This document shows, in pieces, positions 1 to 64,000 of a stretch of DNA of 64,000 bases (the stretch's first letter is position 1; each line of letters opens with the position of its first letter). Source of the DNA: Sulfitobacter pontiacus (GTDB lineage Bacteria; Pseudomonadota; Alphaproteobacteria; Rhodobacterales; Rhodobacteraceae); the NCBI RefSeq assembly GCF_040790665.1, contig NZ_CP160849.1, positions 992,001 to 1,056,000 on the forward strand, given 5' to 3'. A model generated the notes under the pieces. That model saw nothing but the letters and a program-made list of their open reading frames with translations. It ran no database searches and was not told the origin of the DNA. The position numbers and the translations under genes were made by a program.

Positions 1-220
1 GCACCGTTTCCACCGCCGAGGACATCTCACCGAAACGGGCCACGTTGCAGGGGATCGCGATGGCTTGCTTGCCAATTTCGCCCGCCAGATCGGCAATCGC
101 GTCCTGAGACCGCGCCATCAGCACGACATTCGCCCCTGCGTCTGCAAAAACCCGTGCCGCTTCGGCCCCGATCCCGCGGCTGGCACCGGTGATCATCACG
201 GTTTTACCTGTCATATCCAT
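1..220 (-). CDS. SDR family oxidoreductase (5' part only, cut by the window edge)
   Basis: The N-terminal 73 residues of a short-chain dehydrogenase/reductase, read on the minus strand from an ATG at 220 and running off the window at base 1. A Rossmann dinucleotide-binding motif, TGASRGIG, lies near residues 10-17 and is followed by a second beta strand, as in NAD(P)-dependent enzymes of this family. The catalytic Tyr-x-x-x-Lys region is outside the window, so the substrate cannot be assigned. An AAGGGAA ribosome site precedes the start. It is divergent from the DUF2125 gene. Confidence 0.85.
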   Translation of the reverse strand, partial: MDMTGKTVMITGASRGIGAEAARVFADAGANVVLMARSQDAIADLAGEIGKQAIAIPCNVARFGEMSSAVETV

Positions 221-246
221 CGTATAATTCCCTTTGTCATCAATAA

Positions 247-260
247 GCCCCGCACGGGGC
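247..260. other. GC-rich hairpin in the 5' leader of the SDR gene
   Basis: GCCCCG and CGGGGC are separated by CA, a 6-bp stem with a very short loop. It lies 27 bases upstream of the SDR start on the minus strand, in the 221-453 divergent intergenic region. There is no T-run, so it is not an obvious terminator. Its role is unknown. Confidence 0.4.
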
Positions 261-307
261 CTGCCGTACACGGCGTTTGGTGACATCGTTAGCAACAACA
301 TCCGCCA

Positions 308-354
308 GCGCCAATCAAAAGCGCCCCCGCGGGCGGAACATCGCAGATTGGCGC
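308..354. other. Inverted repeat with a nested hairpin
   Basis: A perfect 9-base inverted repeat, GCGCCAATC (308-316) and GATTGGCGC (346-354), encloses 29 bases that can fold into a smaller GC-rich hairpin. It lies between the divergent SDR and DUF2125 genes. It could be an operator pair or a leader RNA structure; the sequence alone does not decide. Confidence 0.4.
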
Positions 355-453
355 GGGTCGCTTTGCCTTGTAAGGTGGCGTCGGGCGCTTACCTTTAGCG
401 CAACCGCGCTGTCACCGGATAGCCGCCCGCGATTTGCGACAAAGGAATTTTTC

Positions 454-1983
454 ATGATCCGCCCTCTCTTCGGCAGTGCCGCCCTCTCAGTTCTTTTTAC
501 CTCGTCCAGCGCCTTGGCGGATGTGACGCCGCAGGATGTGTGGCGTGACTGGCAGGACCATATGCAAAGCATGGGCTATGCGCTGACGGCCACCGAAAAG
601 GTATCCGGGGATACGCTCGCGGTGAGCAATGTCCGCTTTGATCTGACGAGCGAGCCTGATCTGGGCCAGATCTCGATGTCGCTTGAACAATTGAGCCTTG
701 TGCAAAACGACGATGGCACCGTGTCGGTGGTCATGCCCGACGCAATGCCCTTGGTGTTCGAAATCACCCCGACCGACCCGGACGAAGACCGCGTGCGCGC
801 AGCGCTGACCGTGAACCAGACTGGCCAGGACATGCGCGTGAGCGGGACGCCGACCGACCTGAGCAGCGCCTATGCTGCCGGCCTTCTAGGCTTGACGCTG
901 GATCAGATGACGGTGGGCGACGAGACCTTCGGCCCCGACAACGCGTCGTTGAATGTGGTGCTGAACAACGTCGAATACGCCTCTAAATCTGTCCTGGAAG
1001 ATATGCGCGCCTATGCGCAGGACGGGTCTATTGCGTCGATGACTTTTGACATGCGGTTCAAAGACCCCAAAGAGCCCGCCATCGCGACGATCAACGGCAC
1101 CTCGACGGATATGACGTTCGACGGCGACGGGCGTTTGCCGCTTGGTATTGCGCAGGCCAGTGATATGGCCGCCATGCTGCGGGCAGGCATGACCGGCGCG
1201 GGCACGTTCACCAGCGGCAACAGCACCATGACGGTCGACATCGAAGATCCCGAGAATGGCAATATGTCTGCCGCTGTCGCCTCTGAAGGGGGGCGTTTGA
1301 CGGTCGAAACCAGCGCCGACGGCATGAGCTATGCCGGTTCGCGTCAGGGCATGGCGCTGTCAGTGCAGCCGCAGCAGTTTCCATTCCTTCTGTCCTTCGG
1401 CCTTGATAATGCGGCGTTCAACCTGAGCGCGCCGGTGCTCAAAACCGACGATGCGCAGGACGTGGCCCTTGGGCTGAACCTCGAAGGGTTCACCATGTCG
1501 GATATGGTCTGGGGCATGATCAACCCGCAAGGCACCCTGCCCCGCGATCCGGCCAACCTGTCGCTGGATGTGTCCGGCAAGGCGCGGCTGCTGATGGATT
1601 ACTTTGACCCCGAGGCCGCGACCAGAATGGCCGAGACCGGACAGGTTCCTGCGCAGCTGGATAGCGTAAATCTGAATGCGCTGATCGTGGATGCACTGGG
1701 GGCCAAGCTGACCGGTAATGGCGCGGTCACGTTCGAGCATGACGAGAATGACCCCTCGGCACTCAAGCCGACGGGCGCTGTTGACCTCAAGCTGGTGGGC
1801 GGGAACACCTTGATCGATACGCTGGTGTCCTCGGGCTTACTGCCTGCGCAGATGGCGATGGGGGCGCGTATGATGATGGGCATGTTCGCCGTCCCGGCCG
1901 AGGGTGAGGAGGATACGCTGAAATCCAAGCTCGAATTTACCCGCGACGGGCAAATCCTCGCCAATGGGCAGCGGATCAAGTAA
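454..1983 (+). CDS. DUF2125 family secreted protein
   Basis: A 509-residue protein with an N-terminal signal peptide of about 22 residues ending in ALA-D. The open frame extends upstream to 277, but I place the start at ATG 454 because it gives the clean signal peptide and follows AAAGGAA. The body is acidic, with many repeated beta-strand-like segments of the form 'GxxxLTVETSADGMSY', and resembles the DUF2125 proteins common in Rhodobacteraceae. Function is unknown; a periplasmic or outer-membrane-associated role is an inference from the signal peptide. Family assignment is from memory of the sequence pattern. Confidence 0.75.
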   Translation: MIRPLFGSAALSVLFTSSSALADVTPQDVWRDWQDHMQSMGYALTATEKVSGDTLAVSNVRFDLTSEPDLGQISMSLEQLSLVQNDDGTVSVVMPDAMPLVFEITPTDPDEDRVRAALTVNQTGQDMRVSGTPTDLSSAYAAGLLGLTLDQMTVGDETFGPDNASLNVVLNNVEYASKSVLEDMRAYAQDGSIASMTFDMRFKDPKEPAIATINGTSTDMTFDGDGRLPLGIAQASDMAAMLRAGMTGAGTFTSGNSTMTVDIEDPENGNMSAAVASEGGRLTVETSADGMSYAGSRQGMALSVQPQQFPFLLSFGLDNAAFNLSAPVLKTDDAQDVALGLNLEGFTMSDMVWGMINPQGTLPRDPANLSLDVSGKARLLMDYFDPEAATRMAETGQVPAQLDSVNLNALIVDALGAKLTGNGAVTFEHDENDPSALKPTGAVDLKLVGGNTLIDTLVSSGLLPAQMAMGARMMMGMFAVPAEGEEDTLKSKLEFTRDGQILANGQRIK

Positions 1984-2078
1984 CCCTTCGCGGCCACGGC
2001 CCTCCAGCGACTGGCGTCCCTTGCACAGCTGCGGCAGGGGCGCTAGCAGTCTTTCACCCATTCAAGGAGTATCCCCCC

Positions 2079-3425
2079 ATGTCGCAATCCATTGAGGCGC
2101 TGACCAAGTCGTTGCTGCATGCCGCCCGTCAGGCGGGTGCGGATAGTGCTGATGCGATGGCCGTGCGCGGCACGTCGGTGAACGTCGATGTGCGTGGCGG
2201 GGTGCTGGAACAGGCCGAACGCGCCGAAGGCGTCGATATCGGGCTGCGGGTTTTTGTCGGGCAACGCTCGGCCAATGTCTCTGCTTCTGACACATCGGAC
2301 CGCACGATCGAGGAAATGGCGATCCGCGCGGTGGCAATGGCGAAAGAGGCCCCCGAAGACCCCTACATCGGCCTTGCCGATCCCGACCAGCTGGCGACGG
2401 ATTGGGATGTCGAGGTGCTTGAGCTTTACGACCCCGCGCCCGAGCCTTCGCCCGAAGCGCTGCAAGATGACGCCGCCCGCGCCGAGGCCGCAGGGCTGGC
2501 CGTCAAAGGTGTCAGTCAGGTGCAGTCCGCGGGTGCGGGCTATGGCGCGCAACAGGTATTTATGGCGGCCAGCAACGGCTTCGAAGGCGGATACCGCCGT
2601 ACCGACCGCGGGCTGTCCTGCGTTGCAATCGCTGGCAGCGGCACAGGGATGGAGCGGGACTATGACGGCGACAGCCGCATCTTCCAGAGCGACCTGCGCA
2701 GCCCCGAAGACATCGGGACCAAAGCCGGTGAGCGCGTTCTTGAACGCATGGGTGCTCGCAAACCGCCCACGGGGGCCTATCCGGTATTGTTTGATGAACG
2801 CATTTCCTCGGCGTTGATCGGGCATCTTCTGTCTGCGATCAGCGGCACGGCGATTGCACGCGGTGCCTCGTGGCTGCGCGACGCTATGGGCGAACAGGTG
2901 TTGCCAAAGGGCATGTCCCTGATCGAAGACCCGTTTCGCCCCCGCGTCGCAGGTTCGCGCCCGTTCGATGGCGAAGGGCTGCCCACGTCGCGCCGCACCA
3001 TTGTGGACGACGGGATGTTGCAGGGGTGGACCCTTGATCTGGCAACCGCGCGCAAGCTGGGGCTGACCCCGACCGGCAACGCGGCACGCGGCACCGGATC
3101 GAACCCCGGTCCGGCCACATGGAATATCGCGCTGTCCCAGGGCAATGCCACCCGCGCGGACCTGATCCGCGATATGGGCACAGGTCTTTTGGTCACGTCG
3201 ATGATCGGGTCGACCATCAACCCCAACACCGGCGACTACTCTCGCGGGGCCTCCGGTCTATGGATCGAAAACGGCGAGATCACCCACGCAATCAACGAAT
3301 GTACCATCGCGGGCAATCTGCGTGATATGCTGCAATCGATTGTACCGGCCAATGACGCGCGCGCGCATCTGAGCCGCGTTGTCCCGTCGCTTCTTGTCTC
3401 GGGAATGACCCTTGCCGGCGCTTGA
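2079..3425 (+). CDS. pmbA: TldE/PmbA-type metalloprotease subunit
   Basis: 448 residues matching TldD/PmbA peptidase U62 proteins over the full length. TldD and TldE form a heterodimer that degrades unfolded peptides and processes modified peptides in E. coli. No HExxxH zinc motif is visible, which identifies this as the non-metal TldE/PmbA partner rather than TldD; no tldD is in the window. The start at 2079 follows a strong AAGGAG. The 3' end overlaps the phosphatase gene by 14 bases, so the two are probably translationally coupled. Confidence 0.9.
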   Translation: MSQSIEALTKSLLHAARQAGADSADAMAVRGTSVNVDVRGGVLEQAERAEGVDIGLRVFVGQRSANVSASDTSDRTIEEMAIRAVAMAKEAPEDPYIGLADPDQLATDWDVEVLELYDPAPEPSPEALQDDAARAEAAGLAVKGVSQVQSAGAGYGAQQVFMAASNGFEGGYRRTDRGLSCVAIAGSGTGMERDYDGDSRIFQSDLRSPEDIGTKAGERVLERMGARKPPTGAYPVLFDERISSALIGHLLSAISGTAIARGASWLRDAMGEQVLPKGMSLIEDPFRPRVAGSRPFDGEGLPTSRRTIVDDGMLQGWTLDLATARKLGLTPTGNAARGTGSNPGPATWNIALSQGNATRADLIRDMGTGLLVTSMIGSTINPNTGDYSRGASGLWIENGEITHAINECTIAGNLRDMLQSIVPANDARAHLSRVVPSLLVSGMTLAGA

Positions 3426-4206
3426 TGACCTCTCCCTTTTGATCGAGGCCGCACGCCGCTCGGGCGAGATTGCGACCTCTTTCACTGGCAAGACCGCGCA
3501 GCGTTGGGACAAGCCCGATGATGCCGGTCCGGTGACCGAGGCTGACCTTGCGGTGAACGCGATGCTGCACCAGACGCTGACGGCGGCACGCCCGGATTAT
3601 GGCTGGCTGTCCGAGGAGAGCGACGACGGTACACGGCGGCTGGGGCAGCGTGATCTGTTCATCGTCGACCCGATTGACGGCACACGCAGCTTTATCGAAG
3701 GATCCGACACCTGGTCCCATTCCCTTGCCATTGCGCGCGACGGGAGGATCACGGCGGCGGTGGTGTTCCTGCCCATGCTCGACCGGCTCTATGCCGCGGC
3801 GGCGGGGGCCGGTGCCACCCTGAACGGGCAAAGCATCTCTGTCTCCGACATCGCCACATTGCCCGAGGCGACCGTGCTGGCCACGAAACCGGTGATGGAA
3901 ATGCAGCATTGGACCAAGGGCGACCCCGGCTTCAAACGCGCGCACCGTCCGTCGCTGGCCTATCGGCTGGGGCTGGTGGGGCAGGGTCGTTTTGACGGCA
4001 TGGTCACGTTGCGCAAAAGCTGGGAATGGGACATCGCGGCAGGGGCGCTGATTGTCACCGAAGCAGGCGGGCAATGCACCGACCGCACAGGGCAACCCCT
4101 GCGGTTCAACAACCCCGATCCACGCCTGAACGGTGTCGTCGCGGGGGGCGATGCCGTCCATGGGGCGCTGCTAAGCGGCCTTGCCCAGACCCAAGCCACC
4201 CCTTAG
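3412..4206 (+). CDS. cysQ: Inositol monophosphatase family protein, CysQ-like 3'(2'),5'-bisphosphate nucleotidase
   Basis: 264 residues of the Mg2+-dependent, Li+-sensitive phosphatase fold. The metal-binding motif DPIDGTRSFIEG is at residues 86-97, the upstream acidic pair EE at 68-69, and the second signature WEWDIAA at 204-210. CysQ hydrolyses PAP to AMP during sulfate assimilation; an inositol-phosphatase role is the alternative. The start is a TTG inside the end of pmbA, with GGGA 8 bases upstream; no in-frame ATG fits better. Confidence 0.8.
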   Translation: MPALDDLSLLIEAARRSGEIATSFTGKTAQRWDKPDDAGPVTEADLAVNAMLHQTLTAARPDYGWLSEESDDGTRRLGQRDLFIVDPIDGTRSFIEGSDTWSHSLAIARDGRITAAVVFLPMLDRLYAAAAGAGATLNGQSISVSDIATLPEATVLATKPVMEMQHWTKGDPGFKRAHRPSLAYRLGLVGQGRFDGMVTLRKSWEWDIAAGALIVTEAGGQCTDRTGQPLRFNNPDPRLNGVVAGGDAVHGALLSGLAQTQATP

Positions 4207-4248
4207 ATTGCCCCCAAGGCCATCTGTTTGAAAACAAAGGACCGCGAT

Positions 4249-4491
4249 ATGACCCAACGCTTGCACCTCGTCTTTGGGGGCGAACTGATTTCGCCCACCG
4301 GTACCGCGTTCAAAAACGTCGATGACATCCATGTCGTCGGGATTTTTCCGAACTACGCCAGCGCCTATGACGCCTGGAAAAACGAGGCACAGCGCACGGT
4401 CGATAATGCGCATATGCGGTATTTTATCGCGCATCTGCACCGTCTGCGCGACGAAGAGGCTGCGGCCTCCTCTACCGAAGAGCTGGGGTAA
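4249..4491 (+). CDS. DUF4170 family small protein
   Basis: An 80-residue protein beginning MTQRLHLVFGGEL, with the conserved run NAHMRYFIAHLHRL near the C-terminus, as in alphaproteobacterial DUF4170 proteins. An in-frame start exists at 4228, but ATG 4249 has AAAGGA directly upstream at a suitable distance. It sits 6 bases before the Kdo-transferase gene and is therefore linked to lipid A/Kdo genes. Molecular function is unknown. Confidence 0.85.
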   Translation: MTQRLHLVFGGELISPTGTAFKNVDDIHVVGIFPNYASAYDAWKNEAQRTVDNAHMRYFIAHLHRLRDEEAAASSTEELG

Positions 4492-4497
4492 ACTCTT

Positions 4498-5727
4498 ATG
4501 GCGCGGTCGCTTGGGCTGTCGGCCTATCGCGCCTTTACCGGTCGCGGGGGCGTGCCGCCATTCACCCCCGTGGCCAAGCGCCCCGAAGGCGAACTTGTCT
4601 GGTGCCACGCCCCCGAACCCGGCAGCTTGTTCGCGATACAGGATCTGGCCATTCGCCTGTGCCGGAGCCGTCCGGGGCTGAGTGTTCTGATCACCGTCCC
4701 CCAAGCCTTGGTTCCGGTCGACCTGCCGCCGTGTAGCGAAGCCGACGTGCTGATCGATACCCTGCCCGAGGACCACCCCACGCTTGCCAAGACGTTTATC
4801 GATTACTGGCAGCCCGACGCCTGTGTCTGGGCATGGGGGCGTCTGCACCCGAATATGATTGCAGAGATGACCACACAGGCCTGCCCGATGTTCCTGATCG
4901 ATGCCGACAGCGACGGCTTTGACGGGCGGCGCGACCGGTGGCTGCGCGATCTGACCCGCGATCTGCTGATGCATTTCTCGGCGATCATGACGCGGTCGGA
5001 GGCGGGGATGCAGCGGCTTGTCCGGCTTGGGCTCGCCCGCAAGGACATAGAGCTGACCCCCGCCCTTCAGGCCGGTGGCCGCGTGTTGCCTTGTATGGAT
5101 TCCGATCTGGCCGATCTGTCGGCTGCGGTTGTGGGGCGCCCGATCTGGTTCGCCAATCAGGTGCTCGAGGGTGAGCTGAACACCGTGCTCACCGCGCACC
5201 GCCAAGGGCTCCGCCTGTCACACCGGTTGTTGCTGATCCTCGCGCCCGCCGACCCCAAGCAGGCCGATGTTTTCGCGCAGCGGATGGAGGATCAGAACTT
5301 TCGGGTGCTGCGATGGGGCGACGCGGGCTATCCCGACGCCTCGACCCAGGTGATGATCGCCGATGATCCGGCAGAGATCGGCTTGTTCTACCGGCTGGCC
5401 CCTGTGTCCTTTCTGGGCAACTCCCTGATCAACGGCAGCGGTGGCTGTGATCCGTTCGAGGCCGCGGCCCTGGGATCGGCTGTGCTGTACGGGCCGAAAG
5501 TCCGGCGGTATCTGCCGCTTTATACCCGGCTGGCTGCCGAAGGAGCCGCGCGTATCGTGAATGATGCCACAGCGCTTGGCACCGCCGTGAACCGGCTGAT
5601 CGCGCCAGATCAGGCAGCGACGATGGCGCAGGCGGGGTGGGATGTGATCAGCCGCGGTGCAGCCGTCACCGACAAAGTGATCGACCTTGTGCAGGAAACG
5701 CTTGACCAGCAAGAGGCCACATCATGA
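4498..5727 (+). CDS. waaA: Divergent 3-deoxy-D-manno-octulosonic acid (Kdo) transferase, GT30-like
   Basis: A 409-residue glycosyltransferase of the WaaA/KdtA type, which transfers Kdo from CMP-Kdo to lipid IVA at the inner membrane. The two-Rossmann-domain layout is kept, including a C-terminal [19 protein letters not shown] segment that corresponds to the usual GGHNPLEPA motif. The N-terminal membrane anchor is short. The usual S-V-G-E motif reads E40-P-G-S43 here, so the invariant Glu of the family is Ser. It overlaps lpxK by 4 bases, which supports the lipid A pathway. It could be a diverged paralogue with another acceptor. Confidence 0.75.
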
Positions 5728-6716
5728 AACGCGCCCCCGCCTTTTGGCACCGTCCCACGCCCGATTGGCGCGCGCGCCTGTTGCAACCTCTGGGCGCGCT
5801 TTATGCGCGTGCCACTGCCCGCAGGCTGGCGGCGGGCACGCCGCTGCGTCTGGATATTCCGGTGGTCTGCGTCGGCAACATCAACGCCGGGGGCACGGGC
5901 AAGACGCCAACGGTCATGGCTGTCGTCGAACACCTGCGCGACAGGTATCACACGCCCCATGTGGTGTCGCGCGGTTACGGCGGCACGCTGAAGGGGCCGG
6001 TGCAGGTTGATCCGTCAAGCCACAGTGCCGCGCAGGTGGGGGATGAACCGCTGCTGCTGGCCGCCTTTGCCGATGTCTGGGTTGCGCAGGATCGCGCAGC
6101 GGGGGCGCAGGCCGCGGCGGAAGCGGGGGCATCGGTGATTGTGATGGACGACGGCTTCCAGAACCCCGCACTGCATCAGGACCTATCGATTGTGGTGGTG
6201 GATGCGGCCAAGGGGTTCGGCAACGGGCTGTGCCTGCCTGCGGGCCCCTTGCGCGAACCCGTTGCTACGGGTCTGGCGCGGGCGGATATCGTGCTGTCCA
6301 TCGGTGGCGCTGCAGATCAGGCGCAGTTTGACGCGACCGCCCTGCCCGCCGGGCTGCCGCATGTGCGTGCCGAACTCGCCCCCCTGCAAACGGGGATGGA
6401 TTGGTCCGACACACGGGCGCTGGCCTTCGCAGGCATCGGCCACCCCGAGAAGTTTTTTGCCACCCTGCGCGATCTGGGGGCAGAGATTGTCCACGCCGAA
6501 GCGCTGGAGGATCACCAGCCGCTGAACCCTGCGCTGATGGGACGGCTAGAGGCGGATGCCGCCCTGCGCGGCGCACAGCTGGTCACAACGGAAAAAGACG
6601 CGGTGCGTCTGCCCGCGTCTTTCAGAATGAAGGTGATAACCCTGCCTGTGCGACTGAAGTTCGATCCTGAAAACGCGCTTTTTGCCGCGCTGGATCGACT
6701 GCCGAAACCGGCATAA
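5724..6716 (+). CDS. lpxK: Tetraacyldisaccharide 4'-kinase
   Basis: 330 residues. LpxK phosphorylates the 4' position of the lipid A disaccharide precursor at the cytoplasmic face of the inner membrane. The P-loop [15 protein letters not shown] is at residues 50-64, and MDDGFQN, another family signature, lies near residue 140. The start codon overlaps the waaA stop (ATGA), so the two are coupled. Length is normal for the family. Confidence 0.95.
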
Positions 6717-6722
6717 CCGCCA

Positions 6723-6740
6723 GAGCTTCTAGCGAAGCTC
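6723..6740. terminator. Weak hairpin between convergent lpxK and CoA-transferase
   Basis: GAGCTTC and GAAGCTC form a 7-bp stem with a TAGC loop, 6 bases after the lpxK stop codon. There is no clear T-run on either strand, so termination activity is only inferred from position between convergent genes. Confidence 0.4.
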
Positions 6741-6761
6741 CGGCAATATGTCGGGGCGAAC

Positions 6762-7874
6762 CTAGTCGTCCTGCCCCAGCTTTGGCGCGGCGCGATGCAA
6801 AGCCAGTTCAGCGCCCGAGAATTTGAACGGCGACCGGATGCCCGGCACCCCGTCCAGTTCGACCTTCATGCCGCGCGCGATGACTTGGGGGTCTTCGAAC
6901 ATATCGGCCATGTCGTTGATCGGCCCTGCTGGCACGCCCTCTGCCTCGCAGGCGGCGAGCAGATCGTCGCGGGTGCGTTGGCTGGTAGCCCCGTTCAGAC
7001 GGCGGATCATCTCGGGCCGGTTGGCGACGCGGTCGGCGTTCTTGGCATAGTCCGCCGAGGTTGCCATATCATCCAACCCCAGCATCCGGCACAGCCGCTG
7101 GAACTGCCCGTCATTGCCCGTCGCGATGATCAGATGCCCGTCAAAGGATGTGAACACCTCGTAGGGGGTCAGGTTCGGGTGTGCGTTGCCCATCCGCGTC
7201 GGCGCATTGCCCGTGGTCAGATAGTTCATCGCCTGATTGCCCGTCACCGCAACAGCGCAATCCAGCAATGCCATGTCAATATGCTGGCCAACACCGGTCT
7301 GGCTGCGCTGGTGTACCGCTGCCAGAATGGCCGTGGTGGCATAGACGCCGGTAAAGATATCGGTGATCGCCATGCCGTGTTTCTGCGGCTGACGGTCGGG
7401 TTCACCGGTGATCGACATCAGGCCGGACATGCCTTGGATGATGAAATCATAGCCCGCGCGATGCGCATAGGGGCCGTCTTGCCCGAAACCGGTGATCGAA
7501 CAATAGATCAGCTTGGGGAACTGCTTGGACAGGCTGGCGTAATCCATCCCGTATTTGGCAAGCCCGCCGGTTTTGAAATTCTCGATCAGGATGTCAGCAT
7601 CGGCCAAAAGCTCTTTCATCTTGGCCTGACCTTCATCGGTGGTCAGATCGACAACAACCGAGGCTTTGCCCCGGTTGGCCGAATGGAAATACGACGCGGA
7701 TTTATCTTCCCCGCGCTCGATGAACGGAGGCCCCCACTGGCGGGTGTCGTCGCCCGCCGGGCTTTCGACCTTGATCACCTCGCAGCCGAGATCCGAAAGC
7801 GTTTGACCGGCCCAAGGGCCTGCCAGAATCCGTGCCAGCTCAATAACCTTGAGCCCTGCCAGCGGGGCCGCCAT
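6762..7874 (-). CDS. Class III (CaiB/BaiF) acyl-CoA transferase
   Basis: 370 residues, full length for the formyl-CoA/carnitine CoA-transferase family. The N-terminal LxGLKVIELARILAGPWAGQ block, the NRGK segment near residue 69 and the DIFTG motif are present; Asp172 of that motif aligns with the Asp that forms the aspartyl-CoA anhydride in this family. The acid substrate is not clear; a dicarboxylate such as glutarate or mesaconate is one possibility. The start overlaps the dsbA stop by one base (TAATG), suggesting coupling although the functions look unrelated. Confidence 0.85.
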   Translation of the reverse strand: MAAPLAGLKVIELARILAGPWAGQTLSDLGCEVIKVESPAGDDTRQWGPPFIERGEDKSASYFHSANRGKASVVVDLTTDEGQAKMKELLADADILIENFKTGGLAKYGMDYASLSKQFPKLIYCSITGFGQDGPYAHRAGYDFIIQGMSGLMSITGEPDRQPQKHGMAITDIFTGVYATTAILAAVHQRSQTGVGQHIDMALLDCAVAVTGNQAMNYLTTGNAPTRMGNAHPNLTPYEVFTSFDGHLIIATGNDGQFQRLCRMLGLDDMATSADYAKNADRVANRPEMIRRLNGATSQRTRDDLLAACEAEGVPAGPINDMADMFEDPQVIARGMKVELDGVPGIRSPFKFSGAELALHRAAPKLGQDD

Positions 7875-8587
7875 TATTCTTCCAGCGCTGCGTCGATGAT
7901 CTCTTTCATCTCGGCATAGGGCATGTTGGAGTATTTCTTGCCGTTGATGATGAAGCTTGGCGTGCTGTTGATGTCATCCGCCTTCTGGTTTTCTTCCCAC
8001 CATGCGACGAGCGACTGTGCTTTTTCACCGTCTTGCAGGCAGGCGTCCAGTTCAGCGTTGTCGAGCCCGGCCAAGCGGCCAATTTTGCGCAGCTCTTCGA
8101 CGATCGCGGCAGGCTCTCCGGCGCGGACCCATTCGGACTGGCCGGCATAGATCATGTCGGTGATGCCAAAGAACTTGTCCTCGCCACCGCAGCGCGACAC
8201 CATCGACGCCCAAAGGCCGTAGCGGTCAAAATAGACCTCGCGGTAGGTGAAGCCGATCTTGTCGTTGTCGATGTAATCCGCCTTGAGCTGCTGGAACGGG
8301 CCTTGGTCAAAGGCGGCGCAGTGCGGGCAGGTGTAGGATGCGTATTCGATGATCTGGACTGCTGAATCGGGGTTGCCCAATGTCATGTCCTGAATTGCAG
8401 TTTCGGCTGTCGCCTCTGCGGTTTCTTGCGCTGCGTCCATGCTGTCGGCGCTTGTTGTCTGCGCGTTGGCCGCGCTGACCAGCGGGTTGATCGGCGTGCT
8501 GTTCACGGCATTTGTACCGCTGAAAGCGTACCAGCCACCTGCGGCAGCTACGGCAACGGCCGCTAGGATGGGGAATGTCGGTTTCAT
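7874..8587 (-). CDS. DsbA family periplasmic thiol-disulfide oxidoreductase
   Basis: 237 residues with an N-terminal hydrophobic segment (about residues 5-20) acting as signal or anchor, a low-complexity Ala/Thr/Glu linker to about residue 70, then a thioredoxin fold carrying the redox motif CPHC in YASYTCPHCAAF. The cis-Pro region STPSFIINGKKY is near residue 210. It resembles the DsbA/Com1 type that oxidises cysteines of exported proteins. It lies immediately downstream of the DciA gene on the minus strand. Confidence 0.9.
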   Translation of the reverse strand: MKPTFPILAAVAVAAAGGWYAFSGTNAVNSTPINPLVSAANAQTTSADSMDAAQETAEATAETAIQDMTLGNPDSAVQIIEYASYTCPHCAAFDQGPFQQLKADYIDNDKIGFTYREVYFDRYGLWASMVSRCGGEDKFFGITDMIYAGQSEWVRAGEPAAIVEELRKIGRLAGLDNAELDACLQDGEKAQSLVAWWEENQKADDINSTPSFIINGKKYSNMPYAEMKEIIDAALEE

Positions 8588-8600
8588 GTGATTTCCTTTT

Positions 8601-9110
8601 TCAGCGTTTGGTCTTGTTCAATATGTTCTCGCCCAGACGTGCAAGTGCATCGCGCAGGGCCTCGTTCGCGACAGGGCTGACGGTTTCGGCAGCACGCTGT
8701 TGCAAGACGGGGTCGTTCGGCGGTTCGGGATGGGTCTTGGGTTGCGGCGCAAAAGCGACTTGGCCTTCGGCAAAGCCGGTGGCCGCCGTCTGGGTCACCC
8801 GCACCCGTGCAATCGCGTTGAACCCGTAGATGGCGTTCACTTTGGCGCGCAGTTGTTCTTTTTGCATTTCCAGCATCGGCGCATTCGCCCCTGTCGTCAG
8901 CAAGGTCAGCGTCGCCCCCATACCGCCCCGGCCATAGCTGACCTCGACAGGGCGCGAGATGGCCGCGACGTCCTGACCGACGATTTCCGCCCATTGGGTC
9001 AACAGACGGGATTGGGCAAAGCCGCGAGTCTCGCTCGCCTGACGAATCTTGGCCGAAAGCAGGCTATCCGTCCTTTTGAACCCTTTTGTACTGGTACGCC
9101 GTGGCGCCAT
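8601..9110 (-). CDS. DUF721/DciA-type protein (putative DnaB helicase loader)
   Basis: 169 residues with the DUF721 domain at about residues 20-110 (WAEIVGQDVAAISRPVEV, then LRAKVNAIYG), followed by a Pro/Gln-rich and then helical tail. DciA-family proteins load the replicative helicase in bacteria lacking DnaC; that role is inferred by family here. The open frame extends to 9176, but ATG 9110 gives the basic start MAPRRTS and follows GGGAAAG. It is divergent from mutY. Confidence 0.75.
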   Translation of the reverse strand: MAPRRTSTKGFKRTDSLLSAKIRQASETRGFAQSRLLTQWAEIVGQDVAAISRPVEVSYGRGGMGATLTLLTTGANAPMLEMQKEQLRAKVNAIYGFNAIARVRVTQTAATGFAEGQVAFAPQPKTHPEPPNDPVLQQRAAETVSPVANEALRDALARLGENILNKTKR

Positions 9111-9194
9111 GACTATCTTTCCCGAATGACTAGCCACAACATAGCAATCCTGCCTCGTATCACCAGCCATACCCAACCGAAAAGGTTATAAACA

Positions 9195-10259
9195 TTGCGT
9201 GACACCGACCCCTCCGGCGACCTCCCGCTGATCCTTCTGGAATGGTACGATGTCCATGCGCGCGCGATGCCTTGGCGCGTGCCGCCAGCGGCGCGGGCGG
9301 CGGGCGTGCGCCCCGATCCCTACCGCATCTGGCTGAGCGAGGTGATGCTGCAACAAACCACCGTCGCAACCGTCCGCGACTACTTCCAGCGGTTCACCGC
9401 GCGCTGGCCGACGGTCGCTGATCTGGCAGCGGCTGCGGATGCGGATGTGATGGGAGAATGGGCCGGATTGGGCTATTACGCCCGTGCCCGCAATCTGCTG
9501 AAATGCGCCCGCGCTGTGGTGGCCGATCATGACGGCCAGTTCCCCGCCGACCACGCGGCCTTGCTAAAGCTGCCGGGGATTGGTCCTTATACCGCTGCGG
9601 CCGTATCCTCTATCGCGTTTGATCTGCCCTTCACCGTGCTGGATGGCAATGTCGAACGGGTGATGGCGCGGCTTTATGACATCCACACCCCCCTGCCCGC
9701 CGCCAAGCCCGAGCTCATGGCACGTGCCGAGGCGCTGACCCCAACCACCCGCCCCGGAGATTACGCCCAAGCGGTGATGGATCTGGGGGCCACGATCTGC
9801 ACCCCCAAATCCCCGGCCTGCGGCATTTGTCCTTGGCGCGATCCCTGCCTTGCCCGCCGCAACGGCACCGCAGCCGAGCTGCCAAAGAAGACCCCGAAAA
9901 AGCCGAAACCGATCCGGCATGGTACCGTTTATCTGGGGCAGCGGGCGGATGGCGCATGGCTGCTTGAGACGCGCCCCGACAAAGGGTTGCTGGGCGGTAT
10001 GCTCGGCTGGCCCGGCACCGACTGGATCAACGCCGACACCCCGCGCCCGACCGGCACGCCGCCTGCTTCCGCCGATTGGCAGCCGCTCGCGGGCGAGGTG
10101 CGCCATACCTTTACTCATTTCCACCTGATGCTGACCGTCATGCACGCGCCCCTACCGGCCGAGGCGGATCCGGAGCGCGGGCATTTTGTGGCACCGGACG
10201 ACTTCCGCCCCTCGGATCTGCCCACGGTGATGCGCAAAGCCTACGACTTGCTACGGTAG
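9195..10259 (+). CDS. mutY: A/G-specific adenine glycosylase
   Basis: 354 residues. MutY removes adenine mispaired with 8-oxoguanine. Catalytic Glu49 lies in SEVMLQQT, the helix-hairpin-helix is LPGIGPYTAAAV (126-137), and Asp150 is in VLDGNVERV. Cys202, 209, 212 and 218 form the C-X6-C-X2-C-X5-C cluster for [4Fe-4S]. A C-terminal NUDIX-like domain, which reads 8-oxoG, follows. The start is TTG with AAAGG 9 bases upstream. Confidence 0.95.
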   Translation: MRDTDPSGDLPLILLEWYDVHARAMPWRVPPAARAAGVRPDPYRIWLSEVMLQQTTVATVRDYFQRFTARWPTVADLAAAADADVMGEWAGLGYYARARNLLKCARAVVADHDGQFPADHAALLKLPGIGPYTAAAVSSIAFDLPFTVLDGNVERVMARLYDIHTPLPAAKPELMARAEALTPTTRPGDYAQAVMDLGATICTPKSPACGICPWRDPCLARRNGTAAELPKKTPKKPKPIRHGTVYLGQRADGAWLLETRPDKGLLGGMLGWPGTDWINADTPRPTGTPPASADWQPLAGEVRHTFTHFHLMLTVMHAPLPAEADPERGHFVAPDDFRPSDLPTVMRKAYDLLR

Positions 10260-10337
10260 CGGCTGCACGTCATAGTTTATCGCAGCCAAACCTGTGCCCG
10301 TCCATCGGGCCCAGACACCCTCAAAAGGCCGTGCAGC

Positions 10338-11489
10338 ATGACCTCGCCCACCACAAACCTAAGCACTGATCAGCTGTCGCAGTTCCGCCGTGCATTGCCC
10401 TTTGCCCTATCATTCGGGTTGATCCCGCTGGTCTGGATCTCGGCCACTGTTGGTGGGTGGACTGTGATCCTGATGCCGGTGGTCACATGGTACCTGTTTT
10501 CGATCATCGACGCGATTGCGGGGCTGAACCTTGATAACGCCGATCCGGACGCATCCGATGACGACCTGTTCTGGTATCGCATGATCACGACCGCGTGGAT
10601 GCCGGTGCAGTTTCTCACGCTCTTCGGGTTGCTATGGTACGTGCCGCAAGCCGCGCATCTGTCCGGCTGGGAGAAAGCCGCCGTCTTCTTCGGCGTCGGC
10701 GTCATGACGGGCACCATCGGGATCAACTACGCCCACGAGCTGATGCACCAACGCAATAGACGCGAACGCTTCTGGGCCGATGCGCTGCTGGCGATGGTGT
10801 TGTATTCGCACTTCCGGTCTGAACATCTGCTGGTGCACCACCGCTATGTCGCCACCCCGCGCGATCCGGTGACCGCACGCTATAACGAAGGGTTCCACCG
10901 CTTTTACCCGCGCGTGCTGCGGCAATCGCTGGTGTCCAGCTTTCAGGCCGAAAAATCGATGCTGGCACGCAAGGGCAAACCCTGGACCGACCTGAGCAAC
11001 CCGTTTTTCAAATACTGGGCGCTGCAAGCAGGCTGCCTGATCCTCGCCGTGGTCCTTGGCGGCTGGGTCGGGCTGGGCCTGTTCCTGCTGCAAGCGGGCG
11101 TGGCGATCTGGCAGCTTGAGCTGGTGAATTACATCGAACACTACGGTCTGACGCGCAAACATCTGGGTGAAGGCAAATACGAACACGTCCAGCCGCGCCA
11201 TTCGTGGAACGCGGCGCATATGGCGTCAAATTGGCTGCTGATCAATCTGCAACGCCATTCCGACCACCACTATAAACCCGACCGGCGGTTTCCCGTGCTG
11301 CAAACCTATGGCGACGCAGAGGCGCCGCAATTACCCTATGGCTACCCCGTCATGACAATGGCCGCGATGCTGCCCTGGGTCTGGCGGCGTGTGATGAACC
11401 CGCGGGTGCGGGAATGGCGCCGGACCTACTACCCCGAGATCACAGACTGGGCCGAGTATAACGCGGGCAAGACCTCCTACCCCCGCTGA
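10338..11489 (+). CDS. alkB: Alkane 1-monooxygenase (AlkB-type membrane diiron hydroxylase)
   Basis: 383 residues with about six membrane segments. All AlkB histidine clusters are visible: HELMH (133-137), EHLLVHHR (162-169), NYIEHYG (264-270) and LQRHSDHH (304-311). The NYxEHYG box separates alkane hydroxylases from other desaturase-like enzymes. The enzyme oxidises terminal carbons of medium or long n-alkanes using electrons from rubredoxin, but no rubredoxin, reductase or regulator gene is adjacent. Only 78 bases separate it from mutY. Confidence 0.92.
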   Translation: MTSPTTNLSTDQLSQFRRALPFALSFGLIPLVWISATVGGWTVILMPVVTWYLFSIIDAIAGLNLDNADPDASDDDLFWYRMITTAWMPVQFLTLFGLLWYVPQAAHLSGWEKAAVFFGVGVMTGTIGINYAHELMHQRNRRERFWADALLAMVLYSHFRSEHLLVHHRYVATPRDPVTARYNEGFHRFYPRVLRQSLVSSFQAEKSMLARKGKPWTDLSNPFFKYWALQAGCLILAVVLGGWVGLGLFLLQAGVAIWQLELVNYIEHYGLTRKHLGEGKYEHVQPRHSWNAAHMASNWLLINLQRHSDHHYKPDRRFPVLQTYGDAEAPQLPYGYPVMTMAAMLPWVWRRVMNPRVREWRRTYYPEITDWAEYNAGKTSYPR

Positions 11490-11526
11490 ACATCGCTGAA
11501 CCTTCCGGACCGCCCGAAACGAAAAA

Positions 11527-11549
11527 GACCCCGCCAATGAAAGGCGGGG
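11527..11549 (-). terminator. Rho-independent terminator of ccrM
   Basis: GACCCCGCC (11527-11535) and GGCGGGG (11543-11549) form a strong stem with a 7-base loop. Read on the minus strand the stem is followed by TCTTTTTC, so it terminates transcription coming from ccrM. On the plus strand no T-run follows. Confidence 0.8.
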
Positions 11550-11640
11550 CCAAGGTGAGTGTCCTTATAGGCACGCCTTCTCATGAGGCGGCAAGGACAC
11601 CGGCGGTGTTCGTAAATAGGGTGTGAAACTGGGGAGAGGC

Positions 11641-12832
<1,192 letters not shown>

Positions 12833-12842
12833 AAGTGGTTAG

Positions 12843-13460
12843 TTATTTATCTTGATACAACATGTTGTGTACGGGTTTGAACAAACGTCTATGGTGTGGG
12901 GTCACACCAATTTTCTGCAACGCCTCCATGTGCTTTTTCGACCCGTATCCCATGTTGGTTTCCCAGCCATATCCGGGGTGCTGTTGCGCCAAGGACAACA
13001 TGACACAATCTCGACATATTTTGGCCGCAATTGAGGCCGCGGAAATCGACTGCGACCGAGCGTCTCCCTTGATCACGGTTTCGGCAGGCAAGGTCAGATC
13101 GCGCGGGATCATATTGCCGTCGATCAACGCATAATCGGCGGGGATCTTCAGCCCCTCCAGCGCGCGCAGCATGGCAAGGTGGCTCGCCCTCAGGATGTTG
13201 AGCTCTTCAATCTCTTCGACCGAGGCATGGGCAACGCTGACATCTGCAACCTGCAAAAGCTCTTCATACAGGCGTTCTCGCGCAGGTTTGCTCAGCTTTT
13301 TTGAATCGTTCAGCCCCTCGGGAATGCGATCCGGGTCCAGCACCACGGCAGCGGCAGTGACCGGCCCCGCCAAGGGCCCGCGCCCCACCTCGTCCACGCC
13401 GGCGACCCGCTCAAAGCCGCGCGCATGGGCGGCCCGTTCAAATTCAAAATCTGGTTTCAT
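12843..13460 (-). CDS. rnhB: Ribonuclease HII
   Basis: 205 residues. RNase HII removes ribonucleotides from DNA and RNA of RNA/DNA hybrids. Acidic metal ligands Asp23-Glu24 are in GVDEVGRGPLAGP, followed by LNDSKKLSKPARERL and the C-terminal HPGYGWETNMGYGSKKH block. The frame continues to 13616, but ATG 13460 matches the family start. It is transcribed toward ccrM, with 101 bases between them; the rnhB-ccrM order is common in this group. Confidence 0.93.
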   Translation of the reverse strand: MKPDFEFERAAHARGFERVAGVDEVGRGPLAGPVTAAAVVLDPDRIPEGLNDSKKLSKPARERLYEELLQVADVSVAHASVEEIEELNILRASHLAMLRALEGLKIPADYALIDGNMIPRDLTLPAETVIKGDARSQSISAASIAAKICRDCVMLSLAQQHPGYGWETNMGYGSKKHMEALQKIGVTPHHRRLFKPVHNMLYQDK

Positions 13461-13506
13461 GACCCGTGAAAACCCCAACCCGCACCAAAGCTCAAGCCCC
13501 GCCCAA

Positions 13507-13546
13507 GCGAATTGTGACCTTGCGAAGACTGCGATGTCACAATCGC
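13507..13546. promoter_or_regulatory. Long inverted repeat upstream of rnhB
   Basis: GCGAATTGTGAC (13507-13518) and GTCACAATCGC (13536-13546) are inverted copies, differing by one extra base, separated by 17 bases. It lies about 50-90 bases upstream of the rnhB start. It may be a two-site operator or a hairpin; no regulator can be named. Confidence 0.4.
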
Positions 13547-13570
13547 AAAAGATATCCACAGCACATAAGA

Positions 13571-13600
13571 AAGGGAGGGATGCCCGAACATCCCTCCCTT
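13571..13600 (-). terminator. Strong hairpin terminator after the Cys-repeat protein gene
   Basis: A perfect 12-bp stem, AAGGGAGGGATG (13571-13582) and CATCCCTCCCTT (13589-13600), with a 6-base loop. It lies 46 bases past the stop codon of the minus-strand gene at 13647. On that strand TTTCTT follows the stem, giving a modest T-run. Confidence 0.75.
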
Positions 13601-13646
13601 CCCCGCCCGAGAGCATCGAAATGCCCCCGGTATTGGCACGCTGAGA

Positions 13647-14225
13647 TTAACCGCGCGCCAAACTGTATCCCGCGCCACGCAGGCAGCGGGCGTCATACCC
13701 ATAGCGGGTGCCCCGATGGGTCCGGATCTGCTGCGCGCATTGCTGCGGCAGACGGTTGGCATGACGGAAATTATTCTCAAGACAGCGGCGGCCGAACATC
13801 AGCACCTGACCGCGACGCGTGTCGAAGCTCTGGAAACACTGTTTGGGCAGCAGCTTGGCGTTTGCATGGGTGCGATGCTGCTTGCGCTTGTAGCCCTTGG
13901 GCAGCGGACGCGGCTCTACCCGGTGGCGCGATTGCGGCGCGCGGTAGACGGGCACGCGCTCGGCCCGTGGAGGGCGTGGGGCGCGGTACACAGTGTTTGG
14001 CGCATGGCGGTGCTTTGACACTTCCTGCCGTGCACGTTCCTCGTCGCGCTTGTTCTTGTCGTGAATGATCTTGCCGACAATGGCCACACCCAAAACACCG
14101 ACCGCGATTTTTGCCAGATCCCTGTTGCGGTCGCCCGCGGCGGCGGGTGCAGCAGTAAAGGCGGTGATAGCGACGGCTGCGGCTGCAATCGAGGCGATGA
14201 ATTTATGGTGCAATGTAAAGCGCAT
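13647..14225 (-). CDS. Secreted basic protein with a duplicated Cys motif, function unknown
   Basis: 192 residues: a signal peptide (about 1-30, AAPAAA-G), a second hydrophobic stretch (about 38-55, KIAVGVLGVAIVGKII), a very basic Arg/Pro/His middle with two VYRAP repeats, and a C-terminal region with exactly four cysteines. The last part contains two copies of a pattern LPxQC...TxRG...RCL (near 127-151 and 163-187), probably two disulfide loops. I do not recognise a named family. It is divergent from the small secreted protein at 14415. Confidence 0.75.
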   Translation of the reverse strand: MRFTLHHKFIASIAAAAVAITAFTAAPAAAGDRNRDLAKIAVGVLGVAIVGKIIHDKNKRDEERARQEVSKHRHAPNTVYRAPRPPRAERVPVYRAPQSRHRVEPRPLPKGYKRKQHRTHANAKLLPKQCFQSFDTRRGQVLMFGRRCLENNFRHANRLPQQCAQQIRTHRGTRYGYDARCLRGAGYSLARG

Positions 14226-14328
14226 TGTCTGATCCTTTCGGTTGGGGGCAACATAGGAAGCACCCCATGCAAAGCCATCAAGAGCGAGGCCGTGGGATCA
14301 AACTGGCCGCACCCCCCTCAGACAGGCA

Positions 14329-14355
14329 ATAACACCCCCCTGTTATCGAATAACA
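14329..14355. promoter_or_regulatory. Cluster of three ATAACA/TGTTAT half-sites
   Basis: ATAACA (14329-14334), TGTTAT (14341-14346) and ATAACA (14350-14355) alternate in orientation within the 189-base divergent intergenic region. The last two form a 15-base imperfect palindrome with a CGA centre. Such spacing suggests a dimeric operator controlling one or both flanking genes; the regulator is unknown. Confidence 0.4.
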
Positions 14356-14414
14356 AAGCGGTACAGACCCAATGGATATTGAATATCCGCCCAGATCGGC
14401 GCAGTCTGATCGTC

Positions 14415-14708
14415 ATGAAACACATCCTCCTTTCCCTGGCTGCTGCGGGGCTTCTGGCCCTCTCCGCCCCCTCTGCCCAAGCGGCGGAATGTTTTGCCGA
14501 TTACAAGGCAAAGCAGGAAAACCCCTTGCGCCTGCATTATGGTGTGGCGCAGGTATCCGGTGACTGCAGCCGTGCCTCGGCGCAGGCCCAATTGACGGAC
14601 CGGCTGGCTGCAAATGGCTGGACGTTGCTGACGATCGTCTCTGTCTTTGGCAAGGATGGCCTAAACCAAAGGAAAGCGAGTGCCGGACCAAATTTCCTCC
14701 GCTTCTGA
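14415..14708 (+). CDS. Small secreted protein of unknown function
   Basis: 97 residues with a clear signal peptide (MKHILLSLAAAGLLALSAPSAQA, 23 residues). The mature part is about 74 residues with two cysteines (ECFADYK and SGDCSR), suggesting one disulfide bond, and ends in GPNFLRF. I do not recognise the family. Its 3' end overlaps the next gene by 29 bases in another frame, so the two are probably translated together. The open frame extends upstream to 14061, but only ATG 14415 gives a signal peptide. Confidence 0.7.
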   Translation: MKHILLSLAAAGLLALSAPSAQAAECFADYKAKQENPLRLHYGVAQVSGDCSRASAQAQLTDRLAANGWTLLTIVSVFGKDGLNQRKASAGPNFLRF

Positions 14709-15384
14709 GATGCGCCGCACGGGCGGGCGTTTTGTCGGCGGTGGTATCGCGGCCGTTGTGGCGATCATTCTGATCGGCGCAGGGCTGTTGCTATGGGCCT
14801 TGCCCGACGCCAATGCCTTTAACGCGCAGGTCGAACGCATCTTTGTCGAGAACGACGATCTGACTACTCAGGCCGAAATCAAACTGCTTGAAATTCTTGC
14901 ACAATCGGGCACCGCGTTTTCAGAAACCCTGTCGAGCTACCGGATCGTGATCATCGTGCTGCTGGTCTTTGCGACGGCCATGCTGGTCGCGGCGCTGGTG
15001 TTCCTGATCATGCTCGTGGGCTTCAACCGCCGCATGGCGCAGATCGAACGGGTGGGGATACAAGTAAACTCGCTCCTGATCAGCCGCGAGGAAAACACCG
15101 TCTACCTCAACAACCTCGGCTTCAAACTGACCGCCGCCGCGATGGAAACGATGTCGGTCCTTGCCGAAGCGCGCATGGATGACGACGTGCTCTCAGGCTC
15201 CGAGATCGAGGGCATGATCTCGGGCCGGACCGCCGCTGATTGCGACGAAGCAGCAGGGGCCACGCGCATCAAACGTCTGCGCGATACATTGGGCAACCAG
15301 ATCGTGTCGGAACTGCTGGTCAAGAATATCGCGCGGCGCGGCTATATGCTGGCCATCGACAAAGAGGTGATCAAGGTCATCTGA
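14680..15384 (+). CDS. Two-pass membrane protein with a C-terminal OmpR-type winged-helix-like domain
   Basis: 234 residues. Membrane segments at about 18-41 and 88-113 flank an acidic loop; charge distribution places both ends in the cytoplasm. The C-terminal part (about 139-230) follows the OmpR-type winged helix: VYLNN-GFKLT, then METMSVLAEA, DVLSGSEIEGMI, RIKRLRDTLG and finally VKNIARRGYMLAID, which corresponds to the family's 'TVRGxGYxL' wing. It could therefore be a membrane-bound transcription regulator; this is inference from pattern. The start is GTG 14680, preceded by AAAGGAAAG. It overlaps the secreted-protein gene by 29 bases. Confidence 0.7.
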   Translation: MPDQISSASEMRRTGGRFVGGGIAAVVAIILIGAGLLLWALPDANAFNAQVERIFVENDDLTTQAEIKLLEILAQSGTAFSETLSSYRIVIIVLLVFATAMLVAALVFLIMLVGFNRRMAQIERVGIQVNSLLISREENTVYLNNLGFKLTAAAMETMSVLAEARMDDDVLSGSEIEGMISGRTAADCDEAAGATRIKRLRDTLGNQIVSELLVKNIARRGYMLAIDKEVIKVI

Positions 15385-15416
15385 CCTCTTCATTTTGCCC
15401 TGAAAACTCCGGGGGA

Positions 15417-15448
15417 GTCGCGCCTGCGCGACGGGGGCAGCGCCCCCT
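15417..15448. repeat. GC-rich double-hairpin element, copy 1
   Basis: Two adjacent hairpins, GTCGCGC-CT-GCGCGAC (15417-15432) and GGGGGC-AGC-GCCCCC (15433-15447), between convergent genes. Bases 15421-15448 match 22312-22339 at 27 of 28 positions. It may act as a terminator or REP-like element, although no T-run follows. Confidence 0.6.
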
Positions 15449-15474
15449 GCCCGGTCTCGTGTCATCCGCGACAT

Positions 15475-16500
15475 TCACCCCCGCCTTGTCGACCCGCGCT
15501 TTATCAGCTCCACGCCGAGCCGGATATGCGGCGTTTGGATGGCCGCGCGGTCGGCGATTGCGTCCCGAAGCAGGGTCATTGCCCCTGCGCCGACCTCATA
15601 GCGCGGCGTCGCGACAGAGGTAATACCCGGGTTCAGGTGCCGCGACATTTCAAGGTCGTTGAAGCCGCAGATACCCAGATCGTTGGGGACGTTGATGCGA
15701 CGGCGTTCGGCCTCGAACAGCGCGCCGGCGGCGAGGTCGTCGTTATTGCAGAACACAGCATCGGTGTCTGGCGCTTGCGCAAGAAGATCGCTCAGCAGTT
15801 GCCCGCCCATACCCACCGAGGACGGGTAGGTCGTCGTAATCACGCGGGTCGGGTCATACACGCCGCGCGCCTGCGCTTCGGCTGTGAACCCCGCAAGCCG
15901 CGCCTGCGAGCGCGGGTCCATTCGTGCGCCCAGAAATCCGGGCTTTTTGTACCCCGCATCAATCAAGTGCCGCGTGCCTTCGACCGCACCATCGTAGTGT
16001 GAGAACCCGATCAACAGATCAATCGGAGAGTCCGACACGTCCATAATCTGCACAACGGGACAGGGGGCGGACTTGAGCAGGGTCCGTGCGGCGTCGGTTT
16101 GGTCGATCCCTGCCACAATCAGCCCCGCCGGACGCTGACGCAGGAAGGTGCGCAAAAGGTTTTCTTCTTTGCTGGGGCTATAGCGGAAATTACCGATTTG
16201 CACCGATAGGCCCGACCCGTCGATCACATCGTAAACGCCGCGCAAGACGTCAGAAAACACCGCGTTGGTCAGCGATGGGACCAGCAGACCCACCACATTT
16301 GTCCGCTCGGACGCAAGCGCCGAAGCGGCTTGATCCGGTACATACCCAAGCAGTTCGATCGCAGCCTGAACCTTCTTTCGCACACCAGCCGAGACCATGT
16401 CGGGGGCACGAATCGTCCGCGATACCGTGATAGCGCTGACACCGGCCTCTGCCGCGACTTCATTCAACGTAACCCGCTTGTATTTAGTGTTCTTTTCCAT
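15475..16500 (-). CDS. LacI family transcription regulator, GntR/IdnR-like
   Basis: 341 residues. The N-terminal helix-turn-helix is VTLNEVAAEAGVSAITVSR (10-28), with a hinge helix near residues 50-62 (ASALASERTN), then a periplasmic-binding-protein-like effector domain. The run VGLLVPSLTNAVFSDVLRG resembles E. coli gluconate regulators. It is divergent from the TRAP transporter genes and most likely represses the sugar-acid operon until an inducing sugar acid binds. A 16-bp palindrome in the intergenic region is the probable operator. Confidence 0.9.
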   Translation of the reverse strand: MEKNTKYKRVTLNEVAAEAGVSAITVSRTIRAPDMVSAGVRKKVQAAIELLGYVPDQAASALASERTNVVGLLVPSLTNAVFSDVLRGVYDVIDGSGLSVQIGNFRYSPSKEENLLRTFLRQRPAGLIVAGIDQTDAARTLLKSAPCPVVQIMDVSDSPIDLLIGFSHYDGAVEGTRHLIDAGYKKPGFLGARMDPRSQARLAGFTAEAQARGVYDPTRVITTTYPSSVGMGGQLLSDLLAQAPDTDAVFCNNDDLAAGALFEAERRRINVPNDLGICGFNDLEMSRHLNPGITSVATPRYEVGAGAMTLLRDAIADRAAIQTPHIRLGVELIKRGSTRRG

Positions 16501-16517
16501 GTGATGAAACCTATCAC
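16501..16517. promoter_or_regulatory. Inverted repeat abutting the LacI-family gene start
   Basis: GTGAT and ATCAC separated by 7 bases lie directly upstream of the regulator's ATG. It might be an autoregulatory site, but the arms are only 5 bases. Confidence 0.25.
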
Positions 16518-16539
16518 GTGCGCAGGTCCTTGTGAATAG

Positions 16540-16568
16540 TTGACAGATGACAGCGCTGTCATTAGCGT
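16540..16568 (+). promoter_or_regulatory. TRAP operon promoter with LacI-type operator in the spacer
   Basis: A perfect -35 box TTGACA (16540-16545), a 17-base spacer and a weak -10 TAGCGT (16563-16568). The spacer contains ATGACAGCGCTGTCAT (16547-16562), a perfect 16-bp palindrome with the central CG pair typical of LacI-family operators. Binding there would block RNA polymerase directly. Confidence 0.65.
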
Positions 16569-16618
16569 CCGCCCATCGTCACCGTTTACGGTCACGACTT
16601 TTTAGGGAGGATAAACAC

Positions 16619-17641
16619 ATGCGCTTTACCGCTAGGCTTCTGGCCGCAACCGCACTTGTCAGCGCCGGGCTGGCCGGTGCCGCTGCTGCACAAGATTTTT
16701 CGCTCAAGTTCCAGTCATCTGATCCGGCAGGCAACGCCAACTTCTTGCTTCAGCAAGAATGGGCCAAAGACGTCGCCGCCAAAACCGACGGCCGCGTCGA
16801 GGTCGATCTGCTGCCCGTTGAAACAATCGTCGCCCATACTGAATCTCAGGATGCCGTGGCGGCTGGCATTATTGATGGCCACGTCACTGATACCTCTTAT
16901 TTCGCAGGGAAAGAGCCGGCGTTTGGTCTGATTGCCAATCCGGTCGGGGCATGGTCAGACCCGCAGCAGATGTTCGACTTTATGGAGAACGGCGGCGGCA
17001 ATGAGCTGATGAACGAAATGCTTGAACCCTACGGTTTGCATTTCATCGGCGCGACCACCCCCGGCCTCGAGGCGTTTCTGTCGAAGGTGCCACTGGACGG
17101 TGTGGACGATCTGAAGGGGCTGAAAATGCGCGCCCCCGAAGGCATGGTGCAGAAAGTCTTTGCCGCGGCGGGCGCGTCTCCGGTCAACCTGCCTGGCTCC
17201 GAGGTGTTCACCTCGCTTGACAAGGGCGTGATTGACGCGGCGGATTATACCGTCTTCTCGACCAACCACGCGCAGGGCATGCATGACGTGGCGAACCATC
17301 CGGTATATCCCGGCTTCCACTCCATGCCGCTGGTCGAGGTGTCGATCAACAAAGGTGTATGGGATTCGATGCCCGAGGATATCCAAAGCGCATTGGTGGA
17401 GTCCGTAAAAGACTTCCGGCAGCTCCAGGTGTCGACCTTGGCCGAACGTGACATGGCCGCGGCGAAAGAAGCCGAAGCCAACGCCGATATCACCGTGCAC
17501 AATTGGTCCGATGAAGAGCGTGCGAAATTCCGAGCCTTCGCCAAGACCGAATGGGAGAAGGCGGCCGAAGCATCCGACGCATCGCGCAAGGTCTATGACA
17601 CGCTGACCGCCTATCTCGAAGAAAACGGGCTGCTGAAATAA
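16619..17641 (+). CDS. dctP: TRAP transporter substrate-binding protein, DctP family
   Basis: 340 residues. Signal peptide of 24 residues (ending AAAA-Q), then the DctP fold with LKGLKMRAPEGMVQKVF near residue 165 and GSEVFTSLDKGVIDAADYT near 195, the region that carries the carboxylate-binding Arg in this family (here in KMRAPEG). It is the periplasmic receptor for the DctQM permease encoded next. The start at 16619 follows AGGGAGG. Ligand is inferred to be a sugar acid from the neighbouring dehydratase and kinase. Confidence 0.92.
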   Translation: MRFTARLLAATALVSAGLAGAAAAQDFSLKFQSSDPAGNANFLLQQEWAKDVAAKTDGRVEVDLLPVETIVAHTESQDAVAAGIIDGHVTDTSYFAGKEPAFGLIANPVGAWSDPQQMFDFMENGGGNELMNEMLEPYGLHFIGATTPGLEAFLSKVPLDGVDDLKGLKMRAPEGMVQKVFAAAGASPVNLPGSEVFTSLDKGVIDAADYTVFSTNHAQGMHDVANHPVYPGFHSMPLVEVSINKGVWDSMPEDIQSALVESVKDFRQLQVSTLAERDMAAAKEAEANADITVHNWSDEERAKFRAFAKTEWEKAAEASDASRKVYDTLTAYLEENGLLK

Positions 17642-17701
17642 GCGCCGAAGCACCAGCACCCTTCCGGACAGACCGGAGGGGTGAACGCTCGGGAGGGGCA
17701 T

Positions 17702-18277
17702 ATGCAAGACAGGACAGATCCCAACGTTGCGGCCAGCGCACCAGTGGATATTGACGCCCCCAAGGGGGCGATCCCGGAGGCCGGGCTGCTAGGGCGCGGC
17801 ATCGACCGGATCGGCATCCTTTTTGCCTTTGCGATCCTCGCCTCTGCCGCGATCCTCGGGATCGAGGTGGTCTTGCGCTATGTCTTTGACGCCCCGACGA
17901 TCTGGGCGCATGAGACGGTGATCTTTCTGAACGCCACCGCTTTTGTCTATGGGGGGCTCTATGTTGTATCGCGGGATGCGCATATCCGTGTGGTCCTGAT
18001 CTATGACTACCTGTCAGCCCCGTGGCGGCGCATTTTCAATGTGGTGATTTCGCTGGTCTGCCTCGTGGCGACGGCCTTCTTCGGCTGGGCCGCATGGCAA
18101 AGCCTTGTGCGTGCGGTCTGGACGCCAACCGGTGCGATCCGGCTGGAAAGCAGCGGCAGCGCATGGGATCCACCCACGCCGGGGATGCTTAAAATCTTTC
18201 TCTTTACAATTCTCGTGGTCATGGCCGTGCAGTTCGCTGTGCTTGCTTGGAACTACATGACAAAACAGGACCGGTGA
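17702..18277 (+). CDS. dctQ: TRAP transporter small permease subunit, DctQ family
   Basis: 191 residues with four predicted membrane segments (starting near residues 38, 75, 118 and 165). The motif FLNATAFVYGGLYVVSRDAHIRVVLIYD, cut here for description only by its ends FLNATA and RDAHIRV, is characteristic of DctQ. I chose ATG 17702 over GTG 17681 because GGGAGGGG lies just before it. The stop overlaps the dctM start (TGATG). Confidence 0.9.
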   Translation: MQDRTDPNVAASAPVDIDAPKGAIPEAGLLGRGIDRIGILFAFAILASAAILGIEVVLRYVFDAPTIWAHETVIFLNATAFVYGGLYVVSRDAHIRVVLIYDYLSAPWRRIFNVVISLVCLVATAFFGWAAWQSLVRAVWTPTGAIRLESSGSAWDPPTPGMLKIFLFTILVVMAVQFAVLAWNYMTKQDR

Positions 18278-19602
18278 TGGACCTTCTCGCAGCGCTGTTC
18301 GACTTTAAGGCCATGGGGATCGAAGTGGCGACAGGGGCGATGTTCGTCACCTTGTTCCTGCTGCTGATCACCGGCATGCCACTGGCTTTCGTGACCCTGC
18401 TCGTGGCGCTGATTTTTGCGCTTGGCTGGTTCGGGCCGATGGCCGTGCCGTTGATCACCAGCCGCATCTTCAGCTTCGTCAATTCCTTCGTCTTCGTGTC
18501 CGTACCGATGTTCGTGTTGATGGCCGCGATCCTGGATCGGTCGGGCATTGCACGTGATCTGTTCGACGCCATGCGCGTCGTCGGTGGCCGCCTGAGGGGC
18601 GGCATTGCGATCCAAACCTTGCTGGTCGCCGTGGTACTGGCCGCGATGTCCGGCATCATCGGCGGAGAGGTAGTACTGCTGGGTCTGCTGGCACTGCCCC
18701 AGATGTTGCGGCTTGGCTATGACCGGCGTCTGGCCATCGGCGTATGCTGCGCGGGCGGGGCCTTGGGGACAATGGTGCCCCCGTCCATCGTCTTGATCAT
18801 CTATGGTCTGACGGCGTCCGTCTCTATCGGGGATCTGTTCACCGCGTCCTTCCTGCCCGGTCTGATGCTGGCAAGCTTCTATATCATCTACGTGCTGGTG
18901 CGGGCCTACATGAACCCCGACATCGCCCCGATCCCGGAACCGGACGAGACCTCGACAGCCGAGAAGATGCGTCTGCTCAAAGGGTTGATCTTGCCAATCA
19001 TGGTGGTGATCTTTGTGCTGGGGTCGATCTATGGCGGCATTGCCTCGGTCACCGAAGCCTCTGCCATCGGGGTGATCGGCGTGACCCTGTCCACGATGAT
19101 CCGCGGCGAATTCACCACAGAGCTGATGGTGGGCGCGGCCAAGCGGACCCTCGCGACCGTCGGGATGATCGTCTGGATCGGGATCGGCGCCTCGGCACTG
19201 GTCGGGGTCTTTAACCTGATGGGCGGCATCACCTTTGTCTCTAACCTGATCACCGGCGTGTCCGACAATCCAACCGTGATTGTCTTGTTCATGATGGCGA
19301 TCCTCTTTGTCCTTGGGATGTTTCTGGACTGGGTAGGGATTGCGCTGCTGACCATGCCGATCTTTGTCCCGATCATTCGCGATCTTGGTCTTGATCCTGT
19401 GTGGTTCGGTGTGGTCTTCGCCATGAACATGCAGGTCAGCTTCCTGTCGCCGCCCTTTGGTCCCGCCGCCTTCTATCTCAAGTCGGTGACACCACCCGAT
19501 ATCTCTTTGGGAGAGATCTTCCGTTCTCTCCTGCCCTTCATTGCCCTTCAAATCCTCGCGCTTGCTATTCTCATTGCCTTCCCTGGCGTGACCGGCCGCT
19601 GA
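18277..19602 (+). CDS. dctM: TRAP transporter large permease subunit, DctM family
   Basis: 441 residues, almost entirely hydrophobic helices, as expected for the 12-segment DctM channel that drives Na+-coupled uptake. Recognisable blocks are the early [17 protein letters not shown], the [17 protein letters not shown] segment near residue 165 and the C-terminal [16 protein letters not shown]. The start ATG 18277 overlaps the dctQ stop; an in-frame start at 18247 lies inside dctQ and is less likely. The dehydratase gene follows after 10 bases. Confidence 0.92.
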
Positions 19603-19612
19603 AAGACGAATT

Positions 19613-21397
19613 ATGACCGACACCAAATCTCTGCGCTCCCGTAAGTGGTTCGACAATCTCGACGATCCGGAGATGACCGCGCTCTATATTGAACGCTACC
19701 TGAACTACGGGCTCACGCTTGAAGAACTGCGGTCAGGCAAGCCGGTGATCGGGATCGCGCAGACGGGCAGCGACCTGAGCCCTTGCAACCGCCACCATAT
19801 CGAGCTGGCCAAACGGACCCGCGACGGGGTCATCGCCGCCGGAGGCATCCCGATGGAGATTCCGGTGCATCCTATCCAGGAAACCGGCAAGCGTCCGACC
19901 GCGATGCTGGACCGTAACCTCGCCTATCTTAGCCTCGTCGAAAGCCTGTATGGCTATCCGATCGACGGCGTCGTGCTGACCATTGGCTGTGACAAAACCA
20001 CGCCGGCGCTGCTGATGGCAGCGGCGACGGTGGGCATGCCCGCCCTGGCCTTCTCTGTCGGGCCGATGCTGAACGGCTGGCACCGGGGCGAACGCGCAGG
20101 ATCGGGGTCGGTGATCTGGCAGGCGCGGCAAGAGCTGGCGGCCGGCACAATTGACGCCGAAGAATTCCTCGAGATCGCGGCCTCTTCCGCCCCCTCGGTC
20201 GGGTTCTGCAACACGATGGGCACCGCGTCGACGATGAACTCCCTGTCAGAGGCTTTGGGCATGCAGCTGCCCGGCGTTGCCTCTATCCCCGCACCTTACC
20301 GCGAACGCGGGCAAGCGGCCTATCATACGGGAAAACGGATCGTTGATATGGTCCATGCAGACCTGCGCCCGGCCCAGATCATGACCCGCGAAGCCTTCGA
20401 GAATGCCATCGTCGTCAACTCCGCACTAGGCGGTTCAACAAATGCGCCGATCCACCTCAATGCCATCGCCGCGCATCTTGGCATCGCGCTGAGCAACGGA
20501 GACTGGGAGGAATTCGGCCACGCCGTGCCCCTCCTCGTCAATATGCAGCCGGTCGGCACCTATCTGGGCGAGGACTTCCACCGCGCGGGGGGCACAGCCG
20601 CTGTGATCGGTGAATTGTTGCGGGCCGGGCTTTTACCACATCCCGATGCGCTGACTGTGACCGGTCAAACGATCGCCGAACTCTACACCGACACGCCGAT
20701 CCTTGATGAGGATGTGATCCGCCGCGCGGCGTCACCGTTAAAACCCAATGCGGGTTTCCTGAACATGCGCGGCAACCTGTTCGACAGCGCCTTGATGAAA
20801 ACCTCTGCCATCGACGCGGGCTTTCGGGCGCGCTATTTCTCGAACGCACAAGAGGCTTTTGAAGGCCGTGTCGCGGTATTCGACGGACCAGAAGACTTTC
20901 ACGCCCGCATCGATGACCCCGCGTTGGGGCTGACCGATGACAGTGTTCTGGTGATGCGTGGCGCAGGGCCCAAGGGCTATCCCGGCGGGGCCGAGGTGGT
21001 GAACATGCGCCCGCCAAGCTATCTGATCAAACAGGGCGTCCGCGCCCTGCCATGTATCGGCGACGGGCGGCAGTCGGGCACCTCTGGCTCGGCGTCGATC
21101 CTGAATGCGTCGCCCGAAGCTGCGGATGGGGGCGGGCTTGCGCTGTTGCAAGACGGCGATCCGATCCGGATCGACCTGAAACAGCGCCGCGTTGATGTGC
21201 TGCTGGATGAAACCGAGCTTGCCGCGCGCCGCGCGGCCCTTGACGCTGCGGGGGGCTATGCGCAGCCAGAAAGCCAATCCCCCTGGCAAGAGATCTTCCG
21301 CGAGAAGGTACGCCCCTTCTCCGAAGGTATGGTCTTTGAAGGTGCTACCGAATACCGCGACATCACCAGCCGCGGCCTGCCGCGCAACAACCACTAA
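19613..21397 (+). CDS. Sugar-acid dehydratase of the IlvD/Edd family, xylonate dehydratase-like
   Basis: 594 residues. Closely follows Caulobacter XylD in pattern, from RSRKWFDN and [13 protein letters not shown] at the start to SRGLPRNNH at the end. Cys58 (SPCNR), Cys126 (IGCDKTTP) and Cys199 ([10 protein letters not shown]) are the probable Fe-S ligands. The enzyme would dehydrate an aldonic acid such as D-xylonate, D-gluconate or a relative to its 2-keto-3-deoxy form. The KDG kinase just downstream favours a hexonate substrate. It is distinct from the biosynthetic IlvD at 47059. Confidence 0.85.
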
Positions 21398-21400
21398 CCC

Positions 21401-22306
21401 ATGCGCGACTTCGATATTATCTGCATCGGCGAACCGCTGGTCGAGTTCAACCAGATCAACGGGACGCAGTGGCACCAGGGATTCGGTGGTGACGTGTCAA
21501 ACGTCGCCATTGGCGCTGCCCGCCTCGGCGCGCGCAGCGCCATCGCAACGCGCTTGGGCGACGATGGTTTCGGGCAAGAGCTTCGCAAACTCTGGAGCCG
21601 CGAGGGCGTCGATGCCTCCTGCGTTGCGACGGATGCATCGGCCCCGACGGGGCTCTACTTCGTGCGCCACGGGTCAGATGGGCACCGGTTCGAATATCGT
21701 CGCGCGGGATCTGCTGCCAGCAGAATGACCGCAGACAGCTTGCCTGTTGAGGCCATAGCGCGCGCCCGGTTCACCCATCTGTCGGGCATCACTCTGGCGA
21801 TCAGTGCCAGCGCGCGCGATGCCGGTCTGGACGCGATGCGTATCGCACGGGCGGCCGGACGGCAGGTATCTTTCGATCCGAACTTGCGGCTGGCGCTCTG
21901 GCCCCTTGAGAAAGCCCGTTCCGTGATTACCCAAGCGCTCGGGCTGGCGGATATCGCGCTGCCTGGTCTGGATGACGCGCGCCAGATTACGGGTCTGGAC
22001 ACCCCCGAAGACATCGTGCGGGCATTTCATAAAATGGGGCCGGACATAGTCGCCCTGACCCTCGGAGAGGACGGCGCACTTCTGGGGCACGCCGGGACGA
22101 TAACGCATATCCCCGGCGTTCGGGTCACAGCCGTCGACGCCACAGGTGCCGGAGACTGTTTCGACGGGGCTTTCCTGACCCGCCTGTCAAAAGGTGACAC
22201 CCCCGAAGCCGCATGCCACTACGCCGTCGCGGCCTCTGCGCTGTCTGTCCAGGGCTACGGCGCCGTCGCCCCGCTGCCCGCAGTTGCCGACATGGCGGCG
22301 GGTTAA
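21401..22306 (+). CDS. kdgK: PfkB family sugar kinase, probable 2-keto-3-deoxygluconate kinase
   Basis: 301 residues with both PfkB signatures: the GGDVSNVAIGAARLG motif (29-43) and AVDATGAGDCFDGAF (244-258), with catalytic Asp252. Only 3 bases separate it from the dehydratase, so it most likely phosphorylates that enzyme's 2-keto-3-deoxy acid product to KDPG for the Entner-Doudoroff aldolase encoded elsewhere. Ribokinase-type substrates cannot be excluded from sequence alone. Confidence 0.85.
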   Translation: MRDFDIICIGEPLVEFNQINGTQWHQGFGGDVSNVAIGAARLGARSAIATRLGDDGFGQELRKLWSREGVDASCVATDASAPTGLYFVRHGSDGHRFEYRRAGSAASRMTADSLPVEAIARARFTHLSGITLAISASARDAGLDAMRIARAAGRQVSFDPNLRLALWPLEKARSVITQALGLADIALPGLDDARQITGLDTPEDIVRAFHKMGPDIVALTLGEDGALLGHAGTITHIPGVRVTAVDATGAGDCFDGAFLTRLSKGDTPEAACHYAVAASALSVQGYGAVAPLPAVADMAAG

Positions 22307-22311
22307 GCAAA

Positions 22312-22339
22312 CGCCTGCGCGACGGGGGCCGCGCCCCCT
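22312..22339. repeat. GC-rich hairpin element, copy 2
   Basis: A 28-base copy of the element at 15421-15448 with one mismatch (A to C in the loop). The GGGGGC/GCCCCC hairpin (22324-22338) is intact, while the first hairpin is degenerate. It begins 5 bases after the kdgK stop codon. Confidence 0.6.
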
Positions 22340-22399
22340 CTGGACACTCCGTAATGCTTGACCCTAGGGTACGCCGAAACAGCACCAAGGATCATGCCC

Positions 22400-23176
22400 A
22401 TGCCAGCCCCCTTCAACGCGTTCAAACAGGCTTTGAAACAAGGCGATACCGTCTTTGGCTGCTGGTTGGGTCTTGCGGACACCTATAGCGCCGAACTGAT
22501 GGGGACAGCGGGTTTTGACTGGCTGGTCATTGACGGGGAACACGCGCCGAACGACCTGCGCTCTATCATGGCGCAGCTTCAGGTCCTTGAAGCCTCTGAC
22601 AGCCACCCCGTTGTGCGCGTCCCCGTGGGTGAGACTTATCTGATCAAACAGATGCTGGATGCGGGGGCGCAGACCCTGCTGGTGCCTATGGTGGATAACG
22701 CCGATCAGGCCCGCCAGCTGGTGCGCGATGTCACCTATCCGCCTCACGGCGACCGCGGCGTCGGCTATGCGCTGACCCGTGCCGCGCGTTTCTCGCAGAT
22801 CGCGGATTACGGCACCACGGCGGATGATGAGATCTGCCTGCTGGTGCAGGTCGAAAGCGTGAAGGGCCTTGAGAACCTGAATGCGATCCTCGCGGTCGAC
22901 GGGATCGACGGCGTGTTCATCGGCCCTGCGGATCTGGCGGCTGATATGGGGTACATGGGCAATGCGCTCCACCCCGATGTACAAGACGCGATCATGACCG
23001 CGCTGCACAAGATACACGCGGCGGGCAAGGCACCGGGCATCTTGTCGACCCACGACGACATGACCCGCGACGCGCTTGAGGCCGGGGCGCAGTTTGTTGC
23101 GGTCGGGGCGGATGTTCTGCTGCTCAGCCACGCGGCGCAAGCGCTTGCGGGCAAATGGCGTGACACACTGACATGA
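22400..23176 (+). CDS. HpcH/HpaI family class II pyruvate aldolase
   Basis: 258 residues resembling 4-hydroxy-2-oxoheptanedioate and 2-dehydro-3-deoxyglucarate aldolases. General-base His48 is in DGEHAPND, pyruvate-binding Arg73 in VRVPVG, the metal Glu in QVESVKG, and GPADLAADMG follows. These enzymes cleave 2-keto-3-deoxy acids to pyruvate and an aldehyde. I prefer ATG 22400, with AAGGA 8 bases upstream, over ATG 22394. The gene overlaps the MFS transporter by 4 bases and likely belongs to the sugar-acid module. Confidence 0.85.
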   Translation: MPAPFNAFKQALKQGDTVFGCWLGLADTYSAELMGTAGFDWLVIDGEHAPNDLRSIMAQLQVLEASDSHPVVRVPVGETYLIKQMLDAGAQTLLVPMVDNADQARQLVRDVTYPPHGDRGVGYALTRAARFSQIADYGTTADDEICLLVQVESVKGLENLNAILAVDGIDGVFIGPADLAADMGYMGNALHPDVQDAIMTALHKIHAAGKAPGILSTHDDMTRDALEAGAQFVAVGADVLLLSHAAQALAGKWRDTLT

Positions 23177-24348
23177 CACGCGGGGTAGCTTTGTTGGGGC
23201 TGGGCTATGTGCTCAGCCAGTTTTTCCGTGCCTTTCTGGCCGTGCTCAGCCCATCACTGCGCGTTGATCTGGGGGCCACGCCCGAAGACCTCGCCTTTGC
23301 GTCGGGGCTTTGGTTCTTCTCCTTTGCGGCGATGCAACTGCCTGTGGGATGGGCGCTGGATACAGTCGGGCCGCGGCGCACGGCGGCCAGCTTGCTGCTG
23401 GTGGGCGGAGGCGGCGGGGCGGCTTTGTTCGCGGTGGCGACGCAGCCGCTGCACATCAATCTGGCGATGGTTCTGATCGGGATCGGCTGTGCGCCTGTGC
23501 TGATGGGAGCCTACTATATCTTTGCGCGTGAATTCGCACCAAGCCGCTTTGTCGTGCTCGCCTCCGTCATGGTGGGCATCGGCACGCTTGGCAATCTCGT
23601 CGCATCCTATCCGATGGCGATTGCGGCGGAAACGATCGGCTGGCGCGCGTCGCTTTGGGGGCTTTGCGCCATCACCACGCTCACGGCGGTTGGCATCTGG
23701 AGCGTCGTGCGCGACCCCGCCACCCCCGAAGGGGAGCAACGCGGCAGCCTTCTTGGCGTGTTCAAGATCAAGGCGCTGTGGTTCATCTTTCCCATCATGA
23801 GCGTCAGCTACGCCCAGGTCGGCGCGTTGCGCGGGCTCTGGATCGGGCCCTATTTCGAGGATGTCTTTGCCGCGAACGCTCACCAGATCGGCTGGGCGAC
23901 CCTATTGATGGGGATCGCGATGGTGGCAGGCAGCCTTGCCTATGGCCCGCTGGACCGCGTGATCGGCAGCACGAAATGGGTGATTGTCGGGGGCACGGCG
24001 CTGAACCTCGCGGCCTTGGTGGCGCTTATGCTTTTCCCCGACAGCGGCATCATTCTTGCCACGGCGCTGATGGCCGCTGTCGGTTTCTTTGGCGCGACCT
24101 ATGCGGTGATCATCGCCCACGGCCGCAGCTTTATGCCGCCGCAGCTGGTCGGGCGGGGCATGACCCTGTTGAACCTGTGCAGCATTGGGGGCGTTGGCGT
24201 GGCGCAGTTCCTGTCGGGCCGCGTCTATGCGGCCAGCCAGCCTGCCGTCACCGCGCAGGCCCCCTATGTGATGATTTTCACCCTGTTTGCCGCGCTCATG
24301 GCAGCGGGTCTGTTCGTCTACCTGTTTTCCCGCGATGCAGGCGAATAG
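23173..24348 (+). CDS. MFS transporter
   Basis: 391 residues with about twelve membrane segments and a cytoplasmic loop near the middle (DPATPEGEQRGSLLG, about 180-195). The loop between helices 2 and 3 reads GWALDTVGPRRTAA, the degenerate 'G-x-x-x-D-x-x-G-x-R-R' signature of the superfamily. The start overlaps the aldolase stop (ATGA), so it may export or import a compound of the same pathway, but the substrate cannot be read from sequence. Confidence 0.85.
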   Translation: MTRGVALLGLGYVLSQFFRAFLAVLSPSLRVDLGATPEDLAFASGLWFFSFAAMQLPVGWALDTVGPRRTAASLLLVGGGGGAALFAVATQPLHINLAMVLIGIGCAPVLMGAYYIFAREFAPSRFVVLASVMVGIGTLGNLVASYPMAIAAETIGWRASLWGLCAITTLTAVGIWSVVRDPATPEGEQRGSLLGVFKIKALWFIFPIMSVSYAQVGALRGLWIGPYFEDVFAANAHQIGWATLLMGIAMVAGSLAYGPLDRVIGSTKWVIVGGTALNLAALVALMLFPDSGIILATALMAAVGFFGATYAVIIAHGRSFMPPQLVGRGMTLLNLCSIGGVGVAQFLSGRVYAASQPAVTAQAPYVMIFTLFAALMAAGLFVYLFSRDAGE

Positions 24349-24366
24349 GCCGCGCCCCCTTCCCCC

Positions 24367-24394
24367 GCGGGCCCAAGCGGTATAAGAGGCCCGC
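24367..24394 (+). other. Hairpin between the MFS gene and asd
   Basis: GCGGGCC (24367-24373) and GGCCCGC (24388-24394) form a 7-bp stem with a 14-base loop, 31 bases before the asd start. It may terminate the upstream operon or structure the asd leader; no T-run follows. Confidence 0.4.
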
Positions 24395-24424
24395 ACCATC
24401 ACATTTTAGTATTGGAGTTTTAAG

Positions 24425-25447
24425 ATGGGTTATCGCGTCGTCATCGCGGGTGCCACAGGCAATGTGGGCCGTGAAATGCTGAACATTCTGGCCGAGCGCC
24501 ACTTCCCTGTAGACGAAATCGTGGCACTTGCCTCGCGCAAGTCTATGGGATCCGAAGTCAGCTTTGGCGACAAGACGCTCAAGACGAAAGACTTGGATAC
24601 GTTCGACTTCACAGGCTGGGATATGGCGCTGTTCGCCGTCGGTTCGGAAGCGACCAAAAAATACGCGCCCAAGGCCGCCAAGGCCGGTTGCGTGGTCATC
24701 GATAACTCGTCGCTGTACCGCTACGATCCGGATATCCCGCTGATCGTGCCAGAGGTGAACGCCGACGCGATCCACGATTATTCCAAGAAAAACATCATCG
24801 CGAACCCGAATTGCTCGACCGCGCAGATGGTTGTCGCGCTCAAGCCGCTGCACGACCGCGCCACGATCAAACGTGTTGTCGTGTCGACCTACCAGTCGGT
24901 GTCCGGTTCGGGCAAAGACGGCATGGACGAACTGTGGGACCAGACCAAATCGATCTACAACCCCACCGACGACAAGCCCGCGAAGAAGTTCACCAAACAG
25001 ATCGCCTTTAACGTGATCCCGCATATCGACGTCTTCATGGACAGCGGCGACACGAAAGAAGAGTGGAAGATGATGGTAGAGACGAAGAAAATCGTCGATC
25101 CCAAAATCAAGGTCACAGCGACCTGTGTCCGCGTTCCGGTCTTCGTGGGCCACGCCGAATCGATCAACATCGAGTTCGAAGAGCATCTGGACGAGAACGA
25201 GGCCCGCGACATCCTGCGCGAAGCCCCCGGTATCATGGTGATCGATAAGCGCGAAGACGGTGGCTATGTCACCCCCGTTGAATGTGCGGGCGATTTCGCA
25301 ACCTTCATCAGCCGCATCCGTCAGGACAGCACGATCGACAACGGTCTGAACCTGTGGTGTGTCAGCGACAACCTGCGCAAGGGTGCCGCATTGAACGCCG
25401 TGCAGATCGCGGAACTGCTGGGCCGCGAAGTGTTGAAAAAAGGCTAA
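24425..25447 (+). CDS. asd: Aspartate-semialdehyde dehydrogenase
   Basis: 340 residues. Asd reduces aspartyl phosphate to aspartate semialdehyde in the lysine, threonine, methionine and diaminopimelate pathway. NADP-binding GATGNVGREM is at 9-18, catalytic Cys130 in ANPNCSTAQM, and the substrate region VSTYQSVSGSGKDGMDE follows. A GGAG site precedes the ATG. A terminator immediately after shows that it ends its transcript. Confidence 0.96.
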   Translation: MGYRVVIAGATGNVGREMLNILAERHFPVDEIVALASRKSMGSEVSFGDKTLKTKDLDTFDFTGWDMALFAVGSEATKKYAPKAAKAGCVVIDNSSLYRYDPDIPLIVPEVNADAIHDYSKKNIIANPNCSTAQMVVALKPLHDRATIKRVVVSTYQSVSGSGKDGMDELWDQTKSIYNPTDDKPAKKFTKQIAFNVIPHIDVFMDSGDTKEEWKMMVETKKIVDPKIKVTATCVRVPVFVGHAESINIEFEEHLDENEARDILREAPGIMVIDKREDGGYVTPVECAGDFATFISRIRQDSTIDNGLNLWCVSDNLRKGAALNAVQIAELLGREVLKKG

Positions 25448-25471
25448 GCGCCCCCTGATCTTTATGTCGGG

Positions 25472-25500
25472 AAAGGCCAGTGCGATGCGCTGGCCTTTTT
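25472..25500 (+). terminator. Rho-independent terminator of asd
   Basis: AAAGGCCAG (25472-25480) and CTGGCCTTT (25490-25498) make a 9-bp stem with a 9-base loop, ending in a run of five T (25496-25500). It lies 24 bases after the asd stop. Confidence 0.9.
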
Positions 25501-25546
25501 CATCTCCGGCATGTCCAGATCAACGCTGCCGCGGGCGCTTTGGCCA

Positions 25547-26146
25547 TCAGGCGGCGCTCTGTTTGTCTGACAGCGTGGCAAAGTCGAACCACAGCTCTTG
25601 TTGCCGGTATCCGCCCTTGATCAGATGCCCGCGTCGCAGCACCTCGGGAAAGTCATCGGCCCAGTCACGGTAGCGGTCATTGCTCACGACAACCGCCCCC
25701 ATCTCGCGCGCGGCGGTCAGGATGAAGGGATCGGCCGGCGATCCGCTTGGCACGACCATCACCTGATCCACCGGCAGCTTCAGCATCGCCGCCAGCGCCG
25801 CATCATCTTTGTAAGCGTTCGTCAGCAGATGCCCTGCGTTGGCATCAAAGACCACGCCTGTCTTGAAGCCAAGGTCTTTCAGAGTCCGCACCACGTCCTG
25901 CACGGGCGTGATCAGCGGCGTGCCGCCCCACCAGTACATGACGTTTGACCCGTCAATCACCACCGCCCCACGGGCACTGCGCCGGGATTGCCCCGCCAAC
26001 CAGACCCGCGCCTCGCGCAGGAGCAAGATGGCGCTGGCGATGGCACAAGGCCCCGCCAGCAAAACCAGATCCCCCCAAACCGGTTGGGAGGTCGCGATGA
26101 CCGTACCAATGATCGACACGGTCAGCAAAAGCGCAGGAACGATCAC
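25547..26146 (-). CDS. Membrane-anchored NYN/PIN-type ribonuclease
   Basis: 199 residues. Two hydrophobic segments (about 3-20 and 27-45) are followed by a nuclease-like domain: VVIDGSNVMYW with Asp65 and Asn68, VVFDANAGH with Asp101, PADPFIL with Asp139 and VVSNDRYRDW with Asp157. This acidic set matches NYN/Zc3h12a-type RNases, which cleave RNA with a metal ion. The only suitable start is GTG 26146, because an in-frame stop lies shortly upstream. It follows the carbonic anhydrase gene by 40 bases on the same strand. Confidence 0.75.
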   Translation of the reverse strand: MIVPALLLTVSIIGTVIATSQPVWGDLVLLAGPCAIASAILLLREARVWLAGQSRRSARGAVVIDGSNVMYWWGGTPLITPVQDVVRTLKDLGFKTGVVFDANAGHLLTNAYKDDAALAAMLKLPVDQVMVVPSGSPADPFILTAAREMGAVVVSNDRYRDWADDFPEVLRRGHLIKGGYRQQELWFDFATLSDKQSAA

Positions 26147-26186
26147 GCGCAGGTGCCGCCGGAACCGTCCCTGTCAGACCAGCCCA

Positions 26187-26837
26187 TTATACGGGCCGGA
26201 ACATCTCTTTATCGGCGCTATAGCACTCAAGCCCGCCCTCGCCGATGTTGTGCCACAGGCCATGCAACGTCAGCTCTCCCGCTTTGACCTGCTGCGCCAC
26301 AAAGGGGAACGTCATCAGGTTCTCAAGAGAGGTCATAACAGCGTGTTTCTCAAGCTGGCGCGCCTGCTCTTTCGGGTCTTCGATGTCCGAAACCGCATCG
26401 TATTTCGGGCGCAGGATATCCATCCACCGACCGACAAAGCTGTCTTTGGCATCCAGCGCTGGCGCGTTGCCTTTGCACATGTCCAGACAGCCCTGCACAC
26501 CGCCACAGCTGGAGTGACCGAGCACGATAACATGCGCGACTTTCAACGACTGAACCGCATATTCAACCGCGGCCGACGTCCCGTGCTGCTGCCCGTCAGG
26601 CTGGTAAGGTGGCACCAAGTTGGCGATATTACGGTGAATAAAGAATTCACCCTGATCCGCCCCAAAGATCGATGTTACATGCACCCGGCTATCGCAGCAC
26701 GAAATGATCATCGCACGAGGATGCTGCCCGTCGCTGGCCAAACGGCGGTACCATGCCTCGTTTTCAGCGTAACTGGTTGCTTTCCATCCGTGATACCGTT
26801 GAACCAGATAATTCGGGAGCGGTTTCGCGTTATCCAT
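26187..26837 (-). CDS. Beta-class carbonic anhydrase
   Basis: 216 residues. Zinc ligands Cys47 (SCCDSR), His108 and Cys111 (GHSSCGGV), with the Asp49-Arg51 dyad, define a beta carbonic anhydrase, which interconverts CO2 and bicarbonate in the cytoplasm. The frame is open to 27230, but ATG 26837 gives the conserved start and follows AAAGGCGAGA. Length is normal for the family. Confidence 0.95.
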   Translation of the reverse strand: MDNAKPLPNYLVQRYHGWKATSYAENEAWYRRLASDGQHPRAMIISCCDSRVHVTSIFGADQGEFFIHRNIANLVPPYQPDGQQHGTSAAVEYAVQSLKVAHVIVLGHSSCGGVQGCLDMCKGNAPALDAKDSFVGRWMDILRPKYDAVSDIEDPKEQARQLEKHAVMTSLENLMTFPFVAQQVKAGELTLHGLWHNIGEGGLECYSADKEMFRPV

Positions 26838-26986
26838 CTCTGTCTCGCCTTTACTAAATTTTAGCCAAAATACTCTGAATTCGCATCGTATTCGAGCGAA
26901 AACGCACACGGCCGTAAACGAATTGGACATCAATTGGCCGACATAGTGCAGATGCGCTGTGGGGGCGTAATGATGAGGTGACTCTA

Positions 26987-27364
26987 ATGTATGTATTGCA
27001 AATGCGGCCAGTCGAACAAGTCCGCGTAGATCAGGAACGTCTGGGTATCCTGTATGACCAACTGGGTGAATCAGGGGCCGAGGATGTCGTCTGTCGCGCG
27101 ATGGAGGAATTGGCCCTGCGCATGTCCCACTGCGACCGTCTGTATCAGGCATCCAACTGGCTTGAGCTGCGTAAAAACTGCCGGTCGCTGATTGCGATTG
27201 CCGAACAGGTCGGGCTGCAAAAGCTGGCAAACGTCGCGGGGGATGTGATCTGCGCGATTGACCAGAACAGTCACGTCGCGATCGGGGCGACGCTCACGCG
27301 GCTGATCCGCATCGGCGAACGGTCGCTGACCGCGATCTGGGACACACAGGATGTGACCCTTTGA
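26987..27364 (+). CDS. Hypothetical helical protein
   Basis: 125 residues, with no signal peptide, apparently all alpha-helical, with a repeated amphipathic pattern (LALRMSHCDRLYQ, LRKNCRSLIAIAEQVGLQKLANVAGDV). The helix-bundle pattern faintly recalls histidine phosphotransfer domains, but the phosphorylated-His motif is absent and I make no functional call. ATG 26987 is preceded by GAGG at 8 bases. It sits 67 bases upstream of the M17 aminopeptidase. Confidence 0.65.
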   Translation: MYVLQMRPVEQVRVDQERLGILYDQLGESGAEDVVCRAMEELALRMSHCDRLYQASNWLELRKNCRSLIAIAEQVGLQKLANVAGDVICAIDQNSHVAIGATLTRLIRIGERSLTAIWDTQDVTL

Positions 27365-27431
27365 CGGGCTTGCAGCGCCACAGGATACGTCTAGGCTGCG
27401 CGCGACTATCACGCACGAAAGGCCCAGCCCT

Positions 27432-28814
27432 ATGTCCGCTCTCTTCGCCGATCCCTCCGCCGCTGCGATCCCGCTGCATCTGATTACCTCCGATGCCCTG
27501 CCTGACTGGCTTGAGGGGCAATCCGATGCCACACGCACTTGGGTCGCGGCACAGGGGTTTACGGGCGCGTTGGGGCAGGCGTTGACGCTGCCGGGCGAAG
27601 ATGGCGCGCTGCGCATGGCTCTGGCGGGATACGGCACGGCCAGCGCCCGCAAACGGGGGCGCTTCCATCTGGCAGGTGCCGCGGCAAAGCTGCCCAAGGG
27701 CGACTATGACCTGTACGCCGACCTGCCCGCGGCAGAGCGCGCGGTGGAGGCTCTGGGGTGGCTGCTCGCGTCCTATCGGTTTGACCGCTATGCCTCGCAA
27801 TCTCCGATGGCCGCCCGCCTTGTTGCCCCCGCTGGGATCGACGCCGATCACATCCGCGCCCTCGCCGAAGGGGAAATGCTGACCCGCGACCTGATCAACA
27901 CGCCCGCCTCGGATATGGGCCCGCCCGATCTGGAAGCCGCAGCACGTAAACTGGCAGATCAACACGGGGCGCGGATCTCTGTCATCACGGGCGACGATCT
28001 GTTGGCACAGAACCTGCCGCTGATCCATACCGTCGGCCGCGCCGCCGACCGCGCGCCCCGGCTGATCGACCTGACCTGGGGCAAAACCGGGAAAAAGCTG
28101 ACCCTGGTGGGCAAAGGCGTGTGTTTTGACACCGGTGGGCTGAACCTGAAACCCGGCGCGTCGATGGGCTTGATGAAAAAGGACATGGGTGGCGCGGCGG
28201 CGGTGCTGGGTCTGGCGCATATGATCATGGCCACGGGGATGGACCTGCAACTGCGCGTGCTGATCCCCGCGGTTGAAAACGCGGTCTCCGGCAATGCTTT
28301 CCGCCCCCAAGACATCCTGACCTCGCGCAAGGGCCTCACGGTCGAGATCAACAATACCGATGCCGAAGGCCGGTTGGTGCTGGCCGATGCGCTGGCTCTG
28401 GCGGACGAGGACAAACCCGATCAGATTATCTCTATGGCGACGCTGACCGGTGCCGCACGGGTCGCCGTGGGCCCCGATCTTGCCCCCTATTTCAGCGACG
28501 ATCCCGATTTCGTCGCCGCGTTGGAATCCGCTGCCACCACCCACGCCGACCCCGTCTGGCGCATGCCCTTCCACACGCCCTACGAGCCGCTGATCGAACC
28601 CGGTATCGCCGATCTGGATAATGCCCCCTCGGGCGGGTTCGCGGGCTGTATCACCGCCGCGCTGTTTCTGCGCCGTTTCGTCACCGACAGCCCCTATGCG
28701 CATTTCGACATCTACGGCTGGCAACCAAGCGCCGCCCCTGCCCGCGCCAAAGGCGGCGTGGGTCAGGCCACACGCGCGCTGCATGCCAGCCTCGGGGCGA
28801 TCTTGTCAAAATGA
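27432..28814 (+). CDS. Leucyl aminopeptidase family (M17) protein
   Basis: 460 residues, slightly shorter than E. coli PepA (503). The C-terminal catalytic half carries GKGVCFDTGGLNLKP, KKDMGGAAAVLG and the family signature NTDAEGRLVLADAL, which supply the two-metal site and bicarbonate-binding Arg. The enzyme removes N-terminal residues from peptides in the cytoplasm. Its stop overlaps the start of an NlpC/P60 peptidase gene (ATGA), suggesting joint action on cell-wall peptides. Confidence 0.9.
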   Translation: MSALFADPSAAAIPLHLITSDALPDWLEGQSDATRTWVAAQGFTGALGQALTLPGEDGALRMALAGYGTASARKRGRFHLAGAAAKLPKGDYDLYADLPAAERAVEALGWLLASYRFDRYASQSPMAARLVAPAGIDADHIRALAEGEMLTRDLINTPASDMGPPDLEAAARKLADQHGARISVITGDDLLAQNLPLIHTVGRAADRAPRLIDLTWGKTGKKLTLVGKGVCFDTGGLNLKPGASMGLMKKDMGGAAAVLGLAHMIMATGMDLQLRVLIPAVENAVSGNAFRPQDILTSRKGLTVEINNTDAEGRLVLADALALADEDKPDQIISMATLTGAARVAVGPDLAPYFSDDPDFVAALESAATTHADPVWRMPFHTPYEPLIEPGIADLDNAPSGGFAGCITAALFLRRFVTDSPYAHFDIYGWQPSAAPARAKGGVGQATRALHASLGAILSK

Positions 28815-29620
28815 CCGACCGACGCCTGCATCCCGACCCCAAGCGGATCACCGAAAAGACAGCGGCGCAGATCACCCTACCGGTCGTTGATCTGAACCGC
28901 AGCCCCGACGGCCCCCGCGACCGGCAAGCGCTCTTGGGTGAGGCGCTGACCGTGCTGGATCGCACCGATGGCACCGCCTATGTGCAACTGACCAAGGACA
29001 ACTACTGCGGTTACATATCCGAAACCGCCATCGGCCCTGCGGTCCCCCCGACTCACGTCGTCACCGCACCCGCCACCCACGCCTATACGCGTGCCGATCT
29101 GAAATCACCGGATGTCAGCAGCCTCAGCTTTGGCAGCCGCGTTATGGTGACGGGAACGGAAGGCCGATTTGCCCAGACCTCGCTTGGCCATATCCCGACC
29201 CAACACCTCGCCCCGCTGCCGCACGCTTTCCCGGACCCCGCCGCCGTGGCAGAGCTGTTTCTCGGCACGCCCTACCTCTGGGGCGGGAACAGCCGCTGGG
29301 GGATCGATTGCTCGGGCCTCGTTCAGGCCGCCTTCCTCGCCTGCGGCATTCCCTGCCCCGGTGACAGCGACCAGCAGCAGACCAGCTTTGCCGACCCCGT
29401 GGCAGGTGCAGGCCCCGTCCCGCGCGACATCCGACGCAATGACCTTCTGTTCTGGAAAGGCCATGTGGCGCTGGTCCTCGACCCCGCCACCATGATCCAC
29501 GCCAATGCGCATCATATGGCCGTCACCCGCGAACCCATCCAGGACGCGCTGACCCGTATCGCCACAACCGACGGCCCGCTGACGGGGCACAAACGGCTAA
29601 GCCCTTCCAAATGGCCTTAA
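28811..29620 (+). CDS. NlpC/P60 family (C40) peptidase with SH3-like domains
   Basis: 269 residues. The N-terminal half (about 25-135) resembles two bacterial SH3 domains; the catalytic domain starts near 141 with YLWGGNSRWGIDCSGLV, giving Cys167, then GHVAL with His218 and a polar third residue near His230. Such enzymes cut gamma-D-Glu-diaminopimelate bonds in muropeptides. There is no signal peptide, which fits a cytoplasmic recycling role like that of YkfC. Translational coupling to the M17 aminopeptidase supports this. Confidence 0.85.
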   Translation: MTDRRLHPDPKRITEKTAAQITLPVVDLNRSPDGPRDRQALLGEALTVLDRTDGTAYVQLTKDNYCGYISETAIGPAVPPTHVVTAPATHAYTRADLKSPDVSSLSFGSRVMVTGTEGRFAQTSLGHIPTQHLAPLPHAFPDPAAVAELFLGTPYLWGGNSRWGIDCSGLVQAAFLACGIPCPGDSDQQQTSFADPVAGAGPVPRDIRRNDLLFWKGHVALVLDPATMIHANAHHMAVTREPIQDALTRIATTDGPLTGHKRLSPSKWP

Positions 29621-29651
29621 ATCCATCCGCCCCCTCGTCCGGCGCGACGGT

Positions 29652-30002
29652 CTAGGTGTCGACGGCGCGGATCATCTTGCGTTCCAGCACGCGCAGCACG
29701 GCAGCCAGATCCTGACCGCGGCGCAGCACCTGCCCATTGGCCCCGATCACCGCGTACATCCCCTGCTTTAGCCGCAGCTTGGGGCGTTTCTCGATCCGGT
29801 AAAGCGGCATCTCTGCAGTGCGTCTGAAGATTGAAAACACCGCGACCTCGCGCAGCGAAGAGATTCCATAGTCGCGCCATTCCCCCGCCGCGACCATGCG
29901 CCCATAGAGCGACAGGATCGGGCCAAGCTCCGTCCGGTGAAAGGAAACCTGTTCGGGCGCGCGTTCATTCTGCGGGTGTGAGGGATGAATATGCACTGTC
30001 AT
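29652..30002 (-). CDS. DUF2794 family protein
   Basis: 116 residues; the core YGRMVAAGEWRDYG...FSIFRRTAEMPLYRIEKRPK...GQVLRRGQDLAAVLRVLERK follows the alphaproteobacterial DUF2794 pattern. Function is unknown. ATG 30002 starts MTVHIHPSHP; the frame is open to ATG 30104, so a longer N-terminus is possible, and the ribosome site is weak for both. It is divergent from paaI. Confidence 0.75.
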   Translation of the reverse strand: MTVHIHPSHPQNERAPEQVSFHRTELGPILSLYGRMVAAGEWRDYGISSLREVAVFSIFRRTAEMPLYRIEKRPKLRLKQGMYAVIGANGQVLRRGQDLAAVLRVLERKMIRAVDT

Positions 30003-30115
30003 GTTTTGACAGTTGCGCCCTTCGCCGCTCAAATCAAGAGAGCCACCGATCAATTCTCTTGAAAGCGTTACATTATCTGTGCAAGCATCCAAATTGTGAA
30101 ACATAAAGGCCCGCT

Positions 30116-30553
30116 ATGACCCCGCAACTCCGCGCCGAAAAATCCGCCGCTGCCATGTGGTCCACCGATACGGCCAGCCAGTCTTTGGGGATGCGCATCG
30201 ACCATATCGCCCCCGGCGCGGCGGAGCTGTCGATGGTGGTCACCGCGGCCATGTTGAACGGCCACGGCATCGCCCACGGCGGGTATATCTTCACCCTCGC
30301 CGACAGCGCCTTTGCCTTCGCCTGCAACAGCTACAACCAGCTTGCCGTCGCCCAGCAGAACCAGATTTCCTACCTCGCACCGGGGAAGGCTGGCGAACGG
30401 CTGCACGCGGCGGCGCGCGAACAATCCAGAACCGGACGCTCCGGCGTCTATGACGTGACAGTCACGGGGGAGGACGGGCGCACCATCGCCTTGTTCCGTG
30501 GCCTGTCACGCACCATCAAAGGCCACCATTTCGAGGAGGAAATGACCCCATGA
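30116..30553 (+). CDS. paaI: Hydroxyphenylacetyl-CoA thioesterase, hotdog fold
   Basis: 145 residues with the PaaI signature NGHGIAHGGYIFTLADSAFAFA (near residues 46-67), where the HGG and Asp act in thioester hydrolysis. PaaI rescues CoA from dead-end products of phenylacetate degradation. The gene overlaps paaK by 4 bases, which fixes the pathway assignment. Confidence 0.9.
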   Translation: MTPQLRAEKSAAAMWSTDTASQSLGMRIDHIAPGAAELSMVVTAAMLNGHGIAHGGYIFTLADSAFAFACNSYNQLAVAQQNQISYLAPGKAGERLHAAAREQSRTGRSGVYDVTVTGEDGRTIALFRGLSRTIKGHHFEEEMTP

Positions 30554-31860
30554 AAGACCTCACGCCTGCCCGATCATCGCTTGACCCGATCGAGCTTGCC
30601 AGCCGCGATGAAATCAGCGCCCTGCAACTGGAGCGGCTGAAAAAATCCCTGCACCACGCCTATGCGAATGTGCCTTTCTACCGTCAAAGCTTTGATGCCG
30701 CAGGGGTCCACCCCGACGATCTGAACGACCTGAGCGATCTGGCGAAATTCCCCTTCACCGTGAAAACCGACCTGCGCGACAACTACCCCTTCGGCATGTT
30801 CGCCGTGCCCCGCGACCAGCTGGCGCGCATTCATGCGTCCTCGGGCACCACCGGCCAGCCGACGGTTGTGGGCTACACCAAGAATGACCTCGCCACTTGG
30901 GGCAGCGTCATGGGGCGGTCCTTGCGCGCGGCAGGGCTGAAACCCGGCGACATGCTGCACAACGCCTATGGCTACGGGCTGTTTACCGGAGGGTTGGGGG
31001 TGCATCTGGGGGCAGATAGCCTTGGGCTAAGCACCGTACCGATCTCGGGCGGGATGACCCCGCGACAGGTCCGCCTGATCGAGGATTTCAAACCCGACGG
31101 CATCACGGTCACACCCTCTTATGCGCTGTCGATCCTGGATGAATACGCCCGTCAAGGCATCGATCCGCGCCAGTCTTCGCTGCAAGTAGGTATCTTCGGG
31201 GCCGAACCCTGGACCAATGCCATGCGGCTCGAGATTGAACAGGCGTTTGATATGCACGCTGTCGATATCTACGGCCTGTCCGAGATTATGGGCCCCGGCG
31301 TGTCCTGCGAATGTGTCGAAACCAAAGACGGTTTGCACATCTGGGAGGATCATTTCTACCCCGAGGTTATCAACCCCGAAACCGGGCAGCCCGTGGCCGA
31401 TGGCGAACAGGGGGAGCTGGTCTTTACCTCGCTCACCAAAGAGGCGTTTCCCATCATTCGCTACCGCACCCGCGATCTGACCCGCCTGCTGGCCGGCACC
31501 GCCCGCAGCATGCGCCGGATGGAGAAAGTCACCGGCCGCAGCGACGACATGATCATCCTGCGCGGCGTCAACGTCTTCCCCACCCAGATCGAAGAGGCGC
31601 TGATGGCCACCCCCGGTCTCGCCCCGCATTTCCAGATCGAGCTCAGCAAGCCCGACCGCATGGATCAGATGCGGGTGCTGTGCGAATGTGTCGACGCCAC
31701 CGTCGACGATGCCGCCCGGCAAACAGCGGCACAGCAGCTGGCCGCGCAGATCAAGGAAACCGTGGGCATCAGCGTGATGATCGACGTGGGCGATGTGAAC
31801 ACCATCACCCGTTCCGAAGGCAAAGCGGTGCGGATTATCGACAACCGGCCCAAGGGCTAA
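30550..31860 (+). CDS. paaK: Phenylacetate-CoA ligase
   Basis: 436 residues. PaaK activates phenylacetate to phenylacetyl-CoA with ATP, the first step of the aerobic paa pathway. The ATP-binding loop HASSGTTGQPT is at 95-105, YGLSEIMGPGVSCEC lies near 237-251, and RSDDMIILRGVNVFPTQIEE near 328-347. The other paa genes are not in the window. Its stop codon overlaps that of the convergent TetR gene by 4 bases. Confidence 0.94.
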   Translation: MKDLTPARSSLDPIELASRDEISALQLERLKKSLHHAYANVPFYRQSFDAAGVHPDDLNDLSDLAKFPFTVKTDLRDNYPFGMFAVPRDQLARIHASSGTTGQPTVVGYTKNDLATWGSVMGRSLRAAGLKPGDMLHNAYGYGLFTGGLGVHLGADSLGLSTVPISGGMTPRQVRLIEDFKPDGITVTPSYALSILDEYARQGIDPRQSSLQVGIFGAEPWTNAMRLEIEQAFDMHAVDIYGLSEIMGPGVSCECVETKDGLHIWEDHFYPEVINPETGQPVADGEQGELVFTSLTKEAFPIIRYRTRDLTRLLAGTARSMRRMEKVTGRSDDMIILRGVNVFPTQIEEALMATPGLAPHFQIELSKPDRMDQMRVLCECVDATVDDAARQTAAQQLAAQIKETVGISVMIDVGDVNTITRSEGKAVRIIDNRPKG

Positions 31861-32474
31861 GCCGCGTAGCGCGCCAGAAATACATCGACCGCGCTGTCTA
31901 CCACGCGGTCGATCTCTGCCTGAGAAATCCTGTCGATGATACCGAAGGTCAGTCTCAGCCAGACATCCCCCTTGCAGAGCTCTCCGAATTGGTCGGCCGC
32001 CAGTAGCGGGTCCTCCATACGCAACTGCCCACGGGCGACGGCGGTCTCGAAATACCCCGCCATCTCGCGCCGCACCACAGCTGGGCCGGAGTTGTAAAAT
32101 CGCTGGCCAAGCTCGGGGAAGCGGTCACATTCGGCCACGCATAGGCGAAACATCTGGTGACCAAAGGTCGATGTGATGAACCCCAACAGATGTCGACCGG
32201 CCAGCCCCAGCACCACACGCGGCGGCGCATCGGTGTCGATACTTTCGAAAGCCTGCCGTGACTGACGGGCACATTCGGTATCGGCGACCTCCATGAACAA
32301 CAGACGTTTGTCGGGGAAATAGCTGTACAGCGTCGCCTTGGACACGCCGGCGGCACGGGCAATCGCATCAACGCTCGCGCCCTCAAACCCGTCCGCCATA
32401 AAGACATCACGCGCCCCCGCAAGAACCTGATCGAATTTACGGCCCTTGCGAACCCTGGTCTGGTCAATGGTCAT
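31857..32474 (-). CDS. TetR family regulator
   Basis: 205 residues. The N-terminal helix-turn-helix is VDAIARAAGVSKATLYSYFPDKRLLF (about 35-60), followed by a C-terminal ligand domain with YFETAVARGQLRMEDPLLAADQF. It is convergent with paaK and could regulate phenylacetate genes, or the AEC carrier divergent from it. ATG 32474 was chosen over the upstream frame start (32594) because the conserved region begins there and a palindromic operator lies just upstream. Confidence 0.85.
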   Translation of the reverse strand: MTIDQTRVRKGRKFDQVLAGARDVFMADGFEGASVDAIARAAGVSKATLYSYFPDKRLLFMEVADTECARQSRQAFESIDTDAPPRVVLGLAGRHLLGFITSTFGHQMFRLCVAECDRFPELGQRFYNSGPAVVRREMAGYFETAVARGQLRMEDPLLAADQFGELCKGDVWLRLTFGIIDRISQAEIDRVVDSAVDVFLARYAA

Positions 32475-32500
32475 GAAGGCTCCGGCAGTTTGAAAGGGAG

Positions 32501-32527
32501 AGTATAAACTGAACCGTTCAGTTCCAA
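32501..32527 (-). promoter_or_regulatory. TetR-gene promoter with palindromic operator
   Basis: ACTGAAC-C-GTTCAGT (32508-32522) is a perfect 15-bp dyad. On the minus strand it lies between a -10-like TATACT (32506-32501) and a -35-like TTGGAA (32527-32522), with a short 15-base spacer. This is the usual position for TetR autorepression. Confidence 0.6.
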
Positions 32528-32623
32528 GTCCCAAATGCAGCCGCCCGCCCCAAAGCCTGTGTATTTGCGTCACAGCACTGTTGCCCCGTTGCACGAAGCA
32601 CAGCCAGCCGCTACCAATTTCAC

Positions 32624-33553
32624 ATGCTGGCGATCTTTCTCAAGACACTTCCCTTTTTCGCGCTGATCGGCTTGGGCTATTGGGCCGGGCGCACGCGGTT
32701 CTTCACGGCAGAGGCCACGGCCTACCTGACCAAATTCGTCTTCTACTTCGCCCTCTCTGCCATGCTGTTCCGCTTTTCCGCCAACCTGTCCTTGGCCGAG
32801 GTCTGGGACAGCCGCCTTGTCGCGGCCTATCTATGGGGCACGGGCTTTGTCTATGGCATCGCAACGCTGGTCGGCTTTCTGCGCCGCCTCGATGTCCCCG
32901 CCACCGCGATGGAGGCCCAATGTGCCGTGATCGGCAACACCGGCTTCCTTGGCGTGCCCATGCTGACCCTGCTGCTCGGGGCAGAGGCAATCGGCCCCGT
33001 CGTGCTGGCCCTGGCGGTGGATCTGATCGTGTTTTCCAGCCTCATCGTGATCCTGATCACCGGGGCGCGCGATGGTCAGCTGAGCCTGCGCGCCCTGCGC
33101 ACGATTTCCGTGGGGCTGGCGAAAAACCCGATGATCGTCGCCATGACCCTTGGCTTTATCTGGTCCGGCCTTCAGATCCCGATCCCTGATCCGATGAACG
33201 AATTTCTGGCCATCCTCGGCGGGGCCGCGACCCCCGGCGCGCTTTTTGCCATCGGGGCATCGCTGGCGACGAAATCGGCGGAAAAGCTGCATGTTGCCGG
33301 CTGGCTGTCATTTTGCAAACTGGTACTGCACCCGTCCTTTGTGGCCTTTGCCGCGCTGTGGCTGTTCAACGTGGACCCGTATAAGGCGGGCGTGATCATC
33401 GCCACCGCCGCGCTGCCGGTCGCGGGCAATGTCTATATGCTGGCCCAACATTATAACGTCGGGCCGCAACGGGTGTCTGCCGCAATCCTTGTCTCGACAC
33501 TGCTCAGCATCCTCAGCGTCAGCCTTGTCATCGCGTGGGTCACCGCGCTTTAG
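32624..33553 (+). CDS. AEC family transporter (auxin efflux carrier type)
   Basis: 309 residues with about ten membrane segments. The repeated halves each carry the AEC pattern: FYFALSAMLFRFSAN near the start, NTGFLGVPMLTLLLG (about 104-118) in the first half and AALPVAGNVYMLAQHYN (about 265-281) in the second. AEC carriers export organic anions or amino acids. The gene is divergent from the TetR regulator across 149 bases that contain the operator, so it may be part of its regulon. Confidence 0.88.
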   Translation: MLAIFLKTLPFFALIGLGYWAGRTRFFTAEATAYLTKFVFYFALSAMLFRFSANLSLAEVWDSRLVAAYLWGTGFVYGIATLVGFLRRLDVPATAMEAQCAVIGNTGFLGVPMLTLLLGAEAIGPVVLALAVDLIVFSSLIVILITGARDGQLSLRALRTISVGLAKNPMIVAMTLGFIWSGLQIPIPDPMNEFLAILGGAATPGALFAIGASLATKSAEKLHVAGWLSFCKLVLHPSFVAFAALWLFNVDPYKAGVIIATAALPVAGNVYMLAQHYNVGPQRVSAAILVSTLLSILSVSLVIAWVTAL

Positions 33554-33654
33554 CCTTCACCCTTTCGCAAATACTCAGCCAGCGCAGCGTCCTGCCCTTG
33601 CCGCGCAGACCGAGGGCCGATAGCCATAGACCAACCACACACAGGAGACGCCCG

Positions 33655-34488
33655 ATGAAAACGATTTCCGAAAACGCCAGCTTCCGAGGCACCCAAGGCG
33701 TCTATTCCCACCGTTCCACCGCCTGTAACTGCGACATGACCTTTGCGCTATTCCTGCCCGAAGAGGCGCAGCAGGGCCCGGTGCCCTTGATGTGGTTCCT
33801 GTCGGGGCTGACCTGCACCCATGAAAACGCGATGACCAAAGCGGGGGCGCAGGCATGGGCCGCGGAACACGGGATCGCGGTGGTCTTTCCCGACACCTCC
33901 CCCCGCGGTGACGATGTGGCCGACGACGACGCCTATGATCTGGGCAAGGGCGCGGGCTTCTATGTGAACGCCACCCAAGACCCATGGGCACCGCATTTCC
34001 AGATGTGGGACTATATCGCCGACGAACTGCCGGCGCTGCTGGGTGAAAACTTCGAGCTGGATATGGACCGGCAGGCGATCTGCGGTCACTCCATGGGTGG
34101 CCACGGGGCGCTGACGCTGGCGATGAACCTGCCGGGGCGGTTTACCTCGGTCTCGGCCTTCGCGCCGATTGCACACCCGACCAGCAGCGACTGGGGCCGC
34201 AAACAGCTGGCAGCCTATCTGGGCAGTGACGAGACGACCTGGGCCAAACATGACGCGACGCTTTTGATGGCGGAACGCGGCTTTGACGGGCCGATTCTCA
34301 TTGATCAGGGCACCGATGATCAATTCCTTGATCTGCTGAAACCCGAAGCATTGGCCGAGGCGATGGCGAAAGCCCGCCAGAACGCCACATTGCGAATGCA
34401 GCCGGGCTATGATCACAGCTATTTCTTTATCTCGACCTTCATGGAAGACCACATCGCCTTCCACGCCGATGCGCTTTATGCGCGATAG
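33655..34488 (+). CDS. fghA: S-formylglutathione hydrolase
   Basis: 277 residues, esterase D family. FghA hydrolyses S-formylglutathione to formate and glutathione in formaldehyde detoxification. The catalytic Ser146 is in GHSMGGHG, the acid is probably Asp222 in QGTDDQFL, and the base is His254 in GYDHSYFF. LSGLTCTHEN, a family signature, lies near 49-58. ATG 33655 follows AGGAGA. The partner dehydrogenase is not in the window. Confidence 0.95.
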   Translation: MKTISENASFRGTQGVYSHRSTACNCDMTFALFLPEEAQQGPVPLMWFLSGLTCTHENAMTKAGAQAWAAEHGIAVVFPDTSPRGDDVADDDAYDLGKGAGFYVNATQDPWAPHFQMWDYIADELPALLGENFELDMDRQAICGHSMGGHGALTLAMNLPGRFTSVSAFAPIAHPTSSDWGRKQLAAYLGSDETTWAKHDATLLMAERGFDGPILIDQGTDDQFLDLLKPEALAEAMAKARQNATLRMQPGYDHSYFFISTFMEDHIAFHADALYAR

Positions 34489-34497
34489 GGCGCGGCG

Positions 34498-34947
34498 ATG
34501 ACGGTGCTTTATATCGACGCGGACGCCTGCCCCGTGAAGGCAGAGGCGGAACGCGTCGCCACCCGCCACAAGGTGCGGATGTTTGTGGTGTCCAACGGCG
34601 GGCTGCGCCCCTCGCAGAACCCGCTGGTCGAAACCGTGATTGTCCCCGATGGCCCCGACATCGCCGACATCTGGATCGCCGAACGCTGCGGCCCCGGTGA
34701 CGTCGTGGTGACCGGCGACATTCCCCTTGCCGCCCGCTGTGTCGAAGCCGGCGCGCGGGTGCTGAAACACAACGGCGAAGCGCTGACCGCAGCCAATATC
34801 GGCAATGTGCTGGCGACGCGTGATTTGATGGCCGACCTGCGTGCCGCGGACCCGTTTCGCCAGGGCGGCGGCAAAGGGTTTACAAAGGCCGACCGCTCCC
34901 GTTTTCTGGACGCGCTAGAACGCGAGCTTCGCGCGGCACAACGATAG
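34498..34947 (+). CDS. YaiI/YqxD family protein (DUF188)
   Basis: 149 residues. It begins with the conserved [14 protein letters not shown] and continues with [27 protein letters not shown] and [18 protein letters not shown], as in YaiI/YqxD. The fold is PIN-like with several conserved Asp residues, but no function is established. It starts 9 bases after fghA and is probably in one transcript with it. Confidence 0.9.
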
Positions 34948-34996
34948 GGCAAGGGCGGCGCAGGTGCCCCCGCCGACCCGGCAAAAGGAAGAGCAC

Positions 34997-35617
34997 ATGA
35001 AACCAGCGGCAGTCGTCTTTGACATCGGGAATGTGCTGATCGAATGGCAGCCCGAACGGTTCTATGACTCCGTAATCGGAGAGGACCGCCGCCGCGCCAT
35101 GTTCGCCGAGGTAGACCTGCACGGCATGAACGACCTTGTCGATAGCGGCCAGCATTTCACCGACACGGTCTATGCCGCCGCAGAGGCCAACCCCGCCTGG
35201 CGCGATGAGATCCGCATGTGGCATGATCGCTGGATCGAAATGGCCGCCCCCGTGATCCCCCGCTCTCTCAGGCTGAAAGAGGCGCTGCAGGCCAAGGGCG
35301 TGCCGGTGTTTTCGCTGACCAATTTCGGCATCCAATCCTATGATCATGCGGCAGAACACTACCCTTTCCTGCGCGCCTTTGACCGCGATTTCATCTCGGG
35401 TCATATGGGTATGATCAAACCCGACCCCGCGATCTATGCAGCACTCGAGGAAGGATCGGGCCTGTCCGGCGACGCGCTTTTGTTCACCGACGACCGTATC
35501 GACAATATCAGCGCCGCCAACGCCCGCGGCTGGCAGACCCATCATTTCACCGGGCCGGACGGTTGGGCTGACAGGCTCGTCGCTGCGGGGCTGCTGACCG
35601 AAGCAGAGGCCGCATGA
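34997..35617 (+). CDS. HAD superfamily hydrolase, YihX-like
   Basis: 206 residues. Motif I is VVFDIGNVLIEW, with the nucleophile Asp at residue 8; SLTN near residue 105 is motif II and LFTDDRIDNISAA near 158 is motif IV; MIKPDPAIY supplies the motif III Lys. These enzymes dephosphorylate small sugar or nucleotide phosphates; the substrate is unknown. ATG 34997 follows AAGGAAGAG. Its stop overlaps the next gene (ATGA). Confidence 0.88.
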   Translation: MKPAAVVFDIGNVLIEWQPERFYDSVIGEDRRRAMFAEVDLHGMNDLVDSGQHFTDTVYAAAEANPAWRDEIRMWHDRWIEMAAPVIPRSLRLKEALQAKGVPVFSLTNFGIQSYDHAAEHYPFLRAFDRDFISGHMGMIKPDPAIYAALEEGSGLSGDALLFTDDRIDNISAANARGWQTHHFTGPDGWADRLVAAGLLTEAEAA

Positions 35618-36534
35618 CCCAGTTCGACATCATCCCCTTCGACGCCGGCGACGCCCTGCTGGACTGGATCGGCCTGACCGACGCACTGGCCCAGGGGCAC
35701 AACCTGCCGCGCGCCGAAATCGCGGATACGTTTTTGTATCGGGGCAAGGATACCTTGCTGAACCGCGCCGCATGGATCGACGGGTTGGGTTTGGCGGTGA
35801 AATCCGCCACCATCTTTCCCGACAACCCCGCCAAAGGGGCACCGATGGTGAACGGCGGCGTGTCGCTTTACGCAGATAATCACGGCGCGCTCGAGGCTTT
35901 GGTAGATTTTCACCTTGTGACCAAATGGAAAACCGCCGGTGACAGCCTGCTCGCCGCGCGCAGGCTTGCCCGCCCCGACAGCCGCAAAATCCTGATCGTC
36001 GGCGCGGGCACCCAAGGGCGCGGGCTGCACGCTGCCTACCGGGCGGCGTTTCCCGATGCCGAATTCACGGTGTGGAACCGATCCGCCCCCAATGCTCAGG
36101 CGATGGCACGTGATATCAAAGGGCTGCGCGTTGCCGATGATCTTGAGGCCGCGGTGCGCAACGCGGACATCATCACCAGCGCCACCATGTCGACCGAACC
36201 GCTGATCAAGGGCGCGTGGCTGCAACCCGGCCAGCACCTTGACCTGATCGGTGCCTACCGCCCCGACATGCGCGAGGTGGATGATACGGCGCTGACCCGC
36301 GCCCGGGTCTTTGTCGACAGCCTCGACACCACGGTTGATCATATCGGAGAGCTGAAGATCCCGATCGCCCAAGGTGTGCTGAGCGCAAGTGACATCGTCG
36401 CGGATTACTATGATCTCGGTGCGTTCACCCGCCAGTCAGAGGATGAGATCACCCTGTTCAAAAACGGCGGCGGCGCGCATCTGGACCTGATGACCAGCCG
36501 CTATATCCTTGACCGGTGGCGCGCGCGCAGATGA
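35614..36534 (+). CDS. Ornithine cyclodeaminase / mu-crystallin family protein
   Basis: 306 residues. The NAD-binding motif IVGAGTQGRGLHAAYRAAFP lies near residues 129-148, and DLIGAYRPDMREVDD near 210. Family members act on ornithine, lysine or N-substituted amino acids; this one may be a cyclodeaminase, an imino-acid reductase or alanine dehydrogenase. The start overlaps the HAD gene, and the stop overlaps the hydrolase gene at 36531, forming a chain of coupled genes. Confidence 0.88.
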   Translation: MTQFDIIPFDAGDALLDWIGLTDALAQGHNLPRAEIADTFLYRGKDTLLNRAAWIDGLGLAVKSATIFPDNPAKGAPMVNGGVSLYADNHGALEALVDFHLVTKWKTAGDSLLAARRLARPDSRKILIVGAGTQGRGLHAAYRAAFPDAEFTVWNRSAPNAQAMARDIKGLRVADDLEAAVRNADIITSATMSTEPLIKGAWLQPGQHLDLIGAYRPDMREVDDTALTRARVFVDSLDTTVDHIGELKIPIAQGVLSASDIVADYYDLGAFTRQSEDEITLFKNGGGAHLDLMTSRYILDRWRARR

Positions 36535-37466
36535 TCTGGTTTCTTCTCATTGCGGCTCTGATCATCGCAATCCCGCTTGTGATCGAACGCAACCGTGCCG
36601 AAATGGAGGACGCGGACCGCGGCAGCGCCCTTGGCCAATTCGCAGAGCTGCCCGACGGGGTTACCCATTACGCGTGGACCGGCCCCGCCCAAGGCCCTGT
36701 TGTCGTTTGCATCCACGGGTTGACCACCCCCAGCATCGTCTGGCGCGCGGTGGCACGTGGGTTGGCGTCGATGGGGTACCGGACTCTCACCTACGACCTT
36801 TACGGGCGCGGGTATTCCGACCGCCCCTCCGGCCCGCAAGATCGCCAGTTCTTTATCAAACAGCTGCAAGACCTGCTGGAAGATCAGGATGTCACCGGCA
36901 GCTTTACCCTGCTGGGGTATTCCATGGGCGGCTCTATCGCGACGTGCTTTGCCGCCGCTTTCCCCGAACGTGTCGAACGGCTGATCCTGCTGGCGCCCGC
37001 AGGGATGGGGCTGGTGCCGAACAAGCTGGTCGACTTTATGGCCAAAACCCCGCTGGTCGGCGATTGGCTGATGCTGGCGCTGTTCCCGCCGACCTTCCGG
37101 CGCGGCATCAGGGCTGAACGGGACATCCCCGTACAGGTCCGCCACATCCACGACCATCAGGCCGAACAGCTGGACTATAAGCACTATGTTCCTGCGGTGC
37201 TGGCCAGCCGTCGCGGTATTCTGGCGGATGTGCTTCGGGATGAACACCGCGCGATCCGGACGCATGATATCCCTGTGCTGGCGCTTTGGGGGCAGGATGA
37301 TCAGGTGATCCCCGCGTCAGCCATCGGCAGCCTTGCCGAATGGAACCGCGCCGCCGAACACGAGGTGATCAAAGGCGCGGGCCACGGCCTACCCTATACC
37401 CATGCGCCCCAGATCATTGCAGCGATCAAGGCACATATCGACACGGCGGATAAGGCGACAGATTAA
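36531..37466 (+). CDS. Alpha/beta hydrolase with N-terminal membrane anchor
   Basis: 311 residues. A single hydrophobic segment (MIWFLLIAALIIAIPLVI) is followed by an alpha/beta hydrolase domain: VVCIHGLTTPSIVW oxyanion region, nucleophile Ser in GYSMGGS (near residue 133), the acid in WGQDDQVI, and the base in GAGHGLPYTH. Substrate is unknown. I chose ATG 36531, which overlaps the preceding stop (ATGA), over GTG 36516. The stop codon is shared with the convergent MFS gene. Confidence 0.85.
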   Translation: MIWFLLIAALIIAIPLVIERNRAEMEDADRGSALGQFAELPDGVTHYAWTGPAQGPVVVCIHGLTTPSIVWRAVARGLASMGYRTLTYDLYGRGYSDRPSGPQDRQFFIKQLQDLLEDQDVTGSFTLLGYSMGGSIATCFAAAFPERVERLILLAPAGMGLVPNKLVDFMAKTPLVGDWLMLALFPPTFRRGIRAERDIPVQVRHIHDHQAEQLDYKHYVPAVLASRRGILADVLRDEHRAIRTHDIPVLALWGQDDQVIPASAIGSLAEWNRAAEHEVIKGAGHGLPYTHAPQIIAAIKAHIDTADKATD

Positions 37467-38704
37467 CTCGTCACCAGCCCGGGCAACCGCTTCTCGCGGA
37501 TGGGCAAATGGATCAGCGCGCTAAACGCGCCCACGGCCACACCGATCCACCACACGGCGGTGTAATCGCCGTAAGCGTCATGCATCCGCCCGCCCAGCCA
37601 GACCCCCATAAAGCTGCCCAACTGATGGCTGAAAAACACGATCCCATAAAGCGTGCCCATATAGCGCAGCCCATAGATATGCGCGACCAGCCCGCTGGTC
37701 AGCGGCACCGTCGCCAACCACAATGCGCCCATCCCGATAGAGAACAGGATGACCGACACCGGCGTGATCGGCAGTAGGATAAACAACGCCGCAATCACGG
37801 TACGTCCGGTATAGATCGCAGCCAGCAGGTACTTTTTGGAATAGCGTTTGCCCGCCCACCCCGCCAGCAATGTTCCGGCGATATTGGCCAGACCGATCAG
37901 GGAAATCGCCACCGCACCCAGGGCAGAGGTTGTTGTGATCCCGATGTTATGCAGCACGCCACCCGCAAGGATCGGACCGCAAAGTTCGGTCACGAAGGCA
38001 GGAAAATGCGCGGTGATAAAGGCCAGCTGATAGCCGCAGGAAAAGAAGCCGATAAAGATGAAGGTAAATGTCGGGTCGCGCAGCGCCTTGCCCAGGATTT
38101 GCGACAGGCTTTCCTCCAGCTCGGCCTTGCTGGCCATCGCGGGGGCGCGCATCAACGGCAGCGTCAACAACATCGCCATGATCGCGCCCGCAAAGACAAG
38201 GAAGGTCGCCTGCCAGCTGAGGAACCCCAGCAACCATTCCGCCACTGGCGCACCAAAGACCTGACCCGCGCTACCCGCCGCCGTGGCAATGGCCAGCGAC
38301 ATGGACCGGTTCTCGGCCGTTGAGGCGCGGCCCACCACGGCCAAAATCACGCCAAAGCCCGTTCCCGCGATCCCGAAACCCACCAACCACGCATAGGTTT
38401 GGTGTTCAATCGGTGACACCGAATTGGCCGACAGCACCAGACCCACGGCATAGACCACGGACCCGATGATAATGGCGCGGCGGTCTCCGATCTTCTCGGC
38501 CATCGCGCCAAAAATCGGCTGGCCGATGCCCCAGGCGAGGTTCTGGATCGCGATCGCCAGTGAGAATTCGGAGCGGAGCCAGCCGAACTCTTCCGCGATG
38601 GGGATCTGAAAAACGCCAAAAGAGGCACGCACGGCAAAGCTCACCATGATGATCAGACACCCGACGATCAGCACCGGTGTGAAGATTGACGTATTTTTTT
38701 CCAT
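37463..38704 (-). CDS. MFS transporter
   Basis: 413 residues with about twelve membrane segments. The helix 2-3 loop reads GAMAEKIGDRRAIIIG, the MFS signature, and a longer cytoplasmic loop (SKAELEESLSQILGKALRDPT) separates the halves. It resembles the oxalate/monocarboxylate branch in general layout, but I cannot name the substrate. ATG 38704 is preceded by GGGGG; the frame remains open to 38848 without a better start. It is divergent from zapE. Confidence 0.88.
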   Translation of the reverse strand: MEKNTSIFTPVLIVGCLIIMVSFAVRASFGVFQIPIAEEFGWLRSEFSLAIAIQNLAWGIGQPIFGAMAEKIGDRRAIIIGSVVYAVGLVLSANSVSPIEHQTYAWLVGFGIAGTGFGVILAVVGRASTAENRSMSLAIATAAGSAGQVFGAPVAEWLLGFLSWQATFLVFAGAIMAMLLTLPLMRAPAMASKAELEESLSQILGKALRDPTFTFIFIGFFSCGYQLAFITAHFPAFVTELCGPILAGGVLHNIGITTTSALGAVAISLIGLANIAGTLLAGWAGKRYSKKYLLAAIYTGRTVIAALFILLPITPVSVILFSIGMGALWLATVPLTSGLVAHIYGLRYMGTLYGIVFFSHQLGSFMGVWLGGRMHDAYGDYTAVWWIGVAVGAFSALIHLPIREKRLPGLVTS

Positions 38705-38828
38705 GATGACCCCCGAAGCACGTGCCGCCACCGTAGCTTTGAAACCGGGGCCGTCAATTTCAAAACTGCGCGCATATCGGCCTGCGGGGGTTCTTCCCAA
38801 AGCCTGTGGCACATTGTAAGCCAAAGGC

Positions 38829-39887
38829 ATGACTGATTTACGCACCATTTACGATAACCGCGTTGCCGACGGCAGCCTGTCGCCGGACCCCGCGCAAGAG
38901 GCCGTGCTACCAGAGCTTGACCGCATTCGCAGCGCCTTGATGGCCCCGCAGAAAAAGGGCTTTTTCAAGCGCGCGCCCGAGCCACCGCAGGGTCTGTATC
39001 TTTGGGGTGGTGTGGGTCGCGGCAAGTCGATGCTGATGGATATGTTCGCGGCAAATATGGGCGATGTGCCAACGCGGCGGGTGCATTTCCACGCGTTCAT
39101 GCAGGAAATTCACAGCGCGATGCATGAGGCGCGGAAAACAGGCGTCGACGATGCGATTGCGCCAGTCGCAGCCGAGGTCGCAAATAGCGTGAAGCTGCTG
39201 GCCTTTGACGAGATGCAGATCACCGACATCACCGACGCCATGATCGTTGGCCGGCTGTTTGAAGCGCTTTTTGCGGCTGGTGTGGTGGTGGTGACAACGT
39301 CGAACCGGATACCGGATGATCTGTATAAAGACGGTCTGAACCGCCAGATATTCCTGCCCTTCATCGAATTGATCAAAGAGAAGATGAAGGTGATGGAGCT
39401 TGCTAGCCCGCGCGACTACCGACAGGACCGGTTGGCGGGTACGAAATCCTATTTCACCCCCGTCAACCCAGAGAGCCGTGCCGCGATGAATGCCGTCTGG
39501 GATGATCTGGCTGGCGGCCCGGGGGAGGAGCTGATCCTGCGGGTGAAGGGGCGCGATGTTGTCGTGCCGGAGTTTCGCAACGGTGTCGCCCGCGCCAAGT
39601 TCCACGCGCTATGTGGTCGGCCCCTAGGGGCGGCAGATTATTTGACATTGGCAGAGGCCGTGCGCGTGTTGATGCTGGACGATATCCCCAGTCTTGGCCG
39701 GTCAAACTTCAATGAAGCCAAACGCTTTGTGACCCTGATTGACGCGTTATACGAGGCTAAGGTGAGGCTGATCTGCTCGGCCGCGGCCGAACCCGAAATG
39801 CTATATCTGGAGGGGGAAGGCACCTTCGAGTTCGAGCGTACGGCATCGCGTTTGCGCGAAATGCAGGGGGAAGGCTGGGGCGCTTAA
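38829..39887 (+). CDS. zapE: Cell division protein ZapE (AFG1-like ATPase)
   Basis: 352 residues. ZapE is an ATPase that associates with the FtsZ ring. Walker A GGVGRGKS is at 60-67, Walker B LLAFDEMQITD near 122-132, and the family block VVVVTTSNRIPDDLYKDGLNR follows near 151-171. FxxFxxE-type segments at the C-terminus (EGTFEFERTASRL) are also present. The stop codon overlaps that of the convergent hypothetical gene by 4 bases. Confidence 0.94.
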   Translation: MTDLRTIYDNRVADGSLSPDPAQEAVLPELDRIRSALMAPQKKGFFKRAPEPPQGLYLWGGVGRGKSMLMDMFAANMGDVPTRRVHFHAFMQEIHSAMHEARKTGVDDAIAPVAAEVANSVKLLAFDEMQITDITDAMIVGRLFEALFAAGVVVVTTSNRIPDDLYKDGLNRQIFLPFIELIKEKMKVMELASPRDYRQDRLAGTKSYFTPVNPESRAAMNAVWDDLAGGPGEELILRVKGRDVVVPEFRNGVARAKFHALCGRPLGAADYLTLAEAVRVLMLDDIPSLGRSNFNEAKRFVTLIDALYEAKVRLICSAAAEPEMLYLEGEGTFEFERTASRLREMQGEGWGA

Positions 39888-40525
39888 TTGCGCCGCCGCC
39901 CCGGGGTGTACCCATCCCGCTGTAGATCGACTGCAGCCAGATAGAGTGGCGCGGCCTGATTGTGGTAAAAGGCGACGGATTGGCGGATCTGCTGCCCGTC
40001 GCGAGCATGATCTTGATCGCCGTCAGTCTGGCGCGCGGCCAAAGCCTTGCGTTCAGCGACAACAACCGCCGTCAGCAAACCTGCCGTATCCAGCGCACCA
40101 GAGGCTGTCGTAAGCGCCGGTGGTACCTTGAAGTCGCCTTTGGCCGCCGCGCTGTTCAGCAAAGTATCAATATAGCTGTCCGACCGTTCCGTGCTAATCG
40201 CCCAGATCAGGTAGGATTCAAGCACTTGGCCGCGTTTGCTATCATCGAACGATTGGACGATCGCGCTGACTGCATCGCCCACGTCAAAGGAAGCGTCCTT
40301 GTGCATCTTGTTGAGCAGCGTCGCAGGCGACAGCGGCACAAAGGCTGGCCCACCGGAGGCCAGATACGCCACCTGTCCATTAGCATAGCCCTGCGCGGCG
40401 TCGTGGCCCCCGGAAGATCGCCAGTGATCGACGATAAAGGTCACACCGACAAAGATCGTGAGCAGACGGAGATGGCCGAACACCATCCTGCGCAGCGCAA
40501 GGAAATTCTGATACGTATTGGTCAT
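39884..40525 (-). CDS. Hypothetical protein with one membrane segment
   Basis: 213 residues. A hydrophobic segment at about 17-33 (FGHLRLLTIFVGVTFIV) is preceded by positive charges, consistent with an N-terminal anchor; the rest is soluble and helical, with three central segments (AVSAIVQSFDDSKRG, SYLIWAISTERSDSYID and GLLTAVVVAERKAL). No family is recognised. GGGGGGACC precedes the start. The 97 bases upstream are AT-rich and likely hold its promoter, but I cannot place -35/-10 boxes with confidence. Confidence 0.65.
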   Translation of the reverse strand: MTNTYQNFLALRRMVFGHLRLLTIFVGVTFIVDHWRSSGGHDAAQGYANGQVAYLASGGPAFVPLSPATLLNKMHKDASFDVGDAVSAIVQSFDDSKRGQVLESYLIWAISTERSDSYIDTLLNSAAAKGDFKVPPALTTASGALDTAGLLTAVVVAERKALAARQTDGDQDHARDGQQIRQSVAFYHNQAAPLYLAAVDLQRDGYTPGRRRN

Positions 40526-40622
40526 TGCATTGGTCCCCCCAAAGGCAAAAATGTTACCCTCGGACCTTAGGACGCAAATTCCCTACAAATCGTAAATATA
40601 GCCAATTCTAATTGTTAAAAGG

Positions 40623-41897
40623 CTATCCGTTTTCCCGCAAAATTGCGCCTGCCAGATAGAGCGAACCGCAGATCAATACCCGCGCGTGGGGCACCTTCGC
40701 GACAATGGCTGCAAGGGCTTCGGCGACGCCAGGTGCCTCTTGCGCGGTCAGGCCGACGTCGATCGCTGCGCGCGCGGTTTCGGTGGCCGGCAACGTCGCT
40801 GCTTCACCCGGGATCGAGACGGCGAACAATTGTTCTGCATGACCGGCCAGAGGGCGCAGATAGCCGCCGATATCCTTGGTATTCAACATGCCACAGATCA
40901 GGAATGTGGGGCGGGCGGGCATCTCTTCTAGCACCGCCGCGATGGCGTCGCCCGCAGCAGGGTTATGCCCGCCGTCCAGCCATAATTCGGCCTGCGGCGC
41001 TGCGTCAATCAGCGGTCCGTGACGCAGACGTTGCATTCGGGCGGGCCATTCGGCGCGGGTCACAGCGGCCTCGCACGCTTGCGCGGAGGCCCCCAATTGC
41101 CGCAATGCCGCCAAAGCCGCACCGGCATTGGAAATCTGGTGCATTCCCAACAGGTTAGGCTTGGGCACGTCCAGCAGCCCCGTGTCATCCTGATAGACCA
41201 TGCGTCCCGCTTCGGGGGCCACATGCCACTGCTGACCATAGGCAAAAACGGGGGCGTGGTGGCGTGCCGCCTGCGTCTCTATCACCTCGAGCGCGGCATC
41301 TTGTTGCGGGCCGACGATACAGGGAACGCGGCGTTTGATGATGCCGGCTTTTTCACCCGCAATCTCTGTCAGGGTCGTACCCAGAAACTGTTGGTGATCA
41401 ATCGACACCGGCGTGATGACGGTCAATGCGGGCTGGTCGATCACATTGGTCGCGTCCAGACGCCCGCCAAGGCCGACCTCAAGCAGGGTATAATCCGCCG
41501 GAGTACGGGCAAAGGCCAGTAGCGCGGCGCAGGTTGTGATCTCGAAATAAGTGATGCTCTCGCCGTTGTTGGCGGCGTAACATTCATCCAGCATCTCGGT
41601 CAGCGCGGCTTCGGAAATTAGCTCTCCGGCAAGGCGGATGCGTTCGTGAAAGCGCGCCAGATGGGGCGAGGTATAGGCGTGGACGCGGTGGCCATCCGCC
41701 TCGAGCCCCGCACGGATCATCGCCTGTGTCGACCCTTTACCATTGGTGCCGGCAATATGGATCACAGGGGGAAGGTCGTTCTGGGGGTTGCCCAAAGCGT
41801 CCAGCAGCCGCCACATGCGATCCAGCGTCAGGTCGATAATCTTGGGATGCAGCGCCATCATACGCGCCAGCACTGCATCCGATGTGTTCTGCGTCAT
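40623..41897 (-). CDS. folC: Bifunctional folylpolyglutamate/dihydrofolate synthase
   Basis: 424 residues. FolC adds glutamate to dihydropteroate and folates. The P-loop [14 protein letters not shown] is near residues 47-60, followed by [15 protein letters not shown] and the [11 protein letters not shown] block near residue 142 with the metal-binding region. The start overlaps the accD stop (ATGA). The accD-folC pair is common in Proteobacteria. Confidence 0.95.
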
Positions 41898-42859
41898 TTC
41901 GCCTTGGGTTCCGCCGCTTCGGCTTTGGGGGTCGCATCGGGTTCTGGCGTCAGCGCATGGGCAATATCGCCGCCTTCGGTCGGCGCAGGCAGATCGCCGC
42001 GCACCGCGGGGGGCAGTTTCATCAGCATCCGCGTGATGTCGATCAACTCATCCCGCATCTGGGTGCGCGGAGTCACGCGGTCCAGCATGCCGTGGTCCAG
42101 CAGATATTCGGCGCGCTGGAAGCCTTCGGGCAGCTTTTCGCGAATGGTCTGTTCAATCACACGTGGGCCGGCAAAGCAGATCAGCGCATTGGGTTCCGCA
42201 ATCTGGACATCCCCCAACATCGCATAGCTCGCCGTGACACCACCGGTCGTGGGGTGGGTCAGAACGACGATATAGGGCAGCCCCGCTTCTTTCAGCATCT
42301 GCACGGCGATGGTGGTGCGCGGCATCTGCATCAGGCTCAGGATGCCTTCTTGCATACGCGCGCCACCGGCGGCGGAGAAGAGCACCAGCGGGCATTTCAG
42401 CTTAACCGCTTTTTCAGCCGCGGCGATGATGGCATTGCCGACATACATGCCCATGGACCCGGCCATAAACGAGAAGTCCTGACCTGCCGCGACGATCGGC
42501 GTGCGGCCGATTTCACCGGTGGCGACCAGCATCGCTTCGGCTTCGCCCGTTTGTTTCTGGGCGGCCTTCAGACGGTCGGGGTATTTCTTCTGATCGCGAA
42601 AATGCAAAGGGTCCGGCGTCGGCGCGGGGACTTTGACATCGGTAAAGATGCCGCCGTCGAACAGCGCCTTGAAGCGTTCACGCGGGGTAATCGCCATGTG
42701 GTGACCACAGCTGGTGCAGACGTTCAGGTTGTCCGACACCTCGCGGTGGAACAGCATGGTGCCGCATTCTTCGCATTTCGTCCACAGATTGTCCGGCGTC
42801 TCGCGACGCGAGAAGATGGAGTTAATCCGAGGACGGACGTAGTTGTTGATCCAGTTCAT
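41894..42859 (-). CDS. accD: Acetyl-CoA carboxylase carboxyltransferase beta subunit
   Basis: 321 residues. AccD pairs with AccA to transfer CO2 from biotin to acetyl-CoA. A four-Cys zinc ribbon is formed by Cys29, 32, 48 and 51, followed by the crotonase-like domain with [22 protein letters not shown] and [11 protein letters not shown]. The C-terminal tail ([11 protein letters not shown] to the end) is an Ala/Pro/Lys-rich extension. ATG 42859 follows AAAGG and starts the conserved [10 protein letters not shown]. Confidence 0.95.
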
Positions 42860-42917
42860 GGTGAACCTTTGCTTCCAGTTTCGCCTTCCAAATAAGCTGA
42901 CGCGCAGTAAATTGCAA

Positions 42918-43808
42918 TCAACGGCGGATCGCCAGCCGTGCGGCAAGCCAGCTGACCAACATCAGCGCAAAATCGACAGGCAACCACGCGCGCAACGCGT
43001 CAACATCATCCATCCCGAAGGGGGTCAAATACAGCGCCAAACCCGATAGGTCATCGGGCAGAGAGGTGATGACGATCGCCGCGACATTATTGCAGAAATG
43101 CACTGCAATGGCTGGCCCCAGCGACCCCGCCCGCGCGGTCAGATCGGCCATCAACATCCCGAAGACACCGGCCCAAAGTGCTATGACCAGCGCATTTTCG
43201 CCGGCTTGATCGGGAAGATAGTGCCCAAGCGCGAAAATCACGGCCGGCAGCACCATCCACACCAGCGGAGAGTTGAACCGTGCCGCCAACTGCTGCTGGA
43301 CATAACCGCGAAAGACGATCTCTTCGGCGCTGACCTGTACCAGCACCCCGAGCAGCGAAAACGGCAGCAGCATCAGCCATGTGCCAAGCGCGAGGTTGGG
43401 CACATAGGGCGCGCCAAGGTTCCACGGTGGCAGCAAATAGGTCACCGCACCAAGCAGCACCAGCATCTTGAGCACGGCCCAGAACTGCGGCACCACCAGC
43501 CCCGACGGGCCGATCAGGCCACGCACGGGACGTTTGTGGATCACCCGTGTCACCACGGCCACGCCGACAATCATCAACCCGAAGCTGCCAAGCAGCAGGA
43601 ACATCGCCATCGGCGTCTTGCCTGACAGCAAGCTGTCATAAAACCCGTCCGCACGCGGCCCCATCAGGTTGAACAGGGTGGTGAACATCAGGTTGTTGAG
43701 CAGCAGGTAGATCGCGGTTGCCGCAAGAAACCCCAAGATCAGCCGCCACAGCGCCGCCGAGGGGATCGCAGGGGCGACAAAGGCTTTGTGGGCAGCGTAT
43801 CGGGTCAC
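42918..43808 (-). CDS. CPBP family intramembrane glutamic protease
   Basis: 296 residues with about eight membrane segments. All three CPBP/Abi motifs are intact: EEIVFR (Glu162-Glu163, Arg167), FALGH (192-196) and HFCNN (237-241). Family members include CAAX-prenyl processing enzymes and bacterial proteases that clip membrane proteins. The GTG start overlaps the stop of the large ABC-like gene (GTGA), so the protease is translated together with it and may act on it or on a shared partner. Confidence 0.88.
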
Positions 43809-46800
43809 GCGGGGTCATCTCCTACGGGCGGGGGCAAGGCTTCGTCTTCGCGCGGGATATCCACCCGTGCCGCACGAAGCAAGTCGGCGGCGTTGGTCAG
43901 ATGGCTTGATACCGTGCGTAGAAGGCTCAGCAGGATCACACGGTCGTTTTCAACCACCGACTTGAATTGATCCGCGCCGATCCGAAGGAAACGGCTGTCT
44001 TCGAGGGCGACAAAATCCATCTGCCGCGGCTCGTTCACGATGACCGCAAGGTCACCGATCAACCGCCCCTTTTCGACGGTCGAGACGTGATGCGCCAACC
44101 CTTCGGGGTCGCGCCAGCTCAGCTCTCCCTTGCCCGACAGACAGAGGTAGACCGCATCTGGCCGTTGGCCTTGAGCAAAGACCATCTCGCCCTGTGCGAC
44201 GGTGTACCACTGCGCCGCAAAGGCCAGCAGGCGTTGGTTGCGCGGGTCGAGGTTGCCGAACAAGTCATTGCGCGCGATGATCCGCAGCTTTCGTCGCAAA
44301 TCGTCCGAGATGCTGTCGTCCTGACTGGGGATATCAACCTGCGCCAGACCGTCAATGCGCCCGCCACGGATCTTGATGTACATGTCGAAATCGTCAGGAT
44401 TAACAAAGGAGCTATCCATGTAAATCTGGGTCGTCTCGGGCAGCAGTTCGCTGACCTTGTCGCGCAACCGTTGCAGGCTTTCTGCGTCATGCCCCGCAAG
44501 CGACTGGTTCAGGATCAGGATATCGGGTCGTTTCATCGCCGCGCGGCTGAATCCGGCGCGTTCCTGAAACATCATCGCGATATTTGACCCGCCGATGCTG
44601 ACCGGCAGATCAAAGACGTTGAGCGCGACGTCCTGTTGCAGCCCGTGTTTCTTGAACACGTCCGACACCACATCCAGAACCAGATCCGCCTGAAGCCCCG
44701 CCACGGCGGAAATCCGGCCATACAACACGTTTTCGAGTATCGTCAGACGCGGCAGATACTGGTCAGGTGTGATCGGCACGAACATATCCCGCGCCCGTTC
44801 GCGCATCTCGGACCCCTGCTGCTTACGGATTTTCAGGATCTCGTCCTTGAAGGTCGCAGGGAAAGCCGGGCCGATCTGTTCGGCCGTGAAGGCAAAGGGC
44901 ACGGTAAGCAGCAACGAGAATTCATCCTCGCTCAGCGCTTCATCCCCTTTGGCGCGACGCCGTAGCGCGATATCGACCAGTTGTTCGTACAGTTCTTCCT
45001 CGATGCCGAGAGCGGTGAACAGCGGGTGGTCGGTGCCATCACGACCAAAGGTCTGGTGCAACGTTTCTACCAGCGTCTGTGAAATCGCGATGCCCTGCTC
45101 GGCCAGACCCTGTTCGATGATCATCGCCAGAAAGCTGCGTTCAAGCGCCAGACCCGCCTGCGAGATGCTGCGGATGGGCGCGGCGAACATCAGGTTCCCC
45201 CCAAGCGGCAGCGCCGGGTTGAACCGATCTGGGTCAAAGCGGTGCACCACCTTGTCCAGCCCTTGCTCTTTCAGCCGCTCGTGCACCTCGTCGCGCAGGG
45301 CAACCACGCGGGCCGCAAGCTCGGGGTGTTTTTCCGGGTCCATGCGATCGGCGGCCATGCGACGGAACATCATGTCCTGTGTGCCAACGGCGCTGGCCAG
45401 CTCATACCACCAGTCGTTGATGTCCTCGCGGGTGCTCAGATCGGCGAGCCCGGGGTCCAGCCAATCCGCCTTGGTGCTGTCCAGACTATTGCCCGACCGC
45501 TTTGTCTCGATCGCGGCGCGGTCGGTTTTCATGGGGTCCCAGAGGACGGTTTTCGGGCTCGACCGCAGAGGCATCAGCAGATTGTCCCCGACGGTGCCCT
45601 GAAACAGATAGGGGTGCGCATCGGAATAGCCGATCCGCGCCGCAAGCACGGCCTGATGCAGCTCTGCCAGATTATGCCCCGCCATCGTGATCCGCCCGCG
45701 GCTCGGCACGGCCTCGCGCACCAAAAGCTCTGCCAGAGCGTTGCGTTCGGATTGGTTGGGCATCTCAAGCGCGACGCGCGCGCCTTTGGGTATTTCGAGG
45801 TTTAGATCATCCAGGATCGTGTTCCCGTCCGGCGTGCGCAAAGACACATGTTCCAGTACGATAGGGCCGCGCAGATGCGGGACTTCATCGGGCTCGCCTT
45901 CGAACAGGCGCGCGTCGATCTCGCCCCGCGGGGCGAAACGTTCAATGACCACATCCCACCGCAGCGACATGTCCTGCGTCTGGTTGTAATAGGTCAGCAG
46001 TTCCTTCCACGGGCTCGACAAATCCTTGTAGGCGGCCAAGGCCGCGACCAGCGCGCCCACCGTGATCTGCCCCTTGATCGCAAGATAGCCCCCAACGGCA
46101 TAGAAAAAGAACGGTGTCAGCTGGGTGATGAAGTTGTTGAGAAACTTCATGAAGAATTTCTTCTGATAGATCTGGAAGCGGACCTCGAACAGCTGGCCCA
46201 GCCGGTCGGTGAACAGCGCCAGACGGTAGCGCCAGCCGCCGTTGGTGCGCAGATCGGTGATACCGGCGGCGGTCTCGCCGATTTCAGACGACAGGTGCCG
46301 CACTTCCTTGATGCGCTGTTTGTTCAGCAGGTTGATCTGCCGCTGCAGCATCGGGATGAGATACGCCTGCAACGGGATCAATGCGACGCCCGCCAACCCG
46401 AACCACGGGGATTGCAGGAAGAGGAACAGCAGGATGATCAGCATCTGCCCCGCCTGGAACACAGGCTGGGCGACCGCATCGCCCATCAACCCGCCCATCG
46501 GCTCTGCCTCCGAGGTGACCATCGACACCAGCTCACCCTGACTGGTGTTTTCGAAATAGCTGCGCGGAAAACGCATCATCCGCGCGATCAACTGATAGCG
46601 GAAGCGACGCAGTAGCCGCTCTGCCAGCACCCCCTTCATCGTGTTCAGACGCATCTTCATCAGGCCGTGGATCAGCACCGAGAAAAGATAGGCAAAACAC
46701 AGCACCATCAGGAACTGCACCTGACTGAACGACATCCCGAAAACGTCGATCACATCGGTCTCTGCCCCAATGGCATCGTTGATGATGCGCTTGGGCAGTT

Positions 46801-46906
46801 CGAGGGTGATGTAGAGGATCGGGAAGGTAATCAGCGTGAGGACAAGCAAAACCAGTTGGTCACGACGGGAGTATTTCCAAATAAAGGAAAAAATCGAATG
46901 CTCCAT
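43805..46906 (-). CDS. ABC-exporter-like protein with degenerate ATPase domain, large insertion and C-terminal cNMP-binding-like domain
   Basis: 1,033 residues. An ABC transmembrane domain with about six helices occupies 1-310. The NBD-like region (about 345-865) keeps the fold pattern but not the catalytic residues: Walker A reads LEMPNQSERNAL (380-391) without GK(S/T), the Q-loop Gln is Ala430, Walker B ends LILNQ (Asn800, Gln801 instead of Asp-Glu), the signature is VSIGGS, and no H-loop His is seen. About 300 extra residues separate the Q-loop from the signature. A cyclic-nucleotide-binding-like domain (about 885-1008) retains GD951-952 and Arg961. The ORF is intact, so it is not an obvious pseudogene. 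Function unknown. Confidence 0.85.
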   Translation of the reverse strand: MEHSIFSFIWKYSRRDQLVLLVLTLITFPILYITLELPKRIINDAIGAETDVIDVFGMSFSQVQFLMVLCFAYLFSVLIHGLMKMRLNTMKGVLAERLLRRFRYQLIARMMRFPRSYFENTSQGELVSMVTSEAEPMGGLMGDAVAQPVFQAGQMLIILLFLFLQSPWFGLAGVALIPLQAYLIPMLQRQINLLNKQRIKEVRHLSSEIGETAAGITDLRTNGGWRYRLALFTDRLGQLFEVRFQIYQKKFFMKFLNNFITQLTPFFFYAVGGYLAIKGQITVGALVAALAAYKDLSSPWKELLTYYNQTQDMSLRWDVVIERFAPRGEIDARLFEGEPDEVPHLRGPIVLEHVSLRTPDGNTILDDLNLEIPKGARVALEMPNQSERNALAELLVREAVPSRGRITMAGHNLAELHQAVLAARIGYSDAHPYLFQGTVGDNLLMPLRSSPKTVLWDPMKTDRAAIETKRSGNSLDSTKADWLDPGLADLSTREDINDWWYELASAVGTQDMMFRRMAADRMDPEKHPELAARVVALRDEVHERLKEQGLDKVVHRFDPDRFNPALPLGGNLMFAAPIRSISQAGLALERSFLAMIIEQGLAEQGIAISQTLVETLHQTFGRDGTDHPLFTALGIEEELYEQLVDIALRRRAKGDEALSEDEFSLLLTVPFAFTAEQIGPAFPATFKDEILKIRKQQGSEMRERARDMFVPITPDQYLPRLTILENVLYGRISAVAGLQADLVLDVVSDVFKKHGLQQDVALNVFDLPVSIGGSNIAMMFQERAGFSRAAMKRPDILILNQSLAGHDAESLQRLRDKVSELLPETTQIYMDSSFVNPDDFDMYIKIRGGRIDGLAQVDIPSQDDSISDDLRRKLRIIARNDLFGNLDPRNQRLLAFAAQWYTVAQGEMVFAQGQRPDAVYLCLSGKGELSWRDPEGLAHHVSTVEKGRLIGDLAVIVNEPRQMDFVALEDSRFLRIGADQFKSVVENDRVILLSLLRTVSSHLTNAADLLRAARVDIPREDEALPPPVGDDPA

Positions 46907-47058
46907 GCAGGGTCGCTTTCGCTAGGGGCGGCACAGAGCCAAGGATTATTTAACACCTAAGCCCAAGGCCCGCGCTGTTCAACTGGTGGCTTGAGCCTTG
47001 CAGCGACAGGGCTGGGTGGCTATTCCGGTGTAAACGTCCACTCAGGGAGGCCTGCCAC

Positions 47059-48825
47059 ATGTCCACCAACACCCGCTTTGATAAATCCAGACTGCCAAGC
47101 CGGCACGTGACCGAAGGGCCAGAGCGCGCACCGCACCGGTCCTACTACTACGCAATGGGCATGACCGAAGAAGAGATTCACCAGCCTCTGGTGGGTGTGG
47201 CAACCTGCTGGAACGAAGCGGCCCCCTGTAACATCGCGCTGAACCGTCAGGCCCAGGCGGTCAAGGTCGGCGTCAAGGCGCAGCAAGGCACGCCGCGCGA
47301 ATTCACCACCATCACCGTCACCGACGGGATTGCCATGGGCCACGAGGGCATGCGCTCTTCTCTGGCGTCGCGCGAAGCCATTGCCGACACGGTAGAGCTG
47401 ACAATGCGCGGTCACTGCTACGATGCGATTGTCGGCCTTGCGGGCTGTGACAAATCGCTGCCGGGCATGATGATGGCGATGCTGCGGCTGAACGTGCCGT
47501 CCGTGTTCCTCTACGGCGGGTCGATCCTGCCGGGCAAAGTCCCGGAAGGGGCCGATGTGCCTGCCGATTTCGCCAGCCGCGACCTGACTGTGCAAGACGT
47601 TTTCGAAGCCGTGGGTAACTATCAGAACGGCAGCATGTCGCAAGCCGCGCTTGAGGTTCTGGAACGCGTCGCTTGCCCGACAGCCGGTGCCTGCGGGGGC
47701 CAGTTCACCGCCAACACCATGGCCTGCGTGTCCGAGGCGATCGGTCTGGCGCTGTTGAACTCCTCTGGCATGCCTGCGCCCTATGAATCCCGCGACGCCT
47801 ATGCGGCGGCCTCGGGTGAAGCCGTCATGAACCTGATCGAAAAGAACATCCGCGCGCGCGACATCTGCACCCGCGAAGCATTCGAGAACGCGGCGCGCAT
47901 CGTGGCCTGCACCGGCGGATCGACCAATGCCGGTCTGCACCTGCCCGCTATGGCCGCCGAGGCGGGTATCGACTTTAACCTCAGCGATGTATGCGACATC
48001 TTCCGCGACACGCCTTATTTTGTCGACATGAAACCCGGCGGGTCGCATGTGGCAAAAGACCTGTATGACGCGGGCGGCGTGCCTGTTGTGATGAAAGAAC
48101 TGCGCAAGGCCGGCCTGCTGCATGATGACTGTCTGACCGCCTCGGGCCTGTCCATCGGTGAAGAGCTTGACAAGATCGAACGCGAGGCCGACGGCAAGGT
48201 GATCCACGCGATCGAAACACCGATCAGTAAGACCGGCGGCGTCGTTGGTCTGAAGGGCAACTTGGCACCCGAAGGGGCCATCGTGAAAATCGCTGGCATG
48301 TCCGAAGAAGACATCGTCTTTACCGGTCCGGCGCTGATCTTTGAATGTGAACAAGACGCGTTCGAAGCCGTGCAAAACCGCGCCTATAGCGAAGGCGACG
48401 TGTTCGTGATCCGCAACGAAGGCCCCGCTGGTGGCCCCGGCATGCGCGAAATGCTGGCGACCACGGCGGCCCTGTCCGGTCAAGGCATGGGCAAAAAGGT
48501 GGCACTGATCACCGACGGCCGTTTCTCCGGCGCGACACGGGGTTTCTGCGTTGGTCACGTCGGCCCCGAAGCCGCACATGGCGGACCGATTGCCTTGCTC
48601 AAACAGGGCGACATGATCACGCTGAACGCGATCACCGGTTCGATCTCTGTCGATATCTCGGACGAGGAAATGGCAGAGCGCAAAGCGGCTTGGCCCGGTG
48701 CCCGCAAAACCAACTATCAAAGCGGTGCACTGTGGAAATACGCGCAGCTTGTGGGCCCAACCTATCTTGGTGCGGTGACGCATCCCGGCGCGAAGGCGGA
48801 AACACATGACTATATGGACCTGTAA
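47059..48825 (+). CDS. ilvD: Dihydroxy-acid dehydratase
   Basis: 588 residues. IlvD dehydrates dihydroxyisovalerate and dihydroxymethylvalerate in valine, leucine and isoleucine synthesis. Fe-S ligands are in [19 protein letters not shown] and [12 protein letters not shown]. The catalytic C-terminal Ser is in [16 protein letters not shown]. It is the biosynthetic form, unlike the XylD-like protein at 19613. The last 20 bases overlap the lipoprotein gene. Confidence 0.95.
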
Positions 48826-49402
48826 AGGTCCGCTTGCCGCCTTTGGCGTGATGCTTCTGACCGCCTGCGAGGGCGGTCAGGGGCTTGGCGCGTCCTCGGG
48901 TGCCGCCAAGCCGCCGTTGTCACGCGCGAAAATGGCCGGAGGGGTCGAACTGGTCGCCCCCGATGGTTTCTGCATCGACCAAACCAGCCTCGAGGCGCGC
49001 TTTGCCGTGATTGCACGCTGTGACGGATTAGGGGCCCCTGCCTCTGCGGGGTCAGCACCGCGTGGGTTGATCACGGTCAGCCTGACCCAGTCCAAACCCG
49101 GCTCCCTGCCAAGCGCCCAGCAGATCGCGGCTGAAACCTCGCTCCAGAATGTGAGCGATGTGGAGAAAGGCGAACAAAGCGTCACCTTCCGCGCGCAGGG
49201 GCGTATTCCTGTCGGTGGGCTTTCCCCCAAACAATGGCGCGGCGTCGCACGGATGGGCACTCAAACCGCCGGTATCGCCGTCTACGGCCCCGAACGCGGC
49301 GAGATCGTCAGCGCCTCTGGCCGAAGGGTTCTGACACAGTTGATCACCCGCAGCATCGACGCCAGTGCACCTGCAAAAACCACCGTCGCGCAACGCAACT
49401 AG
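48806..49402 (+). CDS. Putative lipoprotein of unknown function
   Basis: 198 residues. A signal peptide ends in the lipobox LLTAC (Cys21), so the mature protein is probably lipid-anchored in the envelope. The rest is Ala/Gly/Ser-rich with beta-strand pattern ([29 protein letters not shown] by its ends GVELV and CDG, giving two more Cys). No family recognised. The gene begins 20 bases inside ilvD in another frame. Confidence 0.75.
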
Positions 49403-49496
49403 CGCGCCGGCCCCCTTGGCCCATTTCATTTGTGCCCCCAGGCCACAGGCGGTAGGGTACGACCAACAACCCATTCGTAATCGGGGCAACAGGCAC

Positions 49497-50270
49497 ATGC
49501 GCAAACTCGGGAAAAAGCTGATCGACAGCGCCTTGATCGCGCGGTTTACCCGCCGCTGGTCCGCCAAAGCCGACCGTGCCCCCCAGACAGAACTGTCCGT
49601 GCTGCGCAAACAAGCAGGCCAAGCGCGCGCCTTGCGTCGGCATCTGGACAAGCTGATCTACACCGCCGAAGACCGGCTTGCCCTGCCCCGCATCGGCTCT
49701 AACAAGTTCTCTCGGCCCCATAACACCGATTGGTCCTGGCGCCCGCAGCTTTGGCGCGCGCCCTTGACCAAATCGGGGCTGTCGTCGGTGCAATCCAAGG
49801 CGACCATGGGGGATGAGGTCTCGATTTTCCACGACTGCTCCCTGTCCGAACTCGGCATCCGGCAAATCCGCAACCTCGAAGAAAACCATCTCGCGCCCTA
49901 TGGGCTTCGGCTTGAGGTCTACCGTTTCGACGGGTCTTTCCTGTCGCTGGTGCTGGACCTTCAGGATGATTGCGTTGACGGGATGAAGCGCACCCATGTC
50001 CTGCGCGTGGACGCTGTGATCGAGATGGAAAAACCGATCGAGATTTTCGCCCGCCTGAACATCCGCCACGGGCCTAACACCGAACAAATGGTGCAGGAAC
50101 TGCCGCTGAACAAATCCGAGGTCACGGCAGAATTCGACCTCGCCTATTCCAACCTGAACGAAAAACGCGTCGAGAAAGCCTGGATCGACCTGATTTTTGA
50201 AGGGCCCGAAATGAACCAGATCATGCTGCGTGACCTGACCTTTTCGCGCCGCCCCCGCGCCCAGTTGTAG
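49497..50270 (+). CDS. Conserved hypothetical protein, probably DUF6478
   Basis: 257 residues with no signal peptide. A basic helical N-terminus (RKLGKKLIDSALIARFTRRW, then LRKQAGQARALRRHLDKLIY) leads into a beta-rich domain (about 80-257) with YRFDGSFLSLVLDLQDD and LIFEGPEMNQIMLRDLTFSRRPRAQL. I believe this is the Rhodobacteraceae family DUF6478, from memory. Function is unknown. It precedes the small ORF at 50280 by 9 bases, and the two may share a transcript. Confidence 0.7.
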   Translation: MRKLGKKLIDSALIARFTRRWSAKADRAPQTELSVLRKQAGQARALRRHLDKLIYTAEDRLALPRIGSNKFSRPHNTDWSWRPQLWRAPLTKSGLSSVQSKATMGDEVSIFHDCSLSELGIRQIRNLEENHLAPYGLRLEVYRFDGSFLSLVLDLQDDCVDGMKRTHVLRVDAVIEMEKPIEIFARLNIRHGPNTEQMVQELPLNKSEVTAEFDLAYSNLNEKRVEKAWIDLIFEGPEMNQIMLRDLTFSRRPRAQL

Positions 50271-50279
50271 GAGCCCCGC

Positions 50280-50651
50280 ATGAGCAACCTGACCCTCACC
50301 AAAACCCAGATGCGCGACGGCACCTGGCAAGGGATCGTGACCGGCGCGGACGATAGCAAACCCGATCTTGCGGTCACCCATGCCGATGCCGATGTCGCGG
50401 GGGTGCAGTTGGAACATGACGCGTCCTCGGATCACTGGGTGCTCAGCATCCCTGTGCCCGCAGCCGCAATCGCCGATGGGCTGCATACATTGCTGGTGGT
50501 CGACCGCGCGTCTGGCGCGACATTGGCCAGCATCACCCTGATCGGGGACGAGGTCACCGGCCCCGATTTGCGCGCCGAGGTGGATTTGCTGCGCGCCGAG
50601 CTTGATATGCTGAAACGTGCGTTCCGGCGGCACTGCGTCGAAACGACCTGA
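50280..50651 (+). CDS. Hypothetical protein with beta domain and C-terminal coiled coil
   Basis: 123 residues. The first 95 residues have a beta-strand pattern (GTWQGIVTGAD, HWVLSIPVPAAAIADGLHTLLVVD); residues 97-117 (DLRAEVDLLRAELDMLKRAF) show a leucine heptad pattern expected of a short coiled coil. No family recognised. GGAG lies before the start. Function is unknown; an oligomerising accessory of the preceding protein is conceivable. Confidence 0.65.
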   Translation: MSNLTLTKTQMRDGTWQGIVTGADDSKPDLAVTHADADVAGVQLEHDASSDHWVLSIPVPAAAIADGLHTLLVVDRASGATLASITLIGDEVTGPDLRAEVDLLRAELDMLKRAFRRHCVETT

Positions 50652-50724
50652 CGGCGCTTGCTTGCTTGCCCCTGTGACGCGATGTATCCCTTGGCAAGAC
50701 TGAGCCCTTCAGAGGACCCTCGTG

Positions 50725-51387
50725 ATGGCAGTGAAAAGACGGACTATCGGCGTGATCGGCCTTGGCAACTTTGGCTCTACGGTCGCAACCGAGCTGCAGC
50801 GTTTTGGCAACTACGTGATCGGCGTGGACCTGAACGACCAACGCGTCAGCAACCATGTCGAAAAGCTGAGCCAAGCCGTGATCGTGGACGCCCGCGATGA
50901 TGCCGCCCTGCGCGAGGCCGGGTTGGGCGACTGTTCGATGGCGTTGGTCGCCATGGGCAGTGATCTTGAATCAAGCATCCTGTCGGCCATCAACCTGAAA
51001 CTGCTGGGCGTCGAGACGATCTGGGCCAAGGCCAAGACAAAAACGCACCACCGCATCTTGTCGAAACTGGGGGTCGACCGTGTGATCCACCCCGAAGTCG
51101 AAGTCGGCCAGCATATCGCCCAGGTGATCCACAACCCCTTGGTGCGCGACTATGTCAGCCTTGGGAACGGGTACCACGTGGTCAACTTCCGCATCCCCGA
51201 AGCGCTTGAGGGCAAATCGCTCGAGACGTTGTCATACGGCAAGAAGTTCGACCTGCGCTGTCTGGGGGTGATGCGGGGCACCGAATATATCGGTCGCGAC
51301 GGGTTGGACTGCACGTTGCAACGGGACGATCTATTGATCCTGCTCGGGCAGCGCACCGACCTGCGCAGCTTTGCGGCAAGCCTTTGA
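50725..51387 (+). CDS. ktrA: KtrA/TrkA-type potassium uptake regulatory subunit
   Basis: 220 residues with an RCK N-terminal nucleotide-binding domain: GVIGLGNFGSTVATELQRFG (8-27) and the acidic end of strand 2 in VIGVDLNDQR; RCK-C lies at about 140-220. It gates the KtrB channel in response to ATP/ADP or NAD(H). ATG 50725 with AGAGGA upstream is preferred over GTG 50722. It is coupled to the next gene by a TTGA overlap. Confidence 0.9.
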   Translation: MAVKRRTIGVIGLGNFGSTVATELQRFGNYVIGVDLNDQRVSNHVEKLSQAVIVDARDDAALREAGLGDCSMALVAMGSDLESSILSAINLKLLGVETIWAKAKTKTHHRILSKLGVDRVIHPEVEVGQHIAQVIHNPLVRDYVSLGNGYHVVNFRIPEALEGKSLETLSYGKKFDLRCLGVMRGTEYIGRDGLDCTLQRDDLLILLGQRTDLRSFAASL

Positions 51388-52727
51388 AGCTCTTTTCAAA
51401 GTCACAGAAAAGCGCGTGGCGGCTTCTGCCCCCGCCCGCCGTGCTTGTGTTGATCTATCTGACGATGGTGGTTCTGGGCGGATTGATCCTGTGGACTCCA
51501 CTGGCGAATACTGAGGGGATCAGCCTGTCGGACGCGCTGTTCACCTCTACCTCTGCTGTTACGGTGACGGGGCTGGCGGTGGTCGATACCGGCACCGCCT
51601 TTACCGGCTTCGGGCAGGCGGTCATCGCGCTTTTGATCCAGATGGGCGGCTTGGGGTTGATGACCTTTGCCGTTCTGGTGCTGTCTGCACTTGGTATCCC
51701 TTTGGGGATGCCGCAGCGCATTATCCTGCGCGAGGACCTGAACCAGCCGAGCATCTACAATCTGACCTCGCTGGTGATGGCGATCCTGAAGATCGCCATT
51801 CTGGCAGAGCTTATCGGCGCTGCCTTGATGGCCTTTGTCTTCGTGCCCGAATTCGGTCTGGCGCAGGGGCTTTGGCATTCGGTGTTCCTAAGCATTTCTG
51901 CATTCAACAATGCGGGGTTCGCGCTGTTCCCTGACAGCCTGAGTAACTGGGTCAGCGATCCGATTATCAACGTCGTGATCCCCGCCCTGTTCATCATCGG
52001 CGGCATCGGCTTCATCGTGCTGGCCGATATCTGGGAAAAACGCAGCTGGCGACGGCTCAGCCTGCACAGCAAGCTGATGCTCACCGGCACGGTGGTGTTG
52101 ATCCTGCTGGCCTGGGCGCTGTTTGCAGCACTGGAATGGCGCAACCCCGCGACCTTGGGCCAGTTCGGCAACCTTGGCAGCAAGCTTTGGGCCAGTTGGT
52201 TTCAGGCCGTCACCCCACGGACAGCGGGCTTTAACACGCTTGATTACGCAGAGGTTCACGAGAGTACTGCCTTGATGACCATGACGCTGATGCTGGTCGG
52301 CGGCGGTAGCACGTCGACGGCGGGCGGCATCAAGGTGACCACGCTCATCGTGCTGATCCTCGCCACCGTGGCCTTCTTCCGGCGCAGCACCAGCCTGCAT
52401 GCTTTTGGTCGGTCGATGGGGCCGGATGAAGTGTTCAAGGTCATGGCGCTGACCACAATCAGCATCCTTCTGGTCCTGACGGGCATCTTCATCATGTCGA
52501 TCAAACATGACGGAGAGTTTATCGACCTCGCGTTCGAGGCAACATCGGCCTTTGGCACCGTCGGCCTGTCGCGCGGTGCCACGGCAGAGCTTGATAGCAC
52601 CGGCCGCGCGATGATCATGCTGATGATGTTTCTGGGCCGCGTCGGCCCGCTGACCATCGGGTTCTTTCTGGCGACGCAATCGGTGCCCCGCGTGCGCTAC
52701 CCCGAAGGCAAGGTCTATCTGGGCTGA
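51384..52727 (+). CDS. ktrB: TrkH/KtrB family potassium transporter
   Basis: 447 residues forming the four M1-P-M2-like repeats of Ktr/Trk/HKT transporters. Filter-like segments include SAVTVTGL, SAFNNAGF, TPRTAGFNT and SAFGTVGLS, each with the conserved Gly that lines the K+ pore. K+ uptake requires the KtrA ring encoded just upstream. The start is TTG 51384, overlapping the ktrA stop; no in-frame ATG fits better. Confidence 0.92.
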   Translation: MKLFSKSQKSAWRLLPPPAVLVLIYLTMVVLGGLILWTPLANTEGISLSDALFTSTSAVTVTGLAVVDTGTAFTGFGQAVIALLIQMGGLGLMTFAVLVLSALGIPLGMPQRIILREDLNQPSIYNLTSLVMAILKIAILAELIGAALMAFVFVPEFGLAQGLWHSVFLSISAFNNAGFALFPDSLSNWVSDPIINVVIPALFIIGGIGFIVLADIWEKRSWRRLSLHSKLMLTGTVVLILLAWALFAALEWRNPATLGQFGNLGSKLWASWFQAVTPRTAGFNTLDYAEVHESTALMTMTLMLVGGGSTSTAGGIKVTTLIVLILATVAFFRRSTSLHAFGRSMGPDEVFKVMALTTISILLVLTGIFIMSIKHDGEFIDLAFEATSAFGTVGLSRGATAELDSTGRAMIMLMMFLGRVGPLTIGFFLATQSVPRVRYPEGKVYLG

Positions 52728-52749
52728 ACACCCGCCCTTGGCCCAACAA

Positions 52750-52783
52750 AAAGACCGGCCCGCCTATCTTCGGACCGGTCTTT
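52750..52783. terminator. Bidirectional terminator between ktrB and ctpA
   Basis: AAAGACCGG (52750-52758) and CCGGTCTTT (52775-52783) form a 9-bp stem with a 16-base loop. An A-run precedes and a T-run follows, so it can serve both convergent genes. Confidence 0.85.
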
Positions 52784-52807
52784 AATGCGAACGCGTGATC
52801 GCCGCGC

Positions 52808-54145
52808 TTACTTCTTCGGGCCTAATGCGGACAGACCCTTGAGGATGTCGATGGCATAGGCCAGCTGGTAATCCTCTTCGCGCAAGGACGCAGCTTTTTC
52901 GGCCTTGGCGCGGTCTTCCATGATCTGGTCGACCTGATCGTCGGTCAGGCTGTCGTTGTTCAGGCTGCCGCGCAGGTCTGCTTCGGACCGCAGGGGGCGT
53001 GCTGTTGCATCCTCTTCCTCGGTGTCCGCAGGCTGTGCCGGTGGCTGGGCGACGATGATGTCGGGGGACACGCCAAGTGCCTGAATAGAGCGGCCCGACG
53101 GCGTGTAGTACCGCGCTGTGGTCAGGCGCATCGCCCCTTCACCGCGCAGCGGCATGATCGTCTGCACCGACCCTTTGCCAAAGCTTTTGGTCCCGACGAC
53201 AATCGCGCGACGGTGGTCTTGCAGGGCACCGGCAACGATCTCGGAAGCCGAGGCAGAGCCGCCGTTGATCAGCACCACAATCGGCTTGCCTTCGGCCAGA
53301 TCGCCGGGGGTGGCGTTGGTGCGGTCGCCTTCCGCGGCATCACGGCCACGGGTGCTGACGATCTCGCCTTCTTCAAGGAAAGCATCCGACACGGCGATAG
53401 CCTGATTCAGCAGACCACCGGGGTTGTTGCGCAGATCCACGACAAAGCCGCTGACATTCTCGATGCCGCCGGCGGCCTCGACCTGCTCTTCCAGACCCTC
53501 TTTCAGCTTGGGGTAGGTCTGTTCGTTAAAGGTGGTGACCCGCAGCACAACCGCGTCGCCTTCGGTACGGGCGCGCACCGCGGTCAGCTGGATGGTATCG
53601 CGCACCAGCGACACGTCGAAGGGTTCGGTCTCGCCTTCTCGCACCACGGTAATCTCGATCTCTGACCCCACCGGGCCGCGCATCAGCTCGACCGCGTCAT
53701 CCAGCGTCAGCCCCAGCAGGCTTTCGCCGTCCACATGGGTGATGAAATCGCCCGCTTCGATACCCGCTTCAGAGGCAGGCGTACCATCAATAGGGGAAAC
53801 GACTTTGACGAAACCCTCTTCCTGCGTCACCTCGATGCCGAGACCGCCGAATTCACCACGGGTCTGGTCGCGCATCTTCAGCGCATCTTTCGGCGACAGG
53901 TAGCTGGAGTGTGGATCAAGCGAGGTAAGCATGCCGTTGATCGCGGCCTCTACCAGCTCTTCGGTGTCGACCTCTTCGACGTATTGCGCGCGGATGCGTT
54001 CAAAGATGTCGCCGAACAGATCAAGCTGTTCATAAACGTTGCTGTTCTTTTCAGTTTCCTGTGCCAGCAAGGGGCCCGCAATCTGCGTCGTGGCAATTAC
54101 CCCTGCCAGCGTACCGCCCACGGCAGCCATCACGAACTTCTTCAT
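52808..54145 (-). CDS. ctpA: C-terminal processing peptidase, S41 family
   Basis: 445 residues. An N-terminal signal or anchor (about 1-29) is followed by a PDZ domain (about 95-180) and the S41 protease domain. The Ser299-Lys324 dyad is in GGSASASEI and SFGKGSVQ, spaced 25 residues as in Prc/CtpA. These periplasmic proteases trim or degrade envelope proteins, including peptidoglycan hydrolases. It is the third gene of gpmI-envC-ctpA, 3 bases after envC, and ends in a Lys-rich tail. Confidence 0.94.
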   Translation of the reverse strand: MKKFVMAAVGGTLAGVIATTQIAGPLLAQETEKNSNVYEQLDLFGDIFERIRAQYVEEVDTEELVEAAINGMLTSLDPHSSYLSPKDALKMRDQTRGEFGGLGIEVTQEEGFVKVVSPIDGTPASEAGIEAGDFITHVDGESLLGLTLDDAVELMRGPVGSEIEITVVREGETEPFDVSLVRDTIQLTAVRARTEGDAVVLRVTTFNEQTYPKLKEGLEEQVEAAGGIENVSGFVVDLRNNPGGLLNQAIAVSDAFLEEGEIVSTRGRDAAEGDRTNATPGDLAEGKPIVVLINGGSASASEIVAGALQDHRRAIVVGTKSFGKGSVQTIMPLRGEGAMRLTTARYYTPSGRSIQALGVSPDIIVAQPPAQPADTEEEDATARPLRSEADLRGSLNNDSLTDDQVDQIMEDRAKAEKAASLREEDYQLAYAIDILKGLSALGPKK

Positions 54146-54148
54146 CGT

Positions 54149-55279
54149 TTATCCATCCTTATCAGTTCGGAACCAGTCTGACGGGTCCTGCGGAACATTG
54201 TTCTCTCTTACTTCTATATAGAGCGTTTCTGAACGCTCCACGCCAGCCCCATCACCATTTGGTGACAGCGCCTGTTGATTTACGCCGGCCGGGCCGCCCA
54301 TAAGGCCAATCGGCGTCTCTGCCCCGATCACCTGCCCTGCCTCGCCATAAACCACATCCAGCCCTGCCAATACAAACAACGCCCCGGCCCGAGGTTCAAG
54401 AATGACCACGTTTCCAAGGTCCAGCAGCGGGCCGGTGTAGCGGATTGTCGCCGCCGTCGGCGATGTCACGATGGCACGCGGGCGGGTCGCGAGGATAATC
54501 CCGGGGCGCGTCACCCCCGCCGCATCGGTTTCATTGGCGCGGCGCAGGATCACGCCCTGTACCGGCAAGGTCAGGTCGCCCTTCCGCCCTTCGAAATCGG
54601 CGGGCGCATCCGCAATCGGGTCCGAGGTCATCTCGGACAGGCCGCTGGCGAACCCCGATAGCGTCTCCGAGGTCGAGATCAGGATCGCGGTGCGCACCGG
54701 GTCTTCGTTGAAGCGTTTGGGCAGATCGGTCCGGTTGGCCATCGCCTGATTAAGCTCTGTCCGGGCGCGCTGGATTTCCGTCAGCCCGTCCTGCAAGCGC
54801 TGTGCCGCATCGGTCTGAAGCGCCCGCAGGGTCTGCACGTCTTCAAGATCCTGCCGCAAGACATCGGCGCGGGTGTTCAGGGCCGGTGTCAGCTCTGCCA
54901 GCAGCATACCCGCGCGTGCGGTGCCAACGGGCCCTTCAGGATGCAGGAACAAGGTGGGCGACGGGTTACCGCCGATGCTTTGCAACACGCCCAGCAACTG
55001 CGCGACCTCGCCATCGCGGGCTTGTAGCTTCTTGCTCAGCTGCGCCTCGTTGATGGCCGCCTGACGCAGCCCCTCGCGCATGGCCCCAAGGCCGGTTTCA
55101 AACGCCTGAATCGTCTGGGTCAGCGCCTGCACGCGGTCCCGCGCCCCATCTGCGGCGTCCAACTGGGCAGAGGCCGCTTCAAGGTCGGCCATCGCGCGAC
55201 GCGCCTGTTCTGCCGCCTCGGTTTGCGCAAACACGCCGACGGGCCAGAACATCAGGGCAAGGGCGCAAAGGCGGATCAT
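54149..55279 (-). CDS. envC: EnvC-like murein hydrolase activator
   Basis: 376 residues with a signal peptide (ending VFAQ), a long coiled-coil region (about 22-215, rich in Gln, Ala, Leu and Arg) and a C-terminal LytM/M23-like domain (about 255-350). The zinc-binding His and Asp residues of active M23 peptidases are absent, as in EnvC, which activates amidases at the septum rather than cutting itself. ATG 55279 overlaps the gpmI stop (ATGA); upstream in-frame starts lie inside gpmI. Confidence 0.88.
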   Translation of the reverse strand: MIRLCALALMFWPVGVFAQTEAAEQARRAMADLEAASAQLDAADGARDRVQALTQTIQAFETGLGAMREGLRQAAINEAQLSKKLQARDGEVAQLLGVLQSIGGNPSPTLFLHPEGPVGTARAGMLLAELTPALNTRADVLRQDLEDVQTLRALQTDAAQRLQDGLTEIQRARTELNQAMANRTDLPKRFNEDPVRTAILISTSETLSGFASGLSEMTSDPIADAPADFEGRKGDLTLPVQGVILRRANETDAAGVTRPGIILATRPRAIVTSPTAATIRYTGPLLDLGNVVILEPRAGALFVLAGLDVVYGEAGQVIGAETPIGLMGGPAGVNQQALSPNGDGAGVERSETLYIEVRENNVPQDPSDWFRTDKDG

Positions 55280-56793
55280 TCGAGCAGCGACTTTCCCGTC
55301 ATCTCGGCCGGTTGATCCAGCCCCATCAACTGCAACACTGTCGGCGCCAGATCGGCCAGACGACCGCTGCGCAGGCTGGCCCCATCGGGCCCGCCGACAA
55401 CCGCCACGGGCACGGGATTGAGCGTATGCGCCGTATGCGCCCCGCCGGTTTCGGGGGCAATCATCGTTTCGCAATTACCGTGGTCCGCGGTGACGATCAT
55501 CGCGCCGCCGACGTCCTCTAGCGCCTCAAGCACGCGCCCAAGGCCGGTATCCACCGCCTCGCAGGCCGCGATGGCGGCATCAAGATCACCGGTGTGCCCC
55601 ACCATATCGGGGTTCGCATAATTCACCACAATCAGGTCGTAGCGGTCCTTGATCGCTTGCACGAAGCGGTCGGTGACTTCCGCGCAAGACATCTCTGGCT
55701 GCAAATCATAGGTCGCCACATTCGGCGACTTGGGCATATAGCGGTCCTCGCCCGTTGTGGGTGTTTCCTCGCCCCCGTTCAGAAAGAACGTCACATGCGG
55801 GTATTTCTCTGTCTCGGCCAAGCGGAACTGCCGCAGGCCGTGCTGTGCGACCCATGCGCCAAGCGTGTTCACGATCTCGGGCTTGGGGTACATGGTGGTC
55901 ATGAACGCCCCATGCGCGTCGGAGTATTCCGCCATGCCCATCACCGCAGACCACGTAGGCCGCGCACCTGTGTCGAAGGCGTCAAACTCCGGATCCGCAA
56001 GCGCCGACATGATTTCGCGCGCGCGATCAGCGCGGAAATTCAGGCAGAAGATCCCATCCCCGTCCTGCACGCCGGTGTAGCCCTCCAGCACCGTGGGCGT
56101 GATAAATTCATCGTTTTCGTCCAGACCATAGGCATCATTCACCGCATCGCGGGCGGTTGGGGCGGCACTGCCTTTGCCCTGCACGATCGCCTCATAGGCT
56201 TTGGCAACACGGTCCCAGCGGTTGTCACGGTCCATCGCGAAATAGCGCCCCGAGACCGTCGCGATGGTCGCCCCGTCGGGTAAGGCGGCTTGCAGCGTCT
56301 CGAAATAGCCCAAGGCCGAGCGCGGCGCGACATCGCGCCCGTCGGTCAGCGCATGGATCACCACCGGAATACCCTGCGCCCGCAGCGCACGTACCGCGGC
56401 AATCATATGCGTCAGGTGCCCATGCACCCCGCCATCAGAAACAAGCCCCATCACATGCGCCGTGCCGCCGGTCTGTTTCAGCGTCTCGACAAAGTCCAGC
56501 AACGGTTGATGGGTGGCAAACGCGCCTTCCTCGATCGCAAGATCGATCTGACCCAGATCCATCGCGACGACACGACCAGCCCCTATATTGGTATGCCCCA
56601 CCTCGGAGTTGCCCATCTGCCCCTGTGGCAGACCCACATCAGGCCCGAAGGTGGTCAGCGTCGCCGAAGGGCAGCTTTGCATGATCCGGTCGACATGCGG
56701 GGTCTTTGCCAGAAGGGGCGCGTTGCCCTGAGGGTCATCGCGCAGGCCCCACCCATCCAGAATGCACAATACGACAGGTTTTGGGGTGTTCAT
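55276..56793 (-). CDS. gpmI: 2,3-bisphosphoglycerate-independent phosphoglycerate mutase
   Basis: 505 residues. GpmI interconverts 3- and 2-phosphoglycerate with two Mn2+ ions. The phosphoserine intermediate is Ser63 in MGNSEVGH, and metal ligands are in LDGWG (N-terminus), NYANPDMVGHTG and TADHGNCE near the C-terminus. It is the first gene of an operon with envC and ctpA, an arrangement common in Alphaproteobacteria. Confidence 0.95.
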   Translation of the reverse strand: MNTPKPVVLCILDGWGLRDDPQGNAPLLAKTPHVDRIMQSCPSATLTTFGPDVGLPQGQMGNSEVGHTNIGAGRVVAMDLGQIDLAIEEGAFATHQPLLDFVETLKQTGGTAHVMGLVSDGGVHGHLTHMIAAVRALRAQGIPVVIHALTDGRDVAPRSALGYFETLQAALPDGATIATVSGRYFAMDRDNRWDRVAKAYEAIVQGKGSAAPTARDAVNDAYGLDENDEFITPTVLEGYTGVQDGDGIFCLNFRADRAREIMSALADPEFDAFDTGARPTWSAVMGMAEYSDAHGAFMTTMYPKPEIVNTLGAWVAQHGLRQFRLAETEKYPHVTFFLNGGEETPTTGEDRYMPKSPNVATYDLQPEMSCAEVTDRFVQAIKDRYDLIVVNYANPDMVGHTGDLDAAIAACEAVDTGLGRVLEALEDVGGAMIVTADHGNCETMIAPETGGAHTAHTLNPVPVAVVGGPDGASLRSGRLADLAPTVLQLMGLDQPAEMTGKSLLE

Positions 56794-56978
56794 CCTGAGA
56801 CCGCTCCGCAGGTTTACAGTGGTTTTCCGTCTTTTAGCGGCTCTGTGGCCGATGGTGAACCTAATTCAACGCAGTTTACAAACTTGTAAGCAGAGGGCGG
56901 CCAAATCACACGGCGCACCCTTGCCCTGCCTGCGCGGTTTGGTCATAAGATGGGCGCATCAAAGCCAAGGACGACAGC

Positions 56979-57158
56979 ATGACATCCCAAGCACCGGAAA
57001 CCCGCATTGTGAACACCTGGCGCGTCGCCTGTGACGGCAGCGAAGGCGCCTTGGGGCACCCGCGCGTCTGGCTGCAAATCCCGCAAGACAAGGGCTGGGT
57101 CGAATGTGGGTACTGCGACTGCAAGTTCATCCACGCCGAGTTTGAGGGCAAGGTCTGA
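56979..57158 (+). CDS. Small zinc-finger protein of the zf-CHCC family
   Basis: A 59-residue protein. The conserved order is Cys18, His27, then CGYC (43-46) with HPRVWLQIP between, as in the zf-CHCC domain of the mitochondrial complex I accessory subunit NDUFS6 and its alphaproteobacterial counterparts. A zinc-binding role, possibly in complex I assembly, is inferred from the family. It runs from ATG 56979 to TGA 57158, and the next gene may begin inside its stop codon. Confidence 0.85.
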
Positions 57159-57838
57159 CCAAAGCGTTACGATGGCTGGGCGCGCTTGCGCTTTTGCCCG
57201 CGTGCTTTGTGCTTGCCGCAGTGATCGGCGCCCTCTGGGCCGCTCCTGCCTCTGATGAACGTCGTGCGGTGCCAACGCGCGAGGTGCTGCTGGTCCACGG
57301 ACCCATCCACTATGATCTGCTGATCCCGATTGATGATATCTCGGGCCCGCGGTTTGCCGCGCTCGAGACGCGGGGTCTGCCGCTATCGCATCCCGATGCG
57401 CGGTGGCTTGTCATCGGATGGGGGGCGCGCAAGTTTTATACGGAAACCCCCACCTATCGCGAATTGAAGCCCGGCAATGTCTGGCGCGGGATTATCGGCG
57501 ATGACGCGGTGCTGCGGATTGATGTCATTGGCCCCATCGCCCCGACCGCCGAACGCCGGACCGTGACGATGACCGAAGGCGCGTACCGCAGGCTGGTCGC
57601 AAATGTCTGGTCGGCGCTTGACCCCGGCCCTGACGGGCTGCCGCAACGTGTCGATGTGGATGGGTATACCGCCACCGATGGATTCTTTGCCGCCAAAGGA
57701 CGCTTTAGCATCCTGCGCACCTGCAACGTCTGGATCGGCGACCAGCTCCGCGCGGCAGGGCTGCGGTTTGGGCGCTGGACGCCGCTCCCCTTGTCGGTGA
57801 GCCTCTCCTGGCACCTTTACCAAAGCGAGCCCCGCTAG
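57155..57838 (+). CDS. DUF2459 family (TIGR02117-type) exported protein, probable CTG start
   Basis: A protein of about 227 residues if started at CTG 57155. The first canonical start is TTG 57194, which would cut a well-formed signal peptide ([19 protein letters not shown]) and drop both positive charges. No ATG or GTG lies upstream in frame before a stop at 57143. CTG 57155 overlaps the preceding TGA (CTGA), with GAGGG 6 bases upstream. The mature part matches DUF2459: [31 protein letters not shown] and [15 protein letters not shown]. Function is unknown. Confidence 0.7.
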
Positions 57839-57874
57839 GCAGGGACGCTCCGCGGGGAGTTTATTTGGCAAAAT

Positions 57875-57919
57875 GAAGCCGGTCGCGGGCAATTGGCCGC
57901 TGGAGAGTTTGCCGGCTTC
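57875..57919. other. Inverted repeat upstream of polA
   Basis: GAAGCCGG (57875-57882) and CCGGCTTC (57912-57919) are perfect inverted copies 29 bases apart, ending 38 bases before the polA start. It could be a leader hairpin or terminator of the upstream genes; no T-run is seen. Confidence 0.35.
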
Positions 57920-57957
57920 GTGGCACAAGAAAGCTTGTCTGAAAGAGGAGCACCGAC

Positions 57958-60756
57958 ATGTCCGGCACATTTGGCAAAGGTCACCATCTGCATCTGATCG
58001 ACGGGTCGGCGTTTATTTTCCGCGCCTATCACGCGCTGCCACCGCTGACGCGCAAGTCGGACGGGCTGCCGATTGGGGCGGTGGCGGGTTTTTGCAACAT
58101 GTTGCACCGCTATGTCGAAGGCAACACAGGGCCGGATGCACCGACCCATGTCGCCGTGATCTTTGACAAGGGCAGCCATACCTTCCGCAATGACATGTAT
58201 GACAAATACAAGGCCAACCGCGAGGCCATGCCCGAAGACCTGCGCCCGCAGATCCCGCTGACCCGTACCGCCACCGAAGCGTTCAACATCGCTTGCAAGG
58301 AAAAGGAAGGTTTCGAGGCGGACGACATCATTGCCACGCTCGCCGTGCAGGCACGGGCCGCGGGCGGGCGCTGCACCATCATCAGTTCGGACAAGGATCT
58401 GATGCAGCTGGTCGGCGGCGGTGTTGAAATGCTGGATGCGATGAAAAACAAGAGCATCGACCGCGACGGTGTGTTCGAGAAATTCGGCGTCTATCCCGAC
58501 CGTGTGGTGGATGTGCAGGCGCTGGCGGGCGACTCTGTCGATAACGTCCCCGGGGCACCCGGGATCGGGATCAAGACGGCCGCTTTGCTGATCAACGAAT
58601 ATGGTGATCTCGATGCGCTGCTGGAGCGCGCGGGCGAGATCAAGCAGCCCAAGCGGCGCCAGACCCTGATCGACCATGCTGATCAAATTCGGTTGTCCCG
58701 CGATCTGGTCAAGCTGGACGAGAACACGCCGCTGGACTTCACCCTTGACGATCTTGAGGTGCGCGACCCTGATGCAGATCAACTGCTGGGCTTTCTGGCC
58801 GAGATGGAGTTTCGCACCCTGTCCAAACGTGTGGCCGAGGTGCTGGGGAAAGAGGCCCCCACCATCGCCGAGGCACCGGTCGCCGCCGATGCCCCCGCCG
58901 CGGCGGATGTGCCCTTTGACGCAGAGCTCTATGAACACGTCAGTGACGCAGCCGCGCTGCAGGCCTGGATCGACCGTATCTACGAATTCGGCTATGTCGC
59001 CGTCGATACAGAGACCACCGGGCTGGACGATATGGTCGCGCAGCTTGTCGGCGTTTCGCTTTGTGTCGAACCGGGCAAGGCCTGCTACATCCCGCTTATC
59101 CACAAGGCGCGCGGCAGCGATGATCTGTTCGGGAGTGATGATCTGGCCGAAGGGCAGATCCCTACCGAAGAGGCGCTGCGCCTGCTGACCCCGATGCTGG
59201 AGGATCCCTCGATCCTCAAGATCGGGCAGAACATGAAATACGACAGCAAGATTTTCGCTCAGCTGGGGATCAACGTCGCGCCCATCGACGACACGATGCT
59301 GCTGTCCTACGCGATGCACGCCGGGCTGCACGGCCACGGGATGGACACGCTGTCTGAACGCTATCTGTCGCACACACCGATCCCGATCAAGCCGCTGCTG
59401 GGGACAGGCAAATCGGCCATCACCTTTGATAAGGTGCCGCTCGCCGATGCGGTGAAATATGCCGCCGAGGATGCGGATATCACTCTGCGTCTGTGGCAAT
59501 TGTTCAAGCCCCAGCTCCACCGCGTCGGGGTGACGAAGGTCTATGAAACGCTTGAACGCCCGCTTGTGCCTGTTTTGGCGGCAATGGAACGCTCTGGCGT
59601 GAAGGTGGACCGCGATACGCTGAGCCGGATGTCCAACGCCTTTGCCCAGAAGATGGCGGGGCTTGAGGACGAGATCTATGAGCTCGCCGGGCGCAAATTC
59701 AACGTCGGCTCGCCCAAGCAACTGGGGGAAATCCTGTTCGACGAGATGGGGCTGGAAGGCGGCAAGAAAGGCAAGACGGGGGCCTATGCCACCGGTGCCG
59801 ATGTGCTTGAGGACCTCGCGACAGAACATGACCTGCCCGCGCGGGTGCTGGACTGGCGGCAGCTGTCCAAGCTGAAATCGACCTATACCGACGCGCTGCA
59901 GGACCACATCAACCCCGACACGGGCCGGGTGCATACCTCCTACTCCATCGCGGGGGCGTCGACCGGGCGGCTGGCCTCGACCGATCCGAACCTGCAAAAC
60001 ATCCCGATCCGGTCCGAAGAAGGGCGCCGCATCCGCGAGGCCTTTGTTGCAGAGCCGGGCAAGGCACTGGTCGCGCTTGACTATTCCCAGATCGAGCTGC
60101 GGATTCTGGCGCATATCGCCAATATCCCCGAGCTTAAGCAGGCGTTTCAGGACGGGATCGACATTCACGCGCTGACCGCATCAGAGATGTTCGGCGTGCC
60201 GCTGGACGAAATGACCTCGGACGTGCGCCGTCAGGCCAAGGCGATCAACTTTGGCGTGATCTATGGCATCTCGGGCTTTGGTCTGGCGCGCAACCTGCGT
60301 ATCCCGCGCGCCGAAGCACAGGGGTTCATCGACCGATATTTCGAACGTTTCCCCGGCATCCGCACCTATATGAATGACACCAAGGCCTTCGCCAAAGAGC
60401 ATGGCTTTGTGCAGACGCTGTTCGGGCGCAAGATCCACACGCCCGAGATCAGCGCCAAGGGCCCCCGCGCAGGTTTTGCCCAACGGGCGGCCATCAACGC
60501 GCCTATTCAGGGCACCGCCGCCGATGTGATCCGCCGCGCGATGATCCGCATGCCCGACGCGATCAAGGATCTGCCCGCCACCATGTTGTTGCAGGTCCAC
60601 GATGAATTGCTGTTCGAGGTGGAGAAAGGGGCCGAGGACGATCTGATCGCCGCCGCACGCCAGGTGATGGAGAATGCAGCCGATCCGGTGGTCAAACTGG
60701 ATGTGAAGCTCGACGTGGATGCAGGCGTCGGGGCGAGTTGGGCGGAGGCGCATTAA
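57958..60756 (+). CDS. polA: DNA polymerase I
   Basis: 932 residues with all three activities. The 5'-3' exonuclease domain spans about 1-290 (DGSAFIFRAYHALPP, SSDKDLMQLV). The 3'-5' proofreading domain is about 325-515 with DTETTGLD, so Asp350 and Glu352 are intact and proofreading is likely active. The polymerase domain follows with DYSQIELR (Asp708) and QVHDELLFE (His881-Asp882). PolA fills gaps in repair and replaces Okazaki primers. AGAGGAGC precedes ATG 57958. Confidence 0.97.
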   Translation: MSGTFGKGHHLHLIDGSAFIFRAYHALPPLTRKSDGLPIGAVAGFCNMLHRYVEGNTGPDAPTHVAVIFDKGSHTFRNDMYDKYKANREAMPEDLRPQIPLTRTATEAFNIACKEKEGFEADDIIATLAVQARAAGGRCTIISSDKDLMQLVGGGVEMLDAMKNKSIDRDGVFEKFGVYPDRVVDVQALAGDSVDNVPGAPGIGIKTAALLINEYGDLDALLERAGEIKQPKRRQTLIDHADQIRLSRDLVKLDENTPLDFTLDDLEVRDPDADQLLGFLAEMEFRTLSKRVAEVLGKEAPTIAEAPVAADAPAAADVPFDAELYEHVSDAAALQAWIDRIYEFGYVAVDTETTGLDDMVAQLVGVSLCVEPGKACYIPLIHKARGSDDLFGSDDLAEGQIPTEEALRLLTPMLEDPSILKIGQNMKYDSKIFAQLGINVAPIDDTMLLSYAMHAGLHGHGMDTLSERYLSHTPIPIKPLLGTGKSAITFDKVPLADAVKYAAEDADITLRLWQLFKPQLHRVGVTKVYETLERPLVPVLAAMERSGVKVDRDTLSRMSNAFAQKMAGLEDEIYELAGRKFNVGSPKQLGEILFDEMGLEGGKKGKTGAYATGADVLEDLATEHDLPARVLDWRQLSKLKSTYTDALQDHINPDTGRVHTSYSIAGASTGRLASTDPNLQNIPIRSEEGRRIREAFVAEPGKALVALDYSQIELRILAHIANIPELKQAFQDGIDIHALTASEMFGVPLDEMTSDVRRQAKAINFGVIYGISGFGLARNLRIPRAEAQGFIDRYFERFPGIRTYMNDTKAFAKEHGFVQTLFGRKIHTPEISAKGPRAGFAQRAAINAPIQGTAADVIRRAMIRMPDAIKDLPATMLLQVHDELLFEVEKGAEDDLIAAARQVMENAADPVVKLDVKLDVDAGVGASWAEAH

Positions 60757-60780
60757 TCGCCTCTGAAGTGCCCCCTGCGG

Positions 60781-61536
60781 CTAGCTGAGTGTCATCCAGC
60801 CCAGGCTGTCCTCGGTCCGTGGGCCGGGGATATATTCGCCACTGACCCAGCCGCGATACCCCGCGCGGCGCAGGGCGGCGAAGAGCGCGGGGAAATCAAC
60901 CGTACCCGTACCGGGCGCGCTGCGATCGGGCGCGTCGCCAAGCTGCACATGTACGATCAGGTCTTTGTATTGATCGAACACCGCCACCGCGTCGCCGTGG
61001 ATCATCTGCGCGTGGTAGCTGTCATACTGCAGCCCGACGTTCGGCCGGTTCACAGCACGCAGCACATCGGCGGCAAGCGCGTAGTCGTTCATGAAATACC
61101 CCGGCATCGCGACGGGGTTCAGCGGTTCAACCGTCAGGGTAAGCCCCTTGGGCGCGATATCAGCCGCCCAGATCAGATTGTCGATGAAGGTCTGCCGCGC
61201 CAGCGCGCCTTGCCCATTGCCCGCCATGACATGCAGATAGCGGACCTTGAGCGTGGTGGCATATCGAAACGACCGCTGGATATCGACGCGGAAACGCGCC
61301 GCCTGTTCGGGCACCGCCGCAAAGCCCTGAGCGCCGCCGGTGTAATTGGGCGGCGGGGCGTTGATCAGGATCAGCTGCAAGCCGTTGGCGACACAGGCGC
61401 GCAGCGTCTCTTTGGCCGCCAGATCATAGGGGAAAAGCACCTCTACGGCGGTAAACCCCGCCTTTGCGGCGGCGGCAAAACGGTCAAGATAGGGCAGCTC
61501 GGGCCACAGCAGAGTAAGGTTCGCGGCTGGCTTCAT
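60781..61536 (-). CDS. hyi: Hydroxypyruvate isomerase family protein (TIM barrel)
   Basis: 251 residues of the xylose-isomerase-like TIM barrel. Metal-binding residues are seen in LTVEPLNP, GLQYDSYHAQ, VQLGDAPDR and SGEYIPG, as in hydroxypyruvate isomerases that convert hydroxypyruvate to tartronate semialdehyde. Related 2-oxo-tetronate isomerases are an alternative. It is convergent with polA, 24 bases apart. Confidence 0.8.
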   Translation of the reverse strand: MKPAANLTLLWPELPYLDRFAAAAKAGFTAVEVLFPYDLAAKETLRACVANGLQLILINAPPPNYTGGAQGFAAVPEQAARFRVDIQRSFRYATTLKVRYLHVMAGNGQGALARQTFIDNLIWAADIAPKGLTLTVEPLNPVAMPGYFMNDYALAADVLRAVNRPNVGLQYDSYHAQMIHGDAVAVFDQYKDLIVHVQLGDAPDRSAPGTGTVDFPALFAALRRAGYRGWVSGEYIPGPRTEDSLGWMTLS

Positions 61537-61585
61537 GAAGGATCATCCGGTTCGGGCCGCTATCGTCGCGCTGTGGCAGGCAGGA

Positions 61586-62176
61586 TCAATCGGGCAGTTC
61601 GTCCGAGGGGATAATACCAAAGAAGCTGCCGTCCGACCATACGCCGAACCAGCCTTCGTGATGCACGCCAAGCTCGACCAGTCGGTAAAAGCTTTTGCGG
61701 TCGATCAGCGCCTCCAGGTTGCGGCGGACACGGACGTAGGGCGCGGGTTCACCATCTTCTGGGTCGCGCTCAACTCGGATCGGCAGATCGGGGCCTGCGA
61801 CGGCGATGTCTTCCAGGTTTGTCTGGAAGATCAGCGTCTGATCGGTGCCACTGCCTTCGGCCTCGAAATCGATGGCGACAAAGGGGGCGTCCTCGACCTT
61901 GATGCCGACTTTTTCAACCGGCGTCACAAGGAAGTAATCATCTTCTTCGCGGATCAGAATCGATGCGAACAGCTTTACCAGCCCGATGCGTCCGATGGGG
62001 GTGCCTTGGTAGAACCAGGTGCCGTCGCGTTTGATCTCCATGTCCAGATCACCACAAAACGGGGGGTTCCACTTTTCAACCGGCGGCAATCCGCGTGTTT
62101 TGGCGGCGGAAACAGAGGCGGCAAGGCTTTCTGCTGTCGGGGTCACGGTTTTTTGTCCACTCATTGCTTTTGCCAT
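61586..62176 (-). CDS. DUF1285 domain protein
   Basis: 196 residues. The run WNPPFCGDLDMEI, then GTWFYQGTPIGR, LVKLFASIL and VTPVEKVGIKVEDAPFVAID, is the typical DUF1285 pattern of Alphaproteobacteria. Function is unknown. Two in-frame ATGs (62176 and 62164) are possible; neither has ideal ribosome-site spacing, and I chose the longer. The frame extends to 62617, but that part is antisense to moxR. Confidence 0.8.
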   Translation of the reverse strand: MAKAMSGQKTVTPTAESLAASVSAAKTRGLPPVEKWNPPFCGDLDMEIKRDGTWFYQGTPIGRIGLVKLFASILIREEDDYFLVTPVEKVGIKVEDAPFVAIDFEAEGSGTDQTLIFQTNLEDIAVAGPDLPIRVERDPEDGEPAPYVRVRRNLEALIDRKSFYRLVELGVHHEGWFGVWSDGSFFGIIPSDELPD

Positions 62177-62234
62177 TTCCTGTTCACACGATACACTTAC
62201 ATCTAACTGATATAACCCCGAGGACGCAAAAGTC

Positions 62235-63242
62235 ATGACCCAAGCCCGCGATATGGTAGCAGAAATCGAGACGCTTGGCGAAAAGCTGGCCGAGGCGAAG
62301 GCGTCGATCAACCGGCGTTTCATCGGGCAGCAACGGGTCGTTGATCTGACGCTGACGGCCCTGCTGTGCGGTGGCCACGGGCTGCTTATCGGTCTGCCGG
62401 GTCTGGGCAAGACGCGGCTGGTCGAAACGCTGAGCACGGTAATGGGGCTGGATGGCAATCGGGTCCAGTTCACGCCCGATTTGATGCCTGCCGATATTCT
62501 GGGGTCAGAGGTGCTGGACACCGCCGCCGATGGCACCCGCGCGTTCCGCTTTGTCGAGGGGCCGATCTTTTGCCAGTTGCTGATGGCGGACGAGATCAAC
62601 CGCGCCTCGCCGCGCACCCAGTCGGCTTTGCTGCAGGCGATGCAGGAAAAGACCGTGACCGTCGCCGGACAGGACCGCGCCTTGGGGCATCCGTTTCACG
62701 TGCTCGCCACACAGAACCCCATTGAACAAGAAGGCACCTACCCGCTGCCCGAGGCCCAGCTTGACCGCTTTTTGGTGCAGATCGACGTGGCCTACCCCGA
62801 CCGGGAGACAGAGCGGGATATTCTGCTGGCCACCACAGGGGATACCGATGCGCAGGCCGCCCCCGTCTTTACCACGGCAGAGCTACTGGCCGCGCAAACG
62901 CTGCTGCGGCAGATGCCGGTGGGTGAATCGGTGGTCGAGCTGATCCTTGATCTGGTCCGCGCCTTCCGCCCTGACGGGCCTGATGCCAGCCCGCAAGTGC
63001 GCGATACCGTGGCGTGGGGCCCCGGCCCACGCGCCGCGCAAGCGTTGATGCTGACGGTGCGGGCGCGCGCTTTGTTGCAGGGGCGTCTGGCACCGTCGGC
63101 GGAGGATGTCATCGATATGGCCCGTCCTGTGTTGCTGCACCGTATGGCGCTGAACTTCGCGGCGCGCGCCCGAGGCGACAGCCTATCTGCGCTGATTGAC
63201 ACAACCGCTGCCAGCCTGATCGGGAAAAAGGCCGCGGCGTGA
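62235..63242 (+). CDS. MoxR-type AAA+ ATPase
   Basis: 335 residues. Walker A GLPGLGKT is at 53-60, Walker B with LLMADEINRASPRTQSALL near 118-136, and sensor 1 ATQNPIEQEGTYPLPEAQLDRF follows. MoxR ATPases act as chaperones for neighbouring DUF58 and VWA proteins. The stop overlaps the DUF58 gene (GTGA), so the two are coupled and form the start of a typical moxR-DUF58 operon cut by the window edge. Confidence 0.93.
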   Translation: MTQARDMVAEIETLGEKLAEAKASINRRFIGQQRVVDLTLTALLCGGHGLLIGLPGLGKTRLVETLSTVMGLDGNRVQFTPDLMPADILGSEVLDTAADGTRAFRFVEGPIFCQLLMADEINRASPRTQSALLQAMQEKTVTVAGQDRALGHPFHVLATQNPIEQEGTYPLPEAQLDRFLVQIDVAYPDRETERDILLATTGDTDAQAAPVFTTAELLAAQTLLRQMPVGESVVELILDLVRAFRPDGPDASPQVRDTVAWGPGPRAAQALMLTVRARALLQGRLAPSAEDVIDMARPVLLHRMALNFAARARGDSLSALIDTTAASLIGKKAAA

Positions 63243-64000
63243 ACAGCCCCGACACCCTTCGCATCCGATCAGAGGAGCAAGCCGCCCGTTTGCCCGCGCT
63301 GCTGGCCCGTGCAGAGCATCTGGCCGGTGCAGTCCTGCTGGGGGCCCATGGGCGTCGACGCGCAGGGGTCGGGGATGATTTCTGGCAATACCGTCCGGCA
63401 CAAGCCGGGGATAGCCGCCGCAGCATTGATCACCGGCGTTCGGCCATGGGGGACCATGAGTTCGTGCGCGAACGCGAATGGCAGATCGCGCAGTCGGTCA
63501 TGCTTTGGGTCGATCAGGGGGCGTCCATGCGCTTTGCCTCGACGGCTGCGTTGGAACAGAAGGGCGACCGCGCGCGGCTGATCGGGTTGGCGCTGGCGAT
63601 CCTGCTGCAACGGGGCGGTGAACGGGTCGGGCTGACCGGCAGCGCCCTGCCCCCGCGATCTGGCAGGCCGCAGATCCTGCGCCTTGCCGAAGCCCTGTGT
63701 CAGGACGACGCCGCCGACTACGCCCCGCCGGAACATCGCGCCATGATCCCCCATGCACGGGCTGTGTTTATCTCTGACTTCATGGGGGATCTTGCGGGGG
63801 TGACCACCGCGCTGACCAAAGCGGCGGACCGCGGGGTGCGCGGCGTGCTGTATCATGTGCTGGACCCCTCGGAAGAGGCCTTCCCCTTCACCGGTCGCAC
63901 CATCTTTGAAAGCGTTGGCGGCACGCTGCGCCACGAGACCTTGAAAGCGAACGACCTGAAAGACCGCTATCTGGAACGGCTCGCCGCGCGCAAGGCAGAG
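63239..64000 (+). CDS. DUF58 domain protein (3' end beyond the window)
   Basis: At least 254 residues from GTG 63239, still open at base 64000. The DUF58 core is clear: WQYRPAQAGDSRRSIDHRRSAMGDHEFVREREWQ is bounded by its ends WQYRP and REREWQ, followed by LWVDQGASM, which resembles the metal-site DxSxSM of VWA domains but has Gln-Gly-Ala instead of a full motif. The product is the probable partner of the preceding MoxR ATPase. The rest of the gene lies outside the window. Confidence 0.88.
   Translation, partial: MNSPDTLRIRSEEQAARLPALLARAEHLAGAVLLGAHGRRRAGVGDDFWQYRPAQAGDSRRSIDHRRSAMGDHEFVREREWQIAQSVMLWVDQGASMRFASTAALEQKGDRARLIGLALAILLQRGGERVGLTGSALPPRSGRPQILRLAEALCQDDAADYAPPEHRAMIPHARAVFISDFMGDLAGVTTALTKAADRGVRGVLYHVLDPSEEAFPFTGRTIFESVGGTLRHETLKANDLKDRYLERLAARKAE

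Follow-up and report, generated by a model that had tools for sequence, protein, structure and literature searches.

A conserved alphaproteobacterial family of ABC-exporter-type proteins with a degenerate ATPase domain, a cNMP-binding-type module and a co-occurring set of glycan genes

ATP hydrolysis is the defining property of ABC exporters. The ABC-exporter fold may also serve regulation instead of transport, as in SUR1 and SUR2B (ABCC8/9), which have an extra N-terminal domain and still bind and hydrolyse nucleotide. In SbmA an ABC-type transmembrane domain (TMD) works without ATP and is driven by protons (PMC13316013). The gene considered here lies in a window of 64,000 nucleotides from Sulfitobacter pontiacus, this being the whole stretch of DNA that was analysed, and its product combines an exporter-type TMD, a nucleotide-binding domain (NBD) fold and a cNMP-binding-type domain.

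Translation of the open reading frame gives a protein of 1,033 amino acids with an ATG start, coded on the minus strand (Table 1). A first-pass annotation had described the frame as intact without naming a strand, and it is indeed real and intact. Among Pfam models, ABC_membrane (PF00664) matches residues 52-290 above its cut-off and cNMP_binding (PF00027) matches residues 903-988 with 56.1 bits against a cut-off of 27.5, while ABC_tran stays below its own (19.3 versus 25 bits). The predicted structure of the whole protein has a mean pLDDT of 79 and is weak in places within the TMD, falling below 50 at residues 148-178 and 285-300. Within this model, residues 343-853 superpose on the ComA NBD (3vx4_A) with a Z score of 24.4 and an rmsd of 2.3 A over 220 residues. 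The NBD-like pattern noted in the first-pass annotation therefore reflects a fold that the model retains, and the alignment of the lost motifs is not due to chance. We conclude that the protein is an ABC-exporter half with a TMD and an NBD fold. A search of the same genome for a close paralogue with canonical motifs returned only weak matches to ordinary exporters.

Table 1. Positions within the window of the ABC-type gene, its parts and the adjoining protease gene
Feature	Residues	Position	Strand	Basis
Whole gene, pseudo-ATPase ABC-exporter-type protein with fused C-terminal cNMP-binding-type domain		43805..46906	-	ORF and translation; ~100 full-length homologues
ABC-exporter TMD	1-330	45917..46906	-	PF00664, E 9.1e-22
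Pseudo-NBD, first half	347-448	45563..45868	-	NCBIfam/phmmer exporter matches over residues 345-450; fold match Z 24.4, insert skipped
Walker A position, MPNQSERNA	382-390	45737..45763	-	Alignments; without Lys, without Ser/Thr
Insert of ~290 aa in helical subdomain, family hallmark	449-735	44702..45562	-	Profile in 98/289 class genomes
Repeat 2 of FDpxxYNpxxxLxxNLLFG + helix module	~554-613	45068..45247	-	HHalign; N571 invariant, 116/116
Repeat 3 of the module, leading back into NBD	~706-766	44609..44791	-	HHalign; N726 and G730 invariant, 116/116
Pseudo-NBD, second half (signature, Walker B, D-loop and H-loop positions)	736-860	44327..44701	-	Alignments and fold match
Walker B position, ILILNQ	796-801	44504..44521	-	Alignments; Asp-Glu replaced by Asn-Gln
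cNMP-binding-type domain	891-1010	43877..44236	-	PF00027, E 3.7e-15; cassette compared with stand-alone homologues
CPBP/Rce1-like membrane protease gene		42918..43808	-	PF02517, E 4.2e-17

The ATPase motifs were read from an alignment with canonical exporters encoded in the window genome. In Walker A, R388 replaces the Lys and N389 the Ser/Thr; the Walker B Asp-Glu pair is N800-Q801, the Q-loop Gln is A430, and D831 occupies the position of the H-loop His. All of these losses had been proposed earlier, and the alignment bears them out. The signature, which reads IAMMF in place of LSGGQ, had not been remarked upon. Asp807 of the D-loop is kept. Since Walker A, Q-loop, signature, Walker B and H-loop are all replaced, the residue set of a functional ABC ATPase is lacking and the protein is, as judged from its sequence, a catalytically dead ABC-exporter half.

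About 100 full-length orthologues with intact frames were found in about 100 species. In an alignment of 99 homologues, a set which includes three distant relatives, the positions of the Lys in Walker A, the Glu in Walker B and the His in the H-loop are changed in nearly every sequence, and most sequences retain the D-loop Asp. The substitutions are thus common to about 100 orthologues, and canonical motifs were not found at these positions. The median pairwise dN/dS is 0.065 overall (0.05 in the TMD, 0.07 in the NBD halves and 0.06 in the cNMP domain), which indicates strong purifying selection in every domain and is far from the value near 1 expected of decay. The proposal of a repurposed ABC fold is supported to the extent that the losses are conserved and under selection; it requires revision in that no single recent loss is involved: degeneration, to a varying degree, extends to the whole alphaproteobacterial family.

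This gradation is evident across the 116 aligned members, none of which has all eight ATPase features together. The best-kept, a distant member (L143), has six of the eight, including the Walker A Lys, the Glu and the His, whereas the Rhodobacterales members, which the tree sets well apart, keep between none and two. Outside Rhodobacterales, 84 members have no fused C-terminal domain; of these, 44 keep the Walker A Lys, 42 the catalytic Glu, 38 the signature Ser and 30 the H-loop His, and an LSxxQ-like signature is common. Rarely kept are the Walker A Ser/Thr (6/84), the Walker B Asp (10/84) and the Q-loop Gln (18/84), so that the Mg2+-coordinating residues are those most widely lost. The lack of any full set of motifs, the near-complete loss in Rhodobacterales, the retained fold and the low dN/dS together argue for a loss of catalysis. 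The insert profile matches 98 of 289 alphaproteobacterial genomes, mostly as single copies, and across a phylum-wide sample its matches are confined to Alphaproteobacteria. Homologues also occur on a few contigs labelled Gammaproteobacteria. This pseudo-ATPase ABC family is real, old, conserved and centred on Alphaproteobacteria. No description of it, or of the glycan gene cluster considered below, was found in the full text of open-access papers, a scope within which absence is weak evidence.

The insert in the helical subdomain, which the first-pass annotation did not mention, splits the NBD between the Q-loop and the signature and makes up most of the extra size of the protein. Within it the 'NLLFG-helix' module, which in exporters comes after the Q-loop, occurs twice more. 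HHalign matches repeat 2 to repeat 3 with a probability of 98.2 (E 4.7e-14) and repeat 1, the native post-Q-loop segment, to either of them with a probability of 86-91%, and 115 or 116 of the 116 members have the Asn at each NLLFG. A separate model of residues 450-768 has a pLDDT of 89.7 and found no PDB match at E <0.001. The only similarities seen were local and weak, to segments of exporter NBDs (Z 3.1-3.5), and for this reason we do not claim a new fold for the insert.

The TMD is the most conserved part of the protein, with 156 of its 330 positions at least 95% identical among the 99 homologues. Its family-specific residues are K84, N88, R100, R101, R198, R203, R243, K250, K254, N257, K294, D295 and D312. 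The charges among them are found in at least about 86% of the 116 members and are absent from canonical exporters, and K250, K254 and K294/D295 are near or in predicted membrane helices. Two groups of paralogues consist of a TMD only, having neither NBD nor cNMP domain, and keep most of these charges, which suggests that the TMD can act independently of ATP. The closer of the two groups adjoins genes for cupredoxin, multicopper oxidase and cytochrome c. It seems, then, that the TMD is the working part of the window protein.

Outside Rhodobacterales the usual neighbour of the ABC gene encodes a separate cNMP-binding protein of about 150 amino acids, and a cNMP module is adjacent or fused in all 35 sampled loci. 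The phosphate cassette of the stand-alone proteins is canonical (GE(I)A...PRTAT), with Glu in 31, Arg in 32 and Ala in 32 of 32; together with the constant adjacency this points to a functional link between the module and the ABC protein. The cassette of the window protein, GRLIGDLAVIVNEPRQMD, departs from the canonical GE..A...R[TS]A in that Glu is replaced by Asp (D952) and TA by QM, and the Arg (R961) is kept. In the fused cassettes of Rhodobacterales the change of Glu to Asp and the retention of Arg are each found in 24 of 24, and Thr-Ala has mostly become Gln-Leu. No stand-alone cNMP orthologue was found in the sample of the window genus, and the C-terminal module of this clade looks like a gene fusion. 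A class III cyclase is present in 96 of 98 class genomes with the ABC gene versus 92 of 191 without it, and none was found in the window genome. The ligand input suggested earlier is thus a separate, canonical protein in other orders, but the altered cassette and the lack of a class III cyclase make ordinary cAMP gating doubtful in the window protein. Control by cyclic nucleotides is plausible for the family and uncertain for this member.

Gene neighbourhoods proved informative as to the possible role of the family. The CPBP/Rce1-like gene overlaps the ABC stop codon by 4 bp, and its product has the motifs EExxxR, FxxxH and HxxxN. It is a clade-specific neighbour, found beside the ABC gene in 63 of the 77 homologous loci with enough downstream sequence, and in the accD-linked orthologue group the conserved order is ABC, CPBP protease, AccD and FolC. 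In other orders a set of six genes is located upstream of the ABC gene and is usually divergent from it. It comprises two GT28-like and two GT4-type glycosyltransferases, a histidine phosphatase and a sixth gene which, from weak similarity and general knowledge, we take to encode a deacetylase-like protein. The glycosyltransferase cluster is within about 10 kb of the ABC gene in 26 of 35 sampled loci. Of 289 class genomes, 91 have both the ABC gene and the first glycosyltransferase and 190 have neither, with seven having the ABC gene alone and one the glycosyltransferase alone; in 149 genomes of the window's taxonomic family the corresponding numbers are 30, 113, one and five. The p-values for this co-occurrence are uncorrected for phylogeny, and both traits are commoner in larger genomes. 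The seven class genomes with the ABC gene alone and the five family genomes with glycan genes alone count against a link. The window genome has all six genes in the same order but unlinked, at about 1.887-1.893 Mb of G000:C1, some 0.85 Mb away. Linkage, co-occurrence and the retention of all six genes here point to a connection between the ABC protein and glycan synthesis, and the cluster looks like an undescribed envelope-glycan pathway. The insert and this cluster, which offer the best clues to function, were both absent from the first-pass annotation.

The best explanation, to which we give about an even chance, is that the dead exporter half is an ATP-independent, ligand-gated translocator or gate for an envelope glycan and works with the six-gene pathway. 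The window protein would presumably be a homodimer, and its TMD, lined by conserved basic residues, would pass or flip a sugar-linked anion made by the glycosyltransferase cluster. Such movement would need no ATP hydrolysis and might draw on the gradient of the product or on the proton motive force. In this scheme the dead NBD and its three 'NLLFG-helix' modules would serve as a rigid platform for coupling, and ligand binding to the cNMP-type domain, separate in other orders and fused here, may open or close the translocator. We infer each of these elements, from dimer and substrate to energy source and ligand, from the features described above. An NBD acting in trans, or a canonical half-exporter as partner, might exist and would then tell against ATP independence, and since some distant members, L143 above all, keep the Walker A Lys, the Glu and the His, ATP binding or even hydrolysis may persist in parts of the family.

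It is also conceivable, although we think it rather unlikely, that the protein transports nothing and is a regulator comparable to SUR, its ABC fold and cNMP domain sensing a nucleotide or lipid and controlling the membrane glycosyltransferase pathway or a partner protein. This ranks second. A dead NBD and an ever-present cNMP module would suit such a function, SUR2B is among the fold matches, and co-occurrence with biosynthetic genes is by itself no proof of transport. However, a regulator would not readily account for a TMD that is the most conserved domain and bears charges foreign to canonical exporters, nor for the persistence of paralogues that have only a TMD; moreover, among the genes searched, the sampled glycan clusters contain no other obvious exporter. 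An improbable alternative is that a canonical ABC half-exporter encoded elsewhere supplies the ATP site, as in TM287/288, TmrAB and TAP. These heterodimers are among the closest fold matches and the window genome does encode other exporter-type proteins, but no ABC half-transporter recurs beside the homologues in the sampled loci. To our knowledge, the degenerate halves of known heterodimeric exporters keep Walker A, which is gone here, and a partner, if there were one, could contribute no more than a part of each composite site. Similarly small is the chance that binding of ATP without hydrolysis, or an unorthodox ATPase site, drives the family and that Rhodobacterales are merely its extreme branch. 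The Lys, Glu and His kept by many members elsewhere, their LSxxQ-like signature and the six features of L143 are in keeping with this, yet very few members retain the Mg2+-coordinating Ser/Thr or Asp, and the window clade has no Lys, Glu or His. A decaying gene or assembly artefact, which the absence of every textbook ATPase motif might suggest, is ruled out by the intact frames, the low dN/dS in every domain and the conserved synteny.

Extended to the family, the translocator reading raises a broader possibility which we put forward tentatively and consider somewhat doubtful: that these proteins are widespread alphaproteobacterial secondary, cyclic-nucleotide-gated glycan translocators, derived from ABC exporters by death of the ATPase and tripling of a helical subdomain element, and a second independent case after SbmA. 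If so, the conversion of an exporter to a non-ATP transporter would be seen at a point where the dead motor has not yet been shed, and living lineages would preserve intermediates of its decay. The family occurs in about a third of the sampled alphaproteobacterial genomes, keeping the fold, having no complete ATP site and displaying graded stages of loss, and it makes testable how a primary pump becomes a secondary transporter, a gate or a sensor. One ABC protein, one cNMP protein and six glycan genes also provide a genetic handle on a seemingly undescribed envelope-glycan pathway.

Comparison with known systems places the window protein near several of them and within none. No NCBIfam score reaches the curated cut-off for MsbA, HepA, ChvA/NdvA or any other named exporter equivalog, the best being MsbA for the window protein (131.8 versus 602 bits) and HepA, the heterocyst ABC exporter family, for the distant relative L230 (159 versus 725 bits). 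With the type IV half-exporters MsbA, HepA, PCAT/ComA and TmrAB it has TMD and NBD folds in common (Z 23-25); it differs from them in having no ATPase motifs, an insert with two extra helical modules and a cNMP module. TM287/288, TAP and TmrAB have likewise lost catalytic residues in one NBD, but there the partner supplies a working site, whereas no partner recurs beside the window protein and its homologues in the sampled loci and Walker A itself is gone. SUR1 and SUR2B resemble it in fold, SUR2B being matched by the model, though no channel partner is evident here. SbmA/BacA (SLiPT) is the precedent for an ABC-type TMD that works free of ATP; the SbmA_BacA Pfam model gives no match to the window protein at E up to 1, and SbmA is without any NBD, whereas the window protein retains a full, dead one.

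Alongside the window's ABC gene lies a gene for a CPBP/Rce1-like membrane protease, and genes of this type adjoin the ABC gene in 63 of 77 loci. In several genomes of the family a second ABC paralogue is found 30-36 kb from the glycosyltransferase cluster, and perhaps this spacing is a remnant of an ancestral linkage. Among the class genomes a single one (G048, contig C76) has the glycosyltransferase and the separate cNMP-binding protein without an ABC match, which may reflect an assembly gap. In the window genome the glycan cluster is immediately preceded by a divergently oriented gene for an MscS-type mechanosensitive channel.

Homologues of about 54-55% identity occur on contigs labelled as Moritella, Chromatiales, Granulosicoccus and other Gammaproteobacteria (L105, L111, L112, L113 and L115), and these may represent either transfer or mislabelled assemblies. 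A second group of ABC paralogues, at about 50% identity (genomes G002, G006, G008, G014, G018, G021 and G022), often has one or two in-frame stops within the aligned range; these could be due to read-past at the C-terminus or to real decay.

Paralogues consisting of the TMD only fall into two groups. Members of the more distant one have 337-364 residues and about 30% identity, and those of the closer one have ~400 residues and about 38-48% identity to the window TMD. At the three closer loci checked (L114, L116 and L117), genes for cupredoxin, multicopper oxidase, CusF-like proteins or cytochrome c adjoin the paralogue.

Positions of neighbouring genes and paralogues
Feature	Location	Strand or orientation	Remark
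CPBP/Rce1-like membrane protease gene	42918-43808	(-)	overlaps ABC stop codon
Second ABC paralogue	G621:C11, G655:C1, G627:C1, G672:C23, G686:C26		near glycosyltransferase cluster
MscS-type channel gene	L257:12133-14565	divergent from glycan cluster	
TMD-only paralogue, closer	L116:6407-7804		no NBD
TMD-only paralogue, closer	L117:6428-7729		no NBD
TMD-only paralogue, closer	L119:6421-7839		no NBD
TMD-only paralogue, closer	L114:8607-9803		no NBD
TMD-only paralogue, more distant	L120:1044-2057		no NBD
TMD-only paralogue, more distant	L121:5860-6954		no NBD
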